This document shows, piece after piece, positions 1-64,000 of a stretch of 64,000 nt of DNA. The stretch lies in contig NZ_CP089746.1 in the NCBI RefSeq assembly GCF_029541745.1, positions 2,666,001 through 2,730,000 on the forward strand, in the 5' to 3' direction. The position numbers and the translations under genes are program-made. The notes beneath the pieces were generated by a model. It was not told where the DNA came from, made no database searches, and was given only the letters and a program-made list of their open reading frames with translations. The DNA comes from Streptomyces sp. LX-29. GTDB lineage: Bacteria; Actinomycetota; Actinomycetes; Streptomycetales; Streptomycetaceae. Every line of letters starts with the position of its first letter. Position 1 is the stretch's first letter.

Positions 1-100
1 GATGCTGGTCGGTCGTGCCCGGCTGCACCTGGTCCCGACGGCGCACGATCGGGCCCAGCCGCTGCTCGTGCAGCGTCCGCTCGTCCTCGGCGTTGCCCAT
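1..100 (-). CDS. LOG-family Rossmann-fold protein (TIGR00730-like), N-terminal fragment
   Basis: Only the first 33 codons lie in the window; the gene runs off the left edge. The ATG at 100 begins MGNAEDERTLHEQRLGPIVR, which I recognise from Streptomyces proteins of the TIGR00730/LOG (lysine-decarboxylase-like) family. Members often act as cytokinin-riboside monophosphate phosphoribohydrolases. The catalytic PGGxGTxxE motif would lie outside the window, so function is inferred from the N-terminus and from its place downstream of dapE on the same strand. A purine-rich stretch (gagggagcacccc) precedes the ATG as the ribosome site. Confidence 0.6.
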   Translation of the reverse strand, partial: MGNAEDERTLHEQRLGPIVRRRDQVQPGTTDQH

Positions 101-262
101 GGGGTGCTCCCTCCGCTCGCTCCTCCCCGTCCGCGGACGGGGAGGATCTTTGGTTCAGCGTAGGCCCCCGTCGATGAAGGACAAGGGAATTCTCCCGGGC
201 CGCCTCCTTACGAGACCCTTCGGCCGACGCCCCTTCACATCGCGGCCGGGGCGGGTCCGGGC

Positions 263-281
263 GCGCGGGCGTCGCCCGCGC
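263..281 (-). terminator. Hairpin just downstream of dapE
   Basis: An 8-bp perfect stem (gcgcgggc / gcccgcgc) with a 3-nt loop lies a few bases past the dapE stop. It is the only strong hairpin between dapE and the LOG-family gene. No U-tract follows, as is usual in Streptomyces, so it could equally be a read-through attenuator. Confidence 0.35.
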
Positions 282-284
282 CGG

Positions 285-1433
285 CTACGCCGACAGCCAG
301 GCCCGTAGCCGCTCTTCGCAGTGGAGGATGCGCTCGGCCACGACGTGCTCGTCGCGCTTGTGGGCGTAGAGCGGGTCGCCGGGGCCGTAGTTGACCGCGG
401 GCACGCCGAGGTCACCGAAGCGGGAGACGTCGGTCCAGCCGAACTTGGGCCGCGCGGTGCCGCCCACCGCGGCCATGAAGTCGACCGCGGCCGGGTGGCC
501 GAGGCCCGGCAGGGCGGCGCCGGAGTGGTCGTCCACGACGAACTCGGTGATCGGGCAGTCCGCGAAGACCTCGCGCACATGGGCGATCGCCTCCTCCGCG
601 CTCCGGTCGGGGGCGTAGCGGAAGTTGACCGTCACCGTGCAGGCGTCCGGGATGACGTTGCCGGCCACCCCGCCCTCGATGTGCACGGCGTTGAGCCCCT
701 CGCGGTACTCCAGGCCGTCGATGAGCACCCGGCGCGGCTCGTAGGAGGCGAGTCGGGCCAGGATGGGGGCGGCGGAGTGGATGGCGTTGGAGCCCATCCA
801 GCCGCGCGCGGAGTGGGCCCGCTCGCCCGCCGTGCGCAGCAGCACCCGCAGGGTGCCCTGACAGCCGCCCTCGACCTGGGCATCGGAGGGCTCCAGGAGC
901 ACCGCGAAGTCGCCGGTCAGCCAGTCGGGGTGGGCCTCGGCCACGTGGCCCAGCCCGTTGAGGTGCGCGGCGACCTCTTCGTTGTCATAGAAGACGAAGG
1001 TCAGGTCGCGGTTGGGCGCGGGCACGGTGGCGGCGATGCGCAGCTGTACGGCGACGCCCGACTTCATGTCGCTGGTGCCGCATCCCCAGAGCACCCCGTT
1101 CTCGTCGAGCCGGGAGGGGACGTTGTCGGCGATCGGCACGGTGTCGATGTGCCCGGCCAGGATGACGCGCTCGGCGCGGCCCAGCCGGGTGCGGGCGACG
1201 ACGTTGTTCCCGTGCCGGTCGACGGTGAGGTGCGGCAGGGCGCGCAGGGCCTGCTCGATGGCGTCGGCCAGCGGGCCCTCCTGTCCGCTGACGGAGGGGA
1301 AGTCGACGAGCCGGGCGGTCAGCTCGGCGGCGTCCACGCCGAGGTCGAGCGGCGGGTGGGCGGTGGGCCCGGAGCCCGGCTCGGCGGTGGCGTCGGGGGT
1401 GGGGTCGGCGGCGTCGCGTTCGGGATGCTCCAT
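285..1433 (-). CDS. dapE: Succinyl-diaminopimelate desuccinylase (M20 peptidase family)
   Basis: This enzyme hydrolyses N-succinyl-LL-diaminopimelate to LL-diaminopimelate and succinate in the cytoplasm, for lysine and peptidoglycan synthesis. The 382-residue protein has the M20 metal site in order: GHIDTVP (His95) with its Asp two residues on, GTSDMKSG (bridging Asp122), the EE pair at 152-153 (general base and ligand), a later ExxD, and the C-terminal YAHKRDEH histidine. The insert around residues 200-290 is the lid/dimerisation domain. The first ~30 residues are Pro/Ala-rich and family starts vary, so a start inside that stretch is possible. The transaminase of the same pathway, dapC, is encoded 1.8 kb away. 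Confidence 0.9.
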   Translation of the reverse strand: MEHPERDAADPTPDATAEPGSGPTAHPPLDLGVDAAELTARLVDFPSVSGQEGPLADAIEQALRALPHLTVDRHGNNVVARTRLGRAERVILAGHIDTVPIADNVPSRLDENGVLWGCGTSDMKSGVAVQLRIAATVPAPNRDLTFVFYDNEEVAAHLNGLGHVAEAHPDWLTGDFAVLLEPSDAQVEGGCQGTLRVLLRTAGERAHSARGWMGSNAIHSAAPILARLASYEPRRVLIDGLEYREGLNAVHIEGGVAGNVIPDACTVTVNFRYAPDRSAEEAIAHVREVFADCPITEFVVDDHSGAALPGLGHPAAVDFMAAVGGTARPKFGWTDVSRFGDLGVPAVNYGPGDPLYAHKRDEHVVAERILHCEERLRAWLSA

Positions 1434-1492
1434 GGCTGCGACCCTAGCCCGTCGGTGCCTGGGCGGTCGGGGTCGCTCGCCACTCCAGTAAC

Positions 1493-2401
1493 GTGTGCCG
1501 CGTGCCCCCTGCCATCCTCACCAGCCGCGCCCGGCTGCTGCGCGCCGGGGTGGCCTGTGCCGTGCTGCTGGCGCTGGCCGGCTACCTGGTGGCGCACCTG
1601 CTGTCGGGCGGCTCGGGTCCGCCGCGCTGCGTCGCGCGCACCGAGGGCGAGACCGTCGCGATCGATCCCGAGCAGGCGGTGAACGCCGCGACGATCGAGG
1701 CGGTGGCCGCCGCGCGCGGGCTGCCGGAGCGGGCGGTGACCATCGCGTTGGCCACCGCGCTGCAGGAGTCGGGGCTGCGCAACATCCAGCGCGGCGACCG
1801 GGATTCGCTGGGACTCTTCCAGCAACGCCCCTCTCAGGGCTGGGGCTCGGAAAAGCAGATTCTCGATCCCGTGTATTCCGCAGGCGCGTTCTACGACCAG
1901 TTGGTCAAGGTTCCCGGGTATTCGCGGCTGCCGCTGACCGTCGCCGCGCAGCGCGTACAGCGCAGCGGTTTTCCGCAGGCGTACGCGAAGCACGAGACGG
2001 AAGCGGTGGTCCTCACCGATGTGCTCACCGGGCGGACGCCGGGAGCGTTCACCTGTCCGGGGCCGCCGGATGACGGGACGCCCGGCGATCCGGTCCGGGT
2101 GCGGGCCGAGCTGGAGCGGGAATTCGGCGCGGGCGTGTTGCCGGGCGGAGGCTCCGGCAAGGGGGTGCCGGAGGGCTCGTCGAAGGCGGAGATCGTGCTG
2201 CCGGTGCGGGTCGAGGCCGGGGGCGACCCGCGGCGCCGGGGCTGGGAGCTGGCGCACTGGGCGGTGGCCCACTCGGCCGGGTTGCGCATCGAACGCGTCG
2301 CGTACCGGGACCTCGTGTGGTCGGCCGCGAAATCCGACAAGGGCTGGCGGGAGTCCCGGGAGAATTCCGGTTCCGAGGTACGGATCACGCTCGCGCAATA
2401 G
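1493..2401 (+). CDS. Membrane-anchored lysozyme-fold (transglycosylase-like) protein
   Basis: This is a 302-residue protein with one N-terminal membrane segment (about residues 15-38) and an extracytoplasmic domain. Residues around 85-120 contain ALQESGLRNI followed by DSLGLFQQRPSQGWG. This resembles the catalytic-Glu region of the lysozyme/SLT fold (ES...N...GLFQ), so a role in cell-wall glycan cleavage is likely. Streptomyces orthologues are often mislabelled 'heavy metal transporter'; nothing here supports transport. The C-terminal ~110 residues are a separate domain I do not recognise. The start is uncertain: GTG at 1493 or GTG at 1502, both without a clear Shine-Dalgarno, so translation may be leaderless. 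It is transcribed divergently from dapE. Confidence 0.65.
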   Translation: MCRVPPAILTSRARLLRAGVACAVLLALAGYLVAHLLSGGSGPPRCVARTEGETVAIDPEQAVNAATIEAVAAARGLPERAVTIALATALQESGLRNIQRGDRDSLGLFQQRPSQGWGSEKQILDPVYSAGAFYDQLVKVPGYSRLPLTVAAQRVQRSGFPQAYAKHETEAVVLTDVLTGRTPGAFTCPGPPDDGTPGDPVRVRAELEREFGAGVLPGGGSGKGVPEGSSKAEIVLPVRVEAGGDPRRRGWELAHWAVAHSAGLRIERVAYRDLVWSAAKSDKGWRESRENSGSEVRITLAQ

Positions 2402-2524
2402 TGCGGCGCATCACCCGTCAGAGGTGTACGCGGAACGCTTCGCTGACGCGGGGTGATGATCGAGGGCGATATCGACCGATCATGGCACTCCCCAGCAGGC
2501 AGGGCGAAAATACGTTTCCTCAAA

Positions 2525-2555
2525 GGCAATTCAACACCCGAGAATTGCCCGTTTT
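2525..2555 (+). terminator. AT-rich hairpin followed by T-run
   Basis: An 8-bp perfect stem (ggcaattc at 2525-2532, gaattgcc at 2542-2549) has a 9-nt loop and is followed by cgtttt. It lies about 125 nt past the stop of the gene ending at 2401 and looks like a classical intrinsic terminator. That is uncommon in this GC-rich sequence. The 363-bp gap to the next gene otherwise holds a dyad at 2457-2482 and the repeats at 2672-2743. Confidence 0.5.
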
Positions 2556-2671
2556 GCCCCGAAGCGGATAATGCGATGCATTGCCAATTCTTTACTGCTG
2601 TTCACCGCAACTTTCGGGCCCGTCGAGCGGTATTCACTGCGTCCGACCGCCGGACAGCGAACACGCCGGTA

Positions 2672-2743
2672 CGGCACATGCCCGACCGACAGGGCACATT
2701 GCCCGACCGATACGGCAGATGCCCGACTCGGCACATGCCAACG
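2672..2743 (+). repeat. Four degenerate ~20-bp direct repeats upstream of a secreted-protein gene
   Basis: Copies of cggcacatgcccgaccgata follow one another: 2672 (cggcacatgcccgaccgaca), a near copy beginning gggcacattgcc, a third beginning cggcagatgcc, and a truncated cggcacatgcc just before the ribosome site of the gene at 2765. The array ends about 20 nt before that start codon, so it lies in the promoter or 5' leader. It could be an operator array or an RNA element. Confidence 0.5.
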
Positions 2744-2764
2744 TCCCTCCGTCAAAGGAGCATC

Positions 2765-3076
2765 ATGTCCCTCCCCCTCTCGCGTCGGATCGCCCGAGCC
2801 GCGCTGCTGGTCGCCGCGGGTGCCGCCCCCCTCGTGGGCGCCGCCGGCGCCGCGAACGCCGCTGAGATGCCGCAGGCCGGGCTGGGTGGGCTGAACTCGC
2901 TGCAGGCCCCCGACACCACCGATGTCTCCAAGGGCGCCGCCGCGGCCGGCGCGGCCGGCGGCCAGGCGCTGGGCAAGACGCTGCCCGCCGCGGGCAAGGC
3001 CGCCGGCAAGGTCGTCTCCGACAGCATCTCCACCGACGCGGTGCCGCTCGACGCCGCGACCCGCGCGCTCGGCTGA
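2765..3076 (+). CDS. Small secreted alanine-rich protein
   Basis: A 103-residue protein with a classical Sec signal peptide: RR in the n-region, a hydrophobic h-region at residues ~12-28, and cleavage after ANA near residue 34. The mature ~70 residues are rich in Ala and Gly, lack cysteine, and end in VPLDAATRALG. Streptomyces relatives are sometimes called 'ATP-binding protein', but I see no nucleotide-binding motif. A strong ribosome site (aaaggag) lies 5 nt before the ATG. The function is unknown; export to the wall or medium is the only supported statement. A perfect 20-bp hairpin ends the gene. Confidence 0.75.
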   Translation: MSLPLSRRIARAALLVAAGAAPLVGAAGAANAAEMPQAGLGGLNSLQAPDTTDVSKGAAAAGAAGGQALGKTLPAAGKAAGKVVSDSISTDAVPLDAATRALG

Positions 3077-3123
3077 CCGCGCGGCACACACCGCCGCCCC
3101 GGCGGCGCGTACGCGGCGTCCCG

Positions 3124-3169
3124 TCACGAAGGGGCCCGGGAAGCGTGTGCTTCCCGGGCCCCTTCGTGA
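3124..3169. terminator. Perfect 20-bp hairpin, bidirectional terminator
   Basis: Arms 3124-3143 and 3150-3169 are perfectly complementary over 20 bp with a 6-nt loop. It sits between convergent genes, the secreted protein on plus and dapC on minus, and can serve both. Confidence 0.85.
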
Positions 3170-3227
3170 TGTCTCCGCACGTCCGTCGGGCGGACGGCGC
3201 CCTCGTCGCGGGTCGCCGCCGCGGCCG

Positions 3228-4337
3228 TCAGCCCGCCAGTCGGCGCACCGCGGCCTCGACCCGCTCGTCCGTCGCCGTGAAGGCGATCCGGACGTTCCGC
3301 GCACCCGCCGTGCCGTAGAAGTCGCCGGGGGCGACCAGGATGCCCAGCTCGGCGAGGGCGCCCACGGTGTCCCAGCAGGGCTCGTCGCGGGTCGCCCACA
3401 GGTAGAGCGACGCCTCGCTGTGCTCGATACGGAACCCGTACCCCTCCAGCGCCGCGCGCAGCGCCGACCGGCGGCGGGCGTAGCGCTCGCGCTGCTCGGC
3501 GACGTGGGTGTCGTCGCCGAGCGCCGCCACCGTCGCGGCCTGTACCGGGGCGGGGACCATCAGCCCGCCGTGCTTGCGCAGCCGCAGCAGCTCGCCGAGG
3601 ATCTCCGCGTCGCCCGCGAGGAAGGCCGCGCGGTAGCCGGCGAGGTTGGAGCGCTTGGACAGCGAGTGGACCGCGATCAGGCCCGTGAAGTCGCCGTCGC
3701 ACACCTCCGGGTGCAGCACGGAGACCGGCTCGGCCTCCCAGCCCAGCTCCAGGTAGCACTCGTCGCTGACCAGCAGCACGCCGTGCTCACGCGCCCAGCC
3801 GACCGCCGCCCGCAGCTCGTCCTTGCCCAGCACCCGGCCGGTGGGGTTCGAGGGGGAGTTCAGCCACAGCAGCCGCAGCCCGGTCGGATCCAGCTCGGTG
3901 GGGTCGTCGTAGACCACCGGCTCCGCGCCCGCGAGTCGGGCGCCCACCTCGTACGTCGGGTAGGCCAGCCGGGGGAAGGCGACCCGGTCGCCGGGGCCCA
4001 GGCCCAGCTGCGTGGGGAGCGAGGCGACCAGCTCCTTGGAGCCGACCACCGGCAGCACGTTGGCGTGCGCCACCGCCGTGGCGCCGAGGCGCCGCTCCAC
4101 CCAGCCGGCGAGCGCGTCGCGCAGCGCGGGGGTGCCCCACACCGTCGGATAGCCCGGGGAGTCCGCGGCACCCGTCAGCGCCTCGCGGATCAGCGCCGGG
4201 ACCGGGTCCACCGGGGTGCCGACCGACAGGTCCACGATGCCGTCCGGGTGCGCCGCGGCGGTCGCCTTGTACGGTTCGAGCCGGTCCCAGGGGAAGACCG
4301 GAAGGCGGTCGGAGACGCGGGCGGGGACTGCGGGCAC
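3228..4337 (-). CDS. dapC: Succinyldiaminopimelate transaminase (class I/II aminotransferase)
   Basis: A PLP-dependent enzyme that interconverts N-succinyl-L-2-amino-6-oxopimelate and N-succinyl-LL-diaminopimelate, the step before DapE. With the GTG at 4337 the protein is 369 residues, close to the family size. Seen in it: DLSVGTPVDPVP near the N-terminus, the NSPSNPTG loop (160-167), SDECY (191-195) and the PLP lysine Lys228 in HSLSKRSNLAGYR. The GTG at 4337 was chosen because an agagaagag sequence lies 5-6 nt upstream; the GTG at 4343 is the alternative. It is followed on the same strand as fdxA, an arrangement typical of Streptomyces. Confidence 0.9.
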   Translation of the reverse strand: MPAVPARVSDRLPVFPWDRLEPYKATAAAHPDGIVDLSVGTPVDPVPALIREALTGAADSPGYPTVWGTPALRDALAGWVERRLGATAVAHANVLPVVGSKELVASLPTQLGLGPGDRVAFPRLAYPTYEVGARLAGAEPVVYDDPTELDPTGLRLLWLNSPSNPTGRVLGKDELRAAVGWAREHGVLLVSDECYLELGWEAEPVSVLHPEVCDGDFTGLIAVHSLSKRSNLAGYRAAFLAGDAEILGELLRLRKHGGLMVPAPVQAATVAALGDDTHVAEQRERYARRRSALRAALEGYGFRIEHSEASLYLWATRDEPCWDTVGALAELGILVAPGDFYGTAGARNVRIAFTATDERVEAAVRRLAG

Positions 4338-4438
4338 GTGCACTCTTCTCTCTTCAAACGCCTCGGTCCCGTACGGCGGAGAGGCCATACGGGACCGGGG
4401 CGGCGCTTGGGGTAAGCCTGACTGCCGTCCTGGGCGCG

Positions 4439-4759
4439 TCAGCCGTTCTGCGGCGGGAGCGCGGCGATGAAGGGGTGATCCCGTTCGATCAGGCCGAGCT
4501 TGGAGGCGCCGCCGGGCGAACCGAGCTCGTCGAAGAACTCGACGTTCGCCTTGTAGTAGTCCTTCCACTCCTCGGGAGTGTCATCCTCGTAGAAGATCGC
4601 CTCGACGGGGCAGACCGGCTCGCAGGCACCGCAGTCGACACATTCGTCCGGGTGGATGTACAAGGACCGGTTGCCCTCGTAGATGCAGTCGACGGGGCAC
4701 TCCTCGATGCATGCCTTGTCCTTGACGTCGACACAAGGCTGCGCGATGACGTAGGTCAC
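4439..4759 (-). CDS. fdxA: 7Fe (3Fe-4S/4Fe-4S) ferredoxin
   Basis: A soluble electron carrier of 106 residues. The N-terminal half has ACIEECPVDC and CVDCGACEPVCP, the cysteine pattern of actinobacterial 7Fe ferredoxins with one 3Fe-4S and one 4Fe-4S cluster. An acidic C-terminal extension (DDTPEEWKDYY) follows. The GTG at 4759 has ggagga 8 nt upstream, which fixes the start and gives MTYVIAQPC. It lies 101 bp upstream of dapC on the same strand and is divergent from the GNAT gene at 4899. Partners such as cytochrome P450s or reductases are not in the window. Confidence 0.93.
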   Translation of the reverse strand: MTYVIAQPCVDVKDKACIEECPVDCIYEGNRSLYIHPDECVDCGACEPVCPVEAIFYEDDTPEEWKDYYKANVEFFDELGSPGGASKLGLIERDHPFIAALPPQNG

Positions 4760-4898
4760 GCTGTCGTTCCTCCTCGATAGGGCTGGCGGACCGATTTGCG
4801 GCTCCGCCTTGTGGCGCGCGGGAGCGCGGCGTCGTCGATGCCCGCACCTAGTATCTCCGTTCTTGGGCAACAGACGAACATGAGGGGCGGAGGAAGCT

Positions 4899-5936
4899 GT
4901 GGATTTCACCACCGGCGGACTGCTTGAGGTCCGCATTACCCCCGCTGACGTGGGGAAACGCGTTTCGGTGCGACGACGCTCGGATACCGGGGGAGGGCAT
5001 CCGGCGTTCACCGACACGGTCGGTGTGCTCACATCGTGGACCGCCGGAGTGCTGGAGATCACACGGAGAACCGGAGAGACCGTCCGGATCGCGGAATCCT
5101 CGCTGGTCGCGGGCAAGGTCGTGCCCGCCGCTCCGGCCCGGCGCCGGGGCCCCGCGGCCACCGCGCGGGAGCTGGACCGGATCGCCGCCCGCGGCTGGCC
5201 GCCGCTGGAGCGGGAGGCGCTGGGCGAGTGGGAGCTGCGGGCCTCCGGCGGATTCACCCGGCGCGCCAACTCGGTGCTGGCGGTCGGCGACCCCGGTCTG
5301 CCCCTGGACGCCGCCCTCGACCGGGTGACCGACTGGTACGCACAGCGCGGCCTGCCGGCGTATCTCCAGGTCAGCACGGGCGCCGAGGGGACCCAGGAGC
5401 AGCTGGCCGCCGAGTTGGCGCGACGCGGCTGGACCCGTGAGGTGCAGGCGGAGGTCCGGATCGCGGCCCTGGCGCCCCTCGCCGACCTGCCCGGCGACCT
5501 CACGCGGGTGACGGTCTCCCGCGAGATCGACGACGCCTGGCTGCGGCGCTACCAGCGCTTCACCGAGCCCTCCCCCGCGGTGCGCGGCGTGCTGCTCGGC
5601 GGCCCCTCCGTCTGGTTCGCCGCCATACCCGGCGACGTCGGCGCGCCGGGCGAGGCGGAGGGCGCGGAGGTGCCGGCCGCCATCGGCCGGTGCGTGGTCG
5701 ACGGCCGCTGGGCCGGCTTCGCGGCGGTGGAGACCGACCCCGCGCGGCGCCGCCAGGGCCTCGCCTCGCTGGTGATGGCGGCGCTCGCCAGGCAGGCCCT
5801 GGACGAGGGCGCCTCGGCTGCGTACCTCCAGGTGGAGACGGACAATGGCGGTGCGCGCGCCCTCTACGACGGGATGGGCTTCACCACCCATCACGCCTAC
5901 CACCACTGGCGCGCACCCCACGAGGGGCCCCGCTGA
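4899..5936 (+). CDS. GNAT acetyltransferase with N-terminal SH3-like domain (Rv0428c-like)
   Basis: A 345-residue protein in two parts. Residues 1-85 form a small beta-rich domain (GKRVSVRRRS...TDTVGVLTSW) like the SH3-type domain of mycobacterial Rv0428c-family proteins. Residues ~230-340 form a GNAT domain with the acetyl-CoA loop TDPARRRQGLAS and the later ARALYDGMGF motif. The acceptor substrate is unknown. The GTG at 4899 is preceded by ggaggaagct, a strong ribosome site. The transglutaminase-like gene follows after 17 bp, so they are probably co-transcribed. Confidence 0.8.
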   Translation: MDFTTGGLLEVRITPADVGKRVSVRRRSDTGGGHPAFTDTVGVLTSWTAGVLEITRRTGETVRIAESSLVAGKVVPAAPARRRGPAATARELDRIAARGWPPLEREALGEWELRASGGFTRRANSVLAVGDPGLPLDAALDRVTDWYAQRGLPAYLQVSTGAEGTQEQLAAELARRGWTREVQAEVRIAALAPLADLPGDLTRVTVSREIDDAWLRRYQRFTEPSPAVRGVLLGGPSVWFAAIPGDVGAPGEAEGAEVPAAIGRCVVDGRWAGFAAVETDPARRRQGLASLVMAALARQALDEGASAAYLQVETDNGGARALYDGMGFTTHHAYHHWRAPHEGPR

Positions 5937-5953
5937 GCGGGTACGAGGCACGT

Positions 5954-6793
5954 ATGTCAGGCATGGACGAGATCACGGGCCGGCGGCGGCGCTTCGCCGA
6001 AGCAGCGCGCGAGGAGCGCCCCGACCTGGCGCTGCTGTGCCTCCTGGTGGGCGCGGAGGCCGATCCGGAGCTGGACGAGACGGGCATCGACGCGGCGCAG
6101 ATCGAGCTGGACCGGCTGGCCGGACTGCTGCCCTACGGCGCCGGCGACCCGGAGGCGTGGGCGACGGCGGTGGCGCGGCTGCTGGGCGAGCGCTGCGACT
6201 TCCGGGGCGCGCCCGCGGACTACCGACGGCTGGAGTCCTCGCTGCTCCACCAGGTGCTGCGGCGCCGCCGCGGACTGCCGATCCTGCTGTCGGTGGTGTG
6301 GCTGGAGGTGGCCCGGCGGGCCGGCGCGCCGGTGTACGGGGTGGCGCTCCCCGGCCACTTCGTCGTCGGCTTCGGCGATCCCTACGGGCGGCACGTGCTG
6401 GCCGACCCCTTCGACGGCGGCCGCCCGCTGAGCGGTGAGGACGCCGCCTTCCTGGTGGCCGGCGCCACCGGCGCCCCGCTCGACCCCTCGATGATGGCCC
6501 CGGCCACCCCGCTGGAGATCGTGCTGCGGGTGTTGAACAACATCCGTGCCTGGGCGGCCGCCCGCCCCGAGCGCACCGACGTCCAGCTCTGGGCCGTGGA
6601 GCTCTCCCTGCTGCTGCCCAGCCATCCGGCCCGGCTGCGCTACGAACGCGCCCAGCTCCTGGTCCAACGCGGCGACTTCACCCACGGCGCCCAGGAGCTG
6701 GAGGACTACGCGGAGGTACTGGCGCCCATGGAGCCCAACACCGCCGAGTCCCTCCGCCGCCAGGCCCGCGCGGCCCGCGCGATGCTCAACTGA
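5954..6793 (+). CDS. SirB1-type transglutaminase-like protein with TPR-like C-terminus
   Basis: A 279-residue cytoplasmic protein. It matches the SirB1/Transglut_core2 pattern: a helical N-terminal region, then RRRRGLPILLSVVWLEVARR and VYGVALPGHFVVGF, which carries the conserved His of the family, and a helical TPR-like tail (LRYERAQLLVQRGDFTHGAQEL). The usual catalytic Cys is not evident, as in many SirB1 relatives, so a binding or scaffold role is as likely as catalysis. The ATG at 5954 has gagg upstream; this assumes a second ATG at 5963 is internal. It is probably in an operon with the GNAT gene. Confidence 0.8.
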   Translation: MSGMDEITGRRRRFAEAAREERPDLALLCLLVGAEADPELDETGIDAAQIELDRLAGLLPYGAGDPEAWATAVARLLGERCDFRGAPADYRRLESSLLHQVLRRRRGLPILLSVVWLEVARRAGAPVYGVALPGHFVVGFGDPYGRHVLADPFDGGRPLSGEDAAFLVAGATGAPLDPSMMAPATPLEIVLRVLNNIRAWAAARPERTDVQLWAVELSLLLPSHPARLRYERAQLLVQRGDFTHGAQELEDYAEVLAPMEPNTAESLRRQARAARAMLN

Positions 6794-6861
6794 GAGTCGC
6801 CACCGCCGGGGCCGCCGCCTCGGGGCCCGCCGTTCCCCCCTGTCTCTCGCCCCGAGCCGCC

Positions 6862-6913
6862 GCCTCGGGATTCCGCCTCGGGATTCCGCCTCGGGATTCC
6901 GCCTCGGGGTTCC
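6862..6913 (+). repeat. 13-bp tandem repeat, four copies
   Basis: The unit gcctcgggattcc occurs at 6862, 6875 and 6888, and once more with one change (gcctcggggttcc) at 6901. Related gccgcctcggg pieces flank it on both sides. It lies between the transglutaminase-like gene and the response-regulator remnant, in non-coding DNA. Confidence 0.85.
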
Positions 6914-6953
6914 GCCAGAGCCGCCGCCTCGGGGCCCTGTGCGGGTCGCCGCC

Positions 6954-7088
6954 TCAGAGCCAGCCCTTGTCCCGGGCGATGCGCAGCGCCTCCGCGCGGT
7001 TGCGGGCGGCGGTCTTCTGGATGGCGGTGGACCCGCTCGAAGGTGACCGCCGGGGTCGGTCGGCGGCGCGAGGTGCGGTTGCTGTCAT
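6954..7088 (-). pseudogene. Internally deleted LuxR/NarL-type response regulator remnant
   Basis: A 44-codon reading frame opens with an ATG at 7088 (MTATAPRAADRPRR) and ends with ARNRAEALRIARDKGWL. The end looks like the last helix of a LuxR-type DNA-binding domain as found at response-regulator C-termini (typically KTHVxxxLxKTGARNRxEAxxxAR). The beginning is like the N-terminal tag that precedes a receiver domain. The ~170 residues expected between are missing, yet the two ends are in one frame. The simplest reading is an internal deletion. No partner histidine kinase is nearby. The identification rests on about 27 residues and could be coincidental. Confidence 0.5.
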
Positions 7089-7146
7089 GCCTCCAGCCTC
7101 CCCGCCGGCGCCGGCCGGGGGCAGTGTCGGCTGTCGTGAGCCCGGG

Positions 7147-7160
7147 ATGACATATGTCAT
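7147..7160. promoter_or_regulatory. 14-bp perfect palindrome upstream of the regulator remnant
   Basis: ATGACATATGTCAT is a perfect palindrome, and very AT-rich for this DNA. It lies about 60 bp upstream of the remnant's ATG, where an autoregulatory operator would be expected. Its 10-bp core GACATATGTC recurs at 36490. Confidence 0.4.
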
Positions 7161-7209
7161 GGTCAACGCCATGACGGTGAGGTGTGAGACCGGCCGGGAC
7201 GCGGTACGG

Positions 7210-7245
7210 CCGAGCCCCCGCACCGCGATCGGTGCGGGGGCTCGG
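7210..7245 (-). terminator. Perfect 16-bp hairpin terminator
   Basis: Arms 7210-7225 and 7230-7245 pair perfectly over 16 bp with a cgat loop. It lies 42 bp past the stop of the large membrane protein gene that ends at 7288. Confidence 0.85.
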
Positions 7246-7287
7246 TCGTGTCCGCGCGCGGACCCCGGCGGGGTCCGCGGGTGTCGC

Positions 7288-9948
7288 CTAGTTGGGGCTG
7301 AGCGGAATGACGGCGACCCGCTTGGCCGGGTCCTTCTCCAGCAGCGCCTGCCGCATCGCGCCGACCACGTCCTCCGGCGTGACGGGGGTCTTGCCGCCCG
7401 TGCCACGCTCGATGAGCACGCCGTCGAAGGCGTTGCCGTACAGCGCCTTGACCGCCTCCAGGTCGTAGTGCTCCTGGAGCTTTCCGTCGATCACCCGCAT
7501 GGAGAGGATCTTCGGCAGCGAGCGCTCCGGCCCGAACTGGATGGATCCGGTACCGGCCTTGACCGTGACGATTCCGGACATCGCGGGCTCCGCGAAGGAC
7601 TTCATCTTCGCGTCGATCTCGGAGTTGGCGATCTTCGGCTCACGGGTGACGACCGGCAGCACGACCGACTTGTCCTCACCGGTCTCCGCGCGGTGGCGGA
7701 AGGCGTCGGACACCGCCTTGACGGCCGCGTCGACGTTCAGGCCCTTGCCCGGCTTGCCGTAGACCGCCTGGGCCTTGCCCGGGACGAACTCGATCGTGCC
7801 CTCGTTCGAGGTGCCCGACTCGCCCGCCAGTCGCTCCAGGGCGTCGGACAGCTTCTCCTCGTCGACCACGACCGGGTCGCCCGCGGTGCGGGTGGAGCCG
7901 ACGAGGGAGCCGATGACGTTGACCGGGTTGTAGTCGCGGCCGGAGACGTCCCGGACGGTGCCCTCGGTGTCCAGCGACAGGCCCGCGACGGACGGCTTGA
8001 GCTGGTGCTGCTCGCCGTCGACGGTGACCTTGAGCGGCGCCGAGGCCCGCTTGCCCAGGGCGTCGTCCAGCTTCTGGACCGCGTCCTCCTTCGAGGAGCC
8101 GCCGATGTCGATGCCGAGCACGGTGGTGCCGTTGGGCACGTCCGCGTGGTTCAACACCAGGCCCGCGGCGTACGCGACGCCGACCACGCCGACCAGCCCG
8201 ACGCCGACCATGACCAGCTTGGAGCGGCCCTTCTTCTTCGCCGGCTTGGTGGACTTCTTGCCCGACGCCGCGGGCGGCGCGGGCGGCGCGGCCGCCGGGG
8301 CGGGGGCCGGGGCCGGGGCCGCCGAGGCAGCCGCCGGAGCGGCGGCCCCGCCGCTCGACGCCGTGCTGGGCGCGAAGGTCAGCGGCCCGGCCTGGCCTCC
8401 GCCGGAGAAGTCCGGGACCGCCGACGACGAGGACTTCGACGACGACTTGCCGGACGGCTTCGACCCGGCCCCGGGCTTCGCCGCCCCGCTCTGGGCGGGC
8501 TTGGCCGGCGCCTTCTTCTTCTTCTGCGCCGGCGGTGCCGAGGGGATGCCGCTCACCAGCGTCTCGCCGGAGACGTGCCCACCGGGCACCCCCCCGCCGG
8601 GCGTGGGGTCGGGGTCGCGGAACAGGTCGTTCCCCGCGAACGGCGCGGCACCCGTGGTGGCCCCGAGGCCGCCGGAGAGCGGCGCCCCGCTCGGCGGGGT
8701 GGGCGGCTGTCCCGGGAAGCCCCCGTCCATGCCGGGGCCGGTCGCCGGCGGCACCGGCATGTGACCGCCGGCCGGACCGGTGGTCGGGCCGGCCGGACCG
8801 GGCGGGAAGGGGGGCAGCGGGTGCTGCCCGGTGGTCCCGGCCGGGCCGCCGATGCGCAGCTCCGGGGTGATCGCGGTCGGCGCGCCCTGCGTCGGGTCGG
8901 CGCCCGCGTAGCCGTCACCCGCGTAGCCGTCACCCGGGAAACCGCCGCCGGGGTAGCCGCCGGAGAAGCCGTCGCCGCCGCCTGCCGGGTAGCCCTCGGC
9001 CGGGCCTCCGGGGAAGCCGCCCGCAGGGCCGCCCGCGTAGTCCTGGCCGGCGCCCGGGAAGTCCTGGGGCACACCGGCGTAGTCCTGGGGCGCGCCCGCG
9101 AAGTCCTGGCCGCCACCCGGGAACTCCTGGCCGCTGCCGGGAAAGCCCTGCGCGGTGCCGCGGAAGTCGGTGGTGGAGCCGCCCGCGAAGCCGTTCTGGC
9201 CTCCGCCGCCGTAACCGTTCTGGGGAGCGCCGGGGAAGCCGTCCTGAGGCGCGCCGGAGAAGCCGTCCTGGGGAGCGCCGGAGAAGCCGTCCGCCCGGCC
9301 GTCCGCGTAACCGTCCGCGAAGTACGGGGGCTCGGACAGGCCGGCGCCCGGCTGCGGAGGCGCGGGGAACGCCTGGGTGGTCTCCGGACCCGCCGGATCG
9401 ACGGCCGGCGCGGGCTGCGGGGGCAGCGGGGTGCTGCCGGTGACCGAGGAAGCCCCGGCGGAGCCGGACCCGCCGCGCGACTTGCGCGGCGCGAACCAGT
9501 CGCTGGTCTCGGCTTCCTTCTTCTCCTTCGCCTCCGGCTTCGGCTTCGGCGCTTCCTGCGCCGGCACGCCCGCGGAGACCTGGTCCCCGCCGACGACGGC
9601 CATCGCCACGGTGGCGTCCGGGCGCGCCGTGGCGCCGGTCCGCTCGTTGCCGCCCCGCTCGCCGCCCTCGTCGCCTCCGGTGGCGCCGTCGTCGCCGACG
9701 GGCTTGCGCATGACGACCGGCGGAATGGGCCGGGAGCCCGGAATGTTGATCCGGATGCGGGTGGTCAGGGTCGTCTCGGTCTTCTGTTCCTCGGGCCTGG
9801 CCGCGCCCCGCGCCTCCTCGTCGGCACCGCCGAGCGGGCCGTCCTGCGACGGGTACGGGCGGGATCCGTACGGCGGGGTCCCCGACGGGTAGGCGGCGCC
9901 GCCGCGACCCCGAGGCCCGGAAGACGAACTGTCAGATTCACGGCTCAA
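7288..9948 (-). CDS. Large membrane protein with PG_binding_4-type peptidoglycan-binding repeats
   Basis: An 886-residue protein. Residues 1-570 are a cytoplasmic, low-complexity Pro/Gly/Ala-rich region with many short repeats of the type GAPQDGFSGAPQDGFPG and a Lys-rich stretch before the membrane. One membrane segment lies at about 577-598, after KKKGRSK. The extracytoplasmic 290 residues hold two copies of a fold resembling PG_binding_4 (VLGIDIGGSSKEDAVQKLDDAL; later VDAAVKAVSDAF). Such domains usually stand next to a VanW or L,D-transpeptidase domain, but the protein stops at IPLSPN with no catalytic domain visible. A role in wall attachment or organisation is inferred. A 201-bp spacer precedes it. 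Confidence 0.7.
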   Translation of the reverse strand: MSRESDSSSSGPRGRGGAAYPSGTPPYGSRPYPSQDGPLGGADEEARGAARPEEQKTETTLTTRIRINIPGSRPIPPVVMRKPVGDDGATGGDEGGERGGNERTGATARPDATVAMAVVGGDQVSAGVPAQEAPKPKPEAKEKKEAETSDWFAPRKSRGGSGSAGASSVTGSTPLPPQPAPAVDPAGPETTQAFPAPPQPGAGLSEPPYFADGYADGRADGFSGAPQDGFSGAPQDGFPGAPQNGYGGGGQNGFAGGSTTDFRGTAQGFPGSGQEFPGGGQDFAGAPQDYAGVPQDFPGAGQDYAGGPAGGFPGGPAEGYPAGGGDGFSGGYPGGGFPGDGYAGDGYAGADPTQGAPTAITPELRIGGPAGTTGQHPLPPFPPGPAGPTTGPAGGHMPVPPATGPGMDGGFPGQPPTPPSGAPLSGGLGATTGAAPFAGNDLFRDPDPTPGGGVPGGHVSGETLVSGIPSAPPAQKKKKAPAKPAQSGAAKPGAGSKPSGKSSSKSSSSAVPDFSGGGQAGPLTFAPSTASSGGAAAPAAASAAPAPAPAPAAAPPAPPAASGKKSTKPAKKKGRSKLVMVGVGLVGVVGVAYAAGLVLNHADVPNGTTVLGIDIGGSSKEDAVQKLDDALGKRASAPLKVTVDGEQHQLKPSVAGLSLDTEGTVRDVSGRDYNPVNVIGSLVGSTRTAGDPVVVDEEKLSDALERLAGESGTSNEGTIEFVPGKAQAVYGKPGKGLNVDAAVKAVSDAFRHRAETGEDKSVVLPVVTREPKIANSEIDAKMKSFAEPAMSGIVTVKAGTGSIQFGPERSLPKILSMRVIDGKLQEHYDLEAVKALYGNAFDGVLIERGTGGKTPVTPEDVVGAMRQALLEKDPAKRVAVIPLSPN

Positions 9949-10149
9949 TGCAGGTTCTCCCAGTTAACTCCGCCGCCCGTCAGGACCTCGTTGGGGTTCC
10001 TCCTGCCGAAGGCCAGGGGAAAGCTCGGCGGCGCGCACCACCATACTGGGCACCGCGGACGCGCACGTGGCGACCGTCTTATCGCCGAAACCAGCGTGAC
10101 CGCGACACGGCGCCCAAGCCCTCAGGGACGTTACGTCGAAAAGGTCGCG

Positions 10150-10536
10150 TCACTTACCAAGTCGGACTGCCGAGCTGCCCGGTTGCGGCACCTTCGGCAT
10201 CGTGGCGCACATCACACCGGCGAGCATTCCGCCCAGCAGGAAGACATACGAGCCGATCCCCACACCGAAGACGAAGTCGCCCTCCGGACGGCTGGCGGTG
10301 AGCATCAGCACCACGATCACCCAGGCCACGGCCGGGGCGACCCCGCCCAGCCGGGTGCGGGTGAGCTGCACTCCGCCGTAGCACAGCGCCGCGATCCCCA
10401 GCAGCGCCAGCAGCAACCCGCCGGGGAACCAGGCGGCTTGCACCAGGGCGCCGGCGACCCCGACCAGCGCCCCCAGCACCGCCAGCCCCAGATACGCCGA
10501 CACGCGCAGCGCGCCCCCGGCGCGCTCGCCGGTCAC
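10150..10536 (-). CDS. DUF6113-like four-helix membrane protein
   Basis: A 128-residue protein with four hydrophobic segments at about 12-32, 36-56, 66-82 and 90-110. It has short charged ends and nothing enzyme-like. It starts with a GTG at 10536 that overlaps the mshB stop by 4 bp (GTGA), so translation is coupled to mshB. This pairing appears in other Streptomyces, where the small protein is labelled DUF6113. Its function is unknown; the coupling suggests a link to mycothiol metabolism but does not prove one. Confidence 0.7.
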
Positions 10537-11417
10537 TCGGCCACCCCCGCGAACAGGTCGTCCTCACGGTCGGCGGCGGCGATGCCCCGCACCAACCGGT
10601 AGTACTCGGTCGTCAGCAGCGGCTGCCCCAGCCCGTTGGAGAGCGCGAAGAAGGGTTCGTGGACCTCGATCTGGGTGGCGTGCGCACGCATCGCGGCCGC
10701 CTTCTGACCGGCGTACGCGGTTCCGTCGATCACCGCCGTGACCTCCTCGTCCTCGACCACGCCGGGCACGTCGCCCACCGCTCCGACGCCGGGAAAGGGG
10801 CCCCGGTCGCCGAGCGCGCGCAGCCGGGCGAAGCCGTCTTCGGCGACGCCGCGCGGCACGCAGTTCCAGTAGGTCTTGGCGATGTCATGCGGTTCGCCCA
10901 GCTCCGGGCGGTATGCCGGGTCCGCCGCGAGTTCGGCGGCGCGCATGGCGACCCGGTGCGCCTTGATGTGGTCGGGGTGTCCGTATCCGCCGTGGTCGTC
11001 GTAGGCCACCAGCACCTGCGGACGCACCTCGCGGACGACGGGGACCAGCGCGGCCGCGGCCTCGTCCAGGTCCGCCCGCCAGAAGGAGTCCGCGCGGTCG
11101 TTGTCCGGCAGCCCCATCATCCCGGAGTCGCGGAACCGGCCCGGCCGTCCCAGGATCCGATGGTCGGCGACGCCCAGCTCCTTCATCGCCGCCGCGAGTT
11201 CGCCGAGGCGATGGGCGCCCAGGCCGTCCTCCCGGTCGGCCACCAGATGGGCCAGCTCCGCCGGGATCACCTCGCCCTGCTCACCGAGGGTGCAGGTCAC
11301 CAGCGTGACATGGGCGCCCTCGGCCGCGTACCTGGCCATGGTCACGCCATTGTTGATCGACTCGTCGTCCGGGTGCGCGTGCACCAGCAGCAGACGACGG
11401 GCGGGAAGGACGGTCAT
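10533..11417 (-). CDS. mshB: N-acetyl-1-D-myo-inosityl-2-amino-2-deoxy-alpha-D-glucopyranoside deacetylase
   Basis: This zinc enzyme removes the acetyl group from GlcNAc-inositol to give GlcN-inositol, the second step of mycothiol synthesis. The 294-residue protein has the PIG-L/LmbE fold signature VHAHPDDES (residues 12-20, His15 and Asp17/18) and a second metal motif [12 protein letters not shown] (His147). The length matches MshB; the paralogous conjugate amidase Mca has a similar fold but a different C-terminus. The TEYYRLV motif near the end is typical of MshB. It is the upstream gene of a two-gene unit with the DUF6113-like protein. Confidence 0.9.
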
Positions 11418-11548
11418 GGGAGACAGCCTACGAGCCGCGCGCCGGATTCGGTCGACAGGTGAAGATCAGCACGACAGATGGACCGCGGAGGGTCGCGGTT
11501 GACCGCGGGGACGATCGGCGGAGTCCGTGCGCGCGGCGGACGGAGGGA

Positions 11549-11743
11549 TCAGATCTTGACGTCGCCGATCATGTCCGCGACGTTCGTGGTGAAGTCGTCA
11601 ATGGTCGGAGCCACGGACGAACTGGCGAGGTAGAACCCCAGCAGCACACAGACGACCGCATGGCCCGCCTTCAGCCCTGACTTCTTGACCAGCAAGTAGA
11701 CGATGATCAGCAGCAGCACCACCGCCGAAATCGAGAGTGCCAC
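11549..11743 (-). CDS. Conserved 64-residue membrane protein
   Basis: A hydrophobic segment at residues 3-20 (SISAVVLLLIIVYLLVKK) is followed by a second at about 27-45. The C-terminus is PTIDDFTTNVADMIGDVKI. I recognise it as a conserved Streptomyces hypothetical protein of unknown function. The GTG at 11743 has ggaggtgag 6-9 nt upstream, a strong ribosome site. It is divergent from the S9 peptidase, and the 211-bp gap presumably holds both promoters. Confidence 0.75.
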   Translation of the reverse strand: MALSISAVVLLLIIVYLLVKKSGLKAGHAVVCVLLGFYLASSSVAPTIDDFTTNVADMIGDVKI

Positions 11744-11954
11744 AGCGGCTCACCTCCAGGTACGCGCGTTGGACGGTCCACATGTCGATGCCACGTGAGT
11801 CATACCCACTATGCGCAAAGGATCATAACTTCGGGTGCGTGCGCATGACTCGGTGCACGGGAGCATGACAGGGGCGCATGCCTGTTCGCACTTGCCAGTT
11901 GGGCCTTCGAGCGGTACCAAAGGCAGCCCCTTGGCGGCGCCGTAGGCTCGGTTC

Positions 11955-14162
11955 ATGACCGGACAACTCTCGTTCCCGCGCCAGTACGCCCGCACTCAGC
12001 GCTTCTCCCTCGGCGCACCCCGCGCGCTCACCGTGGCCCCCGACGACTCGCGTGTCGTCTTCCTACGCTCCCGTTCCGGCACCGATCGAGCGAACCTGCT
12101 GTGGGTGCACGACCTGGAAACGGGCCGGGAGTACCCGGCCGCCGACCCCGCGGCGCTCCTCGGCGGGGTGGACGAGGAGTTGTCGGCGGAGGAGCGGGCG
12201 CGCCGGGAGCGCAGCCGTGAGGGCTCCGCCGGCGTGGTCGGCTACGCGGTGGACCAGTCGGTGCAGTTGGCGGCTTTCGCGCTGTCGGGGCGGTTGTTCG
12301 CCACCGACCTGCGCGCCGGTGAGACGCGCGAACTCCCCGTCGCGGGCCCGGTGGTGGATCCGCGCCCGTCCCCCGACGGGCGCCGGATCGCGTACGTCGC
12401 TCAGCGTGCGCTGCACGTGGTGGAGGCCGACGGCTCCGGCGACCGCGCCCTGGCGGCGCCGGAGTCGGACGAGGGCACGGTCTCCTACGGTCTGGCGGAG
12501 TTCATCGCGGCCGAGGAGATGGATCGCGCCCGGGGCTTCTGGTGGTCGCCGGAGAGCGACGCCCTGCTGGTGGCGCGGGTCGACGACGCCTCGGTGCGGC
12601 GTTCCTGGATCTCCGATCCGGCGCACCCCGGGCAGCGGCCCGTCGAGGTCGCCTATCCGGCCGCCGGCACCCCCAACGCCCAGGTGACGCTGGTCCTGTC
12701 GGGCCTGGACGGGTCGCGCACGGAGGTGGAGTGGGACCGGGAGCGCTTCCCCTATCTGGCGCGGGTCCACTGGTCCGCGTCCGGGCCTCCGCTGCTCCTG
12801 GTGCAGTCCCGCGACCAGCGCGGCCAGCGCTGTCTGGCGGTGGACACCGCGACCGGCGGCACCAGCACCGTGCACGCCGACGAGGACCCGGTCTTCCTGG
12901 ACCTGTTCCCCGGGGTGCCGGCATGGACCCCGGACGGGCGGCTGGTGCGGATCGCGGACGAGGGCGGCGCGCGGGTGCTGATGGTCGGCGACCGGCGGCT
13001 GACCTCCGGGGCCCTGCACGTGCGCGCGGTCCTCGACATCGGCGAGGACGACGTGCTCTTCTCCGCCTCCCCGGACACCGAGGAGGCCGCCGCGCGGGGC
13101 GGCGGCGCGGCCGGCGAGCGGGCGGAGCGGCCGGGCGAGGTGGTCGTCTACCGGGCCTGGTTCCGGGGCAGCGGAGACCAGGGCGGCTGGGAGGCGGTCG
13201 GCGAGCGGCCGCGGGCCGTGCACTCCGCGGTGCGCGGCGGCGAGGTGATCGCCCTGACCCGTGCCACGCTCGATCGGCCGGGCGGCACCGTCGAACTGAT
13301 CCGCCCGGGGTACGACGACGCCAAGCGGCCGCGGGAGTCCGTGGTGGCGGAGATCGCCTCATACGCCGAGCGTCCGGTGATCACCGCCCGTCCCCGGCTG
13401 CTGTCGGCCGGCGAGCGTCGCATCCCCTGCGCGGTGCTGCTCCCCGAGGGGTACCGCGAGGAGGACGGTCCGCTTCCGGTGCTGATGGATCCTTACGGGG
13501 GCCCGCACGGCCAGCGCGTCCTGGCCGCGCACAACGCGCACCTGACCTCGCAGTGGTTCGCCAACCACGGCTTCGCGGTGATCGTGGCCGACGGCCGGGG
13601 CACCCCCGGCCGCTCCCCCGCCTGGGAGAAGGCCATCCGCGACGACCTCGCGCGGGTGACCCTGGAGGACCAGGTCGACGCGTTGCGGGCGCTCGCCGCC
13701 GACCATCCGCTGGACCTGGACCGGGTCGCCATCCGCGGCTGGTCGTACGGCGGTTACCTGGCGGCCCTCGCGGCGCTGCGCCGCCCGGACGTCTTCCACG
13801 CCGCCGTCGTCGGCGCCCCGGTCACCGACTGGCGGCTGTACGACACCCACTACACCGAGCGCTATCTGGGCGATCCCGAGCGGCAGCCGGCGGTCTACGC
13901 CGCGAACTCGCTGGTCACCGACGAGGGGTTGGCGGACGCCGCGGAGCCGGCCCGACCCATGATGATCATTCACGGGCTGGCCGACGACAACGTGGTGGTC
14001 GCCCACTCGCTGCGGCTGTCCTCGGCGCTGCTCGCCGCGGGCCGCCCGCACGAGGTGCTCCCGCTCTCCGGCGTCACCCATATGACCCCCCAGGAGCAGG
14101 TCGCGGAGAACCTGCTGCTGCTCCAGGTGGACTTCCTCAAGCGGTCGCTGGGCATGGTCTGA
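11955..14162 (+). CDS. S9 family prolyl oligopeptidase (DPP4-like)
   Basis: A 735-residue serine peptidase with an N-terminal DPPIV-type beta-propeller (about 40-480) and a C-terminal alpha/beta-hydrolase domain. The catalytic triad is visible: Ser597 in GWSYGG, Asp677/678 in GLADDN and His709 in GVTHM. The propeller carries AEFIAAEEMDRARGFWW, matching the double-Glu motif that binds the substrate N-terminus in dipeptidyl peptidase IV. It therefore probably releases Xaa-Pro dipeptides. There is no signal peptide, so it is cytoplasmic. Its position near three oligopeptide importers fits intracellular processing of imported peptides, which is an inference. The ATG at 11955 has only a weak ribosome site. 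Confidence 0.88.
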   Translation: MTGQLSFPRQYARTQRFSLGAPRALTVAPDDSRVVFLRSRSGTDRANLLWVHDLETGREYPAADPAALLGGVDEELSAEERARRERSREGSAGVVGYAVDQSVQLAAFALSGRLFATDLRAGETRELPVAGPVVDPRPSPDGRRIAYVAQRALHVVEADGSGDRALAAPESDEGTVSYGLAEFIAAEEMDRARGFWWSPESDALLVARVDDASVRRSWISDPAHPGQRPVEVAYPAAGTPNAQVTLVLSGLDGSRTEVEWDRERFPYLARVHWSASGPPLLLVQSRDQRGQRCLAVDTATGGTSTVHADEDPVFLDLFPGVPAWTPDGRLVRIADEGGARVLMVGDRRLTSGALHVRAVLDIGEDDVLFSASPDTEEAAARGGGAAGERAERPGEVVVYRAWFRGSGDQGGWEAVGERPRAVHSAVRGGEVIALTRATLDRPGGTVELIRPGYDDAKRPRESVVAEIASYAERPVITARPRLLSAGERRIPCAVLLPEGYREEDGPLPVLMDPYGGPHGQRVLAAHNAHLTSQWFANHGFAVIVADGRGTPGRSPAWEKAIRDDLARVTLEDQVDALRALAADHPLDLDRVAIRGWSYGGYLAALAALRRPDVFHAAVVGAPVTDWRLYDTHYTERYLGDPERQPAVYAANSLVTDEGLADAAEPARPMMIIHGLADDNVVVAHSLRLSSALLAAGRPHEVLPLSGVTHMTPQEQVAENLLLLQVDFLKRSLGMV

Positions 14163-14169
14163 CGGCCGT

Positions 14170-14213
14170 CCCCGACCGGTGGCCGCCGTGCCCGCGGCGG
14201 CCGCCGATCGGGG
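14170..14213. terminator. Imperfect 19-bp hairpin between convergent genes
   Basis: Arms 14170-14188 and 14195-14213 pair over 19 positions with one mismatch and one G-U pair. The hairpin sits between the stops of the S9 peptidase and the glycine-rich membrane protein. Confidence 0.7.
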
Positions 14214-14220
14214 CGGTGCG

Positions 14221-15546
14221 CTACCAGCCCGGCGGTCGGGACGGCGGGGGCGGAGGCGGGGTGGTCGGCGGGGCCGCGGGCGGCGGGCCGTAGCCGCCGC
14301 CGTCCGCGTACCCGCCCCCGTCCCCGTAGCCGCCGCCCGCGTACCCACCGCTGTCCGCGTATCCGCCGCCGTAGCCCTCCCCGTGGCCCGGGGCGGAGCC
14401 GGGGTAGCCGTAGCCGGGCGCGGGGCCGGGCTGGCCGTATCCGTCGTAGCCGCCGTAGGGCGCGGCGCCCCCGGAGGGCGCGGCGTGGGCCCACCCGCTC
14501 GACCAGGGCCCGCCCGGGGCCGCCCGCTGGGCCAGCGCGACCAGCGCGACCAGCCCGGCCAGCAGCTCGAAGAAGGAGGTGAGCACGGCGAGCACCTCGC
14601 GGGTGCCCAGCTCGTCGAAGTGTTCCAGGTAGTCCGCCTTGGTGAAGGCGGAGACATCGCTGATGCCGTCCGCGAGCAGCAGCGCACCCGCGATCATCCC
14701 CAGCGGTCGGGCGTACCCGGAGCGGGCGCCGGCGGCGACCGCGGCGAAGAGCGCCAGCACCACGAGGACCCACTCCCACCAGGCGAGGGGTGGGGCGAGC
14801 AGCGTGGGGAGCAGGGCCTCGCCGCTGAGCAGTCGCTTGTAGGTGTGCCACTCCAGCTCCTGCGCCCAGTAGAGCTGCCAGGCGCCCAGCACCACCCCGG
14901 CCCCCACCAGGAAGATCAGGCCGGTGACCGCGCCTCCGGTGGTGGGCGGCGCCGGCGGCTCGTCCCGCGGGTCCGCGCCGGGCGGGCCGTAGCCGCCGCC
15001 GTACCCGGGACCGTGGGGAGCGGCCCCGTAGGAGGTCGCGTCGGCCGGTGGGCCGTAGGGCGCGCCGTAGCCGCCCGGTCCGCTCGCCGGACCCGCCGGA
15101 CGGCGTGCGGCGGCGACGGTGAGCAGCAGGGCGGCGCCGAGCAGCACGCCCGCCCAGGCGGTCAGCTGCGCCCGGGACGCGAGCTCCTCGGGGGCGGCGT
15201 CCATCCAGTCGGCGTTGAGGTTCCACAGGCTGGGGAGGCGCAGCGCGATGACCACGACGGCGAGCGTGCCGAGGGCGCCCGCGGCCGCGGACGAACGCAG
15301 CGCGGTGGCGCCCACGACCAGGCACAGGACCACGATCACCAGGTCGGCGAGCGAGGAGCCGAGCACTCCGTAGCCGTAGCCGACGAACCGGCCGCCCAGC
15401 CCGGACCAGGTCCACCACACCTGGCTGGACTTCTCCACCTCGTCCAGGTCCCTGATGATCCAGGCGAGCGATACCAGCCCCAGTACGGCGCAGACGACCG
15501 CGCCGAAGACGCGCGCGCCGCGCGTGAGTATGCGTGTCTGCCCCAT
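14221..15546 (-). CDS. Multi-pass membrane protein with Gly/Tyr/Pro-rich linkers
   Basis: A 441-residue protein with about eight hydrophobic segments in two blocks (residues ~10-145 and ~205-345). They are separated by a Gly/Pro/Tyr-rich linker (GYGAPYGPPADATSYG). The C-terminal ~80 residues repeat GGYADGGG-like units and end in a polyproline stretch. I do not recognise a family; Streptomyces carry many such proteins of unknown function. The ATG at 15546 was chosen because gggggata lies 8 nt upstream; a longer upstream frame exists without a ribosome site. It is convergent with the S9 peptidase. Confidence 0.65.
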   Translation of the reverse strand: MGQTRILTRGARVFGAVVCAVLGLVSLAWIIRDLDEVEKSSQVWWTWSGLGGRFVGYGYGVLGSSLADLVIVVLCLVVGATALRSSAAAGALGTLAVVVIALRLPSLWNLNADWMDAAPEELASRAQLTAWAGVLLGAALLLTVAAARRPAGPASGPGGYGAPYGPPADATSYGAAPHGPGYGGGYGPPGADPRDEPPAPPTTGGAVTGLIFLVGAGVVLGAWQLYWAQELEWHTYKRLLSGEALLPTLLAPPLAWWEWVLVVLALFAAVAAGARSGYARPLGMIAGALLLADGISDVSAFTKADYLEHFDELGTREVLAVLTSFFELLAGLVALVALAQRAAPGGPWSSGWAHAAPSGGAAPYGGYDGYGQPGPAPGYGYPGSAPGHGEGYGGGYADSGGYAGGGYGDGGGYADGGGYGPPPAAPPTTPPPPPPSRPPGW

Positions 15547-15876
15547 GACGGTAGGTATCCCCCGCCGGTCCGGGGTGCCAATCACGTTCGACCGGCCGGG
15601 ACGACATGGCTCGCCCCGGCCGGCACACGGCACCCGCACGGCCGTACGCCCTCCAGCGTGAGGCGTCCGTATATCGACATCGAGACGGACAAGTTGCCTG
15701 CCGGTTAACACTTTTGATGGGATTTCACCCCTTCGCGTCGGGGAAGTCGCGCCCCCGGACGACATCCGCCGCCGCCCGCCCCTTGACGGTGCCTCACCTC
15801 CGTTGCGACAGTCCGCTCAACCCGGAGTGAGGGGCCGGGTACGCAACGCGGGCAGACCGAGCAACGGGGGCGCGCG
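15547..15876. other. 330-bp divergent intergenic region upstream of the bldK-like operon
   Basis: No credible gene is seen. The stretch should hold the promoters of the membrane protein (minus) and of the importer operon (plus). A GC-poor patch at 15700-15725 (ggttaacacttttgatggg) is the likeliest promoter area. No strong inverted repeat was found. Confidence 0.4.
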
Positions 15877-16962
15877 ATGACAGGTCCAGCACAACCCACG
15901 GCCGATCCGCCGGCCGACGGGCCGCCGCCCGCGGCCGTCCCGGCGCCGCGCGCGGCCGGGTCGGATCCCCACGCGGCCGGGGCGGAGGGGACCGCGGCGG
16001 GGGCGGAGCGGACCGCGGCGGGGCCGGTGGGTCGATCACCCGGCCAGTTGATGTGGCGGCGCTTCCGCCGCGACCGCACCGGCGTCGTCTCCGCCTACGT
16101 CGTGCTGTTCTTCTTCCTCGCGGCGCTGCTGGCCCCGCTCATCGCCCGGCTGTACGGCAAGGATCCGTACACCACCTACGGTCTTGACCGGCCCGGGCTG
16201 CTCAACGAGTTCTACTACCCGGTCAAGCCGAACGGCGGGATCGACGGCGAGTTCTGGTTCGGGATCGAACCGCAGCTCGGCCGCGACGTGTTCACCCAAC
16301 TGCTGTACGGCATCCGCACCTCGCTGCTGATCGCGACCGTGGTGACGGTGCTGTGCGTGGTCACCGGCATCGTGATCGGGGTGACCGCGGGCTATCTCGG
16401 GGGCCGGGTCGACAACCTGCTGGGGCGCTTCATCGACCTGCTGCTGGCCTTCCCCGCGCAGCTCTCCTTCGTGGCCTTCACGCCGGTGGTGTACGCGCTG
16501 TTCGTGAGCCCGGAGAAGGAGACCCCGACCTCGCTGCGGGTGATCACACTCGTCCTGGTGATGTGGGTGCTGGGCTGGATGGGTCTGGCCCGGCTGCTGC
16601 GCGGCCAGGTGCTGAGCCTGCGCGAGCGGGAGTTCATCGAGGCGGCGAAGGTCACCGGGGCCTCTCCGTGGCGGATCATCCGCAAGGAGCTGCTGCCCAA
16701 CCTGTGGACGCCGATCCTGGTGCAGTCCACGCTGATGCTGCCGAACTTCGTGACCGTCGAGGCGGCGCTGTCCTTCCTCGGGGTGGGCATCGTGGAGCCG
16801 ACCCCCGACTGGGGCCGGATGTTCGCCACCGGCTCGCGCCACTACCAGAACGACATCACCTACATGTTCTTCCCCGGCATCGCCATGGTGATCTTCGTGG
16901 TCGCCTTCAACCTGCTCGGGGACTCGGTACGGGACGCGTTCGATCCGAAGACGAAGCGCTAG
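15877..16962 (+). CDS. bldKA: Oligopeptide ABC importer permease, OppC/DppC type (BldKA-like)
   Basis: A 361-residue inner-membrane permease. Residues 1-55 are a Pro/Ala-rich cytoplasmic tail. Six membrane segments follow, with the EAA loop at residues ~245-265 ([20 protein letters not shown]), which contacts the ATPases. The C-terminal [13 protein letters not shown] is the OppC/DppC signature. It is the first gene of a five-gene operon in the order permease, lipoprotein, permease, ATPase, ATPase. That is the order described for the S. coelicolor bldK locus, which imports a peptide signal needed for aerial hyphae. The bldK assignment rests on gene order and neighbours (mshB, dapE, typA), not on alignment. 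Confidence 0.75.
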
Positions 16963-17005
16963 CGGGCCAGGGGCCCCGCTACCAGCCAGGGCAGGTGGAA
17001 CGATC

Positions 17006-18832
17006 ATGACCTCAGATCCCTCGACCCCCCGGGGCCCACGGCGCGCGCGGCGCGGAGCGCGGCCGGCCGCCGCCGCCCTGGCCGCCGCGGTCCTGACGCT
17101 CTCCGCGTGCAGCAGCGGCGGCGGAGGCGGCGACCCCGACGACGACCCGAGCCGTAAGACGGACAAGAACCGGGCCGAGAACTACTCGCTCGGCACCAAG
17201 GCCGACTCCACCGGGCCCGCCGCGCCGGTCCCCGGCGCCAAGGAGGGCGGCACGGTCAACGTCCTGCAGCGGGACGCCTTCACCCATCTGGACCCGGCGC
17301 AGATCTACTACGCCGACCAGCTCAGCGTGCAGATGCTCTACAACCGCTCGCTGACCACGTACAAGATCGACGCGAACGGTCGGGTCAAGGTCGTCGGCGA
17401 CCTCGCCACCGACACCGGCACCTCCTCCGACGGCGGCCGGACCTGGACCTACACCCTCAAGGACGGCCTGAAGTTCGAGGACGGCTCGCCGATCACCTCC
17501 GCGGACGTACGGCAGAGCGTGGAACGGCTGTACGCGAAGTTCGCGACGGACGGGCCGCAGTACATCCCGCAGTGGCTCTCCGGGGAGGGCCAGTCCTTCC
17601 GCAAGGCGCTGCCCGACGGCCCGTACAAGGGCGACCACCTGCCCGACGACGTGCTGGACACCCCGGACGACAAGACGGTCGTCTTCCACTTCCGCGAGCC
17701 GCACGCGGACACCCCGTACGCCGTGGCCATGCCCAACATCGGCGCGGTACCCGCCGAGCCGGGCAAGGACACCAAGGAGCGCTACGACACCCACCCGGTG
17801 GCCTCCGGCCCGTACAAGATCGGCACGCTGAAGGCGGGCAAGTCGCTGACGCTGGTGCGCAACGAGCACTGGGACCCGAGGACGGACCCGGTGCGCCACC
17901 AGTACCCGGAGCGGTTCGCGGTCAGCTTCGGGGTGCAGGAGCCGGACTCGGCGCGCCGGCTGCTGGCCGAACGCGGCGGCGACCGGCAGGCGATGTCCTT
18001 CACCAACGCGGTCACCATCGAGGCCGGCCCCTCGGTGCTGAAGGACGACGCGACCAAGGACCGCACCTTCAACGAGGTGCAGCCGTACGTCGACTACATG
18101 GCGATCAACATGGATCGGATCAAGGACAGGAAGGTCCGTCAGGCGCTGGCCTACGCGCTGCCCAACCATCAGATCCTGGGCCAGCTCGGCGGCGCCCGGG
18201 CCGGTCAGGTCGCCGGCAACCTGCTCTCCCCGTCGCTGGCCGGCTGGAAGGACATCGACCCCTACGGCAAGAAGAAGTTCCCCGCCGGCGACACCGCCAC
18301 CGCCAAGAGGCTGCTGCGCGAGGCCGGCAAGGAGGGGCAGGAGATCGTCTACGCCTACCCCAACACCACCGAGTACCAGAAGATCTCCGTGGTGGTCACC
18401 CAGGCGCTGGAGAAGGCCGGATTCCAGGTGGAGAAGAAGGAGATCGACTCCAACAACTACACCACCGAGATCTCCAAGGTGGACAACGGCTTCGACATCT
18501 ACCGCGCCTCCTGGGGGGCCGACTGGCCGGTGGGCTCCACGGTCGTCCCGCCGCTGTTCGACGGCCGTAGCGTGGTCGACGGCTCGCAGAACTACTGGCA
18601 CCTGCGCAACGGCCTGGTGAACGCCGAGATCGACCGCATCAACAAGATCACCGATGTCGAGGCGGCCGCCGACGAGTGGGTGAAGCTGGCGGAGAAGATC
18701 CTCACCGAGGACGTCCCGGCGGTCCCGATCTTCTACAACCGCCAGTGGTCGATCTGGGGTTCGGGGATCGGCGGGGTGAAGTACCACCCGGTGTACGGCA
18801 CGGCCGCGCCCACCGACGTCTACGTCAAGTGA
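17006..18832 (+). CDS. bldKB: Oligopeptide-binding lipoprotein (SBP family 5, BldKB-like)
   Basis: A 608-residue solute-binding protein anchored outside the membrane. The lipobox LSAC places the lipidated Cys at residue 35 after an Arg-rich n-region. A Gly/Ser linker follows, then the SBP_bac_5 domain. Typical signatures are GGTVNVLQRDAFTHLDPAQ at the mature start, WTYTLKDGLKFEDGSPITSADV near 155-175, and a VRQALAYALPN segment. The family binds peptides of two or more residues. The ATG at 17006 follows gcaggtggaacgatc. It lies 43 bp after the first permease gene and 9 bp before the second. Confidence 0.8.
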   Translation: MTSDPSTPRGPRRARRGARPAAAALAAAVLTLSACSSGGGGGDPDDDPSRKTDKNRAENYSLGTKADSTGPAAPVPGAKEGGTVNVLQRDAFTHLDPAQIYYADQLSVQMLYNRSLTTYKIDANGRVKVVGDLATDTGTSSDGGRTWTYTLKDGLKFEDGSPITSADVRQSVERLYAKFATDGPQYIPQWLSGEGQSFRKALPDGPYKGDHLPDDVLDTPDDKTVVFHFREPHADTPYAVAMPNIGAVPAEPGKDTKERYDTHPVASGPYKIGTLKAGKSLTLVRNEHWDPRTDPVRHQYPERFAVSFGVQEPDSARRLLAERGGDRQAMSFTNAVTIEAGPSVLKDDATKDRTFNEVQPYVDYMAINMDRIKDRKVRQALAYALPNHQILGQLGGARAGQVAGNLLSPSLAGWKDIDPYGKKKFPAGDTATAKRLLREAGKEGQEIVYAYPNTTEYQKISVVVTQALEKAGFQVEKKEIDSNNYTTEISKVDNGFDIYRASWGADWPVGSTVVPPLFDGRSVVDGSQNYWHLRNGLVNAEIDRINKITDVEAAADEWVKLAEKILTEDVPAVPIFYNRQWSIWGSGIGGVKYHPVYGTAAPTDVYVK

Positions 18833-18841
18833 CCCCTGCCG

Positions 18842-19819
18842 ATGCTGAGGTTCCTGTGGCGCCGGACGCTCGGCGCGCTCGTCATCGTCCTGGCCATCAG
18901 CGCGATCACCTTCTTCCTGTTCTTCGCGCTGCCGACCGAGCCGGCCCAGCTGGCCTGCGGCAAGAACTGCGGGCCGGAGGCGCTGGCGATCATCGATGAG
19001 AACCTGGGGCTCGACGAGCCGGTCCCGGTGCAGTACTGGCACTACCTGGTGGGCATCGTCGCCGGGCGGGACTTCGACATCGGCCACTGCGACGCGCCCT
19101 GCCTGGGCTACTCGTTCCGCAACAACCAGCCGGTGTGGGAGACCATCCTGGACCGCTATCCCACCACGCTGTCCCTGGCCTTCGGCGGCGCCGTGGTCTT
19201 CCTGCTCGTCGGCGTGTCCATCGGCATGCTCGCCGCCGCCCGGCGCGGCACCGTCGTCGACAAGCTCCTCAGCTCCCTGTCGTTGATCGGCAACTCGCTC
19301 CAGGTCTACTTCGTCGGCACCATCGCGCTGTGGCTGCTGGTGGACTCCTGGGACCTGATCGACCGCCCGGCGTACGTGCCGATCACCGAGGATCCGGCGG
19401 GCTGGTTCGGGGGGATGCTGCTGCCCTGGCTGGTGCTCTCCATCATCTTCATCGCCAACTACAGCCGGATGACCCGCTCGCAGATGATCGAGCAGTTGGA
19501 CGAGGACCATGTGCGCACCGCGCGGGCCAAGGGGCTGCCCGCGCGGACGGTCTTCTTCCGCTACGCCTGGCGGGGCGCGATGGCCCCCATCGTCACGCTC
19601 GTCGGCATCGACCTGGGCTCGCTCTTCGGCGGCGCCATGGTCACCGAGTTCACCTTCACCCTGCACGGGCTGGGCCGGCTGGCGGTGGAGTCGGTGACGG
19701 AGAAGGACCTCCCCATGCTGATGGGCGTGATGCTCTTCAGCTGCACCGCGATCGTGATCGCCAACATCATCGTGGACGCGCTCTACGCCGTCATCGACCC
19801 GCGTGTGCGCCTGGCCTAG
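18842..19819 (+). CDS. bldKC: Oligopeptide ABC importer permease, OppB/DppB type (BldKC-like)
   Basis: A 325-residue six-helix permease that begins MLRFLWRRTLGALVIVLAI like other OppB proteins. The EAA loop is EDHVRTARAKGLPARTVFFRYAWR (residues ~221-243), and the end YAVIDPRVRLA is the usual OppB tail. Between helices 1 and 2 it has an unusual cysteine-containing external segment (LACGKNCGPEAL and HCDAPCLGYS) absent from the two minus-strand OppB paralogues here. Pairing with BldKA to form the channel is inferred from operon membership. The ATG at 18842 follows the lipoprotein stop by 9 bp. Confidence 0.8.
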   Translation: MLRFLWRRTLGALVIVLAISAITFFLFFALPTEPAQLACGKNCGPEALAIIDENLGLDEPVPVQYWHYLVGIVAGRDFDIGHCDAPCLGYSFRNNQPVWETILDRYPTTLSLAFGGAVVFLLVGVSIGMLAAARRGTVVDKLLSSLSLIGNSLQVYFVGTIALWLLVDSWDLIDRPAYVPITEDPAGWFGGMLLPWLVLSIIFIANYSRMTRSQMIEQLDEDHVRTARAKGLPARTVFFRYAWRGAMAPIVTLVGIDLGSLFGGAMVTEFTFTLHGLGRLAVESVTEKDLPMLMGVMLFSCTAIVIANIIVDALYAVIDPRVRLA

Positions 19820-19833
19820 GAGTGACGACCCAC

Positions 19834-20877
19834 GTGACCAGCACCGTGACCGAGCGGCCGGGCCGCGGCGGCGACGCCGCCCCGTTCCTCTCCGTGACCG
19901 AGCTCTCGGTCCGCTTCGCCACCGAGGACGGCACCGTCAAGGCGGTCGACGGCCTCTCCTTCTCCCTGGAACGGGGCCGCACCCTGGGCATCGTCGGCGA
20001 GTCCGGCTCCGGGAAGTCCGTCACCAGCCTGGCCGTGCTGGGGCTGCACGACCCGCGCCGCACCACCGTCGCGGGCCGGATCCGGCTGGCCGGGCAGGAG
20101 CTCACCGGCGCCGGTGAGCGCACCCTGGAGCGGCTGCGCGGCAACACCATGGCGATGATCTTCCAGGACTCGCTCACCGCGCTCTCCCCCTACTACACGG
20201 TGGGCCGACAGATCGCCGAGCCCTACCGGCGCCACACCGGAGCCTCCCGGCGCGAGGCCCGGTCGCGCGCCGTCGAGATGCTCGCCAAGGTCGGCATCCC
20301 CAACCCCCGGCTCCGGGTGGACGACTACCCGCACCAGTTCTCGGGCGGGATGCGCCAGCGCGCGATGATCGCGATGGCGCTGGTCTGCGATCCCGAGCTG
20401 CTGATCGCGGACGAGCCGACCACCGCGCTGGACGTGACGGTGCAGGCGCAGATCCTGGACCTGCTGCGCGACCTCCAGCAGGAGACCGGCTCCGCGATCA
20501 TCCTGATCACCCACGACCTGGGAGTGGTCGCGGGCGCCGCCGACGAACTGCTGGTGATGTACGCGGGGCGGGCGGTGGAGCGGGGCGCGGTGCGCGAGGT
20601 GCTGCGCGACCCGCGCCACCCGTACACCTGGGGGCTGTTGGCCTCGATGCCCCGGCTGGACTCGCCGGTCGACACGCCGCTCACTCCGATCCCCGGCGCC
20701 CCGCCCAGCCTGCTCGCCCCGCCGCCGGGCTGCCCCTTCCATCCGCGGTGCGGCTTCACCGGGGAGGTGGACGGGGAGCGCTGCCGGACCGAGCGGCCCA
20801 CACTGCCACCGGGGCGGGGGGCCGCCTGTCATCTGACCGAACGGCAGCGGGAGCGGCTGCGGGGGGCGCCACGATGA
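19834..20877 (+). CDS. bldKD: Oligopeptide ABC importer ATPase, OppD type (BldKD-like)
   Basis: A 347-residue ATPase. The Walker A motif is GESGSGKS, the Q-loop [11 protein letters not shown], the ABC signature [15 protein letters not shown], Walker [13 protein letters not shown], and the switch His in ITHDLGVV. The C-terminal extension has the cysteine cluster GCPFHPRC...RC...C seen in OppD/DppD proteins, which in some relatives binds an Fe-S cluster. The start is uncertain: the GTG at 19834 has aggag 11 nt upstream, while the GTG at 19822 overlaps that site. The stop overlaps the next start by 4 bp. Confidence 0.85.
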
Positions 20878-21980
20878 GCGAGGAACTGCTGGTCGCGGAG
20901 CGGCTGACCAAGCACTTCCCGGTACTGGGCGGGTTTCCGTTCCGCCGCCGGGTGGGCGCCGTGCGGGCGGTCGACGGGATCGATCTGACCGTCCGGGCGG
21001 GCGAGAGCTTCGGGCTGGTCGGCGAGTCCGGCTGCGGCAAGTCCACCACCGGGCGGCTGCTGACCCGGCTGCTGGAACCCACGGCGGGCCGGATCGCCTA
21101 CCGAGGCGAGGACATCACCCATGCGCGTCGCCGCGCCCTGGCCCCGGTCCGCTCCCAGATCCAGATGATCTTCCAGGATCCGTACTCCTCGCTGAACCCC
21201 CGGCAGACGGTGGGCGCGATCATCTCCGGCCCGATGGAGATCAACGACATCCGCCCACCGGGCGGCCGCGAGGCACGCGTACGCGAGCTGCTGGAGGTGG
21301 TCGGCCTCAGCCCGGAGCACTACAACCGCTTCCCCCACGAGTTCTCCGGCGGCCAGCGCCAGCGCATCGGCATCGCGCGCGCCCTGGCCCTGGAACCGAG
21401 GCTCATCGTCGCGGACGAACCCGTCTCGGCGCTGGACGTCTCCATCCAGGCCCAGGTCGTCAACCTGCTCCAGCAGCTCCAGCGCGAGCTGGGCATCGCC
21501 TTCCTCTTCATCGCCCACGACCTGGCCGTGGTACGACACTTCTCCCAGCGGGTGGCGGTGATGTACCTGGGCAAGATCGTGGAGGTCGGCGACCGGGACG
21601 CGATCTACGGACGGCCCAGGCACCCCTACACGCACGCCCTGCTGTCGGCGGTCCCGGAGGCGGACGCCCTGATCGACGCGGACGAGGACGGCGAGGTGGC
21701 GTCCTCACCCCCCACCCGCCGCGACCGCATCCGCCTGCAGGGCGACGTCCCCTCCCCCGTCACCCCGCCGTCGGGCTGCCGCTTCCGGACACGCTGCTGG
21801 AAGGCACAGGAGAAGTGCGCCCAGGAAGAACCGCCGCTGGCCCGCGCGGAGGGAAGCGCGGAGGGTCACCTGACGGCTTGCCACTTTCCAGAGGCGCCTA
21901 CGCTCGCGGGGCGGGGCGAGGATGTGGTACTGGATCCGGCGCTGCGGGCCACCGAGTCGAGGGATGGCAAGCCGGGCTGA
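20874..21980 (+). CDS. bldKE: Oligopeptide ABC importer ATPase, OppF type (BldKE-like)
   Basis: A 368-residue partner ATPase. It has Walker [10 protein letters not shown]-loop [16 protein letters not shown], signature [15 protein letters not shown], Walker [13 protein letters not shown] and the H-loop IAHDLAVV. The C-terminal [15 protein letters not shown] holds the conserved cysteine motif of OppF. An ATGA overlap with the preceding gene shows translational coupling. It ends the five-gene operon; no clear terminator hairpin follows, and the next gene converges from the minus strand 30 bp on. Confidence 0.85.
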
Positions 21981-22010
21981 GCAGGCTGTTGTCAGTCTGT
22001 CCACGACAAA

Positions 22011-22577
22011 TCAGTAGTCGTTCGGATTCACACCTTCAGGGGAGCGATAGCCCGGGGATACAACGGCGAAGTAGATGAGGTCTTCCTGGGAAGCATTCGG
22101 AGATTGTTTGGGCTTGGTGCTCCTGATCAAGAGTTCGGCGTGCACTGAAAAATCATCCTTCTCATGGATGGCTTTGATCTGCAACTGGCGCGCCTTGGAA
22201 TTTGCGTGACCATACTTCGTAAGTCGCCATCCCTTCTTCGGCAGCTCGTCACGCAAGCGCTCGAACCCGCGAGTCAACTCTTCCGGGGAGAGCTCCGAGA
22301 CAGACCAGGAGTGCCGAACACTGTACTCCCCGTCCTCCTGGTCATAGGTCACCGCTCTAGGACCACCCGGCGAGACTTCTCCACGAAGTCTGGTGGTATC
22401 GAGTAGGTCACTGGACAACTGGCTGGCCAATTTTTCCGCCGCCTTAGGGTGAACTTCCTTCAAAGCCTCACCAGAATGCCCCATAGAACTACACCCCGCG
22501 ATGTTCAGGAGGACTGCAGTAGCGGCGAGAGCCAAGCCACGCCGACGCGTTTTCCGAATCCGAGCAACACTAGTCAT
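22011..22577 (-). CDS. Putative lipoprotein of the WXG/DUF1023 module
   Basis: A 188-residue protein beginning MTSVARIRKTRRR, with a lipobox LNIAGC placing the lipidated Cys at residue 29. The mature part is charged, with no recognised domain (SVSELSPEELTRGFERLRDELPKKGW; DDFSVHAELLIRS). The ATG at 22577 has ggag 9 nt upstream and overlaps the stop of the hydrolase gene by 8 bp, so the two are coupled. Base composition is clearly lower in GC than its neighbours. It resembles small lipoproteins encoded after DUF1023 hydrolases in Streptomyces. An immunity or chaperone-like role is possible but unproven. Confidence 0.65.
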   Translation of the reverse strand: MTSVARIRKTRRRGLALAATAVLLNIAGCSSMGHSGEALKEVHPKAAEKLASQLSSDLLDTTRLRGEVSPGGPRAVTYDQEDGEYSVRHSWSVSELSPEELTRGFERLRDELPKKGWRLTKYGHANSKARQLQIKAIHEKDDFSVHAELLIRSTKPKQSPNASQEDLIYFAVVSPGYRSPEGVNPNDY

Positions 22578-24402
22578 CGACAAGCTCCACTTCATCATAG
22601 AGCCCCGCAACGACTCTTGCCTGATTCAGGATACTGAGACTCGGCTCACCCTTCTCCCGGTCATACTTCCAGTATCCGCTATGCCCCTCCGTATCAGTAG
22701 CCATCTGGTTGGCGCCGAAGCTGTCGTCGCTCGGAATGGCCTTACCGAAAGGGCCCAGCCATCCCTGGAACCAACGACCCGCTTCCGGTACCGCATCACC
22801 GTCGGCATCCTCATTCCACACATGCCCCTTGGGCACGTCCAACCTCTCAGCCTTCTGCACCTCAACGGTCGGACTCCCCGCGAAGACTATGTCGTCCGCG
22901 CCCAGGTGCCCCTGACGAGCAGCGGAACCGATGAGCGTGCACCCGTAAGAGTGCCCAATCGCGGTGATACGGCTATCCGCTCCTGAAGTGTTGGCCGCAT
23001 TGAGACCATCGATGAATTTGTTGAATGCGGGCGCCCCGTCGTCTGCATATTTGTAGCTGAGAGCATCCGATTGAACAGTCTGCGGCGCATCGTAGCCGAC
23101 CCAGGTGACGGTCGAGACGCTCTTTCCCTTCGCTACCTGACCAACCGTCTCATGCATATCGACCATGCGGTTAATGTCCCCCTCGAGATTACCGAGCCCC
23201 GATTTGGTGCCAGGGACATATACAGCGGTATGGTCGGCGGTGTCGGGATTTCCATTGGCGATGATGGCACGCCCTCCGCCTTCCGTACTGAAACCCAGCA
23301 GATACGCCTCGGGCAGACCGTCCTTGCCTCCTGTTCTATCGAAGCGGCTCTGGATGTCATCCATGCCCTTGATCTGCTCCTCAAATTTCTTACGCTTGGC
23401 GTCCCATTCATCCCACTCGTGGCTCGTGATGGTCACGGCCTCCTTATGTTGAATGGTCTTGGGTCGACCGTCTTTCGGCTGGCTCGCGCTGTGGTGAGCC
23501 AGAGCTATTTCAATCTCGGCACGTTTCTCTGCCAGCACGGTGCGGTTTGCCTCATTGCGGACCTCTGCGGGAAGGCCGTCGAGGCCACCAATACTGTCGG
23601 GCTGCAGAGTGATCAGGGCATCCTGCTGGTCCGGGGACAGGCCCTTCCACCACTTGGCGTTATCTGCCGGACTGCCTTTCTTGGGCAGGTCCTTGATGTC
23701 GTCCAAGTAGTCCTTCGCTGCCTTGCGGACCCCCTCCGTGTCCCCCTTCGCATCGATCCAGTCCTCATCGGACACCGTCAGATCGTCATCCGCCCTCAGC
23801 TGCCGCAACTTCGGCGCCCACAGGTCGTCCGCCTCCGTGGCCTCCTGGATGGCCTGGGCGATGCGGTTGGCGATCTCTGCCGCCTTGGCGTAGTTCGGGT
23901 TGGGGTTGAAGTTGGCCGCCTGGTCCTGGAGCGACTTCGCCGGGTCGGGTGACTCGTCGATCGCGGCCAAGCCCGTCTTGGGCCGCTTCGCGATACCGGC
24001 GACCTTGCCACCCGCCGGAACCTTGCCGTCCGTCTCCTTCTCGCCTGCCGCCGGATAGCTCACCGAGCCGTCGGAGTTGACCGTGAACTTCTCGGCTTCC
24101 GCATCCCCGACCGCCCTGTCCAGCTTGCGCTTCGCCTCCCGCAGCTCCGCGGCCAGCGCGTTGAGACCCGTGCTCACCAGGCCGCACTCGACCTGGACGT
24201 AGTGGAAGTTCTTCGAGAGCTCGGACAGCTGTCCCAGAGCCGCCGTCAGAGCCTGCCCGTCGAGATCCTCCCGCATCTTGGCGGTGATCTGCCGCTCCAG
24301 AGCCTCCTTGGCGTGCTGCGCCATGTTGCTCGTCGACTGGTAACCGTCGGCCGCGCCCTCGAACTCAGCCGGATTAAGCCGCTTCAGCGTCGTGTAGTCC
24401 AT
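22570..24402 (-). CDS. DUF1023 alpha/beta-hydrolase with WXG-like N-terminal helical region
   Basis: A 610-residue protein. Residues 1-100 are helical and WXG-like (MDYTTLKRLNPAEFEGAADG then a coiled coil). The middle is charged and helical, with a repeated interest in Asp/Lys. Residues ~385-600 form the DUF1023 hydrolase: HTAVYVPGTKSGLGN, STVTWVGYDAPQT, the nucleophile Ser485 in GHSYG, and a late GHSGYW that may supply the His. There is no signal peptide, so export, if any, would be by a WXG/type VII route. The 5' half is higher in GC than the 3' half. It is followed, with overlap, by the lipoprotein gene and preceded by the small WXG-like gene 9 bp upstream. The substrate is unknown. Confidence 0.75.
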   Translation of the reverse strand: MDYTTLKRLNPAEFEGAADGYQSTSNMAQHAKEALERQITAKMREDLDGQALTAALGQLSELSKNFHYVQVECGLVSTGLNALAAELREAKRKLDRAVGDAEAEKFTVNSDGSVSYPAAGEKETDGKVPAGGKVAGIAKRPKTGLAAIDESPDPAKSLQDQAANFNPNPNYAKAAEIANRIAQAIQEATEADDLWAPKLRQLRADDDLTVSDEDWIDAKGDTEGVRKAAKDYLDDIKDLPKKGSPADNAKWWKGLSPDQQDALITLQPDSIGGLDGLPAEVRNEANRTVLAEKRAEIEIALAHHSASQPKDGRPKTIQHKEAVTITSHEWDEWDAKRKKFEEQIKGMDDIQSRFDRTGGKDGLPEAYLLGFSTEGGGRAIIANGNPDTADHTAVYVPGTKSGLGNLEGDINRMVDMHETVGQVAKGKSVSTVTWVGYDAPQTVQSDALSYKYADDGAPAFNKFIDGLNAANTSGADSRITAIGHSYGCTLIGSAARQGHLGADDIVFAGSPTVEVQKAERLDVPKGHVWNEDADGDAVPEAGRWFQGWLGPFGKAIPSDDSFGANQMATDTEGHSGYWKYDREKGEPSLSILNQARVVAGLYDEVELVDD

Positions 24403-24411
24403 GACTTCAGA

Positions 24412-24840
24412 TCACCCCTTGCCCTTGCCGCCCAGAGCCGGGGTGTCCGCGTAGCTGGTGACGAGCATGTTGAACCCGGTGGCAACATCCGTCTCGTACT
24501 CGGCGAAGTTGTTCGCCGCGTACTGGAGTTGCGACTGAAGCCCGGTGCACCTACCGGCCACGCTGGTCAGGTACGTCTTCCACGAGTCGTACACGTCCCG
24601 CTGAGCCACCGCGCTCTTCACCCCGCCGGCTCCACTGGTGTCCCCCGCGCCTACGCCCTTCTGCCCCTCCGTCAGCTTCGTCTTGGCGGTGCTGACGTTC
24701 TGTTCGAGCTTGCCGACGCTGCTCGCGGCCGTCGTCCAGGCCGTCTTGCTGGTCTTGAGCCTGTCCGAGCCGCCCCCACCGGTCTTCCCCTTCGCGCTCG
24801 CCAGGTTCATCCCGAAGCTCGCAAGGACCCCGCCCGCCAT
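24412..24840 (-). CDS. Small WXG100/ESX-like helical protein
   Basis: A 142-residue protein with two long predicted helices: SDRLKTSKTAWTTAASSVGKLEQNVSTAKTK split by a Gly/Ala-rich turn, then DVYDSWKTYLTSVAGRCTGLQSQLQYAANNFAEYETDVA. It has a Trp in each helix region but not a strict WxG. The size, helical hairpin and position before a DUF1023 hydrolase fit a WXG100-type partner or secretion adaptor. The ATG at 24840 has gaaggg 11 nt upstream; no better start was seen. No EccC/EssC ATPase is encoded in the window. Confidence 0.6.
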   Translation of the reverse strand: MAGGVLASFGMNLASAKGKTGGGGSDRLKTSKTAWTTAASSVGKLEQNVSTAKTKLTEGQKGVGAGDTSGAGGVKSAVAQRDVYDSWKTYLTSVAGRCTGLQSQLQYAANNFAEYETDVATGFNMLVTSYADTPALGGKGKG

Positions 24841-24958
24841 GTCACTCGTGCCCTTCTGCGTTCTGTGACGACACAACGACGCAGAGCATATGGCGGTTCT
24901 CGATCAAGGACCTGAGTACGGGTACTCAGATCGGCAATTCGTGCTCGACGCCTCGTGA

Positions 24959-26008
24959 CTACGCCGGTCCGGGGCTCCGCGGCGCCGTCTTCGGGGTCTC
25001 CTCGGCGAAGTGACACGCCGACGGGTGTGCGGCGGGGACGTCCAGGCCGCGGAAGACCGGGGGGACCGCAAGCAGCGGTACCTCCAGTTCGCAGCGCAGT
25101 CGCGCCTTCCAGCAGCGGGTGCGGAAGCGGCAGCCGGAGGGTGGGGCGGCCGGGGAGGGGATTTCGCCGTGGAGGAGGATGCGCTCGCGGCGGTGGCGGG
25201 CGTCCGGGTCGGGGACGGGGACAGCGGAGAGCAGGGCCTGGGTGTACGGATGGGTGGGGTGCTCGTAGATCTCGGTGTCGGTGCCGGTCTCGGCGAACCG
25301 GCCCAGGTACATCACCGCGACCCGGTCGGAGATGTGCCGCACTACCGACAGGTCGTGGGCGATGAAGACGTAAGCGAGGTCGAACTCGTCCTGGAGGCGC
25401 TCCATCAGGTTGACGACCTGGGCCTGTACGGAGACGTCGAGGGCGGAGACCGGCTCGTCGGCCACGATGACCTCGGGGCGCAGCGCCAGCCCGCGGGCGA
25501 TGCCGACGCGCTGCCGCTGGCCGCCGGAGAACTGGTGGGGATAGCGGTTGACGTACTCGGGGTTGAGGCCGACCACGTCGAGCAGCTCCTGGACACGGCG
25601 GCGGCGGTCCCCCTTGGGCGCCGCCTCCGGGTGGATCTCGAAGGGCTCGCCGATGATGTCGCCGACCGTCATCCGGGGGTTGAGCGAGGTGTACGGGTCC
25701 TGGAAGACCATCTGGATGTTGCGGCGGACCGCCTTGAGGGCCCGGCCTGACAGCTTGGTGATGTCCTCGCCCTTGAAGAGGACCTCGCCCGCGGTGGGTC
25801 GTTCCAGCGACACCAAGAGCTTGGCGACGGTGGACTTGCCGCAGCCGGACTCGCCGACGATGCCCAGCGTCTCGCCGCGGTGGAGCTCGAAGGAGACGCC
25901 GTCCACGGCCCTGACCGCGCCCACCGGCTTCTTGACCACGACGCCCCGGGTGAGGGGGTAGTGCTTGACCAGGTCGCGCACGACGAGGATGGGGTCATCG
26001 CCGCTCAC
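24959..26008 (-). CDS. Oligopeptide ABC importer ATPase, OppF type (second importer)
   Basis: A 349-residue ATPase with Walker A GESGCGKS, signature [15 protein letters not shown], Walker [13 protein letters not shown], and the C-terminal [15 protein letters not shown] cysteine motif. It is close to the OppF of the third importer (32314-33468) across most of its length, apart from a shorter N-terminus. The GTG at 26008 follows ggag by ~10 nt and overlaps the upstream OppD gene by 14 bp. It is the last gene of a five-gene minus-strand operon. Confidence 0.85.
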
Positions 26009-26981
26009 CGAGGGTCTCCTTCCAGAAGTGGCAGGCGCTGGTCCGGCCGGGGGCGACGTCGGCGAGCGGCGGCGGGTCGGTGCGGCAGACGTCCCGCGCG
26101 CGGGGGCAGCGCGGGTGGAAGGGGCAGCCCGACGGGAGGCGCCCCGGGCCGGGCGGCAGGCCCTTGATGGCGTACAGCTCGCCGCCCCCGCGGTCCAGGC
26201 GGGGGACGGAGTCCAGCAGGCCGCGGGTGTACGGGTGGGCGGGTGCCGCGTAGAGCTCGGCCACGGGCGCGGTCTCCACGATCCGCCCCGCGTACATCAC
26301 CGCGATGGTGTCGGCGACGTCCGCCACCACCCCCAGGTCGTGGGTGATCAGGATGAGCCCCATGGCGCGTTCTCGGCGCAGCTCCGCGAGCAACTCCATC
26401 ACCTGGGCCTGGACGGTGACGTCCAGCGCGGTCGTGGGCTCGTCCGCGATGATCAGGTCCGGCTCCAGCGCCAGCGCCATCGCGATCATGATGCGCTGCC
26501 GCATGCCACCCGAGAACTGGTGCGGATAGTCCCCCGCCCGGTCCCGGGCCGCCGGGATGCCCACCCGTTCCATCAGCTCCACCGCCCTGGCCCGGGCGTC
26601 CCGGCGGGACATGCCCCGGTGCACCCGGTACATCTCGCCGAGCTGGGTGCCCACCGGCACCACGGGGTTGAGCGCGGAGAGCGCGTCCTGGAAGACCATC
26701 GCCATCTGGGCGCCGCGCACCCTCCGCCGCTCCTCGCGGCCGGCGGTGAGCAGGTCGCGCCCCCGGAAGAGGACCCGACCGCCGGTCACCCGGGCCGGTG
26801 GGGAGTCGAGGATGCCCATCACGGCCTGGGCGGTCACCGACTTCCCGGATCCGGACTCGCCGAGCACGGCGAGTGTGCGCCCCGCGTCGACGGCGCAGCT
26901 GACGCCGTCGACGGCCCGCACCACGCCCTCTCTCGTGCGGAACTCGACCCGCAGGTCCCGCACCTCCAGCAGCCTGGTCAT
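25995..26981 (-). CDS. Oligopeptide ABC importer ATPase, OppD type (second importer)
   Basis: A 328-residue ATPase. Seen: Walker [10 protein letters not shown]-loop [16 protein letters not shown], signature [15 protein letters not shown], Walker [13 protein letters not shown] and [15 protein letters not shown]. The C-terminus has [15 protein letters not shown]. It matches the OppD at 33461-34519 very closely but lacks that protein's ~25-residue N-terminal extension. The ATG at 26981 has aggag 8 nt upstream, a site overlapping the OppC stop region. Confidence 0.87.
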
Positions 26982-26993
26982 CGCGCGAACTCC

Positions 26994-27974
26994 TCAGCGC
27001 AGCTTGGGGTCGAGGGCGTCGCGCACCGCGTCGCCGAGCATGATGAACGCCAGCACCGTCAGGCTCAGCGCGGCGGCCGGCCAGAGCAGCATGTGCGGGG
27101 CGTTGCGGATGTGGCTGGAGGCGGCGGAGATGTCGATGCCCCAGGAGACGGTGGGCGGCTTGAGCCCCACGCCGAGGAAGGACAGCGTCGCCTCCAGCGC
27201 GATGTAGGTGCCCAGCGCGATGGTCGCCACCACGATGACCGGGGCGACGGCGTTGGGGGCGATGTGGCGCAGCAGCAGCCGGCCGTCGCCCGCCCCGAGC
27301 GCCCGCGCGGCCTGCACATAGTCCGTCTCCCGGACGGTGACCACCGAGCCGCGCGCGATGCGGGCCAGCTGCGGCCAGCCCAGCAGCACGATGAAGCCGA
27401 CCACCGGCCAGATCGATCCCCCGGTCACCACGGAGAGGAACACCAGCCCGCCCAGCACGATCGGGATGCCGAAGAAGACGTCCGCCACCCGGGACAGCAG
27501 CGCGTCCCCCCAGCCGCCGTAGAAGCCGGCCAGCCCGCCGAGCAGGCCGCCCAGCAGCAGGACGCCGGCGGTGGCGCAGACGCCGACGGTCATGGAGGCA
27601 CGCGCTCCGTACACGGTGCGGGTGTAGACGTCGCAGCCCTGCGCGTCGAAGCCGAAGGGGTGGCCGGGCGAGGCGCCCTCCTGGGCCCGGGCCAGCTCGC
27701 AGTGGAGCGGATCGCCGGTGGCGACGGACTGCGGCCAGACGGCGATGACCAGGAGGAAGAGGATCAGCAGGGCGGAGATTACGAAGACCGGGTTGCGGAT
27801 CAGGTCGTGCCAGGCGTCCGACCACAGCCCCCGGGGCCGCTCCGACGGGTCGCCGCGCCGCCGCTTCCCGGGCCCGCGCTCCAGCGTCTCGGCCTCGCCG
27901 GTGGCCAGGTCCAGCGCGCCGCCGCCGGTGGGTGCGATGGCCTCGCGACCGTCGTACGGGGGCTGCTCAGGCAT
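26994..27974 (-). CDS. Oligopeptide ABC importer permease, OppC type (second importer)
   Basis: A 326-residue permease. An N-terminal cytoplasmic tail (~60 residues) precedes six membrane segments. The EAA loop is DYVQAARALGAGDGRLLLRHIAPN and the end is GDAVRDALDPKLR, identical to the end of the third importer's OppC. The external loop between helices 1 and 2 carries two Cys (HCELARAQEG; DAQGCDVYTR), which the paralogue lacks. The start overlaps the OppB stop by 8 bp, the same overlap seen in the third importer. Confidence 0.85.
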   Translation of the reverse strand: MPEQPPYDGREAIAPTGGGALDLATGEAETLERGPGKRRRGDPSERPRGLWSDAWHDLIRNPVFVISALLILFLLVIAVWPQSVATGDPLHCELARAQEGASPGHPFGFDAQGCDVYTRTVYGARASMTVGVCATAGVLLLGGLLGGLAGFYGGWGDALLSRVADVFFGIPIVLGGLVFLSVVTGGSIWPVVGFIVLLGWPQLARIARGSVVTVRETDYVQAARALGAGDGRLLLRHIAPNAVAPVIVVATIALGTYIALEATLSFLGVGLKPPTVSWGIDISAASSHIRNAPHMLLWPAAALSLTVLAFIMLGDAVRDALDPKLR

Positions 27975-28890
27975 AGCGGATCCTCGGGTCGAGCACGGCG
28001 TACAGGAGGTCGACGAGCAGGTTCGCCAGCAGGAAGATCAGCACCAGGATGGTCACGAAGCCGACCACGGTGGGCGAGTTCTGCCGCAGGATGCCCTGGT
28101 AGAGCTGGTAGCCCACGCCGTGGATGTTGAAGATCCGCTCGGTGACGATGGCGCCGCCCATCAGCGCGCCGATGTCGGCTCCGATGAAGGTCACCACCGG
28201 GATCAGCGAGGTCCGCAGCAGATGGCGGGTGATGATCCGGCGCCGCGGCAGCCCCTTGGCCACGGCGGTGCGCACATGGTCGGCGCGGGCGTTCTCGACG
28301 ATCGAGGTGCGGGTGAGCCGGGTGGTGTACGCCAGCGAGGTCAGCGCCAGCACCAGCCCGGGCAGCAGCAGTTCGCCCAGCGGCGCTCCGGGCGGCACCG
28401 TGGGGCTCACCCAGCCCCACTCCACGCCGAACAGCAGCTGGAGCACATAGCCGCTGACGAAGGTGGGCACGGAGACCACGACCAGCGTCAGCAGCAGCAC
28501 CGAGCTGTCCAGCGCGCGTCCGCGGCGCAGTCCGGTGAGGACGCCGAGGCTGATGCCGACGAGCAGTTCGATGAAGACGGCGACCAGCGTGAGCCGCAGG
28601 GTGACGGGGAAGGAGAGGGCCATCAGCGCGGTGACCTCGTCGCCGTTGAAGGCGGTGCCGAAGTCGCCCCGGAAGATCTGCCCCATGTACAGCAGGTACT
28701 GCTTCCACAGCGGCTCGTCGAGGTGGAGTTCGGCGCGGATCCGGGCGGCGGTGGCGGGGTCGGGGGCCCGGTCGCCGAAGAGGGCGGCGACCGGGTCGCC
28801 CAGCGCGTAGACCATGAAGAAGATGAGGAAGGTGCTGCCGAGGAACACCGGAATCATCTGGAGCAGTCGCCGGAGCACATGGCGGCGCAT
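27967..28890 (-). CDS. Oligopeptide ABC importer permease, OppB type (second importer)
   Basis: A 307-residue six-helix permease. It begins MRRHVLRRLLQMIPVFLGST, has the EAA loop ADHVRTAVAKGLPRRRIITRHLLR and ends LLYAVLDPRIRYA. It starts only 3 bp after the binding-lipoprotein gene, so unlike the third importer there is no room for an intercistronic hairpin. The extracytoplasmic loop after helix 1 (AALFGDRAPDPATAARIRAELHLDEPLWKQY, read in part) is the expected OppB substrate-side segment. Confidence 0.85.
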   Translation of the reverse strand: MRRHVLRRLLQMIPVFLGSTFLIFFMVYALGDPVAALFGDRAPDPATAARIRAELHLDEPLWKQYLLYMGQIFRGDFGTAFNGDEVTALMALSFPVTLRLTLVAVFIELLVGISLGVLTGLRRGRALDSSVLLLTLVVVSVPTFVSGYVLQLLFGVEWGWVSPTVPPGAPLGELLLPGLVLALTSLAYTTRLTRTSIVENARADHVRTAVAKGLPRRRIITRHLLRTSLIPVVTFIGADIGALMGGAIVTERIFNIHGVGYQLYQGILRQNSPTVVGFVTILVLIFLLANLLVDLLYAVLDPRIRYA

Positions 28891-28893
28891 CGC

Positions 28894-30528
28894 TCAGCCG
28901 ACCCTGATCTGGTGGTAGACGGGGACGCTGAACTGGTTCAGGGCGACGTCGCGCAGTCGGCTGGAGTAGCCGGCGCTGCCGTTCTGGTACCAGAGCGGGA
29001 TGGCCGCCATCTGGTCCCGCACCACCTCCTCGGCCCGCTGGAATTCGCGCACCGCGAGGACGGGGTCGGACTCGGCGTTGGCCCGGTCGATCAGCCGGTC
29101 GAACTCCCGGTCGCTCCAGTGGCCGTCGTTGGAGGAGGCGTCGGTGTAGTACAGCGGCTGGAGGAAGTTCTGGATCAGGGGGTAGTCCATCTGCCAGCCC
29201 GCGCGGAAGGGGCCCTTCATCGCCTTGGCGGCCATGCGGTTGCGGAAGTCGGCGAAGGTGCCGACGGGGTTGCCGACGCACGCCCGGTCCCGGCGCAGCG
29301 CGTTGTTGACGCTGTGGCAGACCGCGTCCACCCACTCCCGGTGCGAGCCGGTGTCCGCGTTGTAGGTGATCGTCATGCGCCCGCCGGGCAGCCCGCCGCC
29401 CTCCTCGATCAGCCGGCGTGCCCGCGCGGGGTCGTAGCGGCAGGCGGGCCCGCACAGCCCGGCCCGGTAGCCGCCGTCCGGGCCGAGGACCGGGGAGGTC
29501 CAGTCGGTGGCGGGGGTGCGGGTGCGGGCGAAGATCCGCCGGGTGATCTGCTCGCGGTCGATGGCCATCGAGATGCCGGTGCGCACCTTGACCGCGCCCG
29601 GCCCGGTCCAGTCCTTGTCGTAGAACGGGAAGGCGAGGGTCTGCAGGATGCCGGCGGGCTGGTTGACGTACCGGCCGTCCAGGTCGCTTCTGACGTTCTT
29701 CAGCTGGGCGGCGGGGACGTCGTCGACCAGGTCGAGGTTGCCGGCCTGGAGGTCGGTGTAGGCGGTGTTGCCGTCGGTGTAGACGCGCAGGTCCACGCCG
29801 TTGTTGCGGGCCTTGTCGGGGCCGGGGTAACCGCGCCAGGTGCGCAGCCGCATCGCCCAGCCGCGGTCGTACGAGGCCACCTGGTAGGGCCCGTTGCCGA
29901 TGGGCTTGTCCAGCCACGCCCGGTGGTCGTCGAAGAACGCGCGCGGCAGCGGCGCGTAGGCGTTGTAGCCGAGCGTCTCCGGCCAGGTGGAGAACCTCTG
30001 CCGCAGGGTGACGGTGAAGGTCCGGTCGTCCTCGACCGACAGCCCCGACAGGGTGCGGGCGGTGGGGGCGCCGTGGTCCGGGTGGACCTTCTCGTAGCCC
30101 TGGATGTACTCGAAGAAGTAGGCGTTGCGCTGCCTGTTGTCGAGCAGCGCGGCGTAGTTCCAGGCGTCCACGAACGAGCGGGCGGTGACCGGCTCGCCGT
30201 TGCTGAAGGTCCAGCCCCGCTTGAGGGTGACGGTGTAGTGCCGCTGGTCGTCGGTGTCGATCCGCTCGGCGAGCATGTTCCGCGCCTCGCCGGTCTTCGG
30301 GTCGTAGCTCTTGAGCCCGCGGAAGATCATGTCGAGGACCTTGCCGCCCTGGACCTCGTTGGTGTTGGCCGGCTCCAGCGGGTTGGGCGGGTCGCCCCAG
30401 GAGGAGCGCACCACGCCGGGGGCGATGCCGTCGGCCTCGACCCCGCCGCCGCAGCCCGCGGCGGCCGGCGCGGCCAGCACGGTCAGCGCGACGCAGGCGG
30501 CCCGGGGGACACGGGCGGGTCCGCGCAT
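28894..30528 (-). CDS. Oligopeptide-binding lipoprotein (second importer)
   Basis: A 544-residue SBP family 5 protein. The lipobox AAGC puts the lipidated Cys at residue 26. Seen: EPANTNEVQGGKVLDMIFRG, FSNGEPVTARSFVDAWNYAA and ISMAIDREQITRRIF, all shared with the third importer's binding protein (36547-38172). The ATG at 30528 has gaggagg 7 nt upstream, nearly the same leader as the paralogue (gaggaggca...cccATGCGCGGA). It is the first gene of the operon A-B-C-D-F and is transcribed divergently from the GCS2-type ligase. Confidence 0.85.
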   Translation of the reverse strand: MRGPARVPRAACVALTVLAAPAAAGCGGGVEADGIAPGVVRSSWGDPPNPLEPANTNEVQGGKVLDMIFRGLKSYDPKTGEARNMLAERIDTDDQRHYTVTLKRGWTFSNGEPVTARSFVDAWNYAALLDNRQRNAYFFEYIQGYEKVHPDHGAPTARTLSGLSVEDDRTFTVTLRQRFSTWPETLGYNAYAPLPRAFFDDHRAWLDKPIGNGPYQVASYDRGWAMRLRTWRGYPGPDKARNNGVDLRVYTDGNTAYTDLQAGNLDLVDDVPAAQLKNVRSDLDGRYVNQPAGILQTLAFPFYDKDWTGPGAVKVRTGISMAIDREQITRRIFARTRTPATDWTSPVLGPDGGYRAGLCGPACRYDPARARRLIEEGGGLPGGRMTITYNADTGSHREWVDAVCHSVNNALRRDRACVGNPVGTFADFRNRMAAKAMKGPFRAGWQMDYPLIQNFLQPLYYTDASSNDGHWSDREFDRLIDRANAESDPVLAVREFQRAEEVVRDQMAAIPLWYQNGSAGYSSRLRDVALNQFSVPVYHQIRVG

Positions 30529-30715
30529 GGGGTGCCTCCTCGAAGCCGGGATTCCTCCCGACTTAACCCCACATGACCCTTCCGACACGGCGTGTGACGC
30601 ACCTTACGGGCCGGCCGGCCCGAGGACACGCCACCGACCGGGTGAAAGGCATCCGCGCCGGGTATGGAGCAGATAGTTCTCCGAAGTACGCAGTACCCCA
30701 CAGACGCACCTCACC

Positions 30716-31843
30716 ATGAGCGAACGGGGATACTCCGCGGTGATCGAGGACCTACCCACCATCGGGGTCGAGGAGGAGTTCCTCCTGACGGACCACGCCA
30801 CACGGGCGCCGGTCCCCTGCGCCCCGGTGGTCATCAAGCGCGCTCGGGAGAGCCTCGGCGACCAGGTCGGCGACGAGTTCGTGCCCAGCATGCTGGAGAC
30901 CCGCACCCGACCCGTCGCCACCCTGGGCGACCTGCGTCGGGAACTGCTGCGGCTGCGCGCGGGCGTGGCCGCGGCCGCCGCCGAGGTCGGCTGCCGGGCG
31001 GTGGCCTCCGGCACCCCGGTGGTGCCGCCCAGGGGCCGCCCCGAGGTCACCGACAAGGACCGCTATCTGCGGATGGTCGCCGAGTACGGCCCGCTCGCCA
31101 CCGGCGACCAGGGGCTCGCCGTCTGCGGCTGCCACGTCCACCTCGGCGTCGCCGACCGGGACCACGCGGTGCGGCTCGGCAACCATCTGCGCGGCTGGCT
31201 GCCCACCCTCCAGTCGCTGGCCGGGAACTCGCCCTTCTACGCCGGCCAGGACTCCGGGTACGCCAGCTGGCGGACGATGCGCTGGGCGCAGTGGCCCGGC
31301 AGCGGCCCGACCCCGCATCTGCCGGACGCCGCGGCCTACGACGCGCTGGTCGACTCCCTGGTCGACTCCGGGATGCTGCTGGACCGCACGATGGTCTACT
31401 GGTACGCCCGTCCCTCCGAGCGCTTCCCCACGGTCGAGCTGCGGGTCGCCGACGTGAGCGCCGCGCCGGAGACGGTGCTGCTGGTGGCCGCCCTGGCCCG
31501 GGCGCTGGCGGCCGTGCTGCTGGCCGAGGTCCGGCATGGCACGCCCGCCCCCGCCATCCCCGACGCGCTGCTGCTCGCCGCGCACTGGCGCGCGGCCCGT
31601 GACGGTCTGGGCGGCGCCGGGGTCGACCTCCACAGCGGCCGGCCGCGCCCCGCCGTCGAGCTCGTCGACGCGCTGGTCGAGCGTGCCGCCCCCGGTCTGG
31701 AGGCCGCCGGGGACCTGGCGCTGGTCCGCGAGGTGTGGGGCCGGCTGCGGGCCACCGGCGACGGCGCGACGCGACAGCGCGCGGCGTTCCACCGCCGGGG
31801 CCGGCTGAGCGATGTGGTGGACGAGTTCGCCCTACCGGCGTGA
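30716..31843 (+). CDS. Carboxylate-amine ligase, GCS2/YbdK family
   Basis: A 375-residue enzyme of the glutamate-cysteine ligase type 2 family, which joins a carboxylate to an amine using ATP. Visible signatures are TIGVEEEFLLTD (residues ~15-26), FVPSMLETRT, CGCHVHLGVADRD and WYARPSERFPTVELRVADV. Since actinomycetes use mycothiol rather than glutathione, the true substrate is uncertain; many of these are labelled weak glutamate-cysteine ligases. The ATG at 30716 has no strong ribosome site. It stands alone between two importer operons. Confidence 0.82.
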   Translation: MSERGYSAVIEDLPTIGVEEEFLLTDHATRAPVPCAPVVIKRARESLGDQVGDEFVPSMLETRTRPVATLGDLRRELLRLRAGVAAAAAEVGCRAVASGTPVVPPRGRPEVTDKDRYLRMVAEYGPLATGDQGLAVCGCHVHLGVADRDHAVRLGNHLRGWLPTLQSLAGNSPFYAGQDSGYASWRTMRWAQWPGSGPTPHLPDAAAYDALVDSLVDSGMLLDRTMVYWYARPSERFPTVELRVADVSAAPETVLLVAALARALAAVLLAEVRHGTPAPAIPDALLLAAHWRAARDGLGGAGVDLHSGRPRPAVELVDALVERAAPGLEAAGDLALVREVWGRLRATGDGATRQRAAFHRRGRLSDVVDEFALPA

Positions 31844-31846
31844 TCC

Positions 31847-31869
31847 GAGCCCGCCGGGCGGGCGGGCTC
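31847..31869. terminator. 9-bp hairpin between convergent genes
   Basis: gagcccgcc (31847-31855) pairs with ggcgggctc (31861-31869) around a 5-nt loop. The hairpin begins 4 bp past the ligase stop and faces the small gene ending at 31890. Confidence 0.6.
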
Positions 31870-31889
31870 CGGGGGTCTCCGGGCGGGGC

Positions 31890-32123
31890 TCAGAGGTGTG
31901 CGCGCAGGTGCTCCGCGACGGCGCGGGTCCACGCGGTGAGCTCGCCCCGGTGGCCCACCCGCCCCTCGCACAGGACGGCGACCTGGGCGTCGCTGAGCCG
32001 GTTGGGGCCGGGCATGTCCAGCATGCGCGCCATCGACTGGAGCACGGTCGCCAGCCGCTCGGCGTCCGTGTGGCTCAGCATGACCAGCGCGTGGGTGTGG
32101 CCGAGCGTGGTGGAACCGGGCAT
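31890..32123 (-). CDS. 77-residue hypothetical protein
   Basis: A small soluble protein, MPGSTTLGHTHALVMLSHTD at the start, then DAERLATVLQSMARMLDMPGPNRLSDAQVAVLC read in part, and a basic/acidic C-terminus. It is mostly helical with one Cys and no membrane segment. The ATG at 32123 has agaggagg about 6 nt upstream, a strong site that fixes the start despite a longer open frame. I recognise no family. It lies between the ligase and the third importer with its own terminators on both sides, so it is probably monocistronic. Confidence 0.6.
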   Translation of the reverse strand: MPGSTTLGHTHALVMLSHTDAERLATVLQSMARMLDMPGPNRLSDAQVAVLCEGRVGHRGELTAWTRAVAEHLRAHL

Positions 32124-32221
32124 CGGGGCCTCCTCTGGTCGGACCGCCGGCCCCCGTTCTTCACCGTACGACCGCCCCGGCCGCCGTCGCCACCGGCCAC
32201 GGAACGCCGACGCGTACGACG

Positions 32222-32264
32222 GACGCCCGGGCCGATCGGTCGGTGACCGATCGGCCCGGGCGTC
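32222..32264 (-). terminator. Perfect 19-bp hairpin terminator of the third importer operon
   Basis: Arms 32222-32240 and 32246-32264 pair perfectly over 19 bp with a 5-nt loop. It lies 50 bp past the OppF stop at 32314. Confidence 0.85.
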
Positions 32265-32313
32265 TCGCGGCGCGCGGCCCCTGAGCGGGCGCACCGCCCC
32301 TCAGCGGGGGCGG

Positions 32314-33468
32314 TCAGGCGTGGACGACGTCCTTCTCCTCTGCGAAGTGGCACGCCGAGGCGTGGGCGGCCAGCGAGTCGACGCCCTTGAAGCGCTCGGG
32401 GATCGCCAGCACCGGCACCTCCTTGGCGCACTTGTCCTCGGCCTTCCAGCAGCGGGTGCGGAAGCGGCACCCCGACGGCGGGTTGGCCGGGGAGGGCACG
32501 TCGCCGGTGAGGATGATCCGCTCGCGGCCCTCGCGGGAGCCGGGGTCCGGGACCGGGACCGCCGACAGCAGCGCCTGGGTGTAGGGGTGCGTCGGGTGGT
32601 CGTAGATCTCGGCGTCGGTGCCGATCTCCGCCATCTTGCCCAGGTACATCACGCCGACCCGGTCGGAGATGTGCCGGACGATGGACAGGTCGTGCGCGAT
32701 GAAGATGTAGGACAGGTTGAACTCGTCCTGGAGCTTCTCCATCAGGTTGATGACCTGCGCCTGCACCGAGACGTCCAGCGCCGAGACCGGCTCGTCGCAG
32801 ATGATGATCTCCGGGTTGAGCGCGAGGCCGCGGGCGATGCCGATGCGCTGGCGCTGACCGCCGGAGAACTGGTGCGGATAGCGGTTGATGTACTCCGGGT
32901 TGAGGCCGACGACCTCCAGGAGCTCCTGGACCTTGCGACGCCGGTCGCCCTTGGGAGCCACCTCCGAGTGGATCTCGAAGGGCTCGCCGATGATGTCGCC
33001 GACCGTCATCCGCGGGTTGAGCGAGGTGTACGGGTCCTGGAAGACCATCTGGATGTTGCGGCGCACGGCCTTCAGGGCCCGGCCGGACAGCTTGGTGATG
33101 TCCTGGCCCTTGTAGAAGACCTCGCCGGCGGTGGCCCGCTCCAGCGTCATCAGCAGCTTGGCGACGGTGGACTTGCCACAGCCGGACTCGCCGACGATGC
33201 CCAGCGTCTCGCCCTGGTAGAGGTCGAAGGAGACGCCGTCGACGGCCTTGACCGCGCCGACCTGCTTCTTGAACAGGATGCCCTGGGTCAGCGGGAAGTG
33301 CTTGACCAGGTTGCGGACCTGGAGGATCGGCTCCCCCCGCTCCACCGGCGCCTCGATCGCCGCGACCGCCTCGTCGACGGTCTCGGTCCGCGCCACCTCC
33401 ACCTCGGAGACGGCGTCCTCGACGGACTCCTTGGCCACGGCCTCGTCGTTCTTCTTCGGCTCAGCCAT
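32314..33468 (-). CDS. Oligopeptide ABC importer ATPase, OppF type (third importer)
   Basis: A 384-residue ATPase. The first ~45 residues are an acidic extension (VEDAVSEVEVARTETVDEAV) not present in the second importer's OppF. Then come Walker [10 protein letters not shown]-loop [16 protein letters not shown], signature [15 protein letters not shown], Walker [13 protein letters not shown] (Cys where the paralogue has Ala) and [15 protein letters not shown]. The ATG at 33468 overlaps the OppD stop by 8 bp. It is the last gene of the operon, ahead of a strong terminator. Confidence 0.87.
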   Translation of the reverse strand: MAEPKKNDEAVAKESVEDAVSEVEVARTETVDEAVAAIEAPVERGEPILQVRNLVKHFPLTQGILFKKQVGAVKAVDGVSFDLYQGETLGIVGESGCGKSTVAKLLMTLERATAGEVFYKGQDITKLSGRALKAVRRNIQMVFQDPYTSLNPRMTVGDIIGEPFEIHSEVAPKGDRRRKVQELLEVVGLNPEYINRYPHQFSGGQRQRIGIARGLALNPEIIICDEPVSALDVSVQAQVINLMEKLQDEFNLSYIFIAHDLSIVRHISDRVGVMYLGKMAEIGTDAEIYDHPTHPYTQALLSAVPVPDPGSREGRERIILTGDVPSPANPPSGCRFRTRCWKAEDKCAKEVPVLAIPERFKGVDSLAAHASACHFAEEKDVVHA

Positions 33469-34519
33469 GGATCGTCTCCTTCCAGAAGTGGCACCCGCTG
33501 CCGCGGCCCGGCAGCTCGGCGCCGTCCCGCTCGGTGACCTGGTGCAGTACCGGCACCTCTTCCCGGCAGATGTCCTGCGCCTGGGGGCAGCGCGGGTTGA
33601 AGGCGCAGCCCGACGGGATCCGCAGCAGGTTGGGCGGCAGGCCCTTGATCGCGAACAGCTCCTGGCCCTTCTGGTCCAGGCGCGGGATGGAGTCCAGCAG
33701 GCCCTTGGTGTACGGGTGCGCCGGGCGCTTGTAGAGCTCGTGCACCGGGGCGGTCTCCACGATCCGTCCGGCGTACATCACCGCGATCTTGTCGGCGACG
33801 TCCGCGACCACGCCCAGGTCGTGGGTGATCAGGATCAGGCCCATGTTGTACTCGCGCTGAAGCTCCGCGAGCAGGTCCATCACCTGGGCCTGGACGGTCA
33901 CGTCCAGCGCGGTGGTCGGCTCGTCCGCGATGATCAGGTCCGGCTCCAGGGCCAGCGCCATCGCGATCATGATGCGCTGGCGCATACCGCCGGAGAACTG
34001 GTGCGGGTAGTCCCCCACCCGCTCCTTGGCGGCCGGGATGCGCACCCGGTCCATCAGCTCGATGGCCTTGGCCTTGGCCTCCTTCTTGGAGAGGCCCTGG
34101 TGGACCCGGAACATCTCGCCGAGCTGGTAGCCGACGGAGAGCACCGGGTTGAGCGAGGAGAGCGCGTCCTGGAAGATCATCGCGATCTTCTGGCCGCGCA
34201 GCTTGCGGCGCTCCTCGGCGGACATCTTGAGCATGTCCTGGCCGCGGAAGAGGATCTCGCCCTGCGGGATCTTCCCCGGCGGCATGTCCAGGATGCCCAT
34301 GATGGCCTGCGCCGTCACCGACTTGCCGGAGCCGGACTCGCCGAGCACGGCGAGCGTCTCGCCCGAGTTGACGGAGTAGTTGACGCCGTTGACCGCCTTG
34401 GCGACCCCGTCACGGGTGTGGAACTCCACATGCAGGTCACGGACTTCGAGCAGCGGGGTGGCGTCGTCGTCCGCACCGCGCGGGGCGGGCACGGCGTCGG
34501 TCTTCTCGATCGTGGTCAC
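33461..34519 (-). CDS. Oligopeptide ABC importer ATPase, OppD type (third importer)
   Basis: A 352-residue ATPase. The GTG at 34519 was chosen because gggagg lies 7 nt upstream; an open frame continues far upstream only as the shadow of OppC. Seen: Walker [10 protein letters not shown]-loop [16 protein letters not shown], signature [15 protein letters not shown], Walker [13 protein letters not shown], and [15 protein letters not shown] near the end. It is nearly the same as the second importer's OppD over ~300 residues. Confidence 0.87.
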
Positions 34520-34530
34520 GTACGCCTCCC

Positions 34531-35526
34531 TCAGCGCAGCTTGGGGTCGAGGGCGTCGCGCACCGCGTCGCCGAGCAGGATGAACGCCAGCACGGTCAGG
34601 CTCAGGAAGGTGGCGGGGACGAGCAGCACATGCGGGGCGTCGCGCAGGGTGTTCTGCGCGTCGGAGATGTCCACACCCCAGGACACGGTCGGCGGCTGGA
34701 GGCCGATGCCCAGGTACGACAGGGTCGCCTCGGCGGAGACGTATCCGCCCAGCGCGATGGTGGCCACCACGATCACCGGGCCGATGGCGTTCGGCAGGAT
34801 GTGCCGGAAGAGGATCCGGCCGGTGCCGGCGCCGAGCGCGCGCGCCGCCGTCACGAAGTCCGCCTGCTTCTGGGTGATGACCGCGCCGCGCATGACGCGC
34901 GCGATCTGCATCCAGCCGAAGGCCGCGAGGGCCAACACCACGGTCCACACGGTGCGGCGGGTGAACGCCTGCAGCAGGACCATGCCGCCGAGCAGCAGCG
35001 GAATGCCGAAGAAGACGTCGGTGAGGCGCGACAGAAGGGCGTCGACCCAGCCGCCGAAGTAGCCGGCGAACATGCCGAAGAGGCCGCCGAACACCGTCAC
35101 CGCGAGGGTCACACAGGTGCCGACGATCACCGAGGCGCGGGCGCCGTGGATCGTCCGGGCGTACACGCTCTGACCCTGGCCGTTGTAGCCGAACCAGTCG
35201 TCCTGGAAGAAGTGCGACCACTGCGGGGAGCCCAGGTAGTGGTTGCGCAGATCGGCGTGGCGGGGGTCGGCGCCGGTGAACAGGCTGGGGACGGCCGCCA
35301 TGAGGATGAACAGCACCAGCAGCGCGGCGGAGATCCAGAACAGCGGGGAGCGGCGCAGCTCGCGCCAGGCGTCCTGCCCCAGGCTGCGGGCCTTCTCGTG
35401 CCGCTCCTTGTCGCCCGGACCGGGCACCACGTGCTTGCGGTCCACCTGCTTCTCGTTGTCCAGCGCGGGCTGGGCGGCCGCCACCGCCGCCTGGGTGTGG
35501 GCCGGGGAATCGTAGAACTCAGGCAT
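34531..35526 (-). CDS. Oligopeptide ABC importer permease, OppC type (third importer)
   Basis: A 331-residue permease with a ~65-residue cytoplasmic tail, six membrane segments, the EAA loop ADFVTAARALGAGTGRILFRHILPN (read in part) and the end GDAVRDALDPKLR. The external loop after helix 1 reads SPQWSHFFQDDWFGYNGQGQ, an aromatic-rich stretch quite unlike the Cys-containing loop of the second importer. The start overlaps the OppB stop by 8 bp. Confidence 0.87.
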   Translation of the reverse strand: MPEFYDSPAHTQAAVAAAQPALDNEKQVDRKHVVPGPGDKERHEKARSLGQDAWRELRRSPLFWISAALLVLFILMAAVPSLFTGADPRHADLRNHYLGSPQWSHFFQDDWFGYNGQGQSVYARTIHGARASVIVGTCVTLAVTVFGGLFGMFAGYFGGWVDALLSRLTDVFFGIPLLLGGMVLLQAFTRRTVWTVVLALAAFGWMQIARVMRGAVITQKQADFVTAARALGAGTGRILFRHILPNAIGPVIVVATIALGGYVSAEATLSYLGIGLQPPTVSWGVDISDAQNTLRDAPHVLLVPATFLSLTVLAFILLGDAVRDALDPKLR

Positions 35527-36445
35527 AGCGGATCCTCGGGTCCAGGACGGCGTACAGCAGGTCGACGACCAGGCTGCTCACGAGGTAGACGAGGACGAGC
35601 ACCGTCACGATGCCGACCACGGTGGGGCCTTCACTGGTCTGGATGGCCCGGAAGAGCGTGTTGCCCACGCCCTGGACGTTGAAGATGCCCTCGGTGACGA
35701 TCGCGCCGCCCATCAGCATGCCGAGGTCGGTGCCGAGGAAGGTGACGACGGGGATGAGGGAGTTGCGCATCAGGTGCACGCCCAGGATCCGGCGTCGCGG
35801 CAGGCCCTTGGCCATGGCGGTGCGCATGTAGTCGGCCCGCAGGTTCTCCACGACGGTGGTCCGGGTCAGCCGGGTGACGTACGCCAGGGAGAGCGCGCCG
35901 AGCACCAGGGCCGGCACGAACAACTGCCCCAGGTTCATGGAGTCCTGGACCGTCGGGGTGATGACCCCCCACTTCATCCCCAGGAAGAACTGGGCGAGGA
36001 AGCCGATCACGAAGACCGGAATGGAGATCACGACCAGCGTGATCACCAGTACGAACTGGTCGAGGAACTTGCCGCGCTTGAGACCCGTCAGAAGACCGAG
36101 GGCGAGACCCGCGACCACCTCGATGGCGAAGGCGAGCAGCGCCAGCCGGATGGTCACCGGGAAGGCGTCGGCCATCAGGTCGGCGACAGGCCGGCCGGTG
36201 AAGCTCTGCCCGAAGTCGCCCTGGAAGAGGCCGGTGAGGTAGTTCCAGTACTGGGTGAGCAGCGGGTCGTCCAGCCCGTACTCATGGCGCAGTCTCTCGA
36301 CCGTCGCCGGATCGGCTGCCTTGGAGCCGAAGAGGGCCTTGATGGGGTCGCCGGGCAGCGAATACACCATCAGGAAAATGAGCAGTGTGGTCCCGATGAA
36401 GACCGGGATCATCTGGAGCAGTCGCCTCGCGACATAACGCCCCAT
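35519..36445 (-). CDS. Oligopeptide ABC importer permease, OppB type (third importer)
   Basis: A 308-residue permease beginning MGRYVARRLLQMIPVFIGTT. It has an EAA loop ADYMRTAMAKGLPRRRILGVHLMR and ends LLYAVLDPRIRYA, as in the second importer. The ATG at 36445 has ggagga 5 nt upstream. It is separated from the binding-protein gene by 101 bp that contain a nested hairpin, so its expression may be set lower than that of the lipoprotein. Confidence 0.87.
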   Translation of the reverse strand: MGRYVARRLLQMIPVFIGTTLLIFLMVYSLPGDPIKALFGSKAADPATVERLRHEYGLDDPLLTQYWNYLTGLFQGDFGQSFTGRPVADLMADAFPVTIRLALLAFAIEVVAGLALGLLTGLKRGKFLDQFVLVITLVVISIPVFVIGFLAQFFLGMKWGVITPTVQDSMNLGQLFVPALVLGALSLAYVTRLTRTTVVENLRADYMRTAMAKGLPRRRILGVHLMRNSLIPVVTFLGTDLGMLMGGAIVTEGIFNVQGVGNTLFRAIQTSEGPTVVGIVTVLVLVYLVSSLVVDLLYAVLDPRIRYA

Positions 36446-36469
36446 GTTGTCCTCCTGTCGCCGACGGGC

Positions 36470-36518
36470 CAGCGGCCGCCCGGCCCAGGGACATATGTCC
36501 GAGGGCAGGCGGCCGCTG
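36470..36518 (-). promoter_or_regulatory. Nested intercistronic hairpin between lipoprotein and permease genes
   Basis: An outer 11-bp perfect stem (cagcggccgcc at 36470-36480, ggcggccgctg at 36508-36518) encloses a perfect 12-bp palindrome GGACATATGTCC at 36489-36500. In the message this gives a strong hairpin after the lipoprotein cistron and before oppB. In peptide importers such elements protect the 5' cistron and reduce read-through, so that binding protein exceeds permease. The inner palindrome could also be a DNA operator; its core recurs at 7149-7158. Confidence 0.6.
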
Positions 36519-36546
36519 AGCCTGCGTCACTGCAAGCGTGTCCCGG

Positions 36547-38172
36547 TTACTTCTTGACCTCGACCTCGGTCCAGATCGCCTGGCGGAAGGTGTCGAACTT
36601 GACGTTCTGCACCTTCGTGGAGTGGCCGGCGTTGGTGTGGTCGAAGAAGAGCGGGATGGAGGGCATCTGCTCGGAGAGCTTCTTCTCCACCTGGTGGTAG
36701 AGCTTGTTCGACTCCTCGATGGTCTTGGCCTTGTCGGCCTTGTCCATCAGCTCGTCCAGCTCCTTGTCGCTGAACTCCATGTCGTTCGCACCGGCACCGG
36801 TGCGGTACTGCTCGGAGATGAAGTTGGAGATGTTCGGGAAGTCCTGGACCCAGGCCATCCGGAACACGCTGTTCATCTTCCGGTCGGTGATCTCGGTGCG
36901 CAGCTGCTGGAAGGTCGACCGGGGGTCGGCGACGCACTCGACACCGGCGTTCTGCCGGATGTCGTTGCAGACCGCCTCGGCCCACTCCTTGTTGGAGCCG
37001 TCGGCGTTGTAGGCAAGGGTGATCTTGCCGCCCGGGACGCCGCCGCCCTCCTTGATGAGCTTCTTGGCCTTCTCGGGGTTGAAGGTGCAGAACTCACCGC
37101 AGGAGTTGGCCTGGTAGCCCTCGACGACCTTCGGGGTCCAGCCGTCGGCCGGGTCCTTCGAGCCCTTGAGGGCCGTCTTGGCGATGGTCTCGCGGTCGAT
37201 CGCCATGGAGAGGCCCTGGCGGACCTTGGCCTTCTCCGGCTTGCCCCACTCCTTGTCGTACAGCGGGAACGCGATGTTGGTGTTGCCACCGAACATCTGG
37301 TCCGTGGCGCGGTCGCCGAGGTCGTTCTTGTACTGCGCCAGGCTGCCCGGAGGGATCTGGTACATGATGTCCAGCTTGTCGGACACCAGGTCGTTGTAGG
37401 CGCTGTCTTCCTTGTTGTAGAACTTGAAGATCACGCCGCCGTTCTTCGGCTTGTCGCTGCCCTTGTAGTTCTTGAAGCGCTTGGTCTTGAACTGGACCTT
37501 GTGCTCCCAGTCCCCGTCCATCTCGTAGGGACCGTTGCCGATCGGGTGCTCACCGAAGGCCTTGGTGTCCTTGTAGAACGCCTTGGGCAGCGGGTAGAAC
37601 GCGTCGTAGAACAGCCGGTCCTTGAACGTCGCGACGGGCTGCGCCAGTTCGATCGTGAACTCGTGCTCGTTGACGATCTTCAGGCCTGACATCTTGTCAG
37701 CCTTGGGGTCGCCCTTCTCCGGGTGGACCTCGTCGTAGCCCTTGATCGGCGCGAACCAAGAGGCGTTCAGCTGCGCGTTCTTGGCGTTGGCACCCCAGTT
37801 CCAGGCGTCCACGAAGGAAGCGGCCGTCATCGGCTCGCCGTTGTGGAAGGTCCAGCCCTTCTTCAGCTTGACCGTGAAGAGCTTGTTGTCCTTGGTCTCG
37901 ACGCTCTCGGCCGCCTGGTTCTGCAGCTTGCCGTCGATGTCGTAGTCGACCAGACCACGGAAGAGGTTCTTGACGATGTAGCCGCCGCCGACCTCGTTCG
38001 TGTTGGTCGGGATGAGCGGGTTCTGAGGCTCGACGTTCTGGTACGTGTACGTACCGTTCGGGTCGACCTCTCCCTTCCCGCTGTCGCTGTCACCGCCGCC
38101 GCCACAGGCGGTCGCGGCCATGGCCACGATCGACGCCATCGCGACCCACTTGGCGCTCTTGGCTCCGCGCAT
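36547..38172 (-). CDS. Oligopeptide-binding lipoprotein (third importer)
   Basis: A 541-residue SBP family 5 protein. The lipobox ATAC gives a lipidated Cys at residue 23, followed by a Gly/Asp/Ser linker. Shared signatures with the second importer's protein are PTNTNEVGGGYIVKNLFRG, FHNGEPMTAASFVDAWNWGA and LSMAIDRETIAKTAL. It has a Cys pair motif SCGEFC near residue 355 that the paralogue has as CGPAC. It is unusually Lys-rich for this window, as expected of a highly expressed exported protein. The ATG at 38172 has gaggagg 8 nt upstream. It heads the A-B-C-D-F operon. Confidence 0.88.
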   Translation of the reverse strand: MRGAKSAKWVAMASIVAMAATACGGGGDSDSGKGEVDPNGTYTYQNVEPQNPLIPTNTNEVGGGYIVKNLFRGLVDYDIDGKLQNQAAESVETKDNKLFTVKLKKGWTFHNGEPMTAASFVDAWNWGANAKNAQLNASWFAPIKGYDEVHPEKGDPKADKMSGLKIVNEHEFTIELAQPVATFKDRLFYDAFYPLPKAFYKDTKAFGEHPIGNGPYEMDGDWEHKVQFKTKRFKNYKGSDKPKNGGVIFKFYNKEDSAYNDLVSDKLDIMYQIPPGSLAQYKNDLGDRATDQMFGGNTNIAFPLYDKEWGKPEKAKVRQGLSMAIDRETIAKTALKGSKDPADGWTPKVVEGYQANSCGEFCTFNPEKAKKLIKEGGGVPGGKITLAYNADGSNKEWAEAVCNDIRQNAGVECVADPRSTFQQLRTEITDRKMNSVFRMAWVQDFPNISNFISEQYRTGAGANDMEFSDKELDELMDKADKAKTIEESNKLYHQVEKKLSEQMPSIPLFFDHTNAGHSTKVQNVKFDTFRQAIWTEVEVKK

Positions 38173-38538
38173 GGGTATGCCTCCTCAGGAGTCCACTGTC
38201 ACTACGAGGGAGGGCACCGGGTGCACGCTGACACCCCTGACAGCGACGGAACCTGGAACCCCCCAGTGCGCTCGTAGGCCAGCGCTCCCCACAGCGCGTG
38301 ACCCATTGACCCGAGCTCGATGGACCCCATGATTGAGCACCCGCGCCTTGTAAACCACACTTAAAGGGTCTCGCTTTGGTCACATCGTCTACGCGCGGAG
38401 CCTCGAAATCCGGACAAAGGCACCGCAGACAGACACCCGCGAAACGGACTGTTAACGCATCATCCGGACCCCCGGCTCCGATATCCGAACCAGGACGTAG
38501 CGATATTCCGTTGACGAGCGGGTCCTCAAACAGCAGCA
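38173..38538. other. 366-bp intergenic region upstream of the third importer
   Basis: No gene is seen. A GC-poor patch at 38349-38390 (ttgtaaaccacacttaaagg and following) is the likeliest promoter area for the minus-strand operon. The far end holds the typA terminator. No other clear repeat was found. Confidence 0.4.
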
Positions 38539-38575
38539 GCCCGGCCCCTCTGAAACGGATTCAGAGGGGCCGGGC
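38539..38575 (-). terminator. Perfect 15-bp hairpin terminator of typA
   Basis: Arms 38539-38553 and 38561-38575 pair over 15 bp with a 7-nt loop. It lies about 50 bp past the typA stop. Confidence 0.8.
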
Positions 38576-38625
38576 CGTTGCCGACAGTGAGCACCGGGCG
38601 CCCCCGCGACGGGGGCGCCGGGGCG

Positions 38626-40527
<1,902 letters not shown>

Positions 40528-40688
40528 ACGAGCGGCGCTTCTCCCGGAGTATGTGGATGGCCACGCGTACGGTCCGGCACGCGCGCCCGCCGGGCAGATC
40601 ACGCCACGGCCTCACCCCATCGTACGGGGCCGCCGGGCACTCGGCGCGCCCGCCGACTGTGAGCTTGACCGCCTCCGGCGCGCAAGCG

Positions 40689-41100
40689 CCTCCGGCGGGG
40701 GCCCAGACCGCGAACGGCCGGTTCGGCACCACGGGGCACCTCCGGCGGGGGCCCAGAACAGGAAACGGTCGGTTCGGCGCCGCCGGGCTGCGGCGTCGTG
40801 GCCGCTCCGCGTCGCGGCGGGATGGGGTGCCGCGAGCGCCCGTACAGCGCCGGGCCTCCGGCGGGCGCGGCATACGAACGGTCGGTTCGGCACCGCCGGA
40901 CTCCGACGTCGTGGCCGCTCGCCGTCGCGGCGGGACGGGATGCCGCGACCGCCGCGAGCAAGTCCTACGGCGCGGGGCGCCTTCCACGGGGCCCAGAGCA
41001 CGAACGGTCGGTTCGGCACCGCCGGACTCCGACGTCGTGGCCGCTCGCCGTCGCGGCGGGACGGGATGCCGCGACCGCCGCGAGCGAGCCCTACGGCGTT
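40689..41100. repeat. Local array of ~126-bp degenerate repeats between typA and the next gene
   Basis: Four copies can be aligned by cctccggcggg...cccaga, then cgaacggtcggttcggcaccg. They begin near 40689 (truncated, ~50 bp), 40739, 40855 and 40975. Copies three and four are identical over 85 bp (40875-40959 and 41001-41085, spacing 126). Each contains the small inverted repeat cgaac-ggtcg-gttcg. The last copy ends exactly at the stop codon of the next minus-strand gene, so the final hairpins may act as its terminator. Open frames through the array only echo the repeat. Confidence 0.8.
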
Positions 41101-43010
41101 CAGCGGCGGAGGGTGCCCGGGGTGCGGAAGCCGATGTCCTGGTAGCGGGGGGTGGCGAAGCCGAAGGCGCCGGCGTTGACCACGTCCTTGCGGACCGCGA
41201 CCAGCTCGGGTCGCTGGTAGAGCGGGATCGACCCGGCGGCGGCCCAGATGCGGGCGTCGGCTCGGGTCACCAGGGTCCGGCCGGCGTCGGCGTCGAGCTC
41301 CGCGACGGCCTGGTCGAAGAGCTGGTCGATCTGGTCGGTGCCGACCCGGCTGTAGTTCTGCTCCACCACCAGGGAGCCGTCGGCGGCTGCCTGCGGTTTG
41401 GCGAAGACGGGGCGGGCGTCGGTGGCCGGGAAGGCGGTGGCGGGCCAGGAGTAGAGGGCCAGGTCGAAGTCGCCGGAGGCGATGTAGTCGCGGAAGTAGC
41501 TGTCGTCGGCGACCGTGGTGATCTCGGTGCGCACCCCGATCCCGTCCAGCATCCGGGCGATCCCCTCGCCCGTGGCCCGCAGCTGCGCGGATCCCGGCCC
41601 GGACGGCAGCACGAACCGCAGGCTCAGCGGCCTGCCCTTGCGCATCAGGGTGGGGCTCGCGCCGCCGCGGGCGCCGGCCTCGCCGCCGCGGCCGTCGCTG
41701 TGGGCCTGGAGCGTCCCGTTCCTGCGATGCCCGGAGGGACCGACCGGCCGCCAGCCCGCCTCGGCGAGCAGCGCCTGGGCGGCCTGGGCGTCCCGGACGC
41801 CGACCGCGTCGCTGTTGTCCTGGTAGCCCTGCTGGGCGGTCATGAGCAGATGGCTGCCCAGGGGTCGCGCCGGCAGGCCGTGCGGCGCCAGGGCGGCCTC
41901 GGCCAGCGCCCCGCGGTCGATGGCGCGGGCCACCGCCCGGCGCACCCGGTCGTCGGCCAGCGGGCCGGAGGCGCCGTTGAGGGCGAGCTGGGTGTACGCG
42001 GGTTCCAGGGCGGTGCGCACGGTCAGCCGGCGCAGGGTGCCGCGCTCGGCCAGCTCCCGCTGGTAATCGGCGCGCGCGGCGGGCGGCCCGTACCGCCCCA
42101 CCCAGGCGCGCAGCGCGGCCGCGGAGCGCTCGCCGTCGCTGAGCGGCCGGCCGGCGCGGCGGACGACGCCCGCGGCGGCCGGGTCGACCCCGGCCAGGTC
42201 CAGGTCGCCGGCGGCCAGCGCGGCGGCTCGCTGGTCGCGGGGGACCGCGCGGAAGACCAGCCGGTCCAGCCGGGCGGGCCGACCCCACCAGCGGGGGTTG
42301 CGGACGAGGGTGACCGACCGGTGGTCCCCTGTGGGCGGCCGGCGCATGGCGAACGGGCCGGCGCCGACCGGCAGCCCCTCCCGGGCGGCGTCGTTGAAGG
42401 CGTCGGGGTCGCCCATGACGCTCCGCGGGTACAGCGGCGTGAACAGCGCCCGCCAGTCCGCGTAGGGCTTGGCGAAAGTGACCTTGACCTGGCGCTTTCC
42501 CTCCGGCTCGATCTTGGCGATACGGTCGTAGCCGGCGTTGCGGGCGGTCCAGTAGGCGTTGTCGGTGCCGCGCAGCGCCTTCCACTGGGCGGCGAAGTCC
42601 GCCGTGCCGATCGGGCGGCCGTCGCTCCAGACGGCGTCTGGGTCGAGCTCGTAGACGACGACCTGCCGGGGCTGCCGCCGCACCACCTCCGCCGAGCGGA
42701 GGTAGTCCGCGTTGCGGCGTGGCCGGCCCCGCGGGTCCAGGGTGAAGAGCGCGGGCAGCACCGCGCCGGCGATCCGCTCGGTTCCGGCGTCGGCGTCGGC
42801 CTGGAAGGCGTTGAAGGTGCTGGGCGGCGCGTCCAGCGCCCAGCGCAGGGCGCCGCCCTGGCGCACCTGGGCCCGGGGAGCGGTGGCCAGGTCCTGGACA
42901 GCGGCGGTCGCCCCGGAGTCGCCGTCCGAGCCGCAGCCGGTCAGCACGGGCAGCGGGAGCAGGACCCCCGCGGCGAGCAGCGCGACACCGCGGCGCTTGT
43001 CGATGGACAT
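41100..43010 (-). CDS. ABC-type substrate-binding lipoprotein (SBP family 5), orphan
   Basis: A 636-residue lipoprotein with the lipobox LTGC (Cys26). SBP family 5 hallmarks are GGALRWALDAPPSTFNAFQAD at the mature start (read in part), WSDGRPIGTADFAAQWKAL, the PVGAGPFAMR motif and DDRVRRAVARAIDRGAL. No permease or ATPase gene accompanies it, so it may serve one of the importers nearby or act as a peptide sensor. Streptomyces orthologues are sometimes labelled phosphatidylinositol-mannoside-binding proteins, without evidence I can see. The ATG at 43010 has ggagg 9 nt upstream; a longer frame is open but lacks a site. Its 3' end abuts the repeat array. Confidence 0.8.
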   Translation of the reverse strand: MSIDKRRGVALLAAGVLLPLPVLTGCGSDGDSGATAAVQDLATAPRAQVRQGGALRWALDAPPSTFNAFQADADAGTERIAGAVLPALFTLDPRGRPRRNADYLRSAEVVRRQPRQVVVYELDPDAVWSDGRPIGTADFAAQWKALRGTDNAYWTARNAGYDRIAKIEPEGKRQVKVTFAKPYADWRALFTPLYPRSVMGDPDAFNDAAREGLPVGAGPFAMRRPPTGDHRSVTLVRNPRWWGRPARLDRLVFRAVPRDQRAAALAAGDLDLAGVDPAAAGVVRRAGRPLSDGERSAAALRAWVGRYGPPAARADYQRELAERGTLRRLTVRTALEPAYTQLALNGASGPLADDRVRRAVARAIDRGALAEAALAPHGLPARPLGSHLLMTAQQGYQDNSDAVGVRDAQAAQALLAEAGWRPVGPSGHRRNGTLQAHSDGRGGEAGARGGASPTLMRKGRPLSLRFVLPSGPGSAQLRATGEGIARMLDGIGVRTEITTVADDSYFRDYIASGDFDLALYSWPATAFPATDARPVFAKPQAAADGSLVVEQNYSRVGTDQIDQLFDQAVAELDADAGRTLVTRADARIWAAAGSIPLYQRPELVAVRKDVVNAGAFGFATPRYQDIGFRTPGTLRR

Positions 43011-43321
43011 GGCTCGTAACCTCCGGGATGTGACCGGCCAATGACACGCTTTGTCGGCTTTTGTCATGTTTTGCCGCTCATCGCATATACTGCTCACACA
43101 CTGAAATCGATGGTTCACACGACGGCACGCCGACACGGCGACGGCGGGGTCAAGGCCACCTGACCGGACCAACGACTCCGGCGTGCGCATCGGCGCTCGA
43201 CGGCGCGTTCACGCCGGTTGATCCCCGCAATCGCGAACGGCGTCTTCCCAACCACGTCAGAGACGCGCGACACTCGCTGTCGCATGAGCGTCGCCCGCAA
43301 CCGCGGAAGTGAGGGCAAGTC
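43011..43321. promoter_or_regulatory. 311-bp divergent AT-richer promoter region
   Basis: No gene is seen. Three T-rich near-repeats (ctttgtcgg, cttttgtcat, gttttgccg) lie at 43049-43075. TTGTCA at 43061-43066 and TATACT at 43086-43091 are candidate -35 and -10 boxes for rightward transcription, but the 19-bp spacing is longer than ideal. The region should drive the orphan binding protein (minus) and the small gene at 43322 plus the sdh genes (plus). Confidence 0.3.
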
Positions 43322-43663
43322 ATGTCCCTGAACGACGACTTGACAGCAGCTCAGCGCTGCCTCGATGACCTGGGGCGCGCGGTCGACCGGCTGGAACGGC
43401 AGGTCGGCGGCGGCTCCACGGACATCCGGCGCCTCCGCAGCGACACCGACCATCTGCGCGAGGACCTCGACCTGCTGCGCGCGGCCGCCCCCGGCGCCGG
43501 CACGCCGAGCGGCTCCGCGCCGGGCGCGGCCGGACGGTCCGCGCCCCCGTCGACGGCGAAGGGCCCGGACATGGTGCAGGTCCCGGACACCCCGTACGAC
43601 CCGGCGATGTGGCGGGACTCCGACGACGAGGGGCTCGGGTACCGCGACCGCCACGCGCCGTAG
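43322..43663 (+). CDS. 113-residue coiled-coil hypothetical protein
   Basis: The N-terminal ~55 residues form a heptad-rich helix (LERQVGG..., then IRRLRSDTDHLREDLDLLRA). An Ala/Gly/Ser linker and an acidic tail follow (VQVPDTPYDPAMWRDSDDEG). There is no membrane segment or signal. The ATG at 43322 has gtgagggc upstream. I know it only as a conserved Streptomyces protein of unknown function. It lies 62 bp before the sdh operon and may be co-transcribed with it. Confidence 0.65.
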   Translation: MSLNDDLTAAQRCLDDLGRAVDRLERQVGGGSTDIRRLRSDTDHLREDLDLLRAAAPGAGTPSGSAPGAAGRSAPPSTAKGPDMVQVPDTPYDPAMWRDSDDEGLGYRDRHAP

Positions 43664-43725
43664 GGACGCAGGCGCACGCTCAGCGCAGCCGCCCGAACCC
43701 CCACCACCGGACCGCGGAGTCCCTC

Positions 43726-44553
43726 TTGGCCACTGGTACGGACCCCCAAGCCCATGCGCGAACACGCGGCGTGCACGAGCCGTCGCGGGCCGCGATCCGC
43801 GAGCGCCACCTGCGCGGCGACCGCTGGTGGCTGGCCCCGGCGGCCACGGCCGCCGGGCTGCTCGCCTTCGTCGTCTACTCGACCTGGCGGGCCTTCGCCG
43901 ACGCCGACTACTACGCCGCCCCCTACGTCTCGCCGTTCTACTCCCCCTGTGTGGCGGAGCACTGCGAGCCGATGCGCGCCGGCCCCAACTGGGAGATCGT
44001 GGGCAGCTGGTGGGGGCTCTCCCCCGCGCTGCTGATCCTGATCTTCCCGCTGGGCTTCCGGCTGACCTGTTACTACTACCGCAAGGCGTACTACCGCGGC
44101 TTCTGGTCCTCGCCGCCGGCCTGCGCCGTGCCCGAGCCGCGCTCCCGCTACACCGGCGAGACCCGCTTCCCGCTCATCCTGCAGAACAGCCACCGGTACT
44201 TCTTCTACGCCGCCGTGCTGGTCGCCGGCATCCTCACCTACGACACCGTGCTGGCCTTCCGTGACGAGCACTACGACTGGGGCCACATGGGCCTGGGCAC
44301 CGTGGTGTTCCTGGTGAACATCGTGCTCATCTGGGCGTACACCCTCTCCTGCCACTCCTGCCGGCACATCATCGGCGGACGGCTGAAGCACTTCTCCCGG
44401 CATCCGGTGCGCTACCGCATGTGGGGCTGGGTCAGCAGGCTCAACGCGCGGCACGCGCAGTTGGCGTGGGCGTCCCTGGTCAGCGTCGCCCTCGCCGACC
44501 TCTACGTCTACCTCGTGGCCAGCGGCGCCTTCGACGATCCGCGGTTCTTCTAG
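43726..44553 (+). CDS. sdhC: Succinate dehydrogenase/fumarate reductase membrane subunit
   Basis: A 275-residue membrane protein in the place of the cytochrome b subunit, directly before the flavoprotein and Fe-S genes. It has about five hydrophobic segments (from ~30, ~85, ~150, ~185, ~245). His residues sit in or near helices (RHLRGDRW, QNSHRYFFYA, CHSCRHIIGG, RHAQLAW), suitable for heme. Sequence similarity to classical SdhC is not obvious, so the subunit call leans on operon position. The TTG at 43726 has ggag 6 nt upstream and fits best; a GTG at 43771 is possible. The stop is 14 bp before the next start. Confidence 0.7.
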   Translation: MATGTDPQAHARTRGVHEPSRAAIRERHLRGDRWWLAPAATAAGLLAFVVYSTWRAFADADYYAAPYVSPFYSPCVAEHCEPMRAGPNWEIVGSWWGLSPALLILIFPLGFRLTCYYYRKAYYRGFWSSPPACAVPEPRSRYTGETRFPLILQNSHRYFFYAAVLVAGILTYDTVLAFRDEHYDWGHMGLGTVVFLVNIVLIWAYTLSCHSCRHIIGGRLKHFSRHPVRYRMWGWVSRLNARHAQLAWASLVSVALADLYVYLVASGAFDDPRFF

Positions 44554-44567
44554 GAGAGGTCCCACTG

Positions 44568-46547
44568 ATGACGCACGTCGACCGGCAGGCATGGGACGTG
44601 GTGGTGATCGGCGCGGGGGGCGCCGGGCTGCGCGCCGCCATCGAGGCGCGCGAGCAGGGCTGCCGCACCGCCGTGATCTGCAAGTCCCTGTTCGGCAAGG
44701 CCCATACGGTGATGGCCGAGGGCGGCATCGCGGCCAGCATGGGCAACGTCAACGAGCACGACAACTGGAAGGTCCACTTCCGCGACACCATGCGCGGCGG
44801 GAAGTTCCTCAACGACTGGCGGATGGCCGAGCTGCACGCCCAGGAGGCACCGGACCGGGTCTGGGAGCTGGAGACCTGGGGCGCGCTCTTCGACCGGACC
44901 CCCGACGGCCGGATCTCCCAGCGCAACTTCGGCGGCCATGAGTACCCGCGGCTGGCCCACGTCGGCGACCGCACCGGCCTGGAGCTGATCCGCACCCTCC
45001 AGCAGAAGATCGTCTCCCTCCAGCAGCAGGACAAGGAGGAGTACGGCGACTACGAGGCGCGCCTGAAGGTCTTCCAGGAGTGCACGGTCACCCGCGTCCT
45101 CAAGGACACCGCGCCCGACGGCGGCCCCGCCACGGGCCGGGTGGCCGGCGTCTTCGGCTACGAGCGGGAGTCCGGCCGCTTCTTCGTGATCGAGGCCCCC
45201 GCCGTGGTGCTGGCCACCGGAGGCATCGGCAAGTCCTTCAAGGTGACCTCCAACTCCTGGGAGTACACCGGCGACGGGCACGCGCTGGCGCTGCTGGCCG
45301 GGGCGCCGCTGATCAACATGGAGTTCGTGCAGTTCCACCCCACCGGCATGGTCTGGCCGCCGTCGGTCAAGGGCATCCTGGTCACCGAGTCCGTGCGCGG
45401 CGACGGCGGGGTGCTGCGCGACAGCGACGGCAAGCGGTTCATGTTCGACTACATCCCGGACGTCTTCAAGGAGAAGTACGCGGAGTCCGAGGACGAGGCC
45501 GACCGCTGGTACGAGGACCCCGACCGCAACCGCCGCCCACCCGAGCTGCTCCCCCGCGACGAGGTGGCGCGCGCCATCAACGCCGAGGTCAAGGCCGGCC
45601 GCGGCTCCCCGCACGGCGGGGTCTTCCTCGACGTCTCCACCCGGATGCCGGCCGAGGTGATCAAGCGCCGGCTGCCCTCCATGCACCACCAGTTCAAGGA
45701 ACTGGCCGACGTCGACATCACCGCCGAGCCCATGGAGGTCGGGCCCACCTGCCACTACGTGATGGGCGGGGTCTCCGTCGACCCGGACACCGCGGCCGCC
45801 ACCGGGGTTCCGGGGCTCTTCGCCGCCGGTGAGGTGGCCGGCGGCATGCACGGCTCCAACCGGCTCGGCGGCAACTCGCTCTCCGACCTGCTGGTCTTCG
45901 GCCGCCGGGCGGGACTGCACGCGGCCCGACACGCGGCCGGGCTGCGCGCGGCGGACCGGCCGGTGCCGGACCCGGCCCAGGTGGACATGGCGGCGGCCGA
46001 GGCGCTGCGCCCGTTCAGCGCGGAGGGCGGCGCCGCCCAGCCGTCGGGCGACGGGCCCGCCGCCCCGGCCGAGAACCCGTACACCCTCCACCAGGAGCTC
46101 CAGCAGTCCATGAACGACCTGGTGGGCATCATCCGGCGGGCCGAGGAGATGACCGAGGCGCTGCACCGGCTGGCCGGACTGCGGGTGCGCGCCCGGCGGG
46201 CCGGCGTCGAGGGGCACCGGCAGTTCAACCCCGGCTGGCACCTGGCCATCGACCTGCGCAACATGCTGCTGGTCAGCGAGTGCGTGGCGCGCGCCGCGCT
46301 GGAGCGCACCGAGAGTCGCGGCGGCCACACCCGCGACGACTGCCCGGAGATGGACCGGCTGTGGCGCCGGGTCAACCTGGAGTGCCAGCTCTCCGACCCC
46401 ACCGCCGGGCTCGCCGCCACCGATCCGCAGCGCGGCCAGATCCGGCTGGCCCGCCGGGAGACCCCGCCCATCAGGCCCGACCTGCTGGAGCTGTTCGAGA
46501 AGGACGAGCTGGTGAAGTACCTGACGGACGAGGAGCTGACCCAGTGA
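44568..46547 (+). CDS. sdhA: Succinate dehydrogenase/fumarate reductase flavoprotein subunit
   Basis: A 659-residue flavoprotein that oxidises succinate to fumarate, passing electrons via SdhB to menaquinone. It shows the FAD-binding VVVIGAGGAGLRAA near the start and KAHTVMAEGG, whose His46 is the position for covalent FAD. FVQFHPTGM and the later GPTCHYVMGGVSVD belong to the active-site and capping regions. The C-terminal helical domain has FNPGWHLAIDLRNMLLVSE. The ATG at 44568 has ggagagg 8 nt upstream. The stop overlaps the sdhB start by 4 bp (GTGA). The length fits the longer actinobacterial SdhA type in a CAB order. Confidence 0.92.
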   Translation: MTHVDRQAWDVVVIGAGGAGLRAAIEAREQGCRTAVICKSLFGKAHTVMAEGGIAASMGNVNEHDNWKVHFRDTMRGGKFLNDWRMAELHAQEAPDRVWELETWGALFDRTPDGRISQRNFGGHEYPRLAHVGDRTGLELIRTLQQKIVSLQQQDKEEYGDYEARLKVFQECTVTRVLKDTAPDGGPATGRVAGVFGYERESGRFFVIEAPAVVLATGGIGKSFKVTSNSWEYTGDGHALALLAGAPLINMEFVQFHPTGMVWPPSVKGILVTESVRGDGGVLRDSDGKRFMFDYIPDVFKEKYAESEDEADRWYEDPDRNRRPPELLPRDEVARAINAEVKAGRGSPHGGVFLDVSTRMPAEVIKRRLPSMHHQFKELADVDITAEPMEVGPTCHYVMGGVSVDPDTAAATGVPGLFAAGEVAGGMHGSNRLGGNSLSDLLVFGRRAGLHAARHAAGLRAADRPVPDPAQVDMAAAEALRPFSAEGGAAQPSGDGPAAPAENPYTLHQELQQSMNDLVGIIRRAEEMTEALHRLAGLRVRARRAGVEGHRQFNPGWHLAIDLRNMLLVSECVARAALERTESRGGHTRDDCPEMDRLWRRVNLECQLSDPTAGLAATDPQRGQIRLARRETPPIRPDLLELFEKDELVKYLTDEELTQ

Positions 46548-47311
46548 GCGGCTATCAGGCGCACTTCAGGGTGTGGCGCGGCGACGCCGACGGCGGGGCG
46601 CTGTCGGACTTCCAGGTCGAGGTGCACGAGGGCGAGGTGGTCCTGGACATCGTGCACCGGCTCCAGGCCACCCAGGCCCCCGACCTGGCGGTGCGCTGGA
46701 ACTGCAAGGCCGGCAAGTGCGGCTCGTGCAGCGCGGAGATCAACGGCCGGCCGCGGCTGATGTGCATGACCCGGATGTCGGTGTTCGAGCGCGCCGAGAC
46801 GATCACCATCACCCCGCTGCGGGCCTTCCCCGTCGTTCGGGACCTGGTCACCGACGTCTCGTTCAACTACACGAAGGCCCGCGAGGTGCCGTCCTTCGTG
46901 CCGCCGGAGGGGCTGGGGCCCGGCGAGTACCGCATGCGGCAGGAGGACGTGGGCCGCTCCCAGGAGTTCCGCAAGTGCATCGAGTGCTTCCTGTGCCAGG
47001 ACACCTGCCATGTGGTGCGCGACTTCGAGGAGAACAAGGCCCCCTTCTCCGGGCCCCGGTTCCTGATGCGCGTCGCCGAGCTGGACATGCACCCGCTGGA
47101 CGCCGCCGCCGAGCGCGGCCTGGACCGCAAGCGCACCGCCCAGGACGAGCACGGCCTGGGCTACTGCAACATCACCAAGTGCTGCACCGAGGTCTGCCCC
47201 GAGGGCATCAAGATCACCGACAACGCCCTCATCCCCCTCAAGGAGCGCGCCGTCGACCGCAAGTACGACCCGCTGGTGTGGCTGGGCGACAAGATCCGCC
47301 GACGTAAGTGA
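46544..47311 (+). CDS. sdhB: Succinate dehydrogenase/fumarate reductase iron-sulfur subunit
   Basis: A 255-residue protein with three clusters. The 2Fe-2S site is WNCKAGKCGSCSAEI with a fourth Cys in LMCMTRM. The C-terminal clusters use CIECFLCQDTCHVV and CNITKCCTEVCPEG. It links the flavin in SdhA to the membrane quinone. The GTG start at 46544 overlaps the sdhA stop, indicating coupled translation. Two hairpins at 47376-47430 end the operon. Confidence 0.93.
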   Translation: MSGYQAHFRVWRGDADGGALSDFQVEVHEGEVVLDIVHRLQATQAPDLAVRWNCKAGKCGSCSAEINGRPRLMCMTRMSVFERAETITITPLRAFPVVRDLVTDVSFNYTKAREVPSFVPPEGLGPGEYRMRQEDVGRSQEFRKCIECFLCQDTCHVVRDFEENKAPFSGPRFLMRVAELDMHPLDAAAERGLDRKRTAQDEHGLGYCNITKCCTEVCPEGIKITDNALIPLKERAVDRKYDPLVWLGDKIRRRK

Positions 47312-47375
47312 TCCCTGTTCCCGGTCAGGGAACTCGTCCCGCCGTAACGGCGAGCCACCCCTACGGCGCGGTCCG

Positions 47376-47430
47376 GCCCGCCCCCGCGGGCGGGCTCCGG
47401 GAGGGGCCCACCGAGCCGCCGTCGGCTCGG
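47376..47430. terminator. Two back-to-back hairpins between convergent sdhB and phosphatase genes
   Basis: The first is an 8-bp stem, gcccgccc (47376-47383) with gggcgggc (47388-47395). The second is ccgagccg (47411-47418) with cggctcgg (47423-47430). Both have 4-nt loops. Together they form a double, bidirectional terminator. A weaker 6-bp hairpin precedes them at 47317-47333. Confidence 0.75.
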
Positions 47431-47441
47431 CACCGCCGGGG

Positions 47442-50111
47442 TCAGAACAGGCTGAGCAGGGCTTCCACCTCGCCGGGGCCCGCGGCCTCCCCGCTGGGGA
47501 GGGCCAGCTCGAACCAGACGGTCTTGCCGCGGGGGGTGCGGCGGCTGCCCCAGGAGGCGCTGAGCAGGCCGACCAGCTGGAGCCCGCGGCCGCCCTCGTC
47601 GGTGTCACGGGCGCGGCGGCGGCGTGGCTGGACCAGACCGCCGTCCCACACCTCGCACACCAGCGTGCGGTCCAACAGCAGCCGCAGCCGGATCTCGCCC
47701 TCGCCGTATCGCAGGGCGTTGGTGACCAGCTCGCTGACGAGCAGCTCGGTGGTGTCCACCAGCGCTTCCAGCCCCCAGGTCCGCAGCTGCTCGCAGGCCA
47801 GCTCGCGGGCCCGGCCGACCGAGCGCGGCTCGCTGGGCAGCCGCCAGTCGCCGACCGAGCCCGCCGGCAGGCCCTGCACCCGGGCCATCAGCAGCGCGAT
47901 GTCATCCTCGCCGTGCTGGGTGTTCAGGCGGGTCAGCACGTGGTCGCAGACGTCCTCCAGCGAGCCCTCGGGGCGGCCGAGGACGGCGGCGGCCGCGGCG
48001 CGGTCGCTCAGGGCCGTGCGGAACGCCGCCAGCCCCTCGTCCAGCGCGTGGTCACGGGACTCCACCAGGCCGTCGGTGTAGAGCGCGAGCAGGGCGCCGT
48101 CGGGCAGCTCGATCTCGGTCTCCTCGAACGGTTCGCCGCCCACGCCCAGCGGCATCCCGGGCGCCACCTCCACCAGCTCCGCGGGCCGCCCGGGGGCGAC
48201 CATCACCGGCGGCAGATGGCCCGCGTTGGCGAAGGTGCAGCGCCGGGTGACCGGGTCGTAGACGGCGTAGACGCAGGTGGCGAGGTAGACCTCGGACAGG
48301 TCCGAGGGGCCGTCGGAGTGCGTGCCACCGCCGTGCGGGGAGCGGGAGCCGCGGGGGGCCGCGGACCGGGCTCCGGCGCGGGAGCCGCCGGGGGCGCCCA
48401 GGCCGCGGGCGATCTCGTCCAGCGCGGAGAGCACCTCGGCGGGCTCCAGGTCGAGCAGCGCCAGGGTCCGCACGGCGGTGCGCAGTTCGCCCATGGCGAC
48501 GGCGGCGCGCAGCCCGCGGCCCATCACGTCGCCGACGACCAGTGCGGTGCGGTGCCCGGGCAGCTCGATCACGTCGAACCAGTCGCCGCCCACCTCGGTC
48601 GCGGTGTTGCCGGGCAGATAGCGGCAGGCGATGTCCAGGCCGGCCGCCTCCGGGTCGCCGGGGGGCAGCAGGCTGCGCTGGAGGATCAGGGCACGCTCGT
48701 GCTCCCGGCGGTAGAGCCGGGCGTTGTCGATGCACACGGCCGCGCGGGCGGCCAGCTCCACCGCGAGCGCGGTGTCCCGCTCGCCGAACGGCTCGCTCCC
48801 CTTCGTACGGGAGAACTGCGCCAGTCCGACCACCACGTCGCGGGCGACCATCGGCACCACCAGCGTGGACTGCGGTACGGCCGCGCCCAGTTCGGGTTCG
48901 GTCCCGTCGCGGCCCGCGACGACCCGGGCCTGGGCGGTGCGCAGGGCGTGCGCGCAGGGCGAGTTGAACGGGTAGCGGTGCACCTCACCGACCTGGATGG
49001 GCTTACGGGTGCCGTTGAGCGCGTCCTCCGGGCGCTCCACCCGACAGCGGTCGAAGAGTGCCAACGGGCCGTCGGAGACGGCGCTGGAGAAGGCGACCCG
49101 GCGCAGCTCCGCGCTGCCGTCGGCGGCTCCGGGCGGCCGCTCGTCGCCGGTCAACAGGTCCTGGTAGAGGTCGACCGAGGCCAGGTCGCAGAACTGCGGC
49201 ACGGCCACGTCGAGGAGTTCGCGGGCGGTGGTCTCGAGGTCGAGCGAGGTGCCTATTCGGGCCCCGGCCTCGTTCAGCAGGGCCAGGTTGCGACGGACCC
49301 CGGCGGCCTCCAACTCGGCGCGGCGGCGGCCGGTGACGTCGGCGGCCAGACCCGCCACCCCGATCGGCCGGCCGGAGCCGCTGTGCAGCCGGTAGAGCGA
49401 TATCGACCAGCGGCGCCGCTCCGGGCCGGTGGGGACGGTGCCGACCAGCGACAGGTCCGTCACCGTCTGCCCGGTCTCCAGGACTTGGCGTATCGCGGTG
49501 CTGAGCCGGTCGGCCTCGCCGCGCGGCAACAGGTCCTCCGGGAGCATGCCCCGATAGGCGTCGGCGGGGCGGCCGAAGACCGTCGCGAAGCGCTCGTTGA
49601 CCCGCAGCATCCGCAGGTCCGTACCGCAGAAGAAGAAACCCAGGGGAGATTGACCGAAAACGGCCTGCGACGCCGCGAGGTCGGTCTCCAGGCGGCGCAG
49701 CGCGCCGACGTCGACGGCGACGCACAGCGCCGAGCGTTGGCCGAGCTCCGCGGCGGCGGGCATCACATAGATCTCCGCCAGACCGTAGCCGCGTGGGCTG
49801 TCGGGGTTGCGGTAGGGAACCAGGCCCACCCACTCGCGCCCGTCGAGGATCTCGGCGACCTTGCGGTGACCGAGATCACGCAGCTCGGGCGGGACGAACG
49901 CCTCCACCGGGTCCTTGCCGATCGCCTGCCGGGCCGTCAGTCCCAGCAGTTCGGCGGCGCGTTCGCTCCAGTGGGCGATGCGGCCGTCCGGCCCCAGCGA
50001 GAAGGACGCCACGCGGATGTAGTCGTAGATCGATCCAGGCGGGCTGCTCTGCCACATGGGTGGTACAGCCTTACCCTCGGGCATCTGCGCCCCCGCTGGC
50101 TTCTCGCTCAC
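47442..50111 (-). CDS. PAS/GAF sensor SpoIIE-type phosphatase with C-terminal HATPase kinase domain
   Basis: An 889-residue cytoplasmic protein combining the opposing activities of a partner switch. Two PAS domains lie at about 20-260 (IAHWSERAAELLGLTARQA; LGFFFCGTDLRMLRVNERF). A GAF domain lies at ~275-455. A PP2C/SpoIIE domain at ~485-740 has DIACRYLPGNTATEVGGDWFD, VGDVMGRGL and LYTDGLVESRD, with the metal Asps in place. A C-terminal anti-sigma-like HATPase has TTELLVSELVTNALRYGEG and GGRGLQLV. It probably dephosphorylates an STAS anti-anti-sigma factor, while the kinase end may rephosphorylate it. The GTG at 50111 has ggagggg ~8 nt upstream. Confidence 0.85.
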   Translation of the reverse strand: MSEKPAGAQMPEGKAVPPMWQSSPPGSIYDYIRVASFSLGPDGRIAHWSERAAELLGLTARQAIGKDPVEAFVPPELRDLGHRKVAEILDGREWVGLVPYRNPDSPRGYGLAEIYVMPAAAELGQRSALCVAVDVGALRRLETDLAASQAVFGQSPLGFFFCGTDLRMLRVNERFATVFGRPADAYRGMLPEDLLPRGEADRLSTAIRQVLETGQTVTDLSLVGTVPTGPERRRWSISLYRLHSGSGRPIGVAGLAADVTGRRRAELEAAGVRRNLALLNEAGARIGTSLDLETTARELLDVAVPQFCDLASVDLYQDLLTGDERPPGAADGSAELRRVAFSSAVSDGPLALFDRCRVERPEDALNGTRKPIQVGEVHRYPFNSPCAHALRTAQARVVAGRDGTEPELGAAVPQSTLVVPMVARDVVVGLAQFSRTKGSEPFGERDTALAVELAARAAVCIDNARLYRREHERALILQRSLLPPGDPEAAGLDIACRYLPGNTATEVGGDWFDVIELPGHRTALVVGDVMGRGLRAAVAMGELRTAVRTLALLDLEPAEVLSALDEIARGLGAPGGSRAGARSAAPRGSRSPHGGGTHSDGPSDLSEVYLATCVYAVYDPVTRRCTFANAGHLPPVMVAPGRPAELVEVAPGMPLGVGGEPFEETEIELPDGALLALYTDGLVESRDHALDEGLAAFRTALSDRAAAAAVLGRPEGSLEDVCDHVLTRLNTQHGEDDIALLMARVQGLPAGSVGDWRLPSEPRSVGRARELACEQLRTWGLEALVDTTELLVSELVTNALRYGEGEIRLRLLLDRTLVCEVWDGGLVQPRRRRARDTDEGGRGLQLVGLLSASWGSRRTPRGKTVWFELALPSGEAAGPGEVEALLSLF

Positions 50112-50312
50112 GCGCCCGTCCCCTCCGGCTCAGGTCTCGGACCGGCCTCAGATAGCTGAGTATCCAGTACGCCGGCTATCCGGAGCACGCCCTTCACGAT
50201 CACAGCACGGTCTCATCGGCTGGTTCGGTTCCCACGGCCACATGTGCCCTCCCCCGCGGACCCGTGGAGTCGCCGGGGTCCGCGATCGATCGATCAGTGC
50301 TCCCCCTGTCTC

Positions 50313-50780
50313 CTAACCGGGCAGGGCGAGCTCGAACCACACGGTCTTCCCCGTCTTCTCACACCGGGTCCCCCAGCGGACGGACGCACAGGCCACCAGT
50401 TGGAGCCCGCGCCCGCCCTCGTCGTCCGGGGTCGCCATCCGCTCGTGCGGCGGGTCCTCCACCGGGTCGGAGACCTCGACCACCAGCACCCGGCCCTCGA
50501 CCGGGGTGGCGCGGCTGCGCATGCGCAGGCTGATCGGGCCGCTGGTGTACCGCATGGCGTTGGTGACCAGCTCGCTGACCAGCAGTTCGGTCACATCGAT
50601 GACGGTGTGCAGCCCCCAGTCCGACAGCGCCTCGCGGACCAACGCGCGGGCCGTGCGTACCGACCCCGCTTCCGCGGGAAAGCTCCATTCGGCGAAGACC
50701 GGCGTGGATGCCACGGCCTCTGCGGCCTCTGCGCTCTCGCTCACGCCGATCACATCCCCGACCGCCCATGCATTACCCAC
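50313..50780 (-). CDS. Anti-sigma-like ATP-binding protein (HATPase_c, SpoIIAB/RsbW type)
   Basis: A 155-residue protein. The GHKL ATP-binding boxes are visible: N-box ELLVSELVTNAMRY, and G-box DDEGGRGLQLVACASVRWG. The C-terminus TGKTVWFELALPG is nearly the same as the C-terminal domain of the phosphatase encoded next to it (RGKTVWFELALPSG). The two genes, 200 bp apart on one strand, look related by domain duplication. No sigma factor or STAS partner is encoded in the window, so the target is unknown. The start at 50780 is uncertain within the first ~25 residues. Confidence 0.8.
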   Translation of the reverse strand: MGNAWAVGDVIGVSESAEAAEAVASTPVFAEWSFPAEAGSVRTARALVREALSDWGLHTVIDVTELLVSELVTNAMRYTSGPISLRMRSRATPVEGRVLVVEVSDPVEDPPHERMATPDDEGGRGLQLVACASVRWGTRCEKTGKTVWFELALPG

Positions 50781-51272
50781 CGGATTGTCCAGCTTCGAGG
50801 CGGTTAATCAGCACATACCCGATAATCCGGGGCAACTATCGTCTGGCCGGGCGCACGGTGACACTTTCGGCACATGTTCTACGCGACGCTTACGCGCCCT
50901 TGACGCCACGACGGCCCACCGCGTGCGCGGGCCGGGGGCGAGCCGTGACACCCCGCCCGAGAGTGGCGGCCCGCCTCCACGGCGTGGGGCCGTGCGGCTC
51001 CGCACGCGGGGCGCGACGGCGAGCGGGACGGGACTGCGACAGGTTGCGGCAGGGTGCGGCCGCGGGCGGACGGGCCCCGGAGGCCGGGGGGCCGGTGTGG
51101 CGCGGCCGCGCCTCGGCGCATACCGGAGAACGGCACGACAGCCGCCGGACCCACGCGGGAGAGCGACACGGCGCCGGCTTCGGCCCGCAACGGGAGCACG
51201 GCGCCGGCTTCGGCCCGCACGCGTGTGACGGGCCACCGCTCGGCGGGCGCGCGGAATCCGGAAGGGCGGGCG
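50781..51272. other. 492-bp gene-free intergenic region with a 30-bp tandem repeat
   Basis: No open frame here has convincing codon bias or a ribosome site. Two copies of cacggcgccggcttcggccc, starting at 51167 and 51197 (spacing 30, match ~24 bp), are the only clear structure. A GC-poor patch near 50811-50885 is the likely promoter area of the HATPase gene. Confidence 0.5.
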
Positions 51273-51665
51273 CTACCAGGGCGAACGTGCGAGCGCGGCC
51301 GCGACCGCCGGGCGGTCCTGGTCCAACCAGTCCACCTCGTGGATCCGCTCCGGGGTCAGCCAGCGCACCTCGTCGTGGTCCTGGAGCGGCCGGGGCTCGC
51401 CCGCGCTCAGCCGGGCAGTCCAGACGTGGAGCACATAGCCGGGCTTCAGCGGCCACTCCCCGGCCAGCCGCTCCAGCGGCTCGACCTCGATGCCGAGTTC
51501 CTCGCGCAGCTCGCGGACGAGGGTCTCCTCCGGCGTCTCCCCGGGCTCGGCCTTACCGCCCGGCAGCTCCCAGCGGCCGGCGAGCTCGGGCGGAGCGCTG
51601 CGCCGGGCGGCCAGCAGCCGCCCACGGTCGAACACCGCTCCGCCCACCACCACACGCACCGTCAT
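51273..51665 (-). CDS. Nudix hydrolase (MutT-like)
   Basis: A 130-residue enzyme with a complete Nudix box, GGKAEPGETPEETLVRELRE followed by ELGIE, within residues ~35-60. The GRWELPGGK lead-in and the later HDEVRWLTPERI segment are typical of 8-oxo-dGTP-type MutT proteins, which remove oxidised nucleotides. Substrate preference cannot be told from sequence. The ATG at 51665 was preferred; a GTG at 51674 adds three residues and neither has a strong ribosome site. Confidence 0.88.
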   Translation of the reverse strand: MTVRVVVGGAVFDRGRLLAARRSAPPELAGRWELPGGKAEPGETPEETLVRELREELGIEVEPLERLAGEWPLKPGYVLHVWTARLSAGEPRPLQDHDEVRWLTPERIHEVDWLDQDRPAVAAALARSPW

Positions 51666-51728
51666 GCGCGGCACGATACGGCAGGCGCGGTAGCGCGCTC
51701 TCGGCGACCGCCGTACCGATCACGGCAC

Positions 51729-51905
51729 CTATCGGGAGGCCGCCGTGCGCTCGACGACGTACAGCTGCTGGTGCCCGCGGGCCTGCAGCCGGTCGGCGAC
51801 CTGCTGTGCCTCGTTCTTCGTGGCATAACGGCCGACGCGATAGCGGTTGCCGCTGTCGTCCTGGCGGATGACGAGCCATGGCAGGACGGCGCCGCTCTCA
51901 CTCAT
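51729..51905 (-). CDS. 58-residue SPOR-like protein
   Basis: The protein reads MSESGAVLPWLVIRQDDSGN, then RYRVGRYATKNEAQQVADRL and a short tail. The pattern of a strand, GRYATKNEAQQVADRLQARG and a final strand (QQLYVVE) is that of a single half of a SPOR-type fold. SPOR domains bind denuded peptidoglycan, but this protein has no signal peptide, so that role is doubtful. The ATG at 51905 has ggaggg 9 nt upstream, which fixes a start inside a longer open frame. It is conserved in Streptomyces in my memory. It lies 63 bp before the Nudix gene on the same strand. Confidence 0.7.
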   Translation of the reverse strand: MSESGAVLPWLVIRQDDSGNRYRVGRYATKNEAQQVADRLQARGHQQLYVVERTAASR

Positions 51906-52080
51906 CGCTAGTGTCCCTCCGCTTCGTACTGCTCGGTACGGCTCCGGCGTACGCCCCCTCGGGCCTGGTGGAAACCCCGATCCGCATATGCCTGAGCGTA
52001 CGCCCAACCTTTACTCAACGGATACGGAATTTCACAAAGAGGAACGCATCCGGCCAGCCGCAGACGCCCCGCACAACGCG

Positions 52081-52120
52081 CGGGCCCCGCGCTCCACCCG
52101 GAGGTGGGGCGCGGGGCCCG
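52081..52120 (-). terminator. 18-bp hairpin terminator of the permease gene
   Basis: Arms 52081-52098 and 52103-52120 pair over 18 bp with one G-U pair and a 4-nt loop. It lies 17 bp past the permease stop. Confidence 0.85.
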
Positions 52121-52137
52121 GAAGCCTTCGGCCTGGG

Positions 52138-53820
52138 TCAGACGCCGGCGGGCGCCTTCTCCTGACCGTCCTCGGCCGGGGCGTCGCCCGCCGCGGCCTC
52201 CTGCTTCGACGCCAGCATCTCCTGCTCGACCGCCACGAGGGTGGGGTTGCGCCAGGCGCTCTGGACACCCCAGTAGTAGAAGGCCAGCGCGATCAGCGAG
52301 ACGACGAGGATGTCCCAGCCGGGGGCGAGGTAGCCCTTGCCGCCGAACTCGGTGCCGCCGGCCCACGAGACCAGCGCCATGACCAGCAGGTAGAGCACCA
52401 TCCAGGCGCCCGCGACCAGGTGCGGCTTCAGCTCGGCCCACGGCTTGCGCAGCTCGTACCAGGCCCAGATCGGCAGGCCGATCGCCATGATGAAGATGAC
52501 CTTGCCGGTGAGCGGCCAGCGGGCCCAGTACATGACCAGCGAGCCGAAGATCATCGCGATCGGGGCGATCACCGGCATGGCGCGCAGCTTCACCGGACGC
52601 GGCAGACCCGGGGCCAGCCGGCGCATGGCCATCACGGCGACGGGGCCGGTGATGTACGAGATGACCGTGGCCACACCGACGATCTCGGCGATGGAGCCCC
52701 AGCCGCGGAAGACCGCCAGGAAGAGGAAGGCGACCGCCAGGTTGAGCAGCAGCGCCGGGCGCGGCACGCCGGTCTTCGGGTCGACCTTGCCGAAGACGCC
52801 CGGCAGGTGGCCGTTCTCCTGCACGCCGTGGATCATGCGCGAGGTGGTGGCCGCGTAGATCATGCCGGTGCCCGACGGGGACACGAAGGCGTCCGCGTAG
52901 AGCAGGATCGCCAGCCAGTTCAGCGACCAGGCGGTGGCCAGGTCGGCGAGCGGGGAGTTGAAGGTCAGTCCGCCCCAACCCTCGCCGCCCGCGAGGGCGT
53001 CGGCCGGAACGGCCATCAGGAAGGCGACCTGCAGGGCGATGTAGATGACCAGCGCGATCAGGATGGAGCCGATGACGGCCTTGGGCAGCGACTTGCCCGG
53101 GTTACGGGCCTCGGCGGCCATGTTCAGCGGCGACTGGAAGCCGTTGAAGGCCCAGACGATGCCCGCCACCGCGACGGCGCTGAAGACCGAGCTCCAGCCG
53201 TTCGGGGTGAACCCGCCGTGGTCGGTGACGTTGCTGGTGTCGAAGTGAGCCCACATCAGGGCACCCGCCGTCAGAACCGGGACGACCACCTTGAAGACGG
53301 TGATCGCGGTGTTGGTCTTGGCGAACAGGGTGATCGCGAACCAGTTCAGGAAGAAGTAGAAGAGCAGCAGCACGGAGGCCAGCGCGAGGCCGGTGCCGGA
53401 CAACTCCTTCCCGTCGTACAGCTCCTTGGCCCAGCCGAAGTCCCAGGAGCTCATGTACTGGATCGAGGCGGTGGCCTCACCCGGGATCACGGAGACGATC
53501 GCGATCCAGTTGGCCCAGGCGGCGAGGTAGCCGGCGAGCGAGCCGTGGGAGTACTGGCCGTAGCGGACCATGCCACCGGCCTTGGGGAACATCGAGCCGA
53601 GCTCGGTGTAGGTCAGAGCGATGGTCAGCGCCACGATGGCACCGATCACCCAGGAGAAGATCGCGGCGGGGCCCGCCAGCGCGGCGGCGCGCTCAGCGCC
53701 GAAGAGCCAGCCGGAGCCGATGATCGACCCGAGGCCGACCGCGGTGAGGGCCACTGTGCCAAGTGACCGTCGGTAATTCGAGTGGGAACCCTGTTCGGTG
53801 CTGCTCAACGTTCCTGGCAC
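52138..53820 (-). CDS. APC-family amino acid permease
   Basis: A 560-residue, 12-helix secondary transporter. The first helix has LTAVGLGSIIGSGWLFGAERAA (read in part), the GSGxLFG signature of amino acid-polyamine-cation carriers. Helix 6 has AFNGFQSPLNMAAEARNPGKS, the conserved intracellular E-x-R-NP-x-(K/R) motif. The C-terminal ~40 residues are a charged cytoplasmic tail. Substrate is not predictable. The start is ambiguous: the GTG at 53820 is directly adjacent to the purine-rich aaggga, while a TTG at 53808 gives MSSTEQG with agga 3-4 nt upstream. It stands alone, with a strong terminator. Confidence 0.85.
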   Translation of the reverse strand: MPGTLSSTEQGSHSNYRRSLGTVALTAVGLGSIIGSGWLFGAERAAALAGPAAIFSWVIGAIVALTIALTYTELGSMFPKAGGMVRYGQYSHGSLAGYLAAWANWIAIVSVIPGEATASIQYMSSWDFGWAKELYDGKELSGTGLALASVLLLFYFFLNWFAITLFAKTNTAITVFKVVVPVLTAGALMWAHFDTSNVTDHGGFTPNGWSSVFSAVAVAGIVWAFNGFQSPLNMAAEARNPGKSLPKAVIGSILIALVIYIALQVAFLMAVPADALAGGEGWGGLTFNSPLADLATAWSLNWLAILLYADAFVSPSGTGMIYAATTSRMIHGVQENGHLPGVFGKVDPKTGVPRPALLLNLAVAFLFLAVFRGWGSIAEIVGVATVISYITGPVAVMAMRRLAPGLPRPVKLRAMPVIAPIAMIFGSLVMYWARWPLTGKVIFIMAIGLPIWAWYELRKPWAELKPHLVAGAWMVLYLLVMALVSWAGGTEFGGKGYLAPGWDILVVSLIALAFYYWGVQSAWRNPTLVAVEQEMLASKQEAAAGDAPAEDGQEKAPAGV

Positions 53821-54407
53821 TCCCTTCGCCCCTGCGAGTTGGGGCGCGGACGCCCCTGCGAGTCGGACACAAACCGCAGCATCCTATGAGCGAAAGGGAT
53901 GATCGTCTTCCGCAAAAAGCCCCTGACCTGGCGTTCTGTGAGGTTTGCAACACTTCTCAACCCCGTCCGGCGCCGATACCCGGACGGGGTCGAGAGGGGC
54001 CCCGGGGGGCCGCCGAAGGGGGCCGCCGAACCCCCATCGGAGCCGCGACGACGGCCGCACTTCGGCAGATTATGCGGCGGACATGACAATCGACGGGGTG
54101 CGCCGTTGCGCCGCCGTTACGACACCGGGCAGGGCGTTAACTCCCGGCTACACCGCGGCACCCACACGACGCGGGGCCCATGACACGGAGCCATCAGGAG
54201 CCCATCACGACAAGGTGGGAACACGGCACGGGGACACCACACGGGGCGTCACGAGGCGGGCTCCGAGGAGGGGCGGGACGGCACCCCCGCCCCGCCCCGA
54301 GGGCGAGAACTCCGAACCGACCGACCCGGCGGCGCCCACCCGGCCTCAAGTCGGCCCACCGACAAGGTGTATGGGCGCCGAAGCGCCACCCCCCGGCGTA
54401 TCACCCG
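53821..54407. other. 587-bp gene-free region with one hairpin
   Basis: No frame shows coding bias on either strand. A 10-bp perfect hairpin (ccccgtccgg at 53961-53970, ccggacgggg at 53980-53989) is the only clear structure. It lies 140 bp upstream of the permease and could be the terminator of the GntR gene or a leader attenuator. The permease promoter is probably in the GC-poor stretch 53870-53960. Confidence 0.45.
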
Positions 54408-55160
54408 TCATCTCACCGGCAGGTGATAGGCGATCCGATACCGCTCCGCCAGCGTCACCACGTCCGCCGTCTCGACCGGCCGTCGCCCCACGAAGAAGGT
54501 GCGGGACACGACGAGGACGGCGTGGCCGGGGACGCCGCCGAGGGCCAGGGTCTCCTCGGCGAGGCCGGGGCGAGCGCTGACCTCCTCGGCCACGTTGTCC
54601 ACCACCAGCCCGATGGCGGCCATCCGGTCGACCACGCCCCGCCCGGCCAGCGGCCCCTCCTCGGGGAGCATCACGGGCGTGCGGCCGGTCACCGCGAGCG
54701 GCTCCCAGGAGGTGGAGAGCATGGCGGGCTCCCCCGCCGAGCGGAAGACATAGCGGGTGCGCATGACCTCCTCGCCCGGCTCGATGCGCAGCCGCACGGC
54801 GACCTCCGTGGACGCCGCCCCCCGCTCGCTGCTGGACTCCCACGTCCCGCGGCTCTGCTCGTCGGCCTGCTCCTGCCGGAACGGGGTGCAGCGGGTCGGG
54901 CTGCGATAGCCCGTACGGGAGAGCCGGCGCTGCACCGGCTGCTCGCGCACATAGGTGCCGGAGCCGGAACGCCCCTCGACCAGGCCCTCGGCCATCAGCA
55001 CCTTGCGGGCTTCCAGGGCGACGGTGTCGGAGACCCCGTACACCTCCCGGATACGGGCCTGGGACGGTAGTCGGGCGTGCGGCGGGAGCTCACCCCCGAC
55101 GATTTTCTTCCGGAGGTCGTCGGCAACTCGGAGGTATGCGGGCTGCTCACCGAAGGCCAC
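54408..55160 (-). CDS. GntR-family transcriptional regulator with UTRA domain
   Basis: A 250-residue DNA-binding protein. The winged helix is at residues ~5-75 (PAYLRVADDLRKKIVGGELP; LPSQARIREVYGVSDTVALE; GLVEGRSGSGTYVRE). The C-terminal ~150 residues form a UTRA ligand domain (ARPGLAEETLALGGVPGHAV and the late AERYRIAYHLPVR). I recognise it as a GntR type widespread in Streptomyces, usually starting M-A-F-G-E-Q. The GTG at 55160 gives that start and has gggag 5 nt upstream. The ligand and target are unknown. The permease 590 bp downstream is a possible target. Confidence 0.85.
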   Translation of the reverse strand: MAFGEQPAYLRVADDLRKKIVGGELPPHARLPSQARIREVYGVSDTVALEARKVLMAEGLVEGRSGSGTYVREQPVQRRLSRTGYRSPTRCTPFRQEQADEQSRGTWESSSERGAASTEVAVRLRIEPGEEVMRTRYVFRSAGEPAMLSTSWEPLAVTGRTPVMLPEEGPLAGRGVVDRMAAIGLVVDNVAEEVSARPGLAEETLALGGVPGHAVLVVSRTFFVGRRPVETADVVTLAERYRIAYHLPVR

Positions 55161-55386
55161 GGGCACTCCCAGGGATTTGACAGTCGGCAACAGCTTGGCA
55201 ACCCAGGGTTGCGAGCCGCAACTGGAGGCCAAAGCATCACCAGATGTGGTGAACCGCAGCTCAGGAAGGTTTAGGCGACGAGTGACATGAATCGGCGGTA
55301 AGCAGTTCGACAACGTCGCGACGCGCCAGTTGAATTGCAGTCAAGCGATCACGCGTCCGAACCTTCCGAGCCGAGGAGCGCCGTCC

Positions 55387-56817
55387 GTGCGTCCGTACGT
55401 GCCCCGTCGTTCTCCCCTGCGGGCCCTGTGCGGCGCGCTGTTGGTACTCGCCTGCGCCGCCTCCGGGTGCAGCGGCGACGCCGACTCCGAGGAGGGGGCC
55501 GCGCCCGCCCGCTCCGGTGCCGCAGGGGCCGGCGACCCGCTCTTCCCTAAGCTGGGGAACGGCGGCTACGACGTGACGCACTACGGACTGACGCTGGACT
55601 ACGCACCGGACGACAACCACCTCAAGGGCACCGTCCAGATCACCGCCCGCGCCACCGAGCCGCTCAGCTCCTTCAATCTCGACCTGGACGGCCTGACCGT
55701 GCGCGAGGCCACCGTGGACGGCAGGGCCGCGACCTTCACCCGCGGCGGCACCGAACTCACGGTCACGCCCAAGTCGCCGCTGTCCAAGGGCCGGATCTTC
55801 AAGGCCAGCATCCGCTACGACGGCACGCCGAAGACCATCCACGACCCCGACGGCTCGATCGAGGGCTGGATCGAGACCGACGACGGCGCGGTGGGGCTGG
55901 GCCAGCCGACCGGCTCCATGGCCTGGTTCCCGGGCAACCACCATCCGTCCGACAAGGCCGCCTACGACGTCGACGTCACCGTGCCCATCGACTACACCGC
56001 CGTCTCCAACGGCGAGTTGGAGAGCCGGGAGGTCACCGGCGAGCGCACCACGTACCGCTGGCACACCGGCGAACCCATGGCCAGCTATCTGGCCACCCTC
56101 GCCGTCGGCCAGTTCGAGGTCACCGACACCGTCACCGACGGCGGCCTTCCGCAGTACAACGCCGTCGACTACGACGAGGTCGACGCCAGCCGGAAGGTCT
56201 CCGAACAGGTCTCGGAGATCATCGACTGGCAGAGCCGCCGCTTCGGCCCGTACCCGTTCTCCTCCACCGGCGCGATCGTCGACCGCAACCCGGACGTGGG
56301 CTACGCCCTGGAGACCCAGACCAAGCCGTACTTCGGCGCGGCCCCCGACGAGCTGCTGCTGGTCCACGAGCTGGCCCACCAGTGGTTCGGCAACTCCGTC
56401 ACCCCGCGCTCCTGGCAGGACATGTGGCTCAACGAGGGCTTCGCCACCTACGCGGAGTGGCTGTGGGAGGCGGACCACGACGGCCGCTCGGCCGACGAGA
56501 TCTTCCAGGACTTCTGGGACGGCACCGACGACCAGAGCGAGGGCATCTGGGCCTTCCCGCCCGGCAGTCCGCCCAGCGCCGAGGTGGTCTCGGACTCCCC
56601 CGTCTACGGGCGCGGCGCGATGACGCTGCACAAGGTCCGCGAGGCCGTCGGCGACGACACCTTCTTCTCCATCGTGCGCACCTGGCTGAAGCGGCATCGG
56701 CACGGCAACGCCGACACCAAGGCGTTCATCGCCCTGTGCGAGAAGGAGTCGGGCAAGGACCTGAGCGAGATCTTCGACGTCTGGCTGTACGGGAAGGGCA
56801 AGCCGGACCGCCCGTGA
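55387..56817 (+). CDS. Secreted M1-family metallopeptidase lipoprotein
   Basis: A 476-residue zinc aminopeptidase of the M1 (gluzincin) family, exported as a lipoprotein. The lipobox AASGC places the lipidated Cys at residue 28. The zinc site HELAHQWFGN has His327, Glu328 and His331, and NEGF supplies Glu350, the exact HExxH-18-E spacing. The substrate N-terminus motif GxMEN is replaced by GYALETQTKP, as in many short secreted M1 forms. The protein stops after the catalytic domain and lacks the HEAT-like C-terminal domain of full aminopeptidases. The GTG at 55387 has gaggag ~10 nt upstream. It is divergent from the GntR gene. Confidence 0.88.
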   Translation: MRPYVPRRSPLRALCGALLVLACAASGCSGDADSEEGAAPARSGAAGAGDPLFPKLGNGGYDVTHYGLTLDYAPDDNHLKGTVQITARATEPLSSFNLDLDGLTVREATVDGRAATFTRGGTELTVTPKSPLSKGRIFKASIRYDGTPKTIHDPDGSIEGWIETDDGAVGLGQPTGSMAWFPGNHHPSDKAAYDVDVTVPIDYTAVSNGELESREVTGERTTYRWHTGEPMASYLATLAVGQFEVTDTVTDGGLPQYNAVDYDEVDASRKVSEQVSEIIDWQSRRFGPYPFSSTGAIVDRNPDVGYALETQTKPYFGAAPDELLLVHELAHQWFGNSVTPRSWQDMWLNEGFATYAEWLWEADHDGRSADEIFQDFWDGTDDQSEGIWAFPPGSPPSAEVVSDSPVYGRGAMTLHKVREAVGDDTFFSIVRTWLKRHRHGNADTKAFIALCEKESGKDLSEIFDVWLYGKGKPDRP

Positions 56818-56846
56818 GGGCGGTGGGCACGGCCTGACGCGGCGCC

Positions 56847-56892
56847 GTCGACGACCGGGTCGCGGCGCTGTCGACGGTCGGGTCGCGGCGCC
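56847..56892. repeat. 23-bp tandem repeat, two copies, between convergent genes
   Basis: gtcgacgaccgggtcgcggcgct at 56847, split here into 23 bases, is repeated at 56870 with three changes. The flanks also hold ggcgccgtc on both sides, so the stretch can fold as a weak hairpin. It separates the M1 peptidase stop from the phosphatase stop and is the only terminator candidate there. Confidence 0.5.
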
Positions 56893-56893
56893 G

Positions 56894-59392
56894 TCAGGAG
56901 TGGGCTCCGATGTACGCGGTGAGCAGCAGCGCCACGTCGTCGGGGCGGTCCTCGGCACGACGGGCCTCCTGGACGACGGTGTCGGCCGTGGTCTCCAGGG
57001 TGTCGGGCGAGCCGCGGGCGAGGGCGTCGGACAGGGCCTGAATACCGGTTTCGATGTCCTGGCCGGGCTGCTCGACCAGGCCGTCGGTGTAGAGGGCGAG
57101 GATCCCGCCGCGGGGCAGTTCCAGCGGGGTGACGGGGTAGCCGGCATCGGCGTGGACGCCGAGCATGACGCCGCCGGGCAGGTCGAGGACGTCGGTGCGG
57201 CCGTCGGGGTGGCGCAGCACGGGTGGCGGGTGGCCGGCGCGGACCGCGTGGCCGTGGCCGGTGCTCGGGTCGAGTTCGATGTAGCAGCAGGTGGCGCAGA
57301 CGCCGGCGTCGAGGTCGGCGAGCAGTCGGTTGGTGCGACCGACCACCTCCCGCGGGCCGATCGCGCTGGTGGCCAGGGCGTTGACGGCGCTGCGGAGCTG
57401 GCCCATGACGGCCGCGGCGGCGACGCTGTGGCCCTCGACGTCGCCGATGACCAGCGCGACACCGGAACCGGTCTCGATCACGTCGTACCAGTCGCCGCCG
57501 ATCTCCATGCCCTGGGTGCCCGGCAGGTAGCGGCCGGCGGTGCGCAGTCCGGCGATCGGCGGCAGCCGGTGCGGCAGCAGGGCGTCCTGGAGACCGCGGG
57601 CGAGGGTGAACTCCGCGTCGTAGAGCCGGGCCCGCTCCAGGGCCTGGGCGACCAGTCCGCCCAGCGCCGTCAGGGCGGCGCGCTCGTCGGGGGTGAAGGT
57701 GTGCGGGGCGACGTAGCCGAGGATGCAGGAGCCGACGGGGTGACCGGAGGCGATCAGCGGCAGGAAGGCCCAGGAGTGCATCCGGTCCAGGGCGATGCCG
57801 GGGTAGGCGCCGGAGAGCCGCTGACGCGACTCGAAGAAGATCGGCGCGCCGGAGGTGAGGGCCTCCACGCCGGGTAGGTGGGCGTCGAGGGAGACGCCTT
57901 CGAAGGGGTCGAGGAAGCCCTCCGGGTAGCCGGACTCCCAGGCCAGGTGCATGCGCCGGTCGCGTACCAGGTACAGCGCCACCTCCTGTCCACCGAACGC
58001 GGGCAACAGCTGGTCGGCGACGGCCCGGCAGACCTCCCGCACGGTGACGGCCTCGGTGAGCACGCTGGCCATCTGCACGACGTGGTACAGGGCGCCGGGG
58101 CGGGTCGGGGTGAGCTGGGCCGTGGCGGTGTCGACGGGGGAGGACGGCTCGTGGGCCGTGGCGGGGGTGTGGCCCTCGTGGGCGGGCGGGGGGTCGCTGG
58201 GGAAGACGCGGCCGGTCAGGCCGTGGACGTCGGGGTAGAGGATGAAGCCGAGCCATTCGCCGGCGGGGTGGCGGACCAGGAAGGAGGTGGGCTCCTGGGA
58301 GAGCATGGCGGCGCGGTAGCGGTCCTCGTAGGCCGGGTCGGAGAGCCAGGTCAGCACGCGCCACGGGTACCGGCCGAGCAGCTCCTCGCGCGGGCAGCGC
58401 AGCAGCTGTTCGCAGCGGTGGTTGGCGTAGACGGTGCGGCCGTCCTGATCGAGGGAGAAGACCCCGTCCGGCAGCCGCTCGGCGGCCTCCGCGGCGGTGG
58501 GGCCGGAGACGGCGTCGACGACCAGGGCCAGGACGCGGTGGCTGGGCCGCCCGGCCTCGTCCGCTCCCCGCACGCCCCGCCCCCACAGCTCGATGGGCCG
58601 GTACCGCCCCTCGCCCTCCCGCACGTCGCTCACCCGAAACCTGCGGCCCCTGATCCACCGCCCCTCCCGGGCGTCGCGCTCGGCGGCCCGGAGCTCGGGC
58701 AGGTCGTCGGAGCAGACGCGGCCCTTGAGCCGGTCGATCGTGCCGTCGAAGTCGGCCGGGTCGATGCCGAGGACCGCCCACCCGTCCTCGTCGGCGGTGA
58801 AGGCCCCCGAGTCCAGGTCCCAGTCGACCATCCCCATCTCCACGGCCAGCACCTCGGCGGGCAGCCGCACCCCCACCGGATCGCCGTCGTACTCCAGCGG
58901 CCGGTCCGCGGGCACCCCGCCGAGCGCGGCCCCCACCGCCTCGGCGGCCGCCCCCAGCCGCATCCGGTCGGCATCGGGCGCCGCCCGCAGGCGGGCCGCC
59001 CGCGCGGTGGACCACTTCACGAAGAACACGCCCACGACCTCGCCGTTCGCCCGTACCGGCTGGTACTCGGAGGCGAAGGGGTAGGGCAGCCCCACCGACA
59101 TCTGCGGAAACCGGCGCATGGTCTCCCCCTCGTCGGCCAGGTGCACCGGCTCCCCCGTCCGGTAGGCGGCCGACATGGGCAGCGCCCCGCTCACCGGCAC
59201 CCGCCACCACGCCTTCATCAACGACCGCGGCACCCCCGCCACCACCGCGAGCACCAGCGACCGCCGGTCCGCCGAGCGCAGATAGACCCCGCCCCCGTAT
59301 CCGCCCGCCGCCCGCACGGCGTCCACCAGATGGGCCGCCAGCACCTCCCCCACCTCCGCGCGGCCGCCGACACCCGGGCCTTCCACACCCAT
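56894..59392 (-). CDS. GAF-PAS-PAS-GAF SpoIIE-type phosphatase
   Basis: An 832-residue cytoplasmic sensor phosphatase. An N-terminal GAF-like domain (~10-165) has LVLAVVAGVPRSLMKAWWR. Two PAS-type segments follow (~190-300 and ~305-400, with PDGVFSLDQDGRTVYANHRC). A second GAF (~425-595) includes AFLPLIASGHPVGSCILGY. The PP2C domain (~610-830) has AGRYLPGTQGMEIGGDWYD, VIGDVEGHS and LALYTDGLVEQPGQD. Unlike the phosphatase at 47442 it has no HATPase tail. The target is probably a phosphorylated STAS-domain protein, none of which is encoded nearby. Confidence 0.82.
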   Translation of the reverse strand: MGVEGPGVGGRAEVGEVLAAHLVDAVRAAGGYGGGVYLRSADRRSLVLAVVAGVPRSLMKAWWRVPVSGALPMSAAYRTGEPVHLADEGETMRRFPQMSVGLPYPFASEYQPVRANGEVVGVFFVKWSTARAARLRAAPDADRMRLGAAAEAVGAALGGVPADRPLEYDGDPVGVRLPAEVLAVEMGMVDWDLDSGAFTADEDGWAVLGIDPADFDGTIDRLKGRVCSDDLPELRAAERDAREGRWIRGRRFRVSDVREGEGRYRPIELWGRGVRGADEAGRPSHRVLALVVDAVSGPTAAEAAERLPDGVFSLDQDGRTVYANHRCEQLLRCPREELLGRYPWRVLTWLSDPAYEDRYRAAMLSQEPTSFLVRHPAGEWLGFILYPDVHGLTGRVFPSDPPPAHEGHTPATAHEPSSPVDTATAQLTPTRPGALYHVVQMASVLTEAVTVREVCRAVADQLLPAFGGQEVALYLVRDRRMHLAWESGYPEGFLDPFEGVSLDAHLPGVEALTSGAPIFFESRQRLSGAYPGIALDRMHSWAFLPLIASGHPVGSCILGYVAPHTFTPDERAALTALGGLVAQALERARLYDAEFTLARGLQDALLPHRLPPIAGLRTAGRYLPGTQGMEIGGDWYDVIETGSGVALVIGDVEGHSVAAAAVMGQLRSAVNALATSAIGPREVVGRTNRLLADLDAGVCATCCYIELDPSTGHGHAVRAGHPPPVLRHPDGRTDVLDLPGGVMLGVHADAGYPVTPLELPRGGILALYTDGLVEQPGQDIETGIQALSDALARGSPDTLETTADTVVQEARRAEDRPDDVALLLTAYIGAHS

Positions 59393-59545
59393 CTCGCGCC
59401 CTCCCGGTACGGACGCATACTCGTCCTACGTACCAGGATGTGCCACGGCGGGGTGATCGGCGCGGCGGGTTGCCGTCGTGGACTCTCGCCGCCCCCACCC
59501 TCCGTAACGGCGTGCGCGCGCGGCGAAGGTGCCGCAGACTCCGGG

Positions 59546-59983
59546 ATGATCACCCTGCGGCCCGTCCTAGAGGTCTACCCCTGGACGGTTTCGCCCTCTG
59601 GCCGGTCTCCGCCCCCGAGCCGTACAGCTTCCCGCCGCTCCACGGCGCGCTCGGCCCCACCGAGGTCGGCACGGTGGTGATGGGCATCGCCGCCCGCAAC
59701 GACACCGACCCCGCCGCCGACGGCCACCCGGCACGCCCCGCCGACCCGCCGACCCGCCGACATACGGCGGGGCTGGGCCACAGCACCGCTCACCCTCGGC
59801 GAGTGCCAGGCCATCGTCCTGCGATACGGCGCCGACCTCCCCGACACCGAGGCCGGCGCCCTCCAGGAGGTGACAGACCGGGCTGTCCGCTACCGGCTCG
59901 AACGAGGCGTAGGGAAGATCGCGGCGCACCTCAAAGGGCGCGACGTGGACGGGTACGACGCGCTCACGGACGCTGCGGTCTGA
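59546..59983 (+). pseudogene. Small gene readable only with two compensating frameshifts
   Basis: Three adjoining segments show strong GC-rich third positions but in alternating frames. From the ATG at 59546 the frame reads MITLRPVLEVYP. From about 59578 the frame shifted by one reads LDGFALWPVSAPEPYSFPPL and on to about 59760. The first frame then resumes as ADIRRGWATAPLTLGECQAI and ends HLKGRDVDGYDALTDAAV at a TGA at 59981-59983. One base missing in a run of four C near 59578 and one extra base near 59755 would restore a 145-residue protein. I do not recognise the family. Sequencing error and true decay cannot be told apart here. Confidence 0.5.
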
Positions 59984-60010
59984 GCCACCCCGTCTTCCAG
60001 CACCAGGTAA

Positions 60011-60042
60011 CGACCCGCCCTCTTCGACGTGGGGGCGGGTCG
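60011..60042. terminator. 10-bp hairpin between convergent genes
   Basis: cgacccgccc (60011-60020) pairs with gggcgggtcg (60033-60042) around a 12-nt loop. It lies just past the GNAT stop (minus) and 28 bp past the frameshifted gene (plus). Confidence 0.65.
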
Positions 60043-60046
60043 CTTC

Positions 60047-60565
60047 TCACCCTCGAAGGTTCTTGAGCATGACTGCGTACAGCGGAGAGTCGGCGAACGG
60101 CCGCTGTTCGCCGACCTTGGCATACCCCCAGGACTCGTAGAGGGCCTGCACCTTCGGGTGTGTTACATCCACCAGCAGGGTTGCGAGGTGTTCGGTGCGC
60201 TCCTTCAGCAGAGCCTCGTGGAGGCGAACGGAGATGCCCCGCTTCCTCCACCGGGGGCGCACCATGACCTCGGACACTGCATAGGTGGACGTGTAGCCGT
60301 TGTTCGGTTGGTAGTCGGTGGAGCGCCACCATTCCCGACCTGGTGCGAGCGGAGCCCCGTACGCGAACCCGGTCGGCTCATCGCCGTCGTACGCAACGAC
60401 GCAGGAGAAGCCTTCCCGGGCCGTCCAGTGGTCCACGAACCAAGGGAACCGCTGGTTGAAGGGGGCATCCATGGCGTCGGCGTACGCGTCAGCATGCACA
60501 CCGATGAGCAAATCCCGGAAGCCCTCGGGTAGGTCTCCGTGCTGGAAGTGACGCAGGTCGGTCAT
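60047..60565 (-). CDS. GNAT-family N-acetyltransferase
   Basis: A 172-residue acetyl-CoA-dependent transferase. The core has SEVMVRPRWRKRGISVRLHE, in which PRWRKRGIS is the acetyl-CoA loop (R-x-x-G replaced by RKRG), and a final ALYESWGYAKVGEQRP strand-helix. The acceptor is unknown. The ATG at 60565 overlaps the stop of the XRE regulator by 4 bp (ATGA) and has ggag 6 nt upstream, so it is translationally coupled to the regulator. That pairing suggests a small regulatory or self-protection unit. Confidence 0.83.
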   Translation of the reverse strand: MTDLRHFQHGDLPEGFRDLLIGVHADAYADAMDAPFNQRFPWFVDHWTAREGFSCVVAYDGDEPTGFAYGAPLAPGREWWRSTDYQPNNGYTSTYAVSEVMVRPRWRKRGISVRLHEALLKERTEHLATLLVDVTHPKVQALYESWGYAKVGEQRPFADSPLYAVMLKNLRG

Positions 60566-61815
60566 GCTCGACTCCATTCGGCTCGCATGCGGTCAGTCCA
60601 CTCTCGCGCATAGGTGGTAGAGGGGGCTCTCACGATCAAATCTCGGTGGAAGTCCCCGATCAGCGTCCTCATACGGCCAGGGAGAGGCACTCCATCCATG
60701 ATCGTGAAAATGTCAGTAGCCGTCGCTGTGGCCTCTTCGGTGTCGCCCTGGCGGAGCTGCGCGAGAGCAAGTTGAGCAGTTGTCATGGCGCGGTTTCTGC
60801 GAAAAGCGACCGGAATCTTTGCCAGCGCACTGTGCGCCATCGCCTCGGCGTGGTCGGGCCGGCCGCCGTGGCTGTGGACAACTGCGGCAAGGTGGTCCAA
60901 CTCTGCGGGGCCGTAGAAGGCTGTCCAGCGGGGGCGCTCACGCCCAGTCGCCTTGACGAAAGCGTCTTGGGCTGCTCCGAGAGATCGCAGGGCGGCACGG
61001 TGGTCACCGAGGGCTGCGTACGAAAGCGCGACTCGGACCCGCCCCAAGGAGGAGAAGAAGGGATCTCTGCGCGCCGCCGGGGACGCTTGCGCTGCCTTCG
61101 CCGCGGCAAGAGCCTCGGGCCAGTTGCGACGCTGGTAGGCGAGCATCGACAGGTTGACCCAGACTCGCATTTCCGTTGGGCCATCCTGCGAAAGACCTGC
61201 GTAGGTCGTGGATTCGTGAAGGTACTGCTGGGCTTGATCGAGATTGCGCACGTCGATGCAAGACCAGGCCGCCATGGTGGTGTACTCGGCCACTAGTGCG
61301 AACAGCGCCCGCCGTACATGCTCGCTGGCGTTCTTCTTTTGCAGTTCGAGAACTTGAGACCGGCCGGCGATGGCGTCCTTCTCCAGCTTGGAGTGCCCGC
61401 CCATGCGGTCATCAGCCTCCACTAGAGCGTTCATCCCAGCAGCCGCCCTGGCCACGTCCGACATGCTCACGCTGCGACGCTGGGCCAAGAGGGGAACAGC
61501 CACGGCGGCGGTCGTGCCACCGGCCGTGGTAAGGAAGGTGCGACGCCGCACGGGGTCCTCCTGCGGTACTGCGGTGCGCGGTGCGGTGAACCCTAAGTCC
61601 TCGACAGGACAGCCGAACACCCGCTCCAGCGCGGCGCAGGTGCGGCCGATAGGACGACGCGACGTGCCGTTCACCAGGTTCCGGACCGTACGCGACGACA
61701 CGTCACCTGGTCTACCGGTGATCTCCGCGATGGCATCGTTCATCTGGCGCGCCAACTCATCCTGTTTAAGGCCCAGTTCTTCCATCCGGCGCTTGAGGAT
61801 GGCATTCACTCCCAT
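60562..61815 (-). CDS. XRE-type helix-turn-helix regulator with TPR-like C-terminal domain
   Basis: A 417-residue protein. The N-terminal HTH (~5-75) has LKRRMEELGLKQDELARQMN and SSRTVRNLVNGTSRRPIGRT. A short basic/hydrophobic linker (RRRTFLTTAGGTTAAVAVPL) looks like a twin-arginine signal but is internal and common in these regulators. The C-terminal ~280 residues are helical repeats of TPR type (MRVWVNLSMLAYQRRNWPEA; RVRVALSYAALGDHRAALRS), fitting peptide or protein sensing. The ATG at 61815 is the family-like start, MGVNAILKRR, though its ribosome site is weak. It is divergent from the ATPase operon at 62061. Confidence 0.8.
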   Translation of the reverse strand: MGVNAILKRRMEELGLKQDELARQMNDAIAEITGRPGDVSSRTVRNLVNGTSRRPIGRTCAALERVFGCPVEDLGFTAPRTAVPQEDPVRRRTFLTTAGGTTAAVAVPLLAQRRSVSMSDVARAAAGMNALVEADDRMGGHSKLEKDAIAGRSQVLELQKKNASEHVRRALFALVAEYTTMAAWSCIDVRNLDQAQQYLHESTTYAGLSQDGPTEMRVWVNLSMLAYQRRNWPEALAAAKAAQASPAARRDPFFSSLGRVRVALSYAALGDHRAALRSLGAAQDAFVKATGRERPRWTAFYGPAELDHLAAVVHSHGGRPDHAEAMAHSALAKIPVAFRRNRAMTTAQLALAQLRQGDTEEATATATDIFTIMDGVPLPGRMRTLIGDFHRDLIVRAPSTTYAREWTDRMRAEWSRA

Positions 61816-62003
61816 GGCACCGACGGTAGCCGCGTCGTCACCGTTCGAGCCAGGGTGAAGATATCGGGATCGCAAAGTCTTCCGGTTCGATGTCATCGAT
61901 TGAAGCGGACCTCTTCCTGTTCCCCTGCGGCCGCTGGTCGTTGACTCGATAGGGCCGTCGAGCGGACCAAGGGTCGCCCCTTCCCTCGGCGGCACGGAGG
62001 AGA

Positions 62004-62034
62004 GCCCGCCCCTGCGACCCCGTCAGGGGCGGGC
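62004..62034 (+). promoter_or_regulatory. Leader hairpin just upstream of the ATPase gene
   Basis: An 11-bp perfect stem (gcccgcccctg at 62004-62014, caggggcgggc at 62024-62034) with a 9-nt loop ends 11 nt before the ggaggg ribosome site at 62046-62051. It is strong enough to terminate transcription, so it may be an attenuator or a regulatory leader. Confidence 0.5.
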
Positions 62035-62060
62035 GTCCCACCCTCGGAGGGAAGAAACCC

Positions 62061-62483
62061 TTGACCACGACCAAGAGCAGACCCAATGCAATCGGCGCCC
62101 CCGGCTACAGCGAGACGCTTCCCTGCGAGGCCGAGTCCGTGGGCCGCGCCCGTCGGCTGGTCAGCGCCGCCCTGAACACCTGGGGGCTCGACCACCTCAT
62201 CGACTCCGGAACGCTGATCATCTCCGAGCTCGTCACCAACGCCACGCAGCACAGCGGGCGTGACGTGTTCCGCGTCGGCGTAAATCGGCCGACAGAGGGC
62301 CTTGTGCGCCTCGTCGTCAGCGACACGTCCCGCTCCAGGCCGAACCTGCGGCAGCCCGGCAACGATGAGGAAACCGGCCGCGGGCTGCTCATCGTCGAAG
62401 CCCTCGCCAACCGCTGGAACGTGGACTACCGCCGGTGGGGCAAGGTCGTGTGGGTCGAGCTGGATACCGAGGTGAATAGCTGA
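62061..62483 (+). CDS. Anti-sigma-like ATP-binding protein (HATPase_c)
   Basis: A 140-residue GHKL-type protein. The N-box is IISELVTNATQHSG and the G-box is DEETGRGLLIVEALANRW, followed by GKVVWVELD. Such small ATPases stand beside XRE regulators in many Streptomyces whiJ-like loci. The TTG at 62061 has ggaggg 9 nt upstream. Its stop shares a base with the next gene's ATG (TGATG), the first of several tight overlaps in this operon. Confidence 0.82.
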   Translation: MTTTKSRPNAIGAPGYSETLPCEAESVGRARRLVSAALNTWGLDHLIDSGTLIISELVTNATQHSGRDVFRVGVNRPTEGLVRLVVSDTSRSRPNLRQPGNDEETGRGLLIVEALANRWNVDYRRWGKVVWVELDTEVNS

Positions 62484-63040
62484 TGGGTAGGCACGCAAAG
62501 CCTCGGAGGTTCACGCTCGTCCACCGTGCTATCTCGTCCGGCAGTTCGGAGGACCGACGGGAGCCCGGGGAAGCCTGGGGGCACGAGTTACCAGAACAGG
62601 GCTACCTGGTCCAGGACGCCTTGGAGCGGACGGACACCGACACCCTGCGGCGCTGCCTGGAGGCCATGAGGCGGCAGCTCATGTCGGAGCAGACCGACGA
62701 GCCGGTTCGCATCACCCGAGAGATGGTCCAGCACACGGTGGACTACGTACTCAGTGGCCAGCTCGAAGAAGTCGAGGACACCGACCTCGGCGCCATCGTG
62801 CTCATGCTGCGGGGCTACCTCACCGTCCTGGCGGACGAGGCTGAGTCGCTGTTGGACACCGGGCGCGCTGTCGTTCGTGAGATGACCGGGCGCGCGAGGA
62901 GAGTCGCGGACGAGGAGGGCGTTCCGAGCCGCGCGACGGCTCGGCATGTGGCGCGGACGGCACGCGACCTGCTCCACCTCCTAGCTATTGAGGGCTGGTG
63001 GGCGGCGCGCGCGAAATCCAGGGAGTCGGCCCGTGCATAG
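62483..63040 (+). CDS. DUF6415-like hypothetical protein
   Basis: A 185-residue helical protein, basic at the N-terminus (MGRHAKPRRFTLVHR) and acidic in the middle. The segment GAIVLMLRGYLTVLADEAES recalls DUF6415, a family annotated around Streptomyces natural-product and regulator loci (typical LRGHIQLLIPEVE). The match is from memory and weak. No membrane segment or signal is seen. Its start overlaps the ATPase stop by one base and its stop overlaps the next small ORF by 8 bp. Confidence 0.6.
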   Translation: MGRHAKPRRFTLVHRAISSGSSEDRREPGEAWGHELPEQGYLVQDALERTDTDTLRRCLEAMRRQLMSEQTDEPVRITREMVQHTVDYVLSGQLEEVEDTDLGAIVLMLRGYLTVLADEAESLLDTGRAVVREMTGRARRVADEEGVPSRATARHVARTARDLLHLLAIEGWWAARAKSRESARA

Positions 63041-63164
63041 ACGACAGATTGCACGCCCGACCGTGGTTCCGTATGTCGCATCTTGGGACAGCGACCTCCC
63101 AGTCGTTGAACGTGAGTTGATCATGCAGTATCGCCCGCGGCTTCGACCGCTGGCGACGGCATGA
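63033..63164 (+). CDS. 43-residue small ORF, possibly a truncated accessory-protein N-terminus
   Basis: It begins with a GTG at 63033 inside the end of the upstream gene, has ggga 8 nt upstream, and reads MHRRQIARPTVVPYVASWDS followed by DLPVVERELIMQYRPRLRPL and ATA. The stop TGA at 63162 overlaps the next ATG by 4 bp. VVPYVASWDSD resembles the start of ~90-residue Streptomyces proteins (VPYIAxWSxE...) associated with XRE/DUF6415 loci, so this may be a shortened member. It is easy to miss because it is below usual length limits. Overlaps on both sides are the main evidence that it is translated. Confidence 0.55.
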   Translation: MHRRQIARPTVVPYVASWDSDLPVVERELIMQYRPRLRPLATA

Positions 63165-63496
63165 GACAGCCGCGATTGCGCTGGAGGCGGCGCAAGCAGC
63201 CTCTCTCGAACTACGAGCCCAACGTGCAGCGAATCCTTAACCCGCCCACCCGCACCTGGCCGAGTCGCATCCGTGGCGGATTCTGGGCGGCCGAGGAGTG
63301 GTGGTGCCGGCATGTCACTCATCGGGAGCTCTACCGTCGACTCGACGCCACGGGTCGCGCTTTTCGAGCCAACCTCCCACCGGAGTGGGACACGCCCGAA
63401 TATGCGGAACGCAGCCTTGAGCGCATCAGGAATGAACTAGCCGCCAAGCACGCCGCGCAGAAGGGAGGCGCCACCGATCCTCCACCACCCAACTAG
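63161..63496 (+). CDS. 111-residue basic hypothetical protein
   Basis: It starts MRQPRLRWRRRKQPLSNYEP, then has an aromatic stretch (RIRGGFWAAEEWWCRHVTHR) and a charged helical C-terminus ending TDPPPPN. It has no membrane segment. The ATG at 63161 overlaps the preceding stop (ATGA). I recognise no family. It closes the four-gene overlapping operon. It is less GC-rich than most of the window. Confidence 0.6.
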   Translation: MRQPRLRWRRRKQPLSNYEPNVQRILNPPTRTWPSRIRGGFWAAEEWWCRHVTHRELYRRLDATGRAFRANLPPEWDTPEYAERSLERIRNELAAKHAAQKGGATDPPPPN

Positions 63497-63789
63497 CGCT
63501 CTTTCTTAGGGATTCCGGCCACGCCTCCCCGTATCGGCCGGATTGAAATACCCGGCCCCATTTTCACTTTTCTCGAAAACAGGCCGGGTCATTCTCACGC
63601 CCTTTTTCGACCCGGAAATCTTGGCATATTCCATTTTGAATGACCATGAAATTCCCTCTTTTCGACCCGGGTTTGCGACTGTAGCTTCTTTCCCGGAAGT
63701 TCGTTCCGCCGATAAGGCCAGAGCTCGACTTCGGGCAAGGGTCGAAGCGGGACATCCGGCTTCCTGGGATTCGAGAAAGGTGTACGGGA
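63497..63789 (+). promoter_or_regulatory. AT-richer leader region with direct repeats upstream of the 58-residue peptide gene
   Basis: This 293-bp stretch is one of the least GC-rich in the window. The 12-bp sequence ttttcgacccgg occurs at 63604-63615 and 63659-63670. A gccggattgaaatacccggc element near 63536 can form a 6-bp hairpin and may end the upstream operon. Candidate promoter AT-rich blocks lie at 63617-63655. No convincing gene is present. Confidence 0.45.
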
Positions 63790-63966
63790 ATGAACCCGAC
63801 CCAGATCGACGAGGCCGAGACCGCGGCCATGCCCCGCACCGTCCTGACCGACCTCGTGGCGGCCGTCAAGGACGACTCGCCGGCCGTGGTCGCCGGTGTG
63901 AAGAAGTCCGTCGCCCGGTCCCAGCAGGACGCGAACAACTGCATGATGGGCGGCTGGACCTCCTGA
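63790..63966 (+). CDS. 58-residue peptide, candidate RiPP precursor
   Basis: The sequence starts MNPTQIDEAETAAMPRTVLT, continues DLVAAVKDDSPAVVAGVKKS and ends VARSQQDANNCMMGGWTS. Codon third positions are strongly GC-rich in this frame only, which supports translation. The ATG at 63790 has aagg about 9 nt upstream. The N-terminal ~45 residues are helical and acidic, like leader peptides; the last ~10 hold one Cys, one Trp, Gly-Gly, Thr and Ser. That shape fits a precursor of a ribosomally made, modified peptide, but the core matches no class I know. No modification enzyme is inside the window; the next 34 bp end it. A plain small regulatory protein is the alternative. Confidence 0.55.
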   Translation: MNPTQIDEAETAAMPRTVLTDLVAAVKDDSPAVVAGVKKSVARSQQDANNCMMGGWTS

Positions 63967-64000
63967 CCGACCGCTCTGAAGCGCTGATGCGCTGACCCAG

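Follow-up and report, generated by a model that had tools for sequence, protein, structure and literature searches.

Enzymes of the aKG-HExxH family are known to hydroxylate His, Asp, Phe, Gln or Pro residues of RiPP precursors (PMC13060819), and two of them, PosC and PflC, also carry out oxidative cleavage of the peptide backbone (PMC12636437). From PosC variants, the authors of that work inferred that small residues (Ala, Gly) lead to α-hydroxylation and cleavage and larger ones to β-hydroxylation (PMC12636437). Among pentapeptide-repeat proteins (PRPs), the protection that McbG, AlbG and QnrB1 give to gyrase is specific for microcin B17, albicidin and ciprofloxacin, and QnrB1 and AlbG need a protruding loop for it (PMC7897471). 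A PRP was also assigned as the self-resistance determinant in the cluster for speirobactin, a compound that acts on gyrase (PMC12406682).

In Streptomyces sp. LX-29, an oxygenase gene of this family and a PRP gene lie beside a short precursor gene. The window, that is, the whole stretch of 64,000 nt that was analyzed (contig positions 2666001-2730000), extends only 34 nt past the stop codon of the precursor gene, so the downstream genes were hidden from the first-pass annotation; they are numbered here on L002, a locus that extends past the window end and whose position 1 is window position 63001. The features are:

60562-61995, - strand: NsdA-family regulator, upstream (NF053720, 304 bits)
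62061-62483, + strand: small HATPase, anti-sigma-like (PF13581)
63622-63632, + strand: TGGCATATTCC element, common to five relatives at about -153 to -172
63775-63780, + strand: ribosome-binding site GAAAGG, 9 nt before the ATG of the precursor gene
63790-63966, + strand: precursor gene, supported by its ORF, codon GC and relatives beside the same enzyme
63790-63942, + strand: variable leader of 51 aa, with Asn nearly invariant at -3 (comparison of relatives)
63943-63957, + strand: invariant core MMGGW (20/20 relatives), then Thr-Ser and the stop codon
L002:1003-1039, + strand: hairpin between the precursor and enzyme genes, supported by covariation
L002:1071-1934, + strand: aKG-HExxH peptide hydroxylase, 287 aa (TIGR04267 match, ChlB-HExxH fold)
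L002:1940-2629, - strand: pentapeptide-repeat protein (PF13599), convergent to the enzyme gene

The precursor gene is a 58-aa ORF on the + strand (ATG at 63790, TGA at 63964-63966) whose translation is MNPTQIDEAETAAMPRTVLTDLVAAVKDDSPAVVAGVKKSVARSQQDANNCMMGGWTS. Its GC content at codon positions 1/2/3 (0.61/0.49/0.97) is typical of Streptomyces, and the DNA coding for the motif, ATGATGGGNGGNTGG, is present as a single copy in the 8.2-Mb single-contig genome. The first-pass annotation had proposed a genuine 58-codon gene with an acidic front, and this is borne out by the start, stop and sequence as described, the codon GC, the ribosome-binding site and the 19 relatives found elsewhere; the leader has a net charge of -2, which makes "acidic" a fair description. 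Its further reading, a leader-plus-core precursor of no named family, also stands as far as sequence can tell, with no match in Pfam and a lone, spurious match in NCBIfam (E = 0.03).

The enzyme gene starts 104 nt downstream of the precursor stop on the same strand. Its product matches the NCBIfam model TIGR04267, "aKG-HExxH-type peptide beta-hydroxylase," with 84.7 bits (cutoff 40) and has no match in Pfam. PDB searches with the sequence gave sub-threshold matches only, and the fold comparison was decisive: below E 0.001, the AlphaFold2 model (pLDDT 92.7; the Nocardia row was left out of the structure prediction input) drew five PDB matches in all, to SjiH and, as the best of them, to the HExxH domain of the alpha-ketoglutarate oxygenase ChlB (8s5f). 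The HExxH motif (HEGMH at residues 156-160) and a downstream RPL..FH block are conserved among the homologues, with the exception of the one in genome G094, where the motif reads RQAVH. Going by the published rules, we would put β-hydroxylation of N, M, W or T in the precursor at slightly better than even; α-hydroxylation of Gly with amidation or cleavage would be a rather unlikely second candidate, and any other chemistry appears improbable.

Searches for relatives covered Streptomyces, the class, Streptomycetaceae and plasmids, and the same tail with the same neighboring enzyme was found in 19 other genomes or replicons. The resulting 20 MMGGW precursors, every one adjoining an enzyme gene, are spread over Streptomyces (7), other Streptomycetaceae (12) and a Nocardia farcinica replicon (1). 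Precursor-search matches up to E = 1 were mostly chance matches inside long proteins, and only those adjoining an enzyme gene were kept; a contig scan with the precursor as query had Streptomyces mashuensis, the nearest named relative of the source genome among the genomes compared, as its sole match, and the enzyme is the better probe.

A motif-anchored comparison (n = 20) found MMGGW identical in all the precursors, with Thr directly after it in 18 and Asn at -3 from the core in 18; the leader, unlike the core, is poorly conserved. Genetic linkage of a precursor to a peptide-modifying enzyme, here in 20 pairs, and a distinct conservation of leader and core are both marks of a RiPP. The first-pass annotation had anticipated homologues with a conserved leader and a variable C-terminus and the reverse is seen, while neither of the findings that it had named as refuting a RiPP, even conservation over the full length and a known non-RiPP domain, turned up in the precursor. 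It had also regarded chemistries such as a Cys/Trp crosslink as conceivable because of the single Cys. The residue at -1 is Cys in 11 precursors, Ser in five, Ala in two, Gln in one and Val in one; since Cys is present in only 11/20 and replaced in the other 9, it is not a core feature, and a Cys crosslink as the core chemistry was rejected together with the conserved Cys that a lanthipeptide or Cys-thioether peptide would have. The annotation was right to argue against a classical multi-ring lanthipeptide, with no lanthipeptide enzyme nearby and no lanthipeptide synthetase or thioether-forming enzyme common to the loci compared.

Two staphylococcal plasmids carry arrangements that recall this one. 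In Staphylococcus warneri (L101:4800-4960), the region upstream of a gene for a distantly related HExxH enzyme (23% identity) has a frame reading ..SLCLMGGYTSHYF, which resembles CMMGGWTS; this frame differs from that of the likely start and may be a pseudogene or a chance occurrence. Plasmid pPH1-1 of Staphylococcus aureus (L102:4709-8065) has a further HExxH peptide locus, in which the gene for a 42-aa peptide without MMGGW precedes those for two HEXXH enzymes and for an MFS transporter.

The short gap between the precursor and enzyme genes holds a strong hairpin in 19/19 intact cassettes, with a core stem of 13-17 bp whose sequence differs in Nocardia. In the hairpin alignment (A6), 96% of the cells pair and 12/15 pairs have changed on both sides; none of 500 shuffles reaches the observed covariation, and pairing drops to 29-57% in slid registers. 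Known RNA families gave no match near the gathering score. An intrinsic terminator after the precursor gene was rejected because the hairpin has no T-run and a terminator scan found none, and for the same reason the hairpin is read as an attenuator or as an RNA processing or stability element. Upstream, an element of the form TGGCATA[TG]TCC stands about 153-172 nt before the precursor start, also in G035, G091, G358 and G785, with a GTAG-containing stretch some 50 nt beyond it; it is a possible promoter or operator.

The PRP gene converges on the enzyme gene with 5 bp between the stops. Both its PF13599 match (80 bits) and the fold of its model (pLDDT 85.8) indicate a quadrilateral β-helix; the closest structure is EfsQnr (TM 0.81/0.89), and the best PDB matches of its profile include EfsQnr, AlbG, QnrB1 and MfpA, with IcmE/DotG and designed solenoids among them. 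Three points weigh against a topoisomerase target for the peptide: the PRP model has regular coils and no large loop, by reading of the predicted secondary structure; the protein is only mildly acidic (net -4); and PRPs have wider roles, several functions being known. A protruding loop is not known to be required by all gyrase-binding PRPs. The resemblance to EfsQnr suggests, by analogy, that the peptide acts on a type II topoisomerase, and poisoning of such an enzyme is our leading guess because of these matches and because related PRPs protect gyrase or provide self-resistance (PMC7897471; PMC12406682). We regard it as the likeliest single activity of the mature peptide, at odds somewhat short of even.

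The distribution of the PRP gene bears more directly on its role in the cassette. It adjoins the enzyme gene in 19/19 intact cassettes, Nocardia included, so that no intact precursor-enzyme pair without a PRP was found among the 19. Distances among the enzymes correlate with those among the PRPs (Mantel r 0.73, 0/9999 permutations), with shared host ancestry contributing, and in the genus sample a close PRP was found in 7/8 enzyme-carrying genomes vs 3/288 without the enzyme. In three genomes the enzyme has no PRP next to it and PRP matches elsewhere are weaker ones, and in each of the three the core or the enzyme is broken: G094, in which the altered HExxH motif is accompanied by the precursor tail STMGCGTE, G768, in which the leader is retained and MMGGW lost, and G781, in which the enzyme is cut short. 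Seven genomes or plasmids have a PRP without a working cassette (G044, G150, G796, G116, G248, an S. anulatus plasmid and G373); the enzyme is truncated at its start and no precursor was found in G044, enzyme remnants lie next to the PRP in G150 and G796, and in G373 the PRP and an enzyme remnant are on different contigs. Five PRPs from orphan or decayed loci that were tested have dN/dS values of 0.10-0.29. A PRP thus stands beside the enzyme in 19/19 intact pairs vs 3/7 in which the enzyme or the core is damaged. The difference (Fisher p = 0.002) comes from a small comparison made post hoc, with classes assigned after the fact and a broken set of n = 7. Presence in every intact cassette, persistence after decay and absence only beside a broken core or enzyme make up the asymmetry expected of an immunity gene, and to judge from these genomes the PRP behaves like that of the producer. 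As a separate observation, in the G094 locus (L100:5781-9957, a plasmid of Streptomyces sp. NBC_00690) the RQAVH enzyme homologue is followed downstream by genes for a radical SAM protein, a dTMP kinase and a nuclease, and the locus looks like a decayed or repurposed relative.

We therefore read the locus, with a probability of about 0.68, as a three-gene cassette for a minimal oxidized RiPP with self-protection by the PRP, and we infer its leader function, modification, immunity and target as follows. The leader would guide the C-terminal tail of the precursor, N-x-x-MMGGW-T, to the HExxH enzyme encoded next to it, and this iron/alpha-ketoglutarate enzyme would oxidize residues in or beside MMGGW. 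The most likely reaction is β-hydroxylation; the alternative is α-hydroxylation of a Gly, accompanied by cleavage of the backbone and amidation. The hairpin probably holds precursor expression above enzyme expression, host proteins encoded elsewhere would carry out trimming and export, and the convergent PRP would protect DNA gyrase or topoisomerase IV of the producer, by analogy with McbG and AlbG. A point against this reading is that the loci compared share no conserved exporter/transporter or protease gene.

The rival that survives best, itself unlikely, is a toxin-antitoxin-like module in which the oxidized peptide acts inside the producer with the PRP as antidote, for island or plasmid maintenance or phage defence, and nothing is secreted. 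It would account for the absence of an exporter from every cassette and for relatives that also lie on large plasmids. It would also suit the strain-variable island in which the cassette is found: genome G058, which is of the same species, lacks everything from window 59762 to L002:3210 and has about 3 kb in its place. This slot (window 59762-64000 plus L002:1001-3210) is flanked by a SpoIIE/PP2C-like gene and ychF, and in G058 (L097) it holds ORFs that resemble, by eye, two toxin-antitoxin pairs, one YefM/YoeB-like and one Phd/RelE-like. Against such a module, a dedicated oxidizing enzyme and a leader are RiPP features, toxin-antitoxin peptides are not known to be modified in such a way, and the purifying selection on orphan PRPs without a peptide gene fits exposure from outside better. 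The outer neighbors of the cassette differ between species; a phage origin and tRNA-borne integration were both rejected, with no viral contig matching the enzyme and no tRNA nearby.

Somewhat less probable still is an oxidized RiPP that is no antibiotic but a signal, a metal-binding peptide or a developmental regulator, with the PRP as its binding partner or receptor. An invariant core is what a signal with one receptor would have, and PRPs with non-gyrase roles exist, such as HetL, whose structure is among the matches of the PRP model. The upstream XRE-type regulators and ATPases are also of a kind common in Streptomyces development. These are the only recurrent neighbors besides precursor, enzyme and PRP, lying upstream of many relatives (small HATPase-like genes in 8/20 loci compared), and they are common in Streptomyces anyway; no other shared biosynthetic gene (MNIO, asparagine-synthetase-like or radical-SAM) is conserved among the loci. 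A receptor or partner should vanish with its peptide, whereas the PRP repeatedly outlives both peptide and enzyme, and its best structural and sequence matches are gyrase-acting proteins. In the window, NsdA-family regulator, HATPase and DUF6415 genes occupy 60562-63040 upstream of the precursor, and the NsdA-family protein is a possible regulator of the cassette.

That the ORF is an ordinary small protein or a chance frame next to an unrelated HExxH gene is very improbable, since the lack of a matching precursor family model is outweighed by the 20 adjacencies, by a tail that stays the same although the genomic surroundings vary widely, and by the covariation of the hairpin that separates the two genes.

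The literature searched, which did not reach subscription papers, contains no mention of MMGGW and no combination of a pentapeptide repeat, HExxH and a precursor peptide, and within that limit we judge the precursor family to be previously undescribed. Stand-alone aKG-HExxH enzymes, most of which have no known substrates, thereby gain a defined precursor family, and its invariant core of five residues allows a direct test of where the chemistry takes place. A concrete guess at the target, gyrase or topoisomerase IV, which is clinically validated, comes from the PRP, and decayed cassettes are a plausible natural route to orphan Qnr-like protection genes. The cassette product may thus be a new kind of antibacterial peptide; more tentatively, and with the odds against it, the cassettes could encode minimal RiPP topoisomerase poisons of a new class, short peptides that one oxygenase makes from MMGGW and that come with a PRP for immunity; spread through actinomycetes as sets of three genes, the cassettes would leave orphan Qnr-like resistance genes behind.

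Compared with known systems, the cassette is close to the pfl/pos RiPPs of Pseudomonas (PflC/PosC, PMC12636437), in which a stand-alone aKG-HEXXH enzyme likewise works on the C-terminal part of a precursor that has a leader and a conserved C-terminal motif, and no protease gene lies nearby. It differs in its core, which is MMGGW here and a Gln run plus ARMD there, and those clusters add MNIO-nitroreductase, GNAT and transporter genes, with no PRP described. The pes (nitrilobacillin) cluster (PesO; PMC13060819) and the rSAM-fused ChlB enzymes belong to the same HExxH family, ChlB (8s5f) having the fold predicted here; unlike in those systems, no modifying enzyme other than the HExxH one is shared by the loci here, and the precursor is unrelated. 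The PRP has about 20% identity to EfsQnr, AlbG, QnrB1 and MfpA and, unlike them, shows no large loop and a protective role that is putative, whereas the quadrilateral β-helix is common to all and these proteins are its best profile and structure matches. Microcin B17 carries azole modifications and, besides McbG, has an export system of its own, while here a single oxygenase, no exporter and a putative gyrase target are seen; what the two share is a RiPP locus that carries a pentapeptide-repeat immunity protein, putative in the present case.
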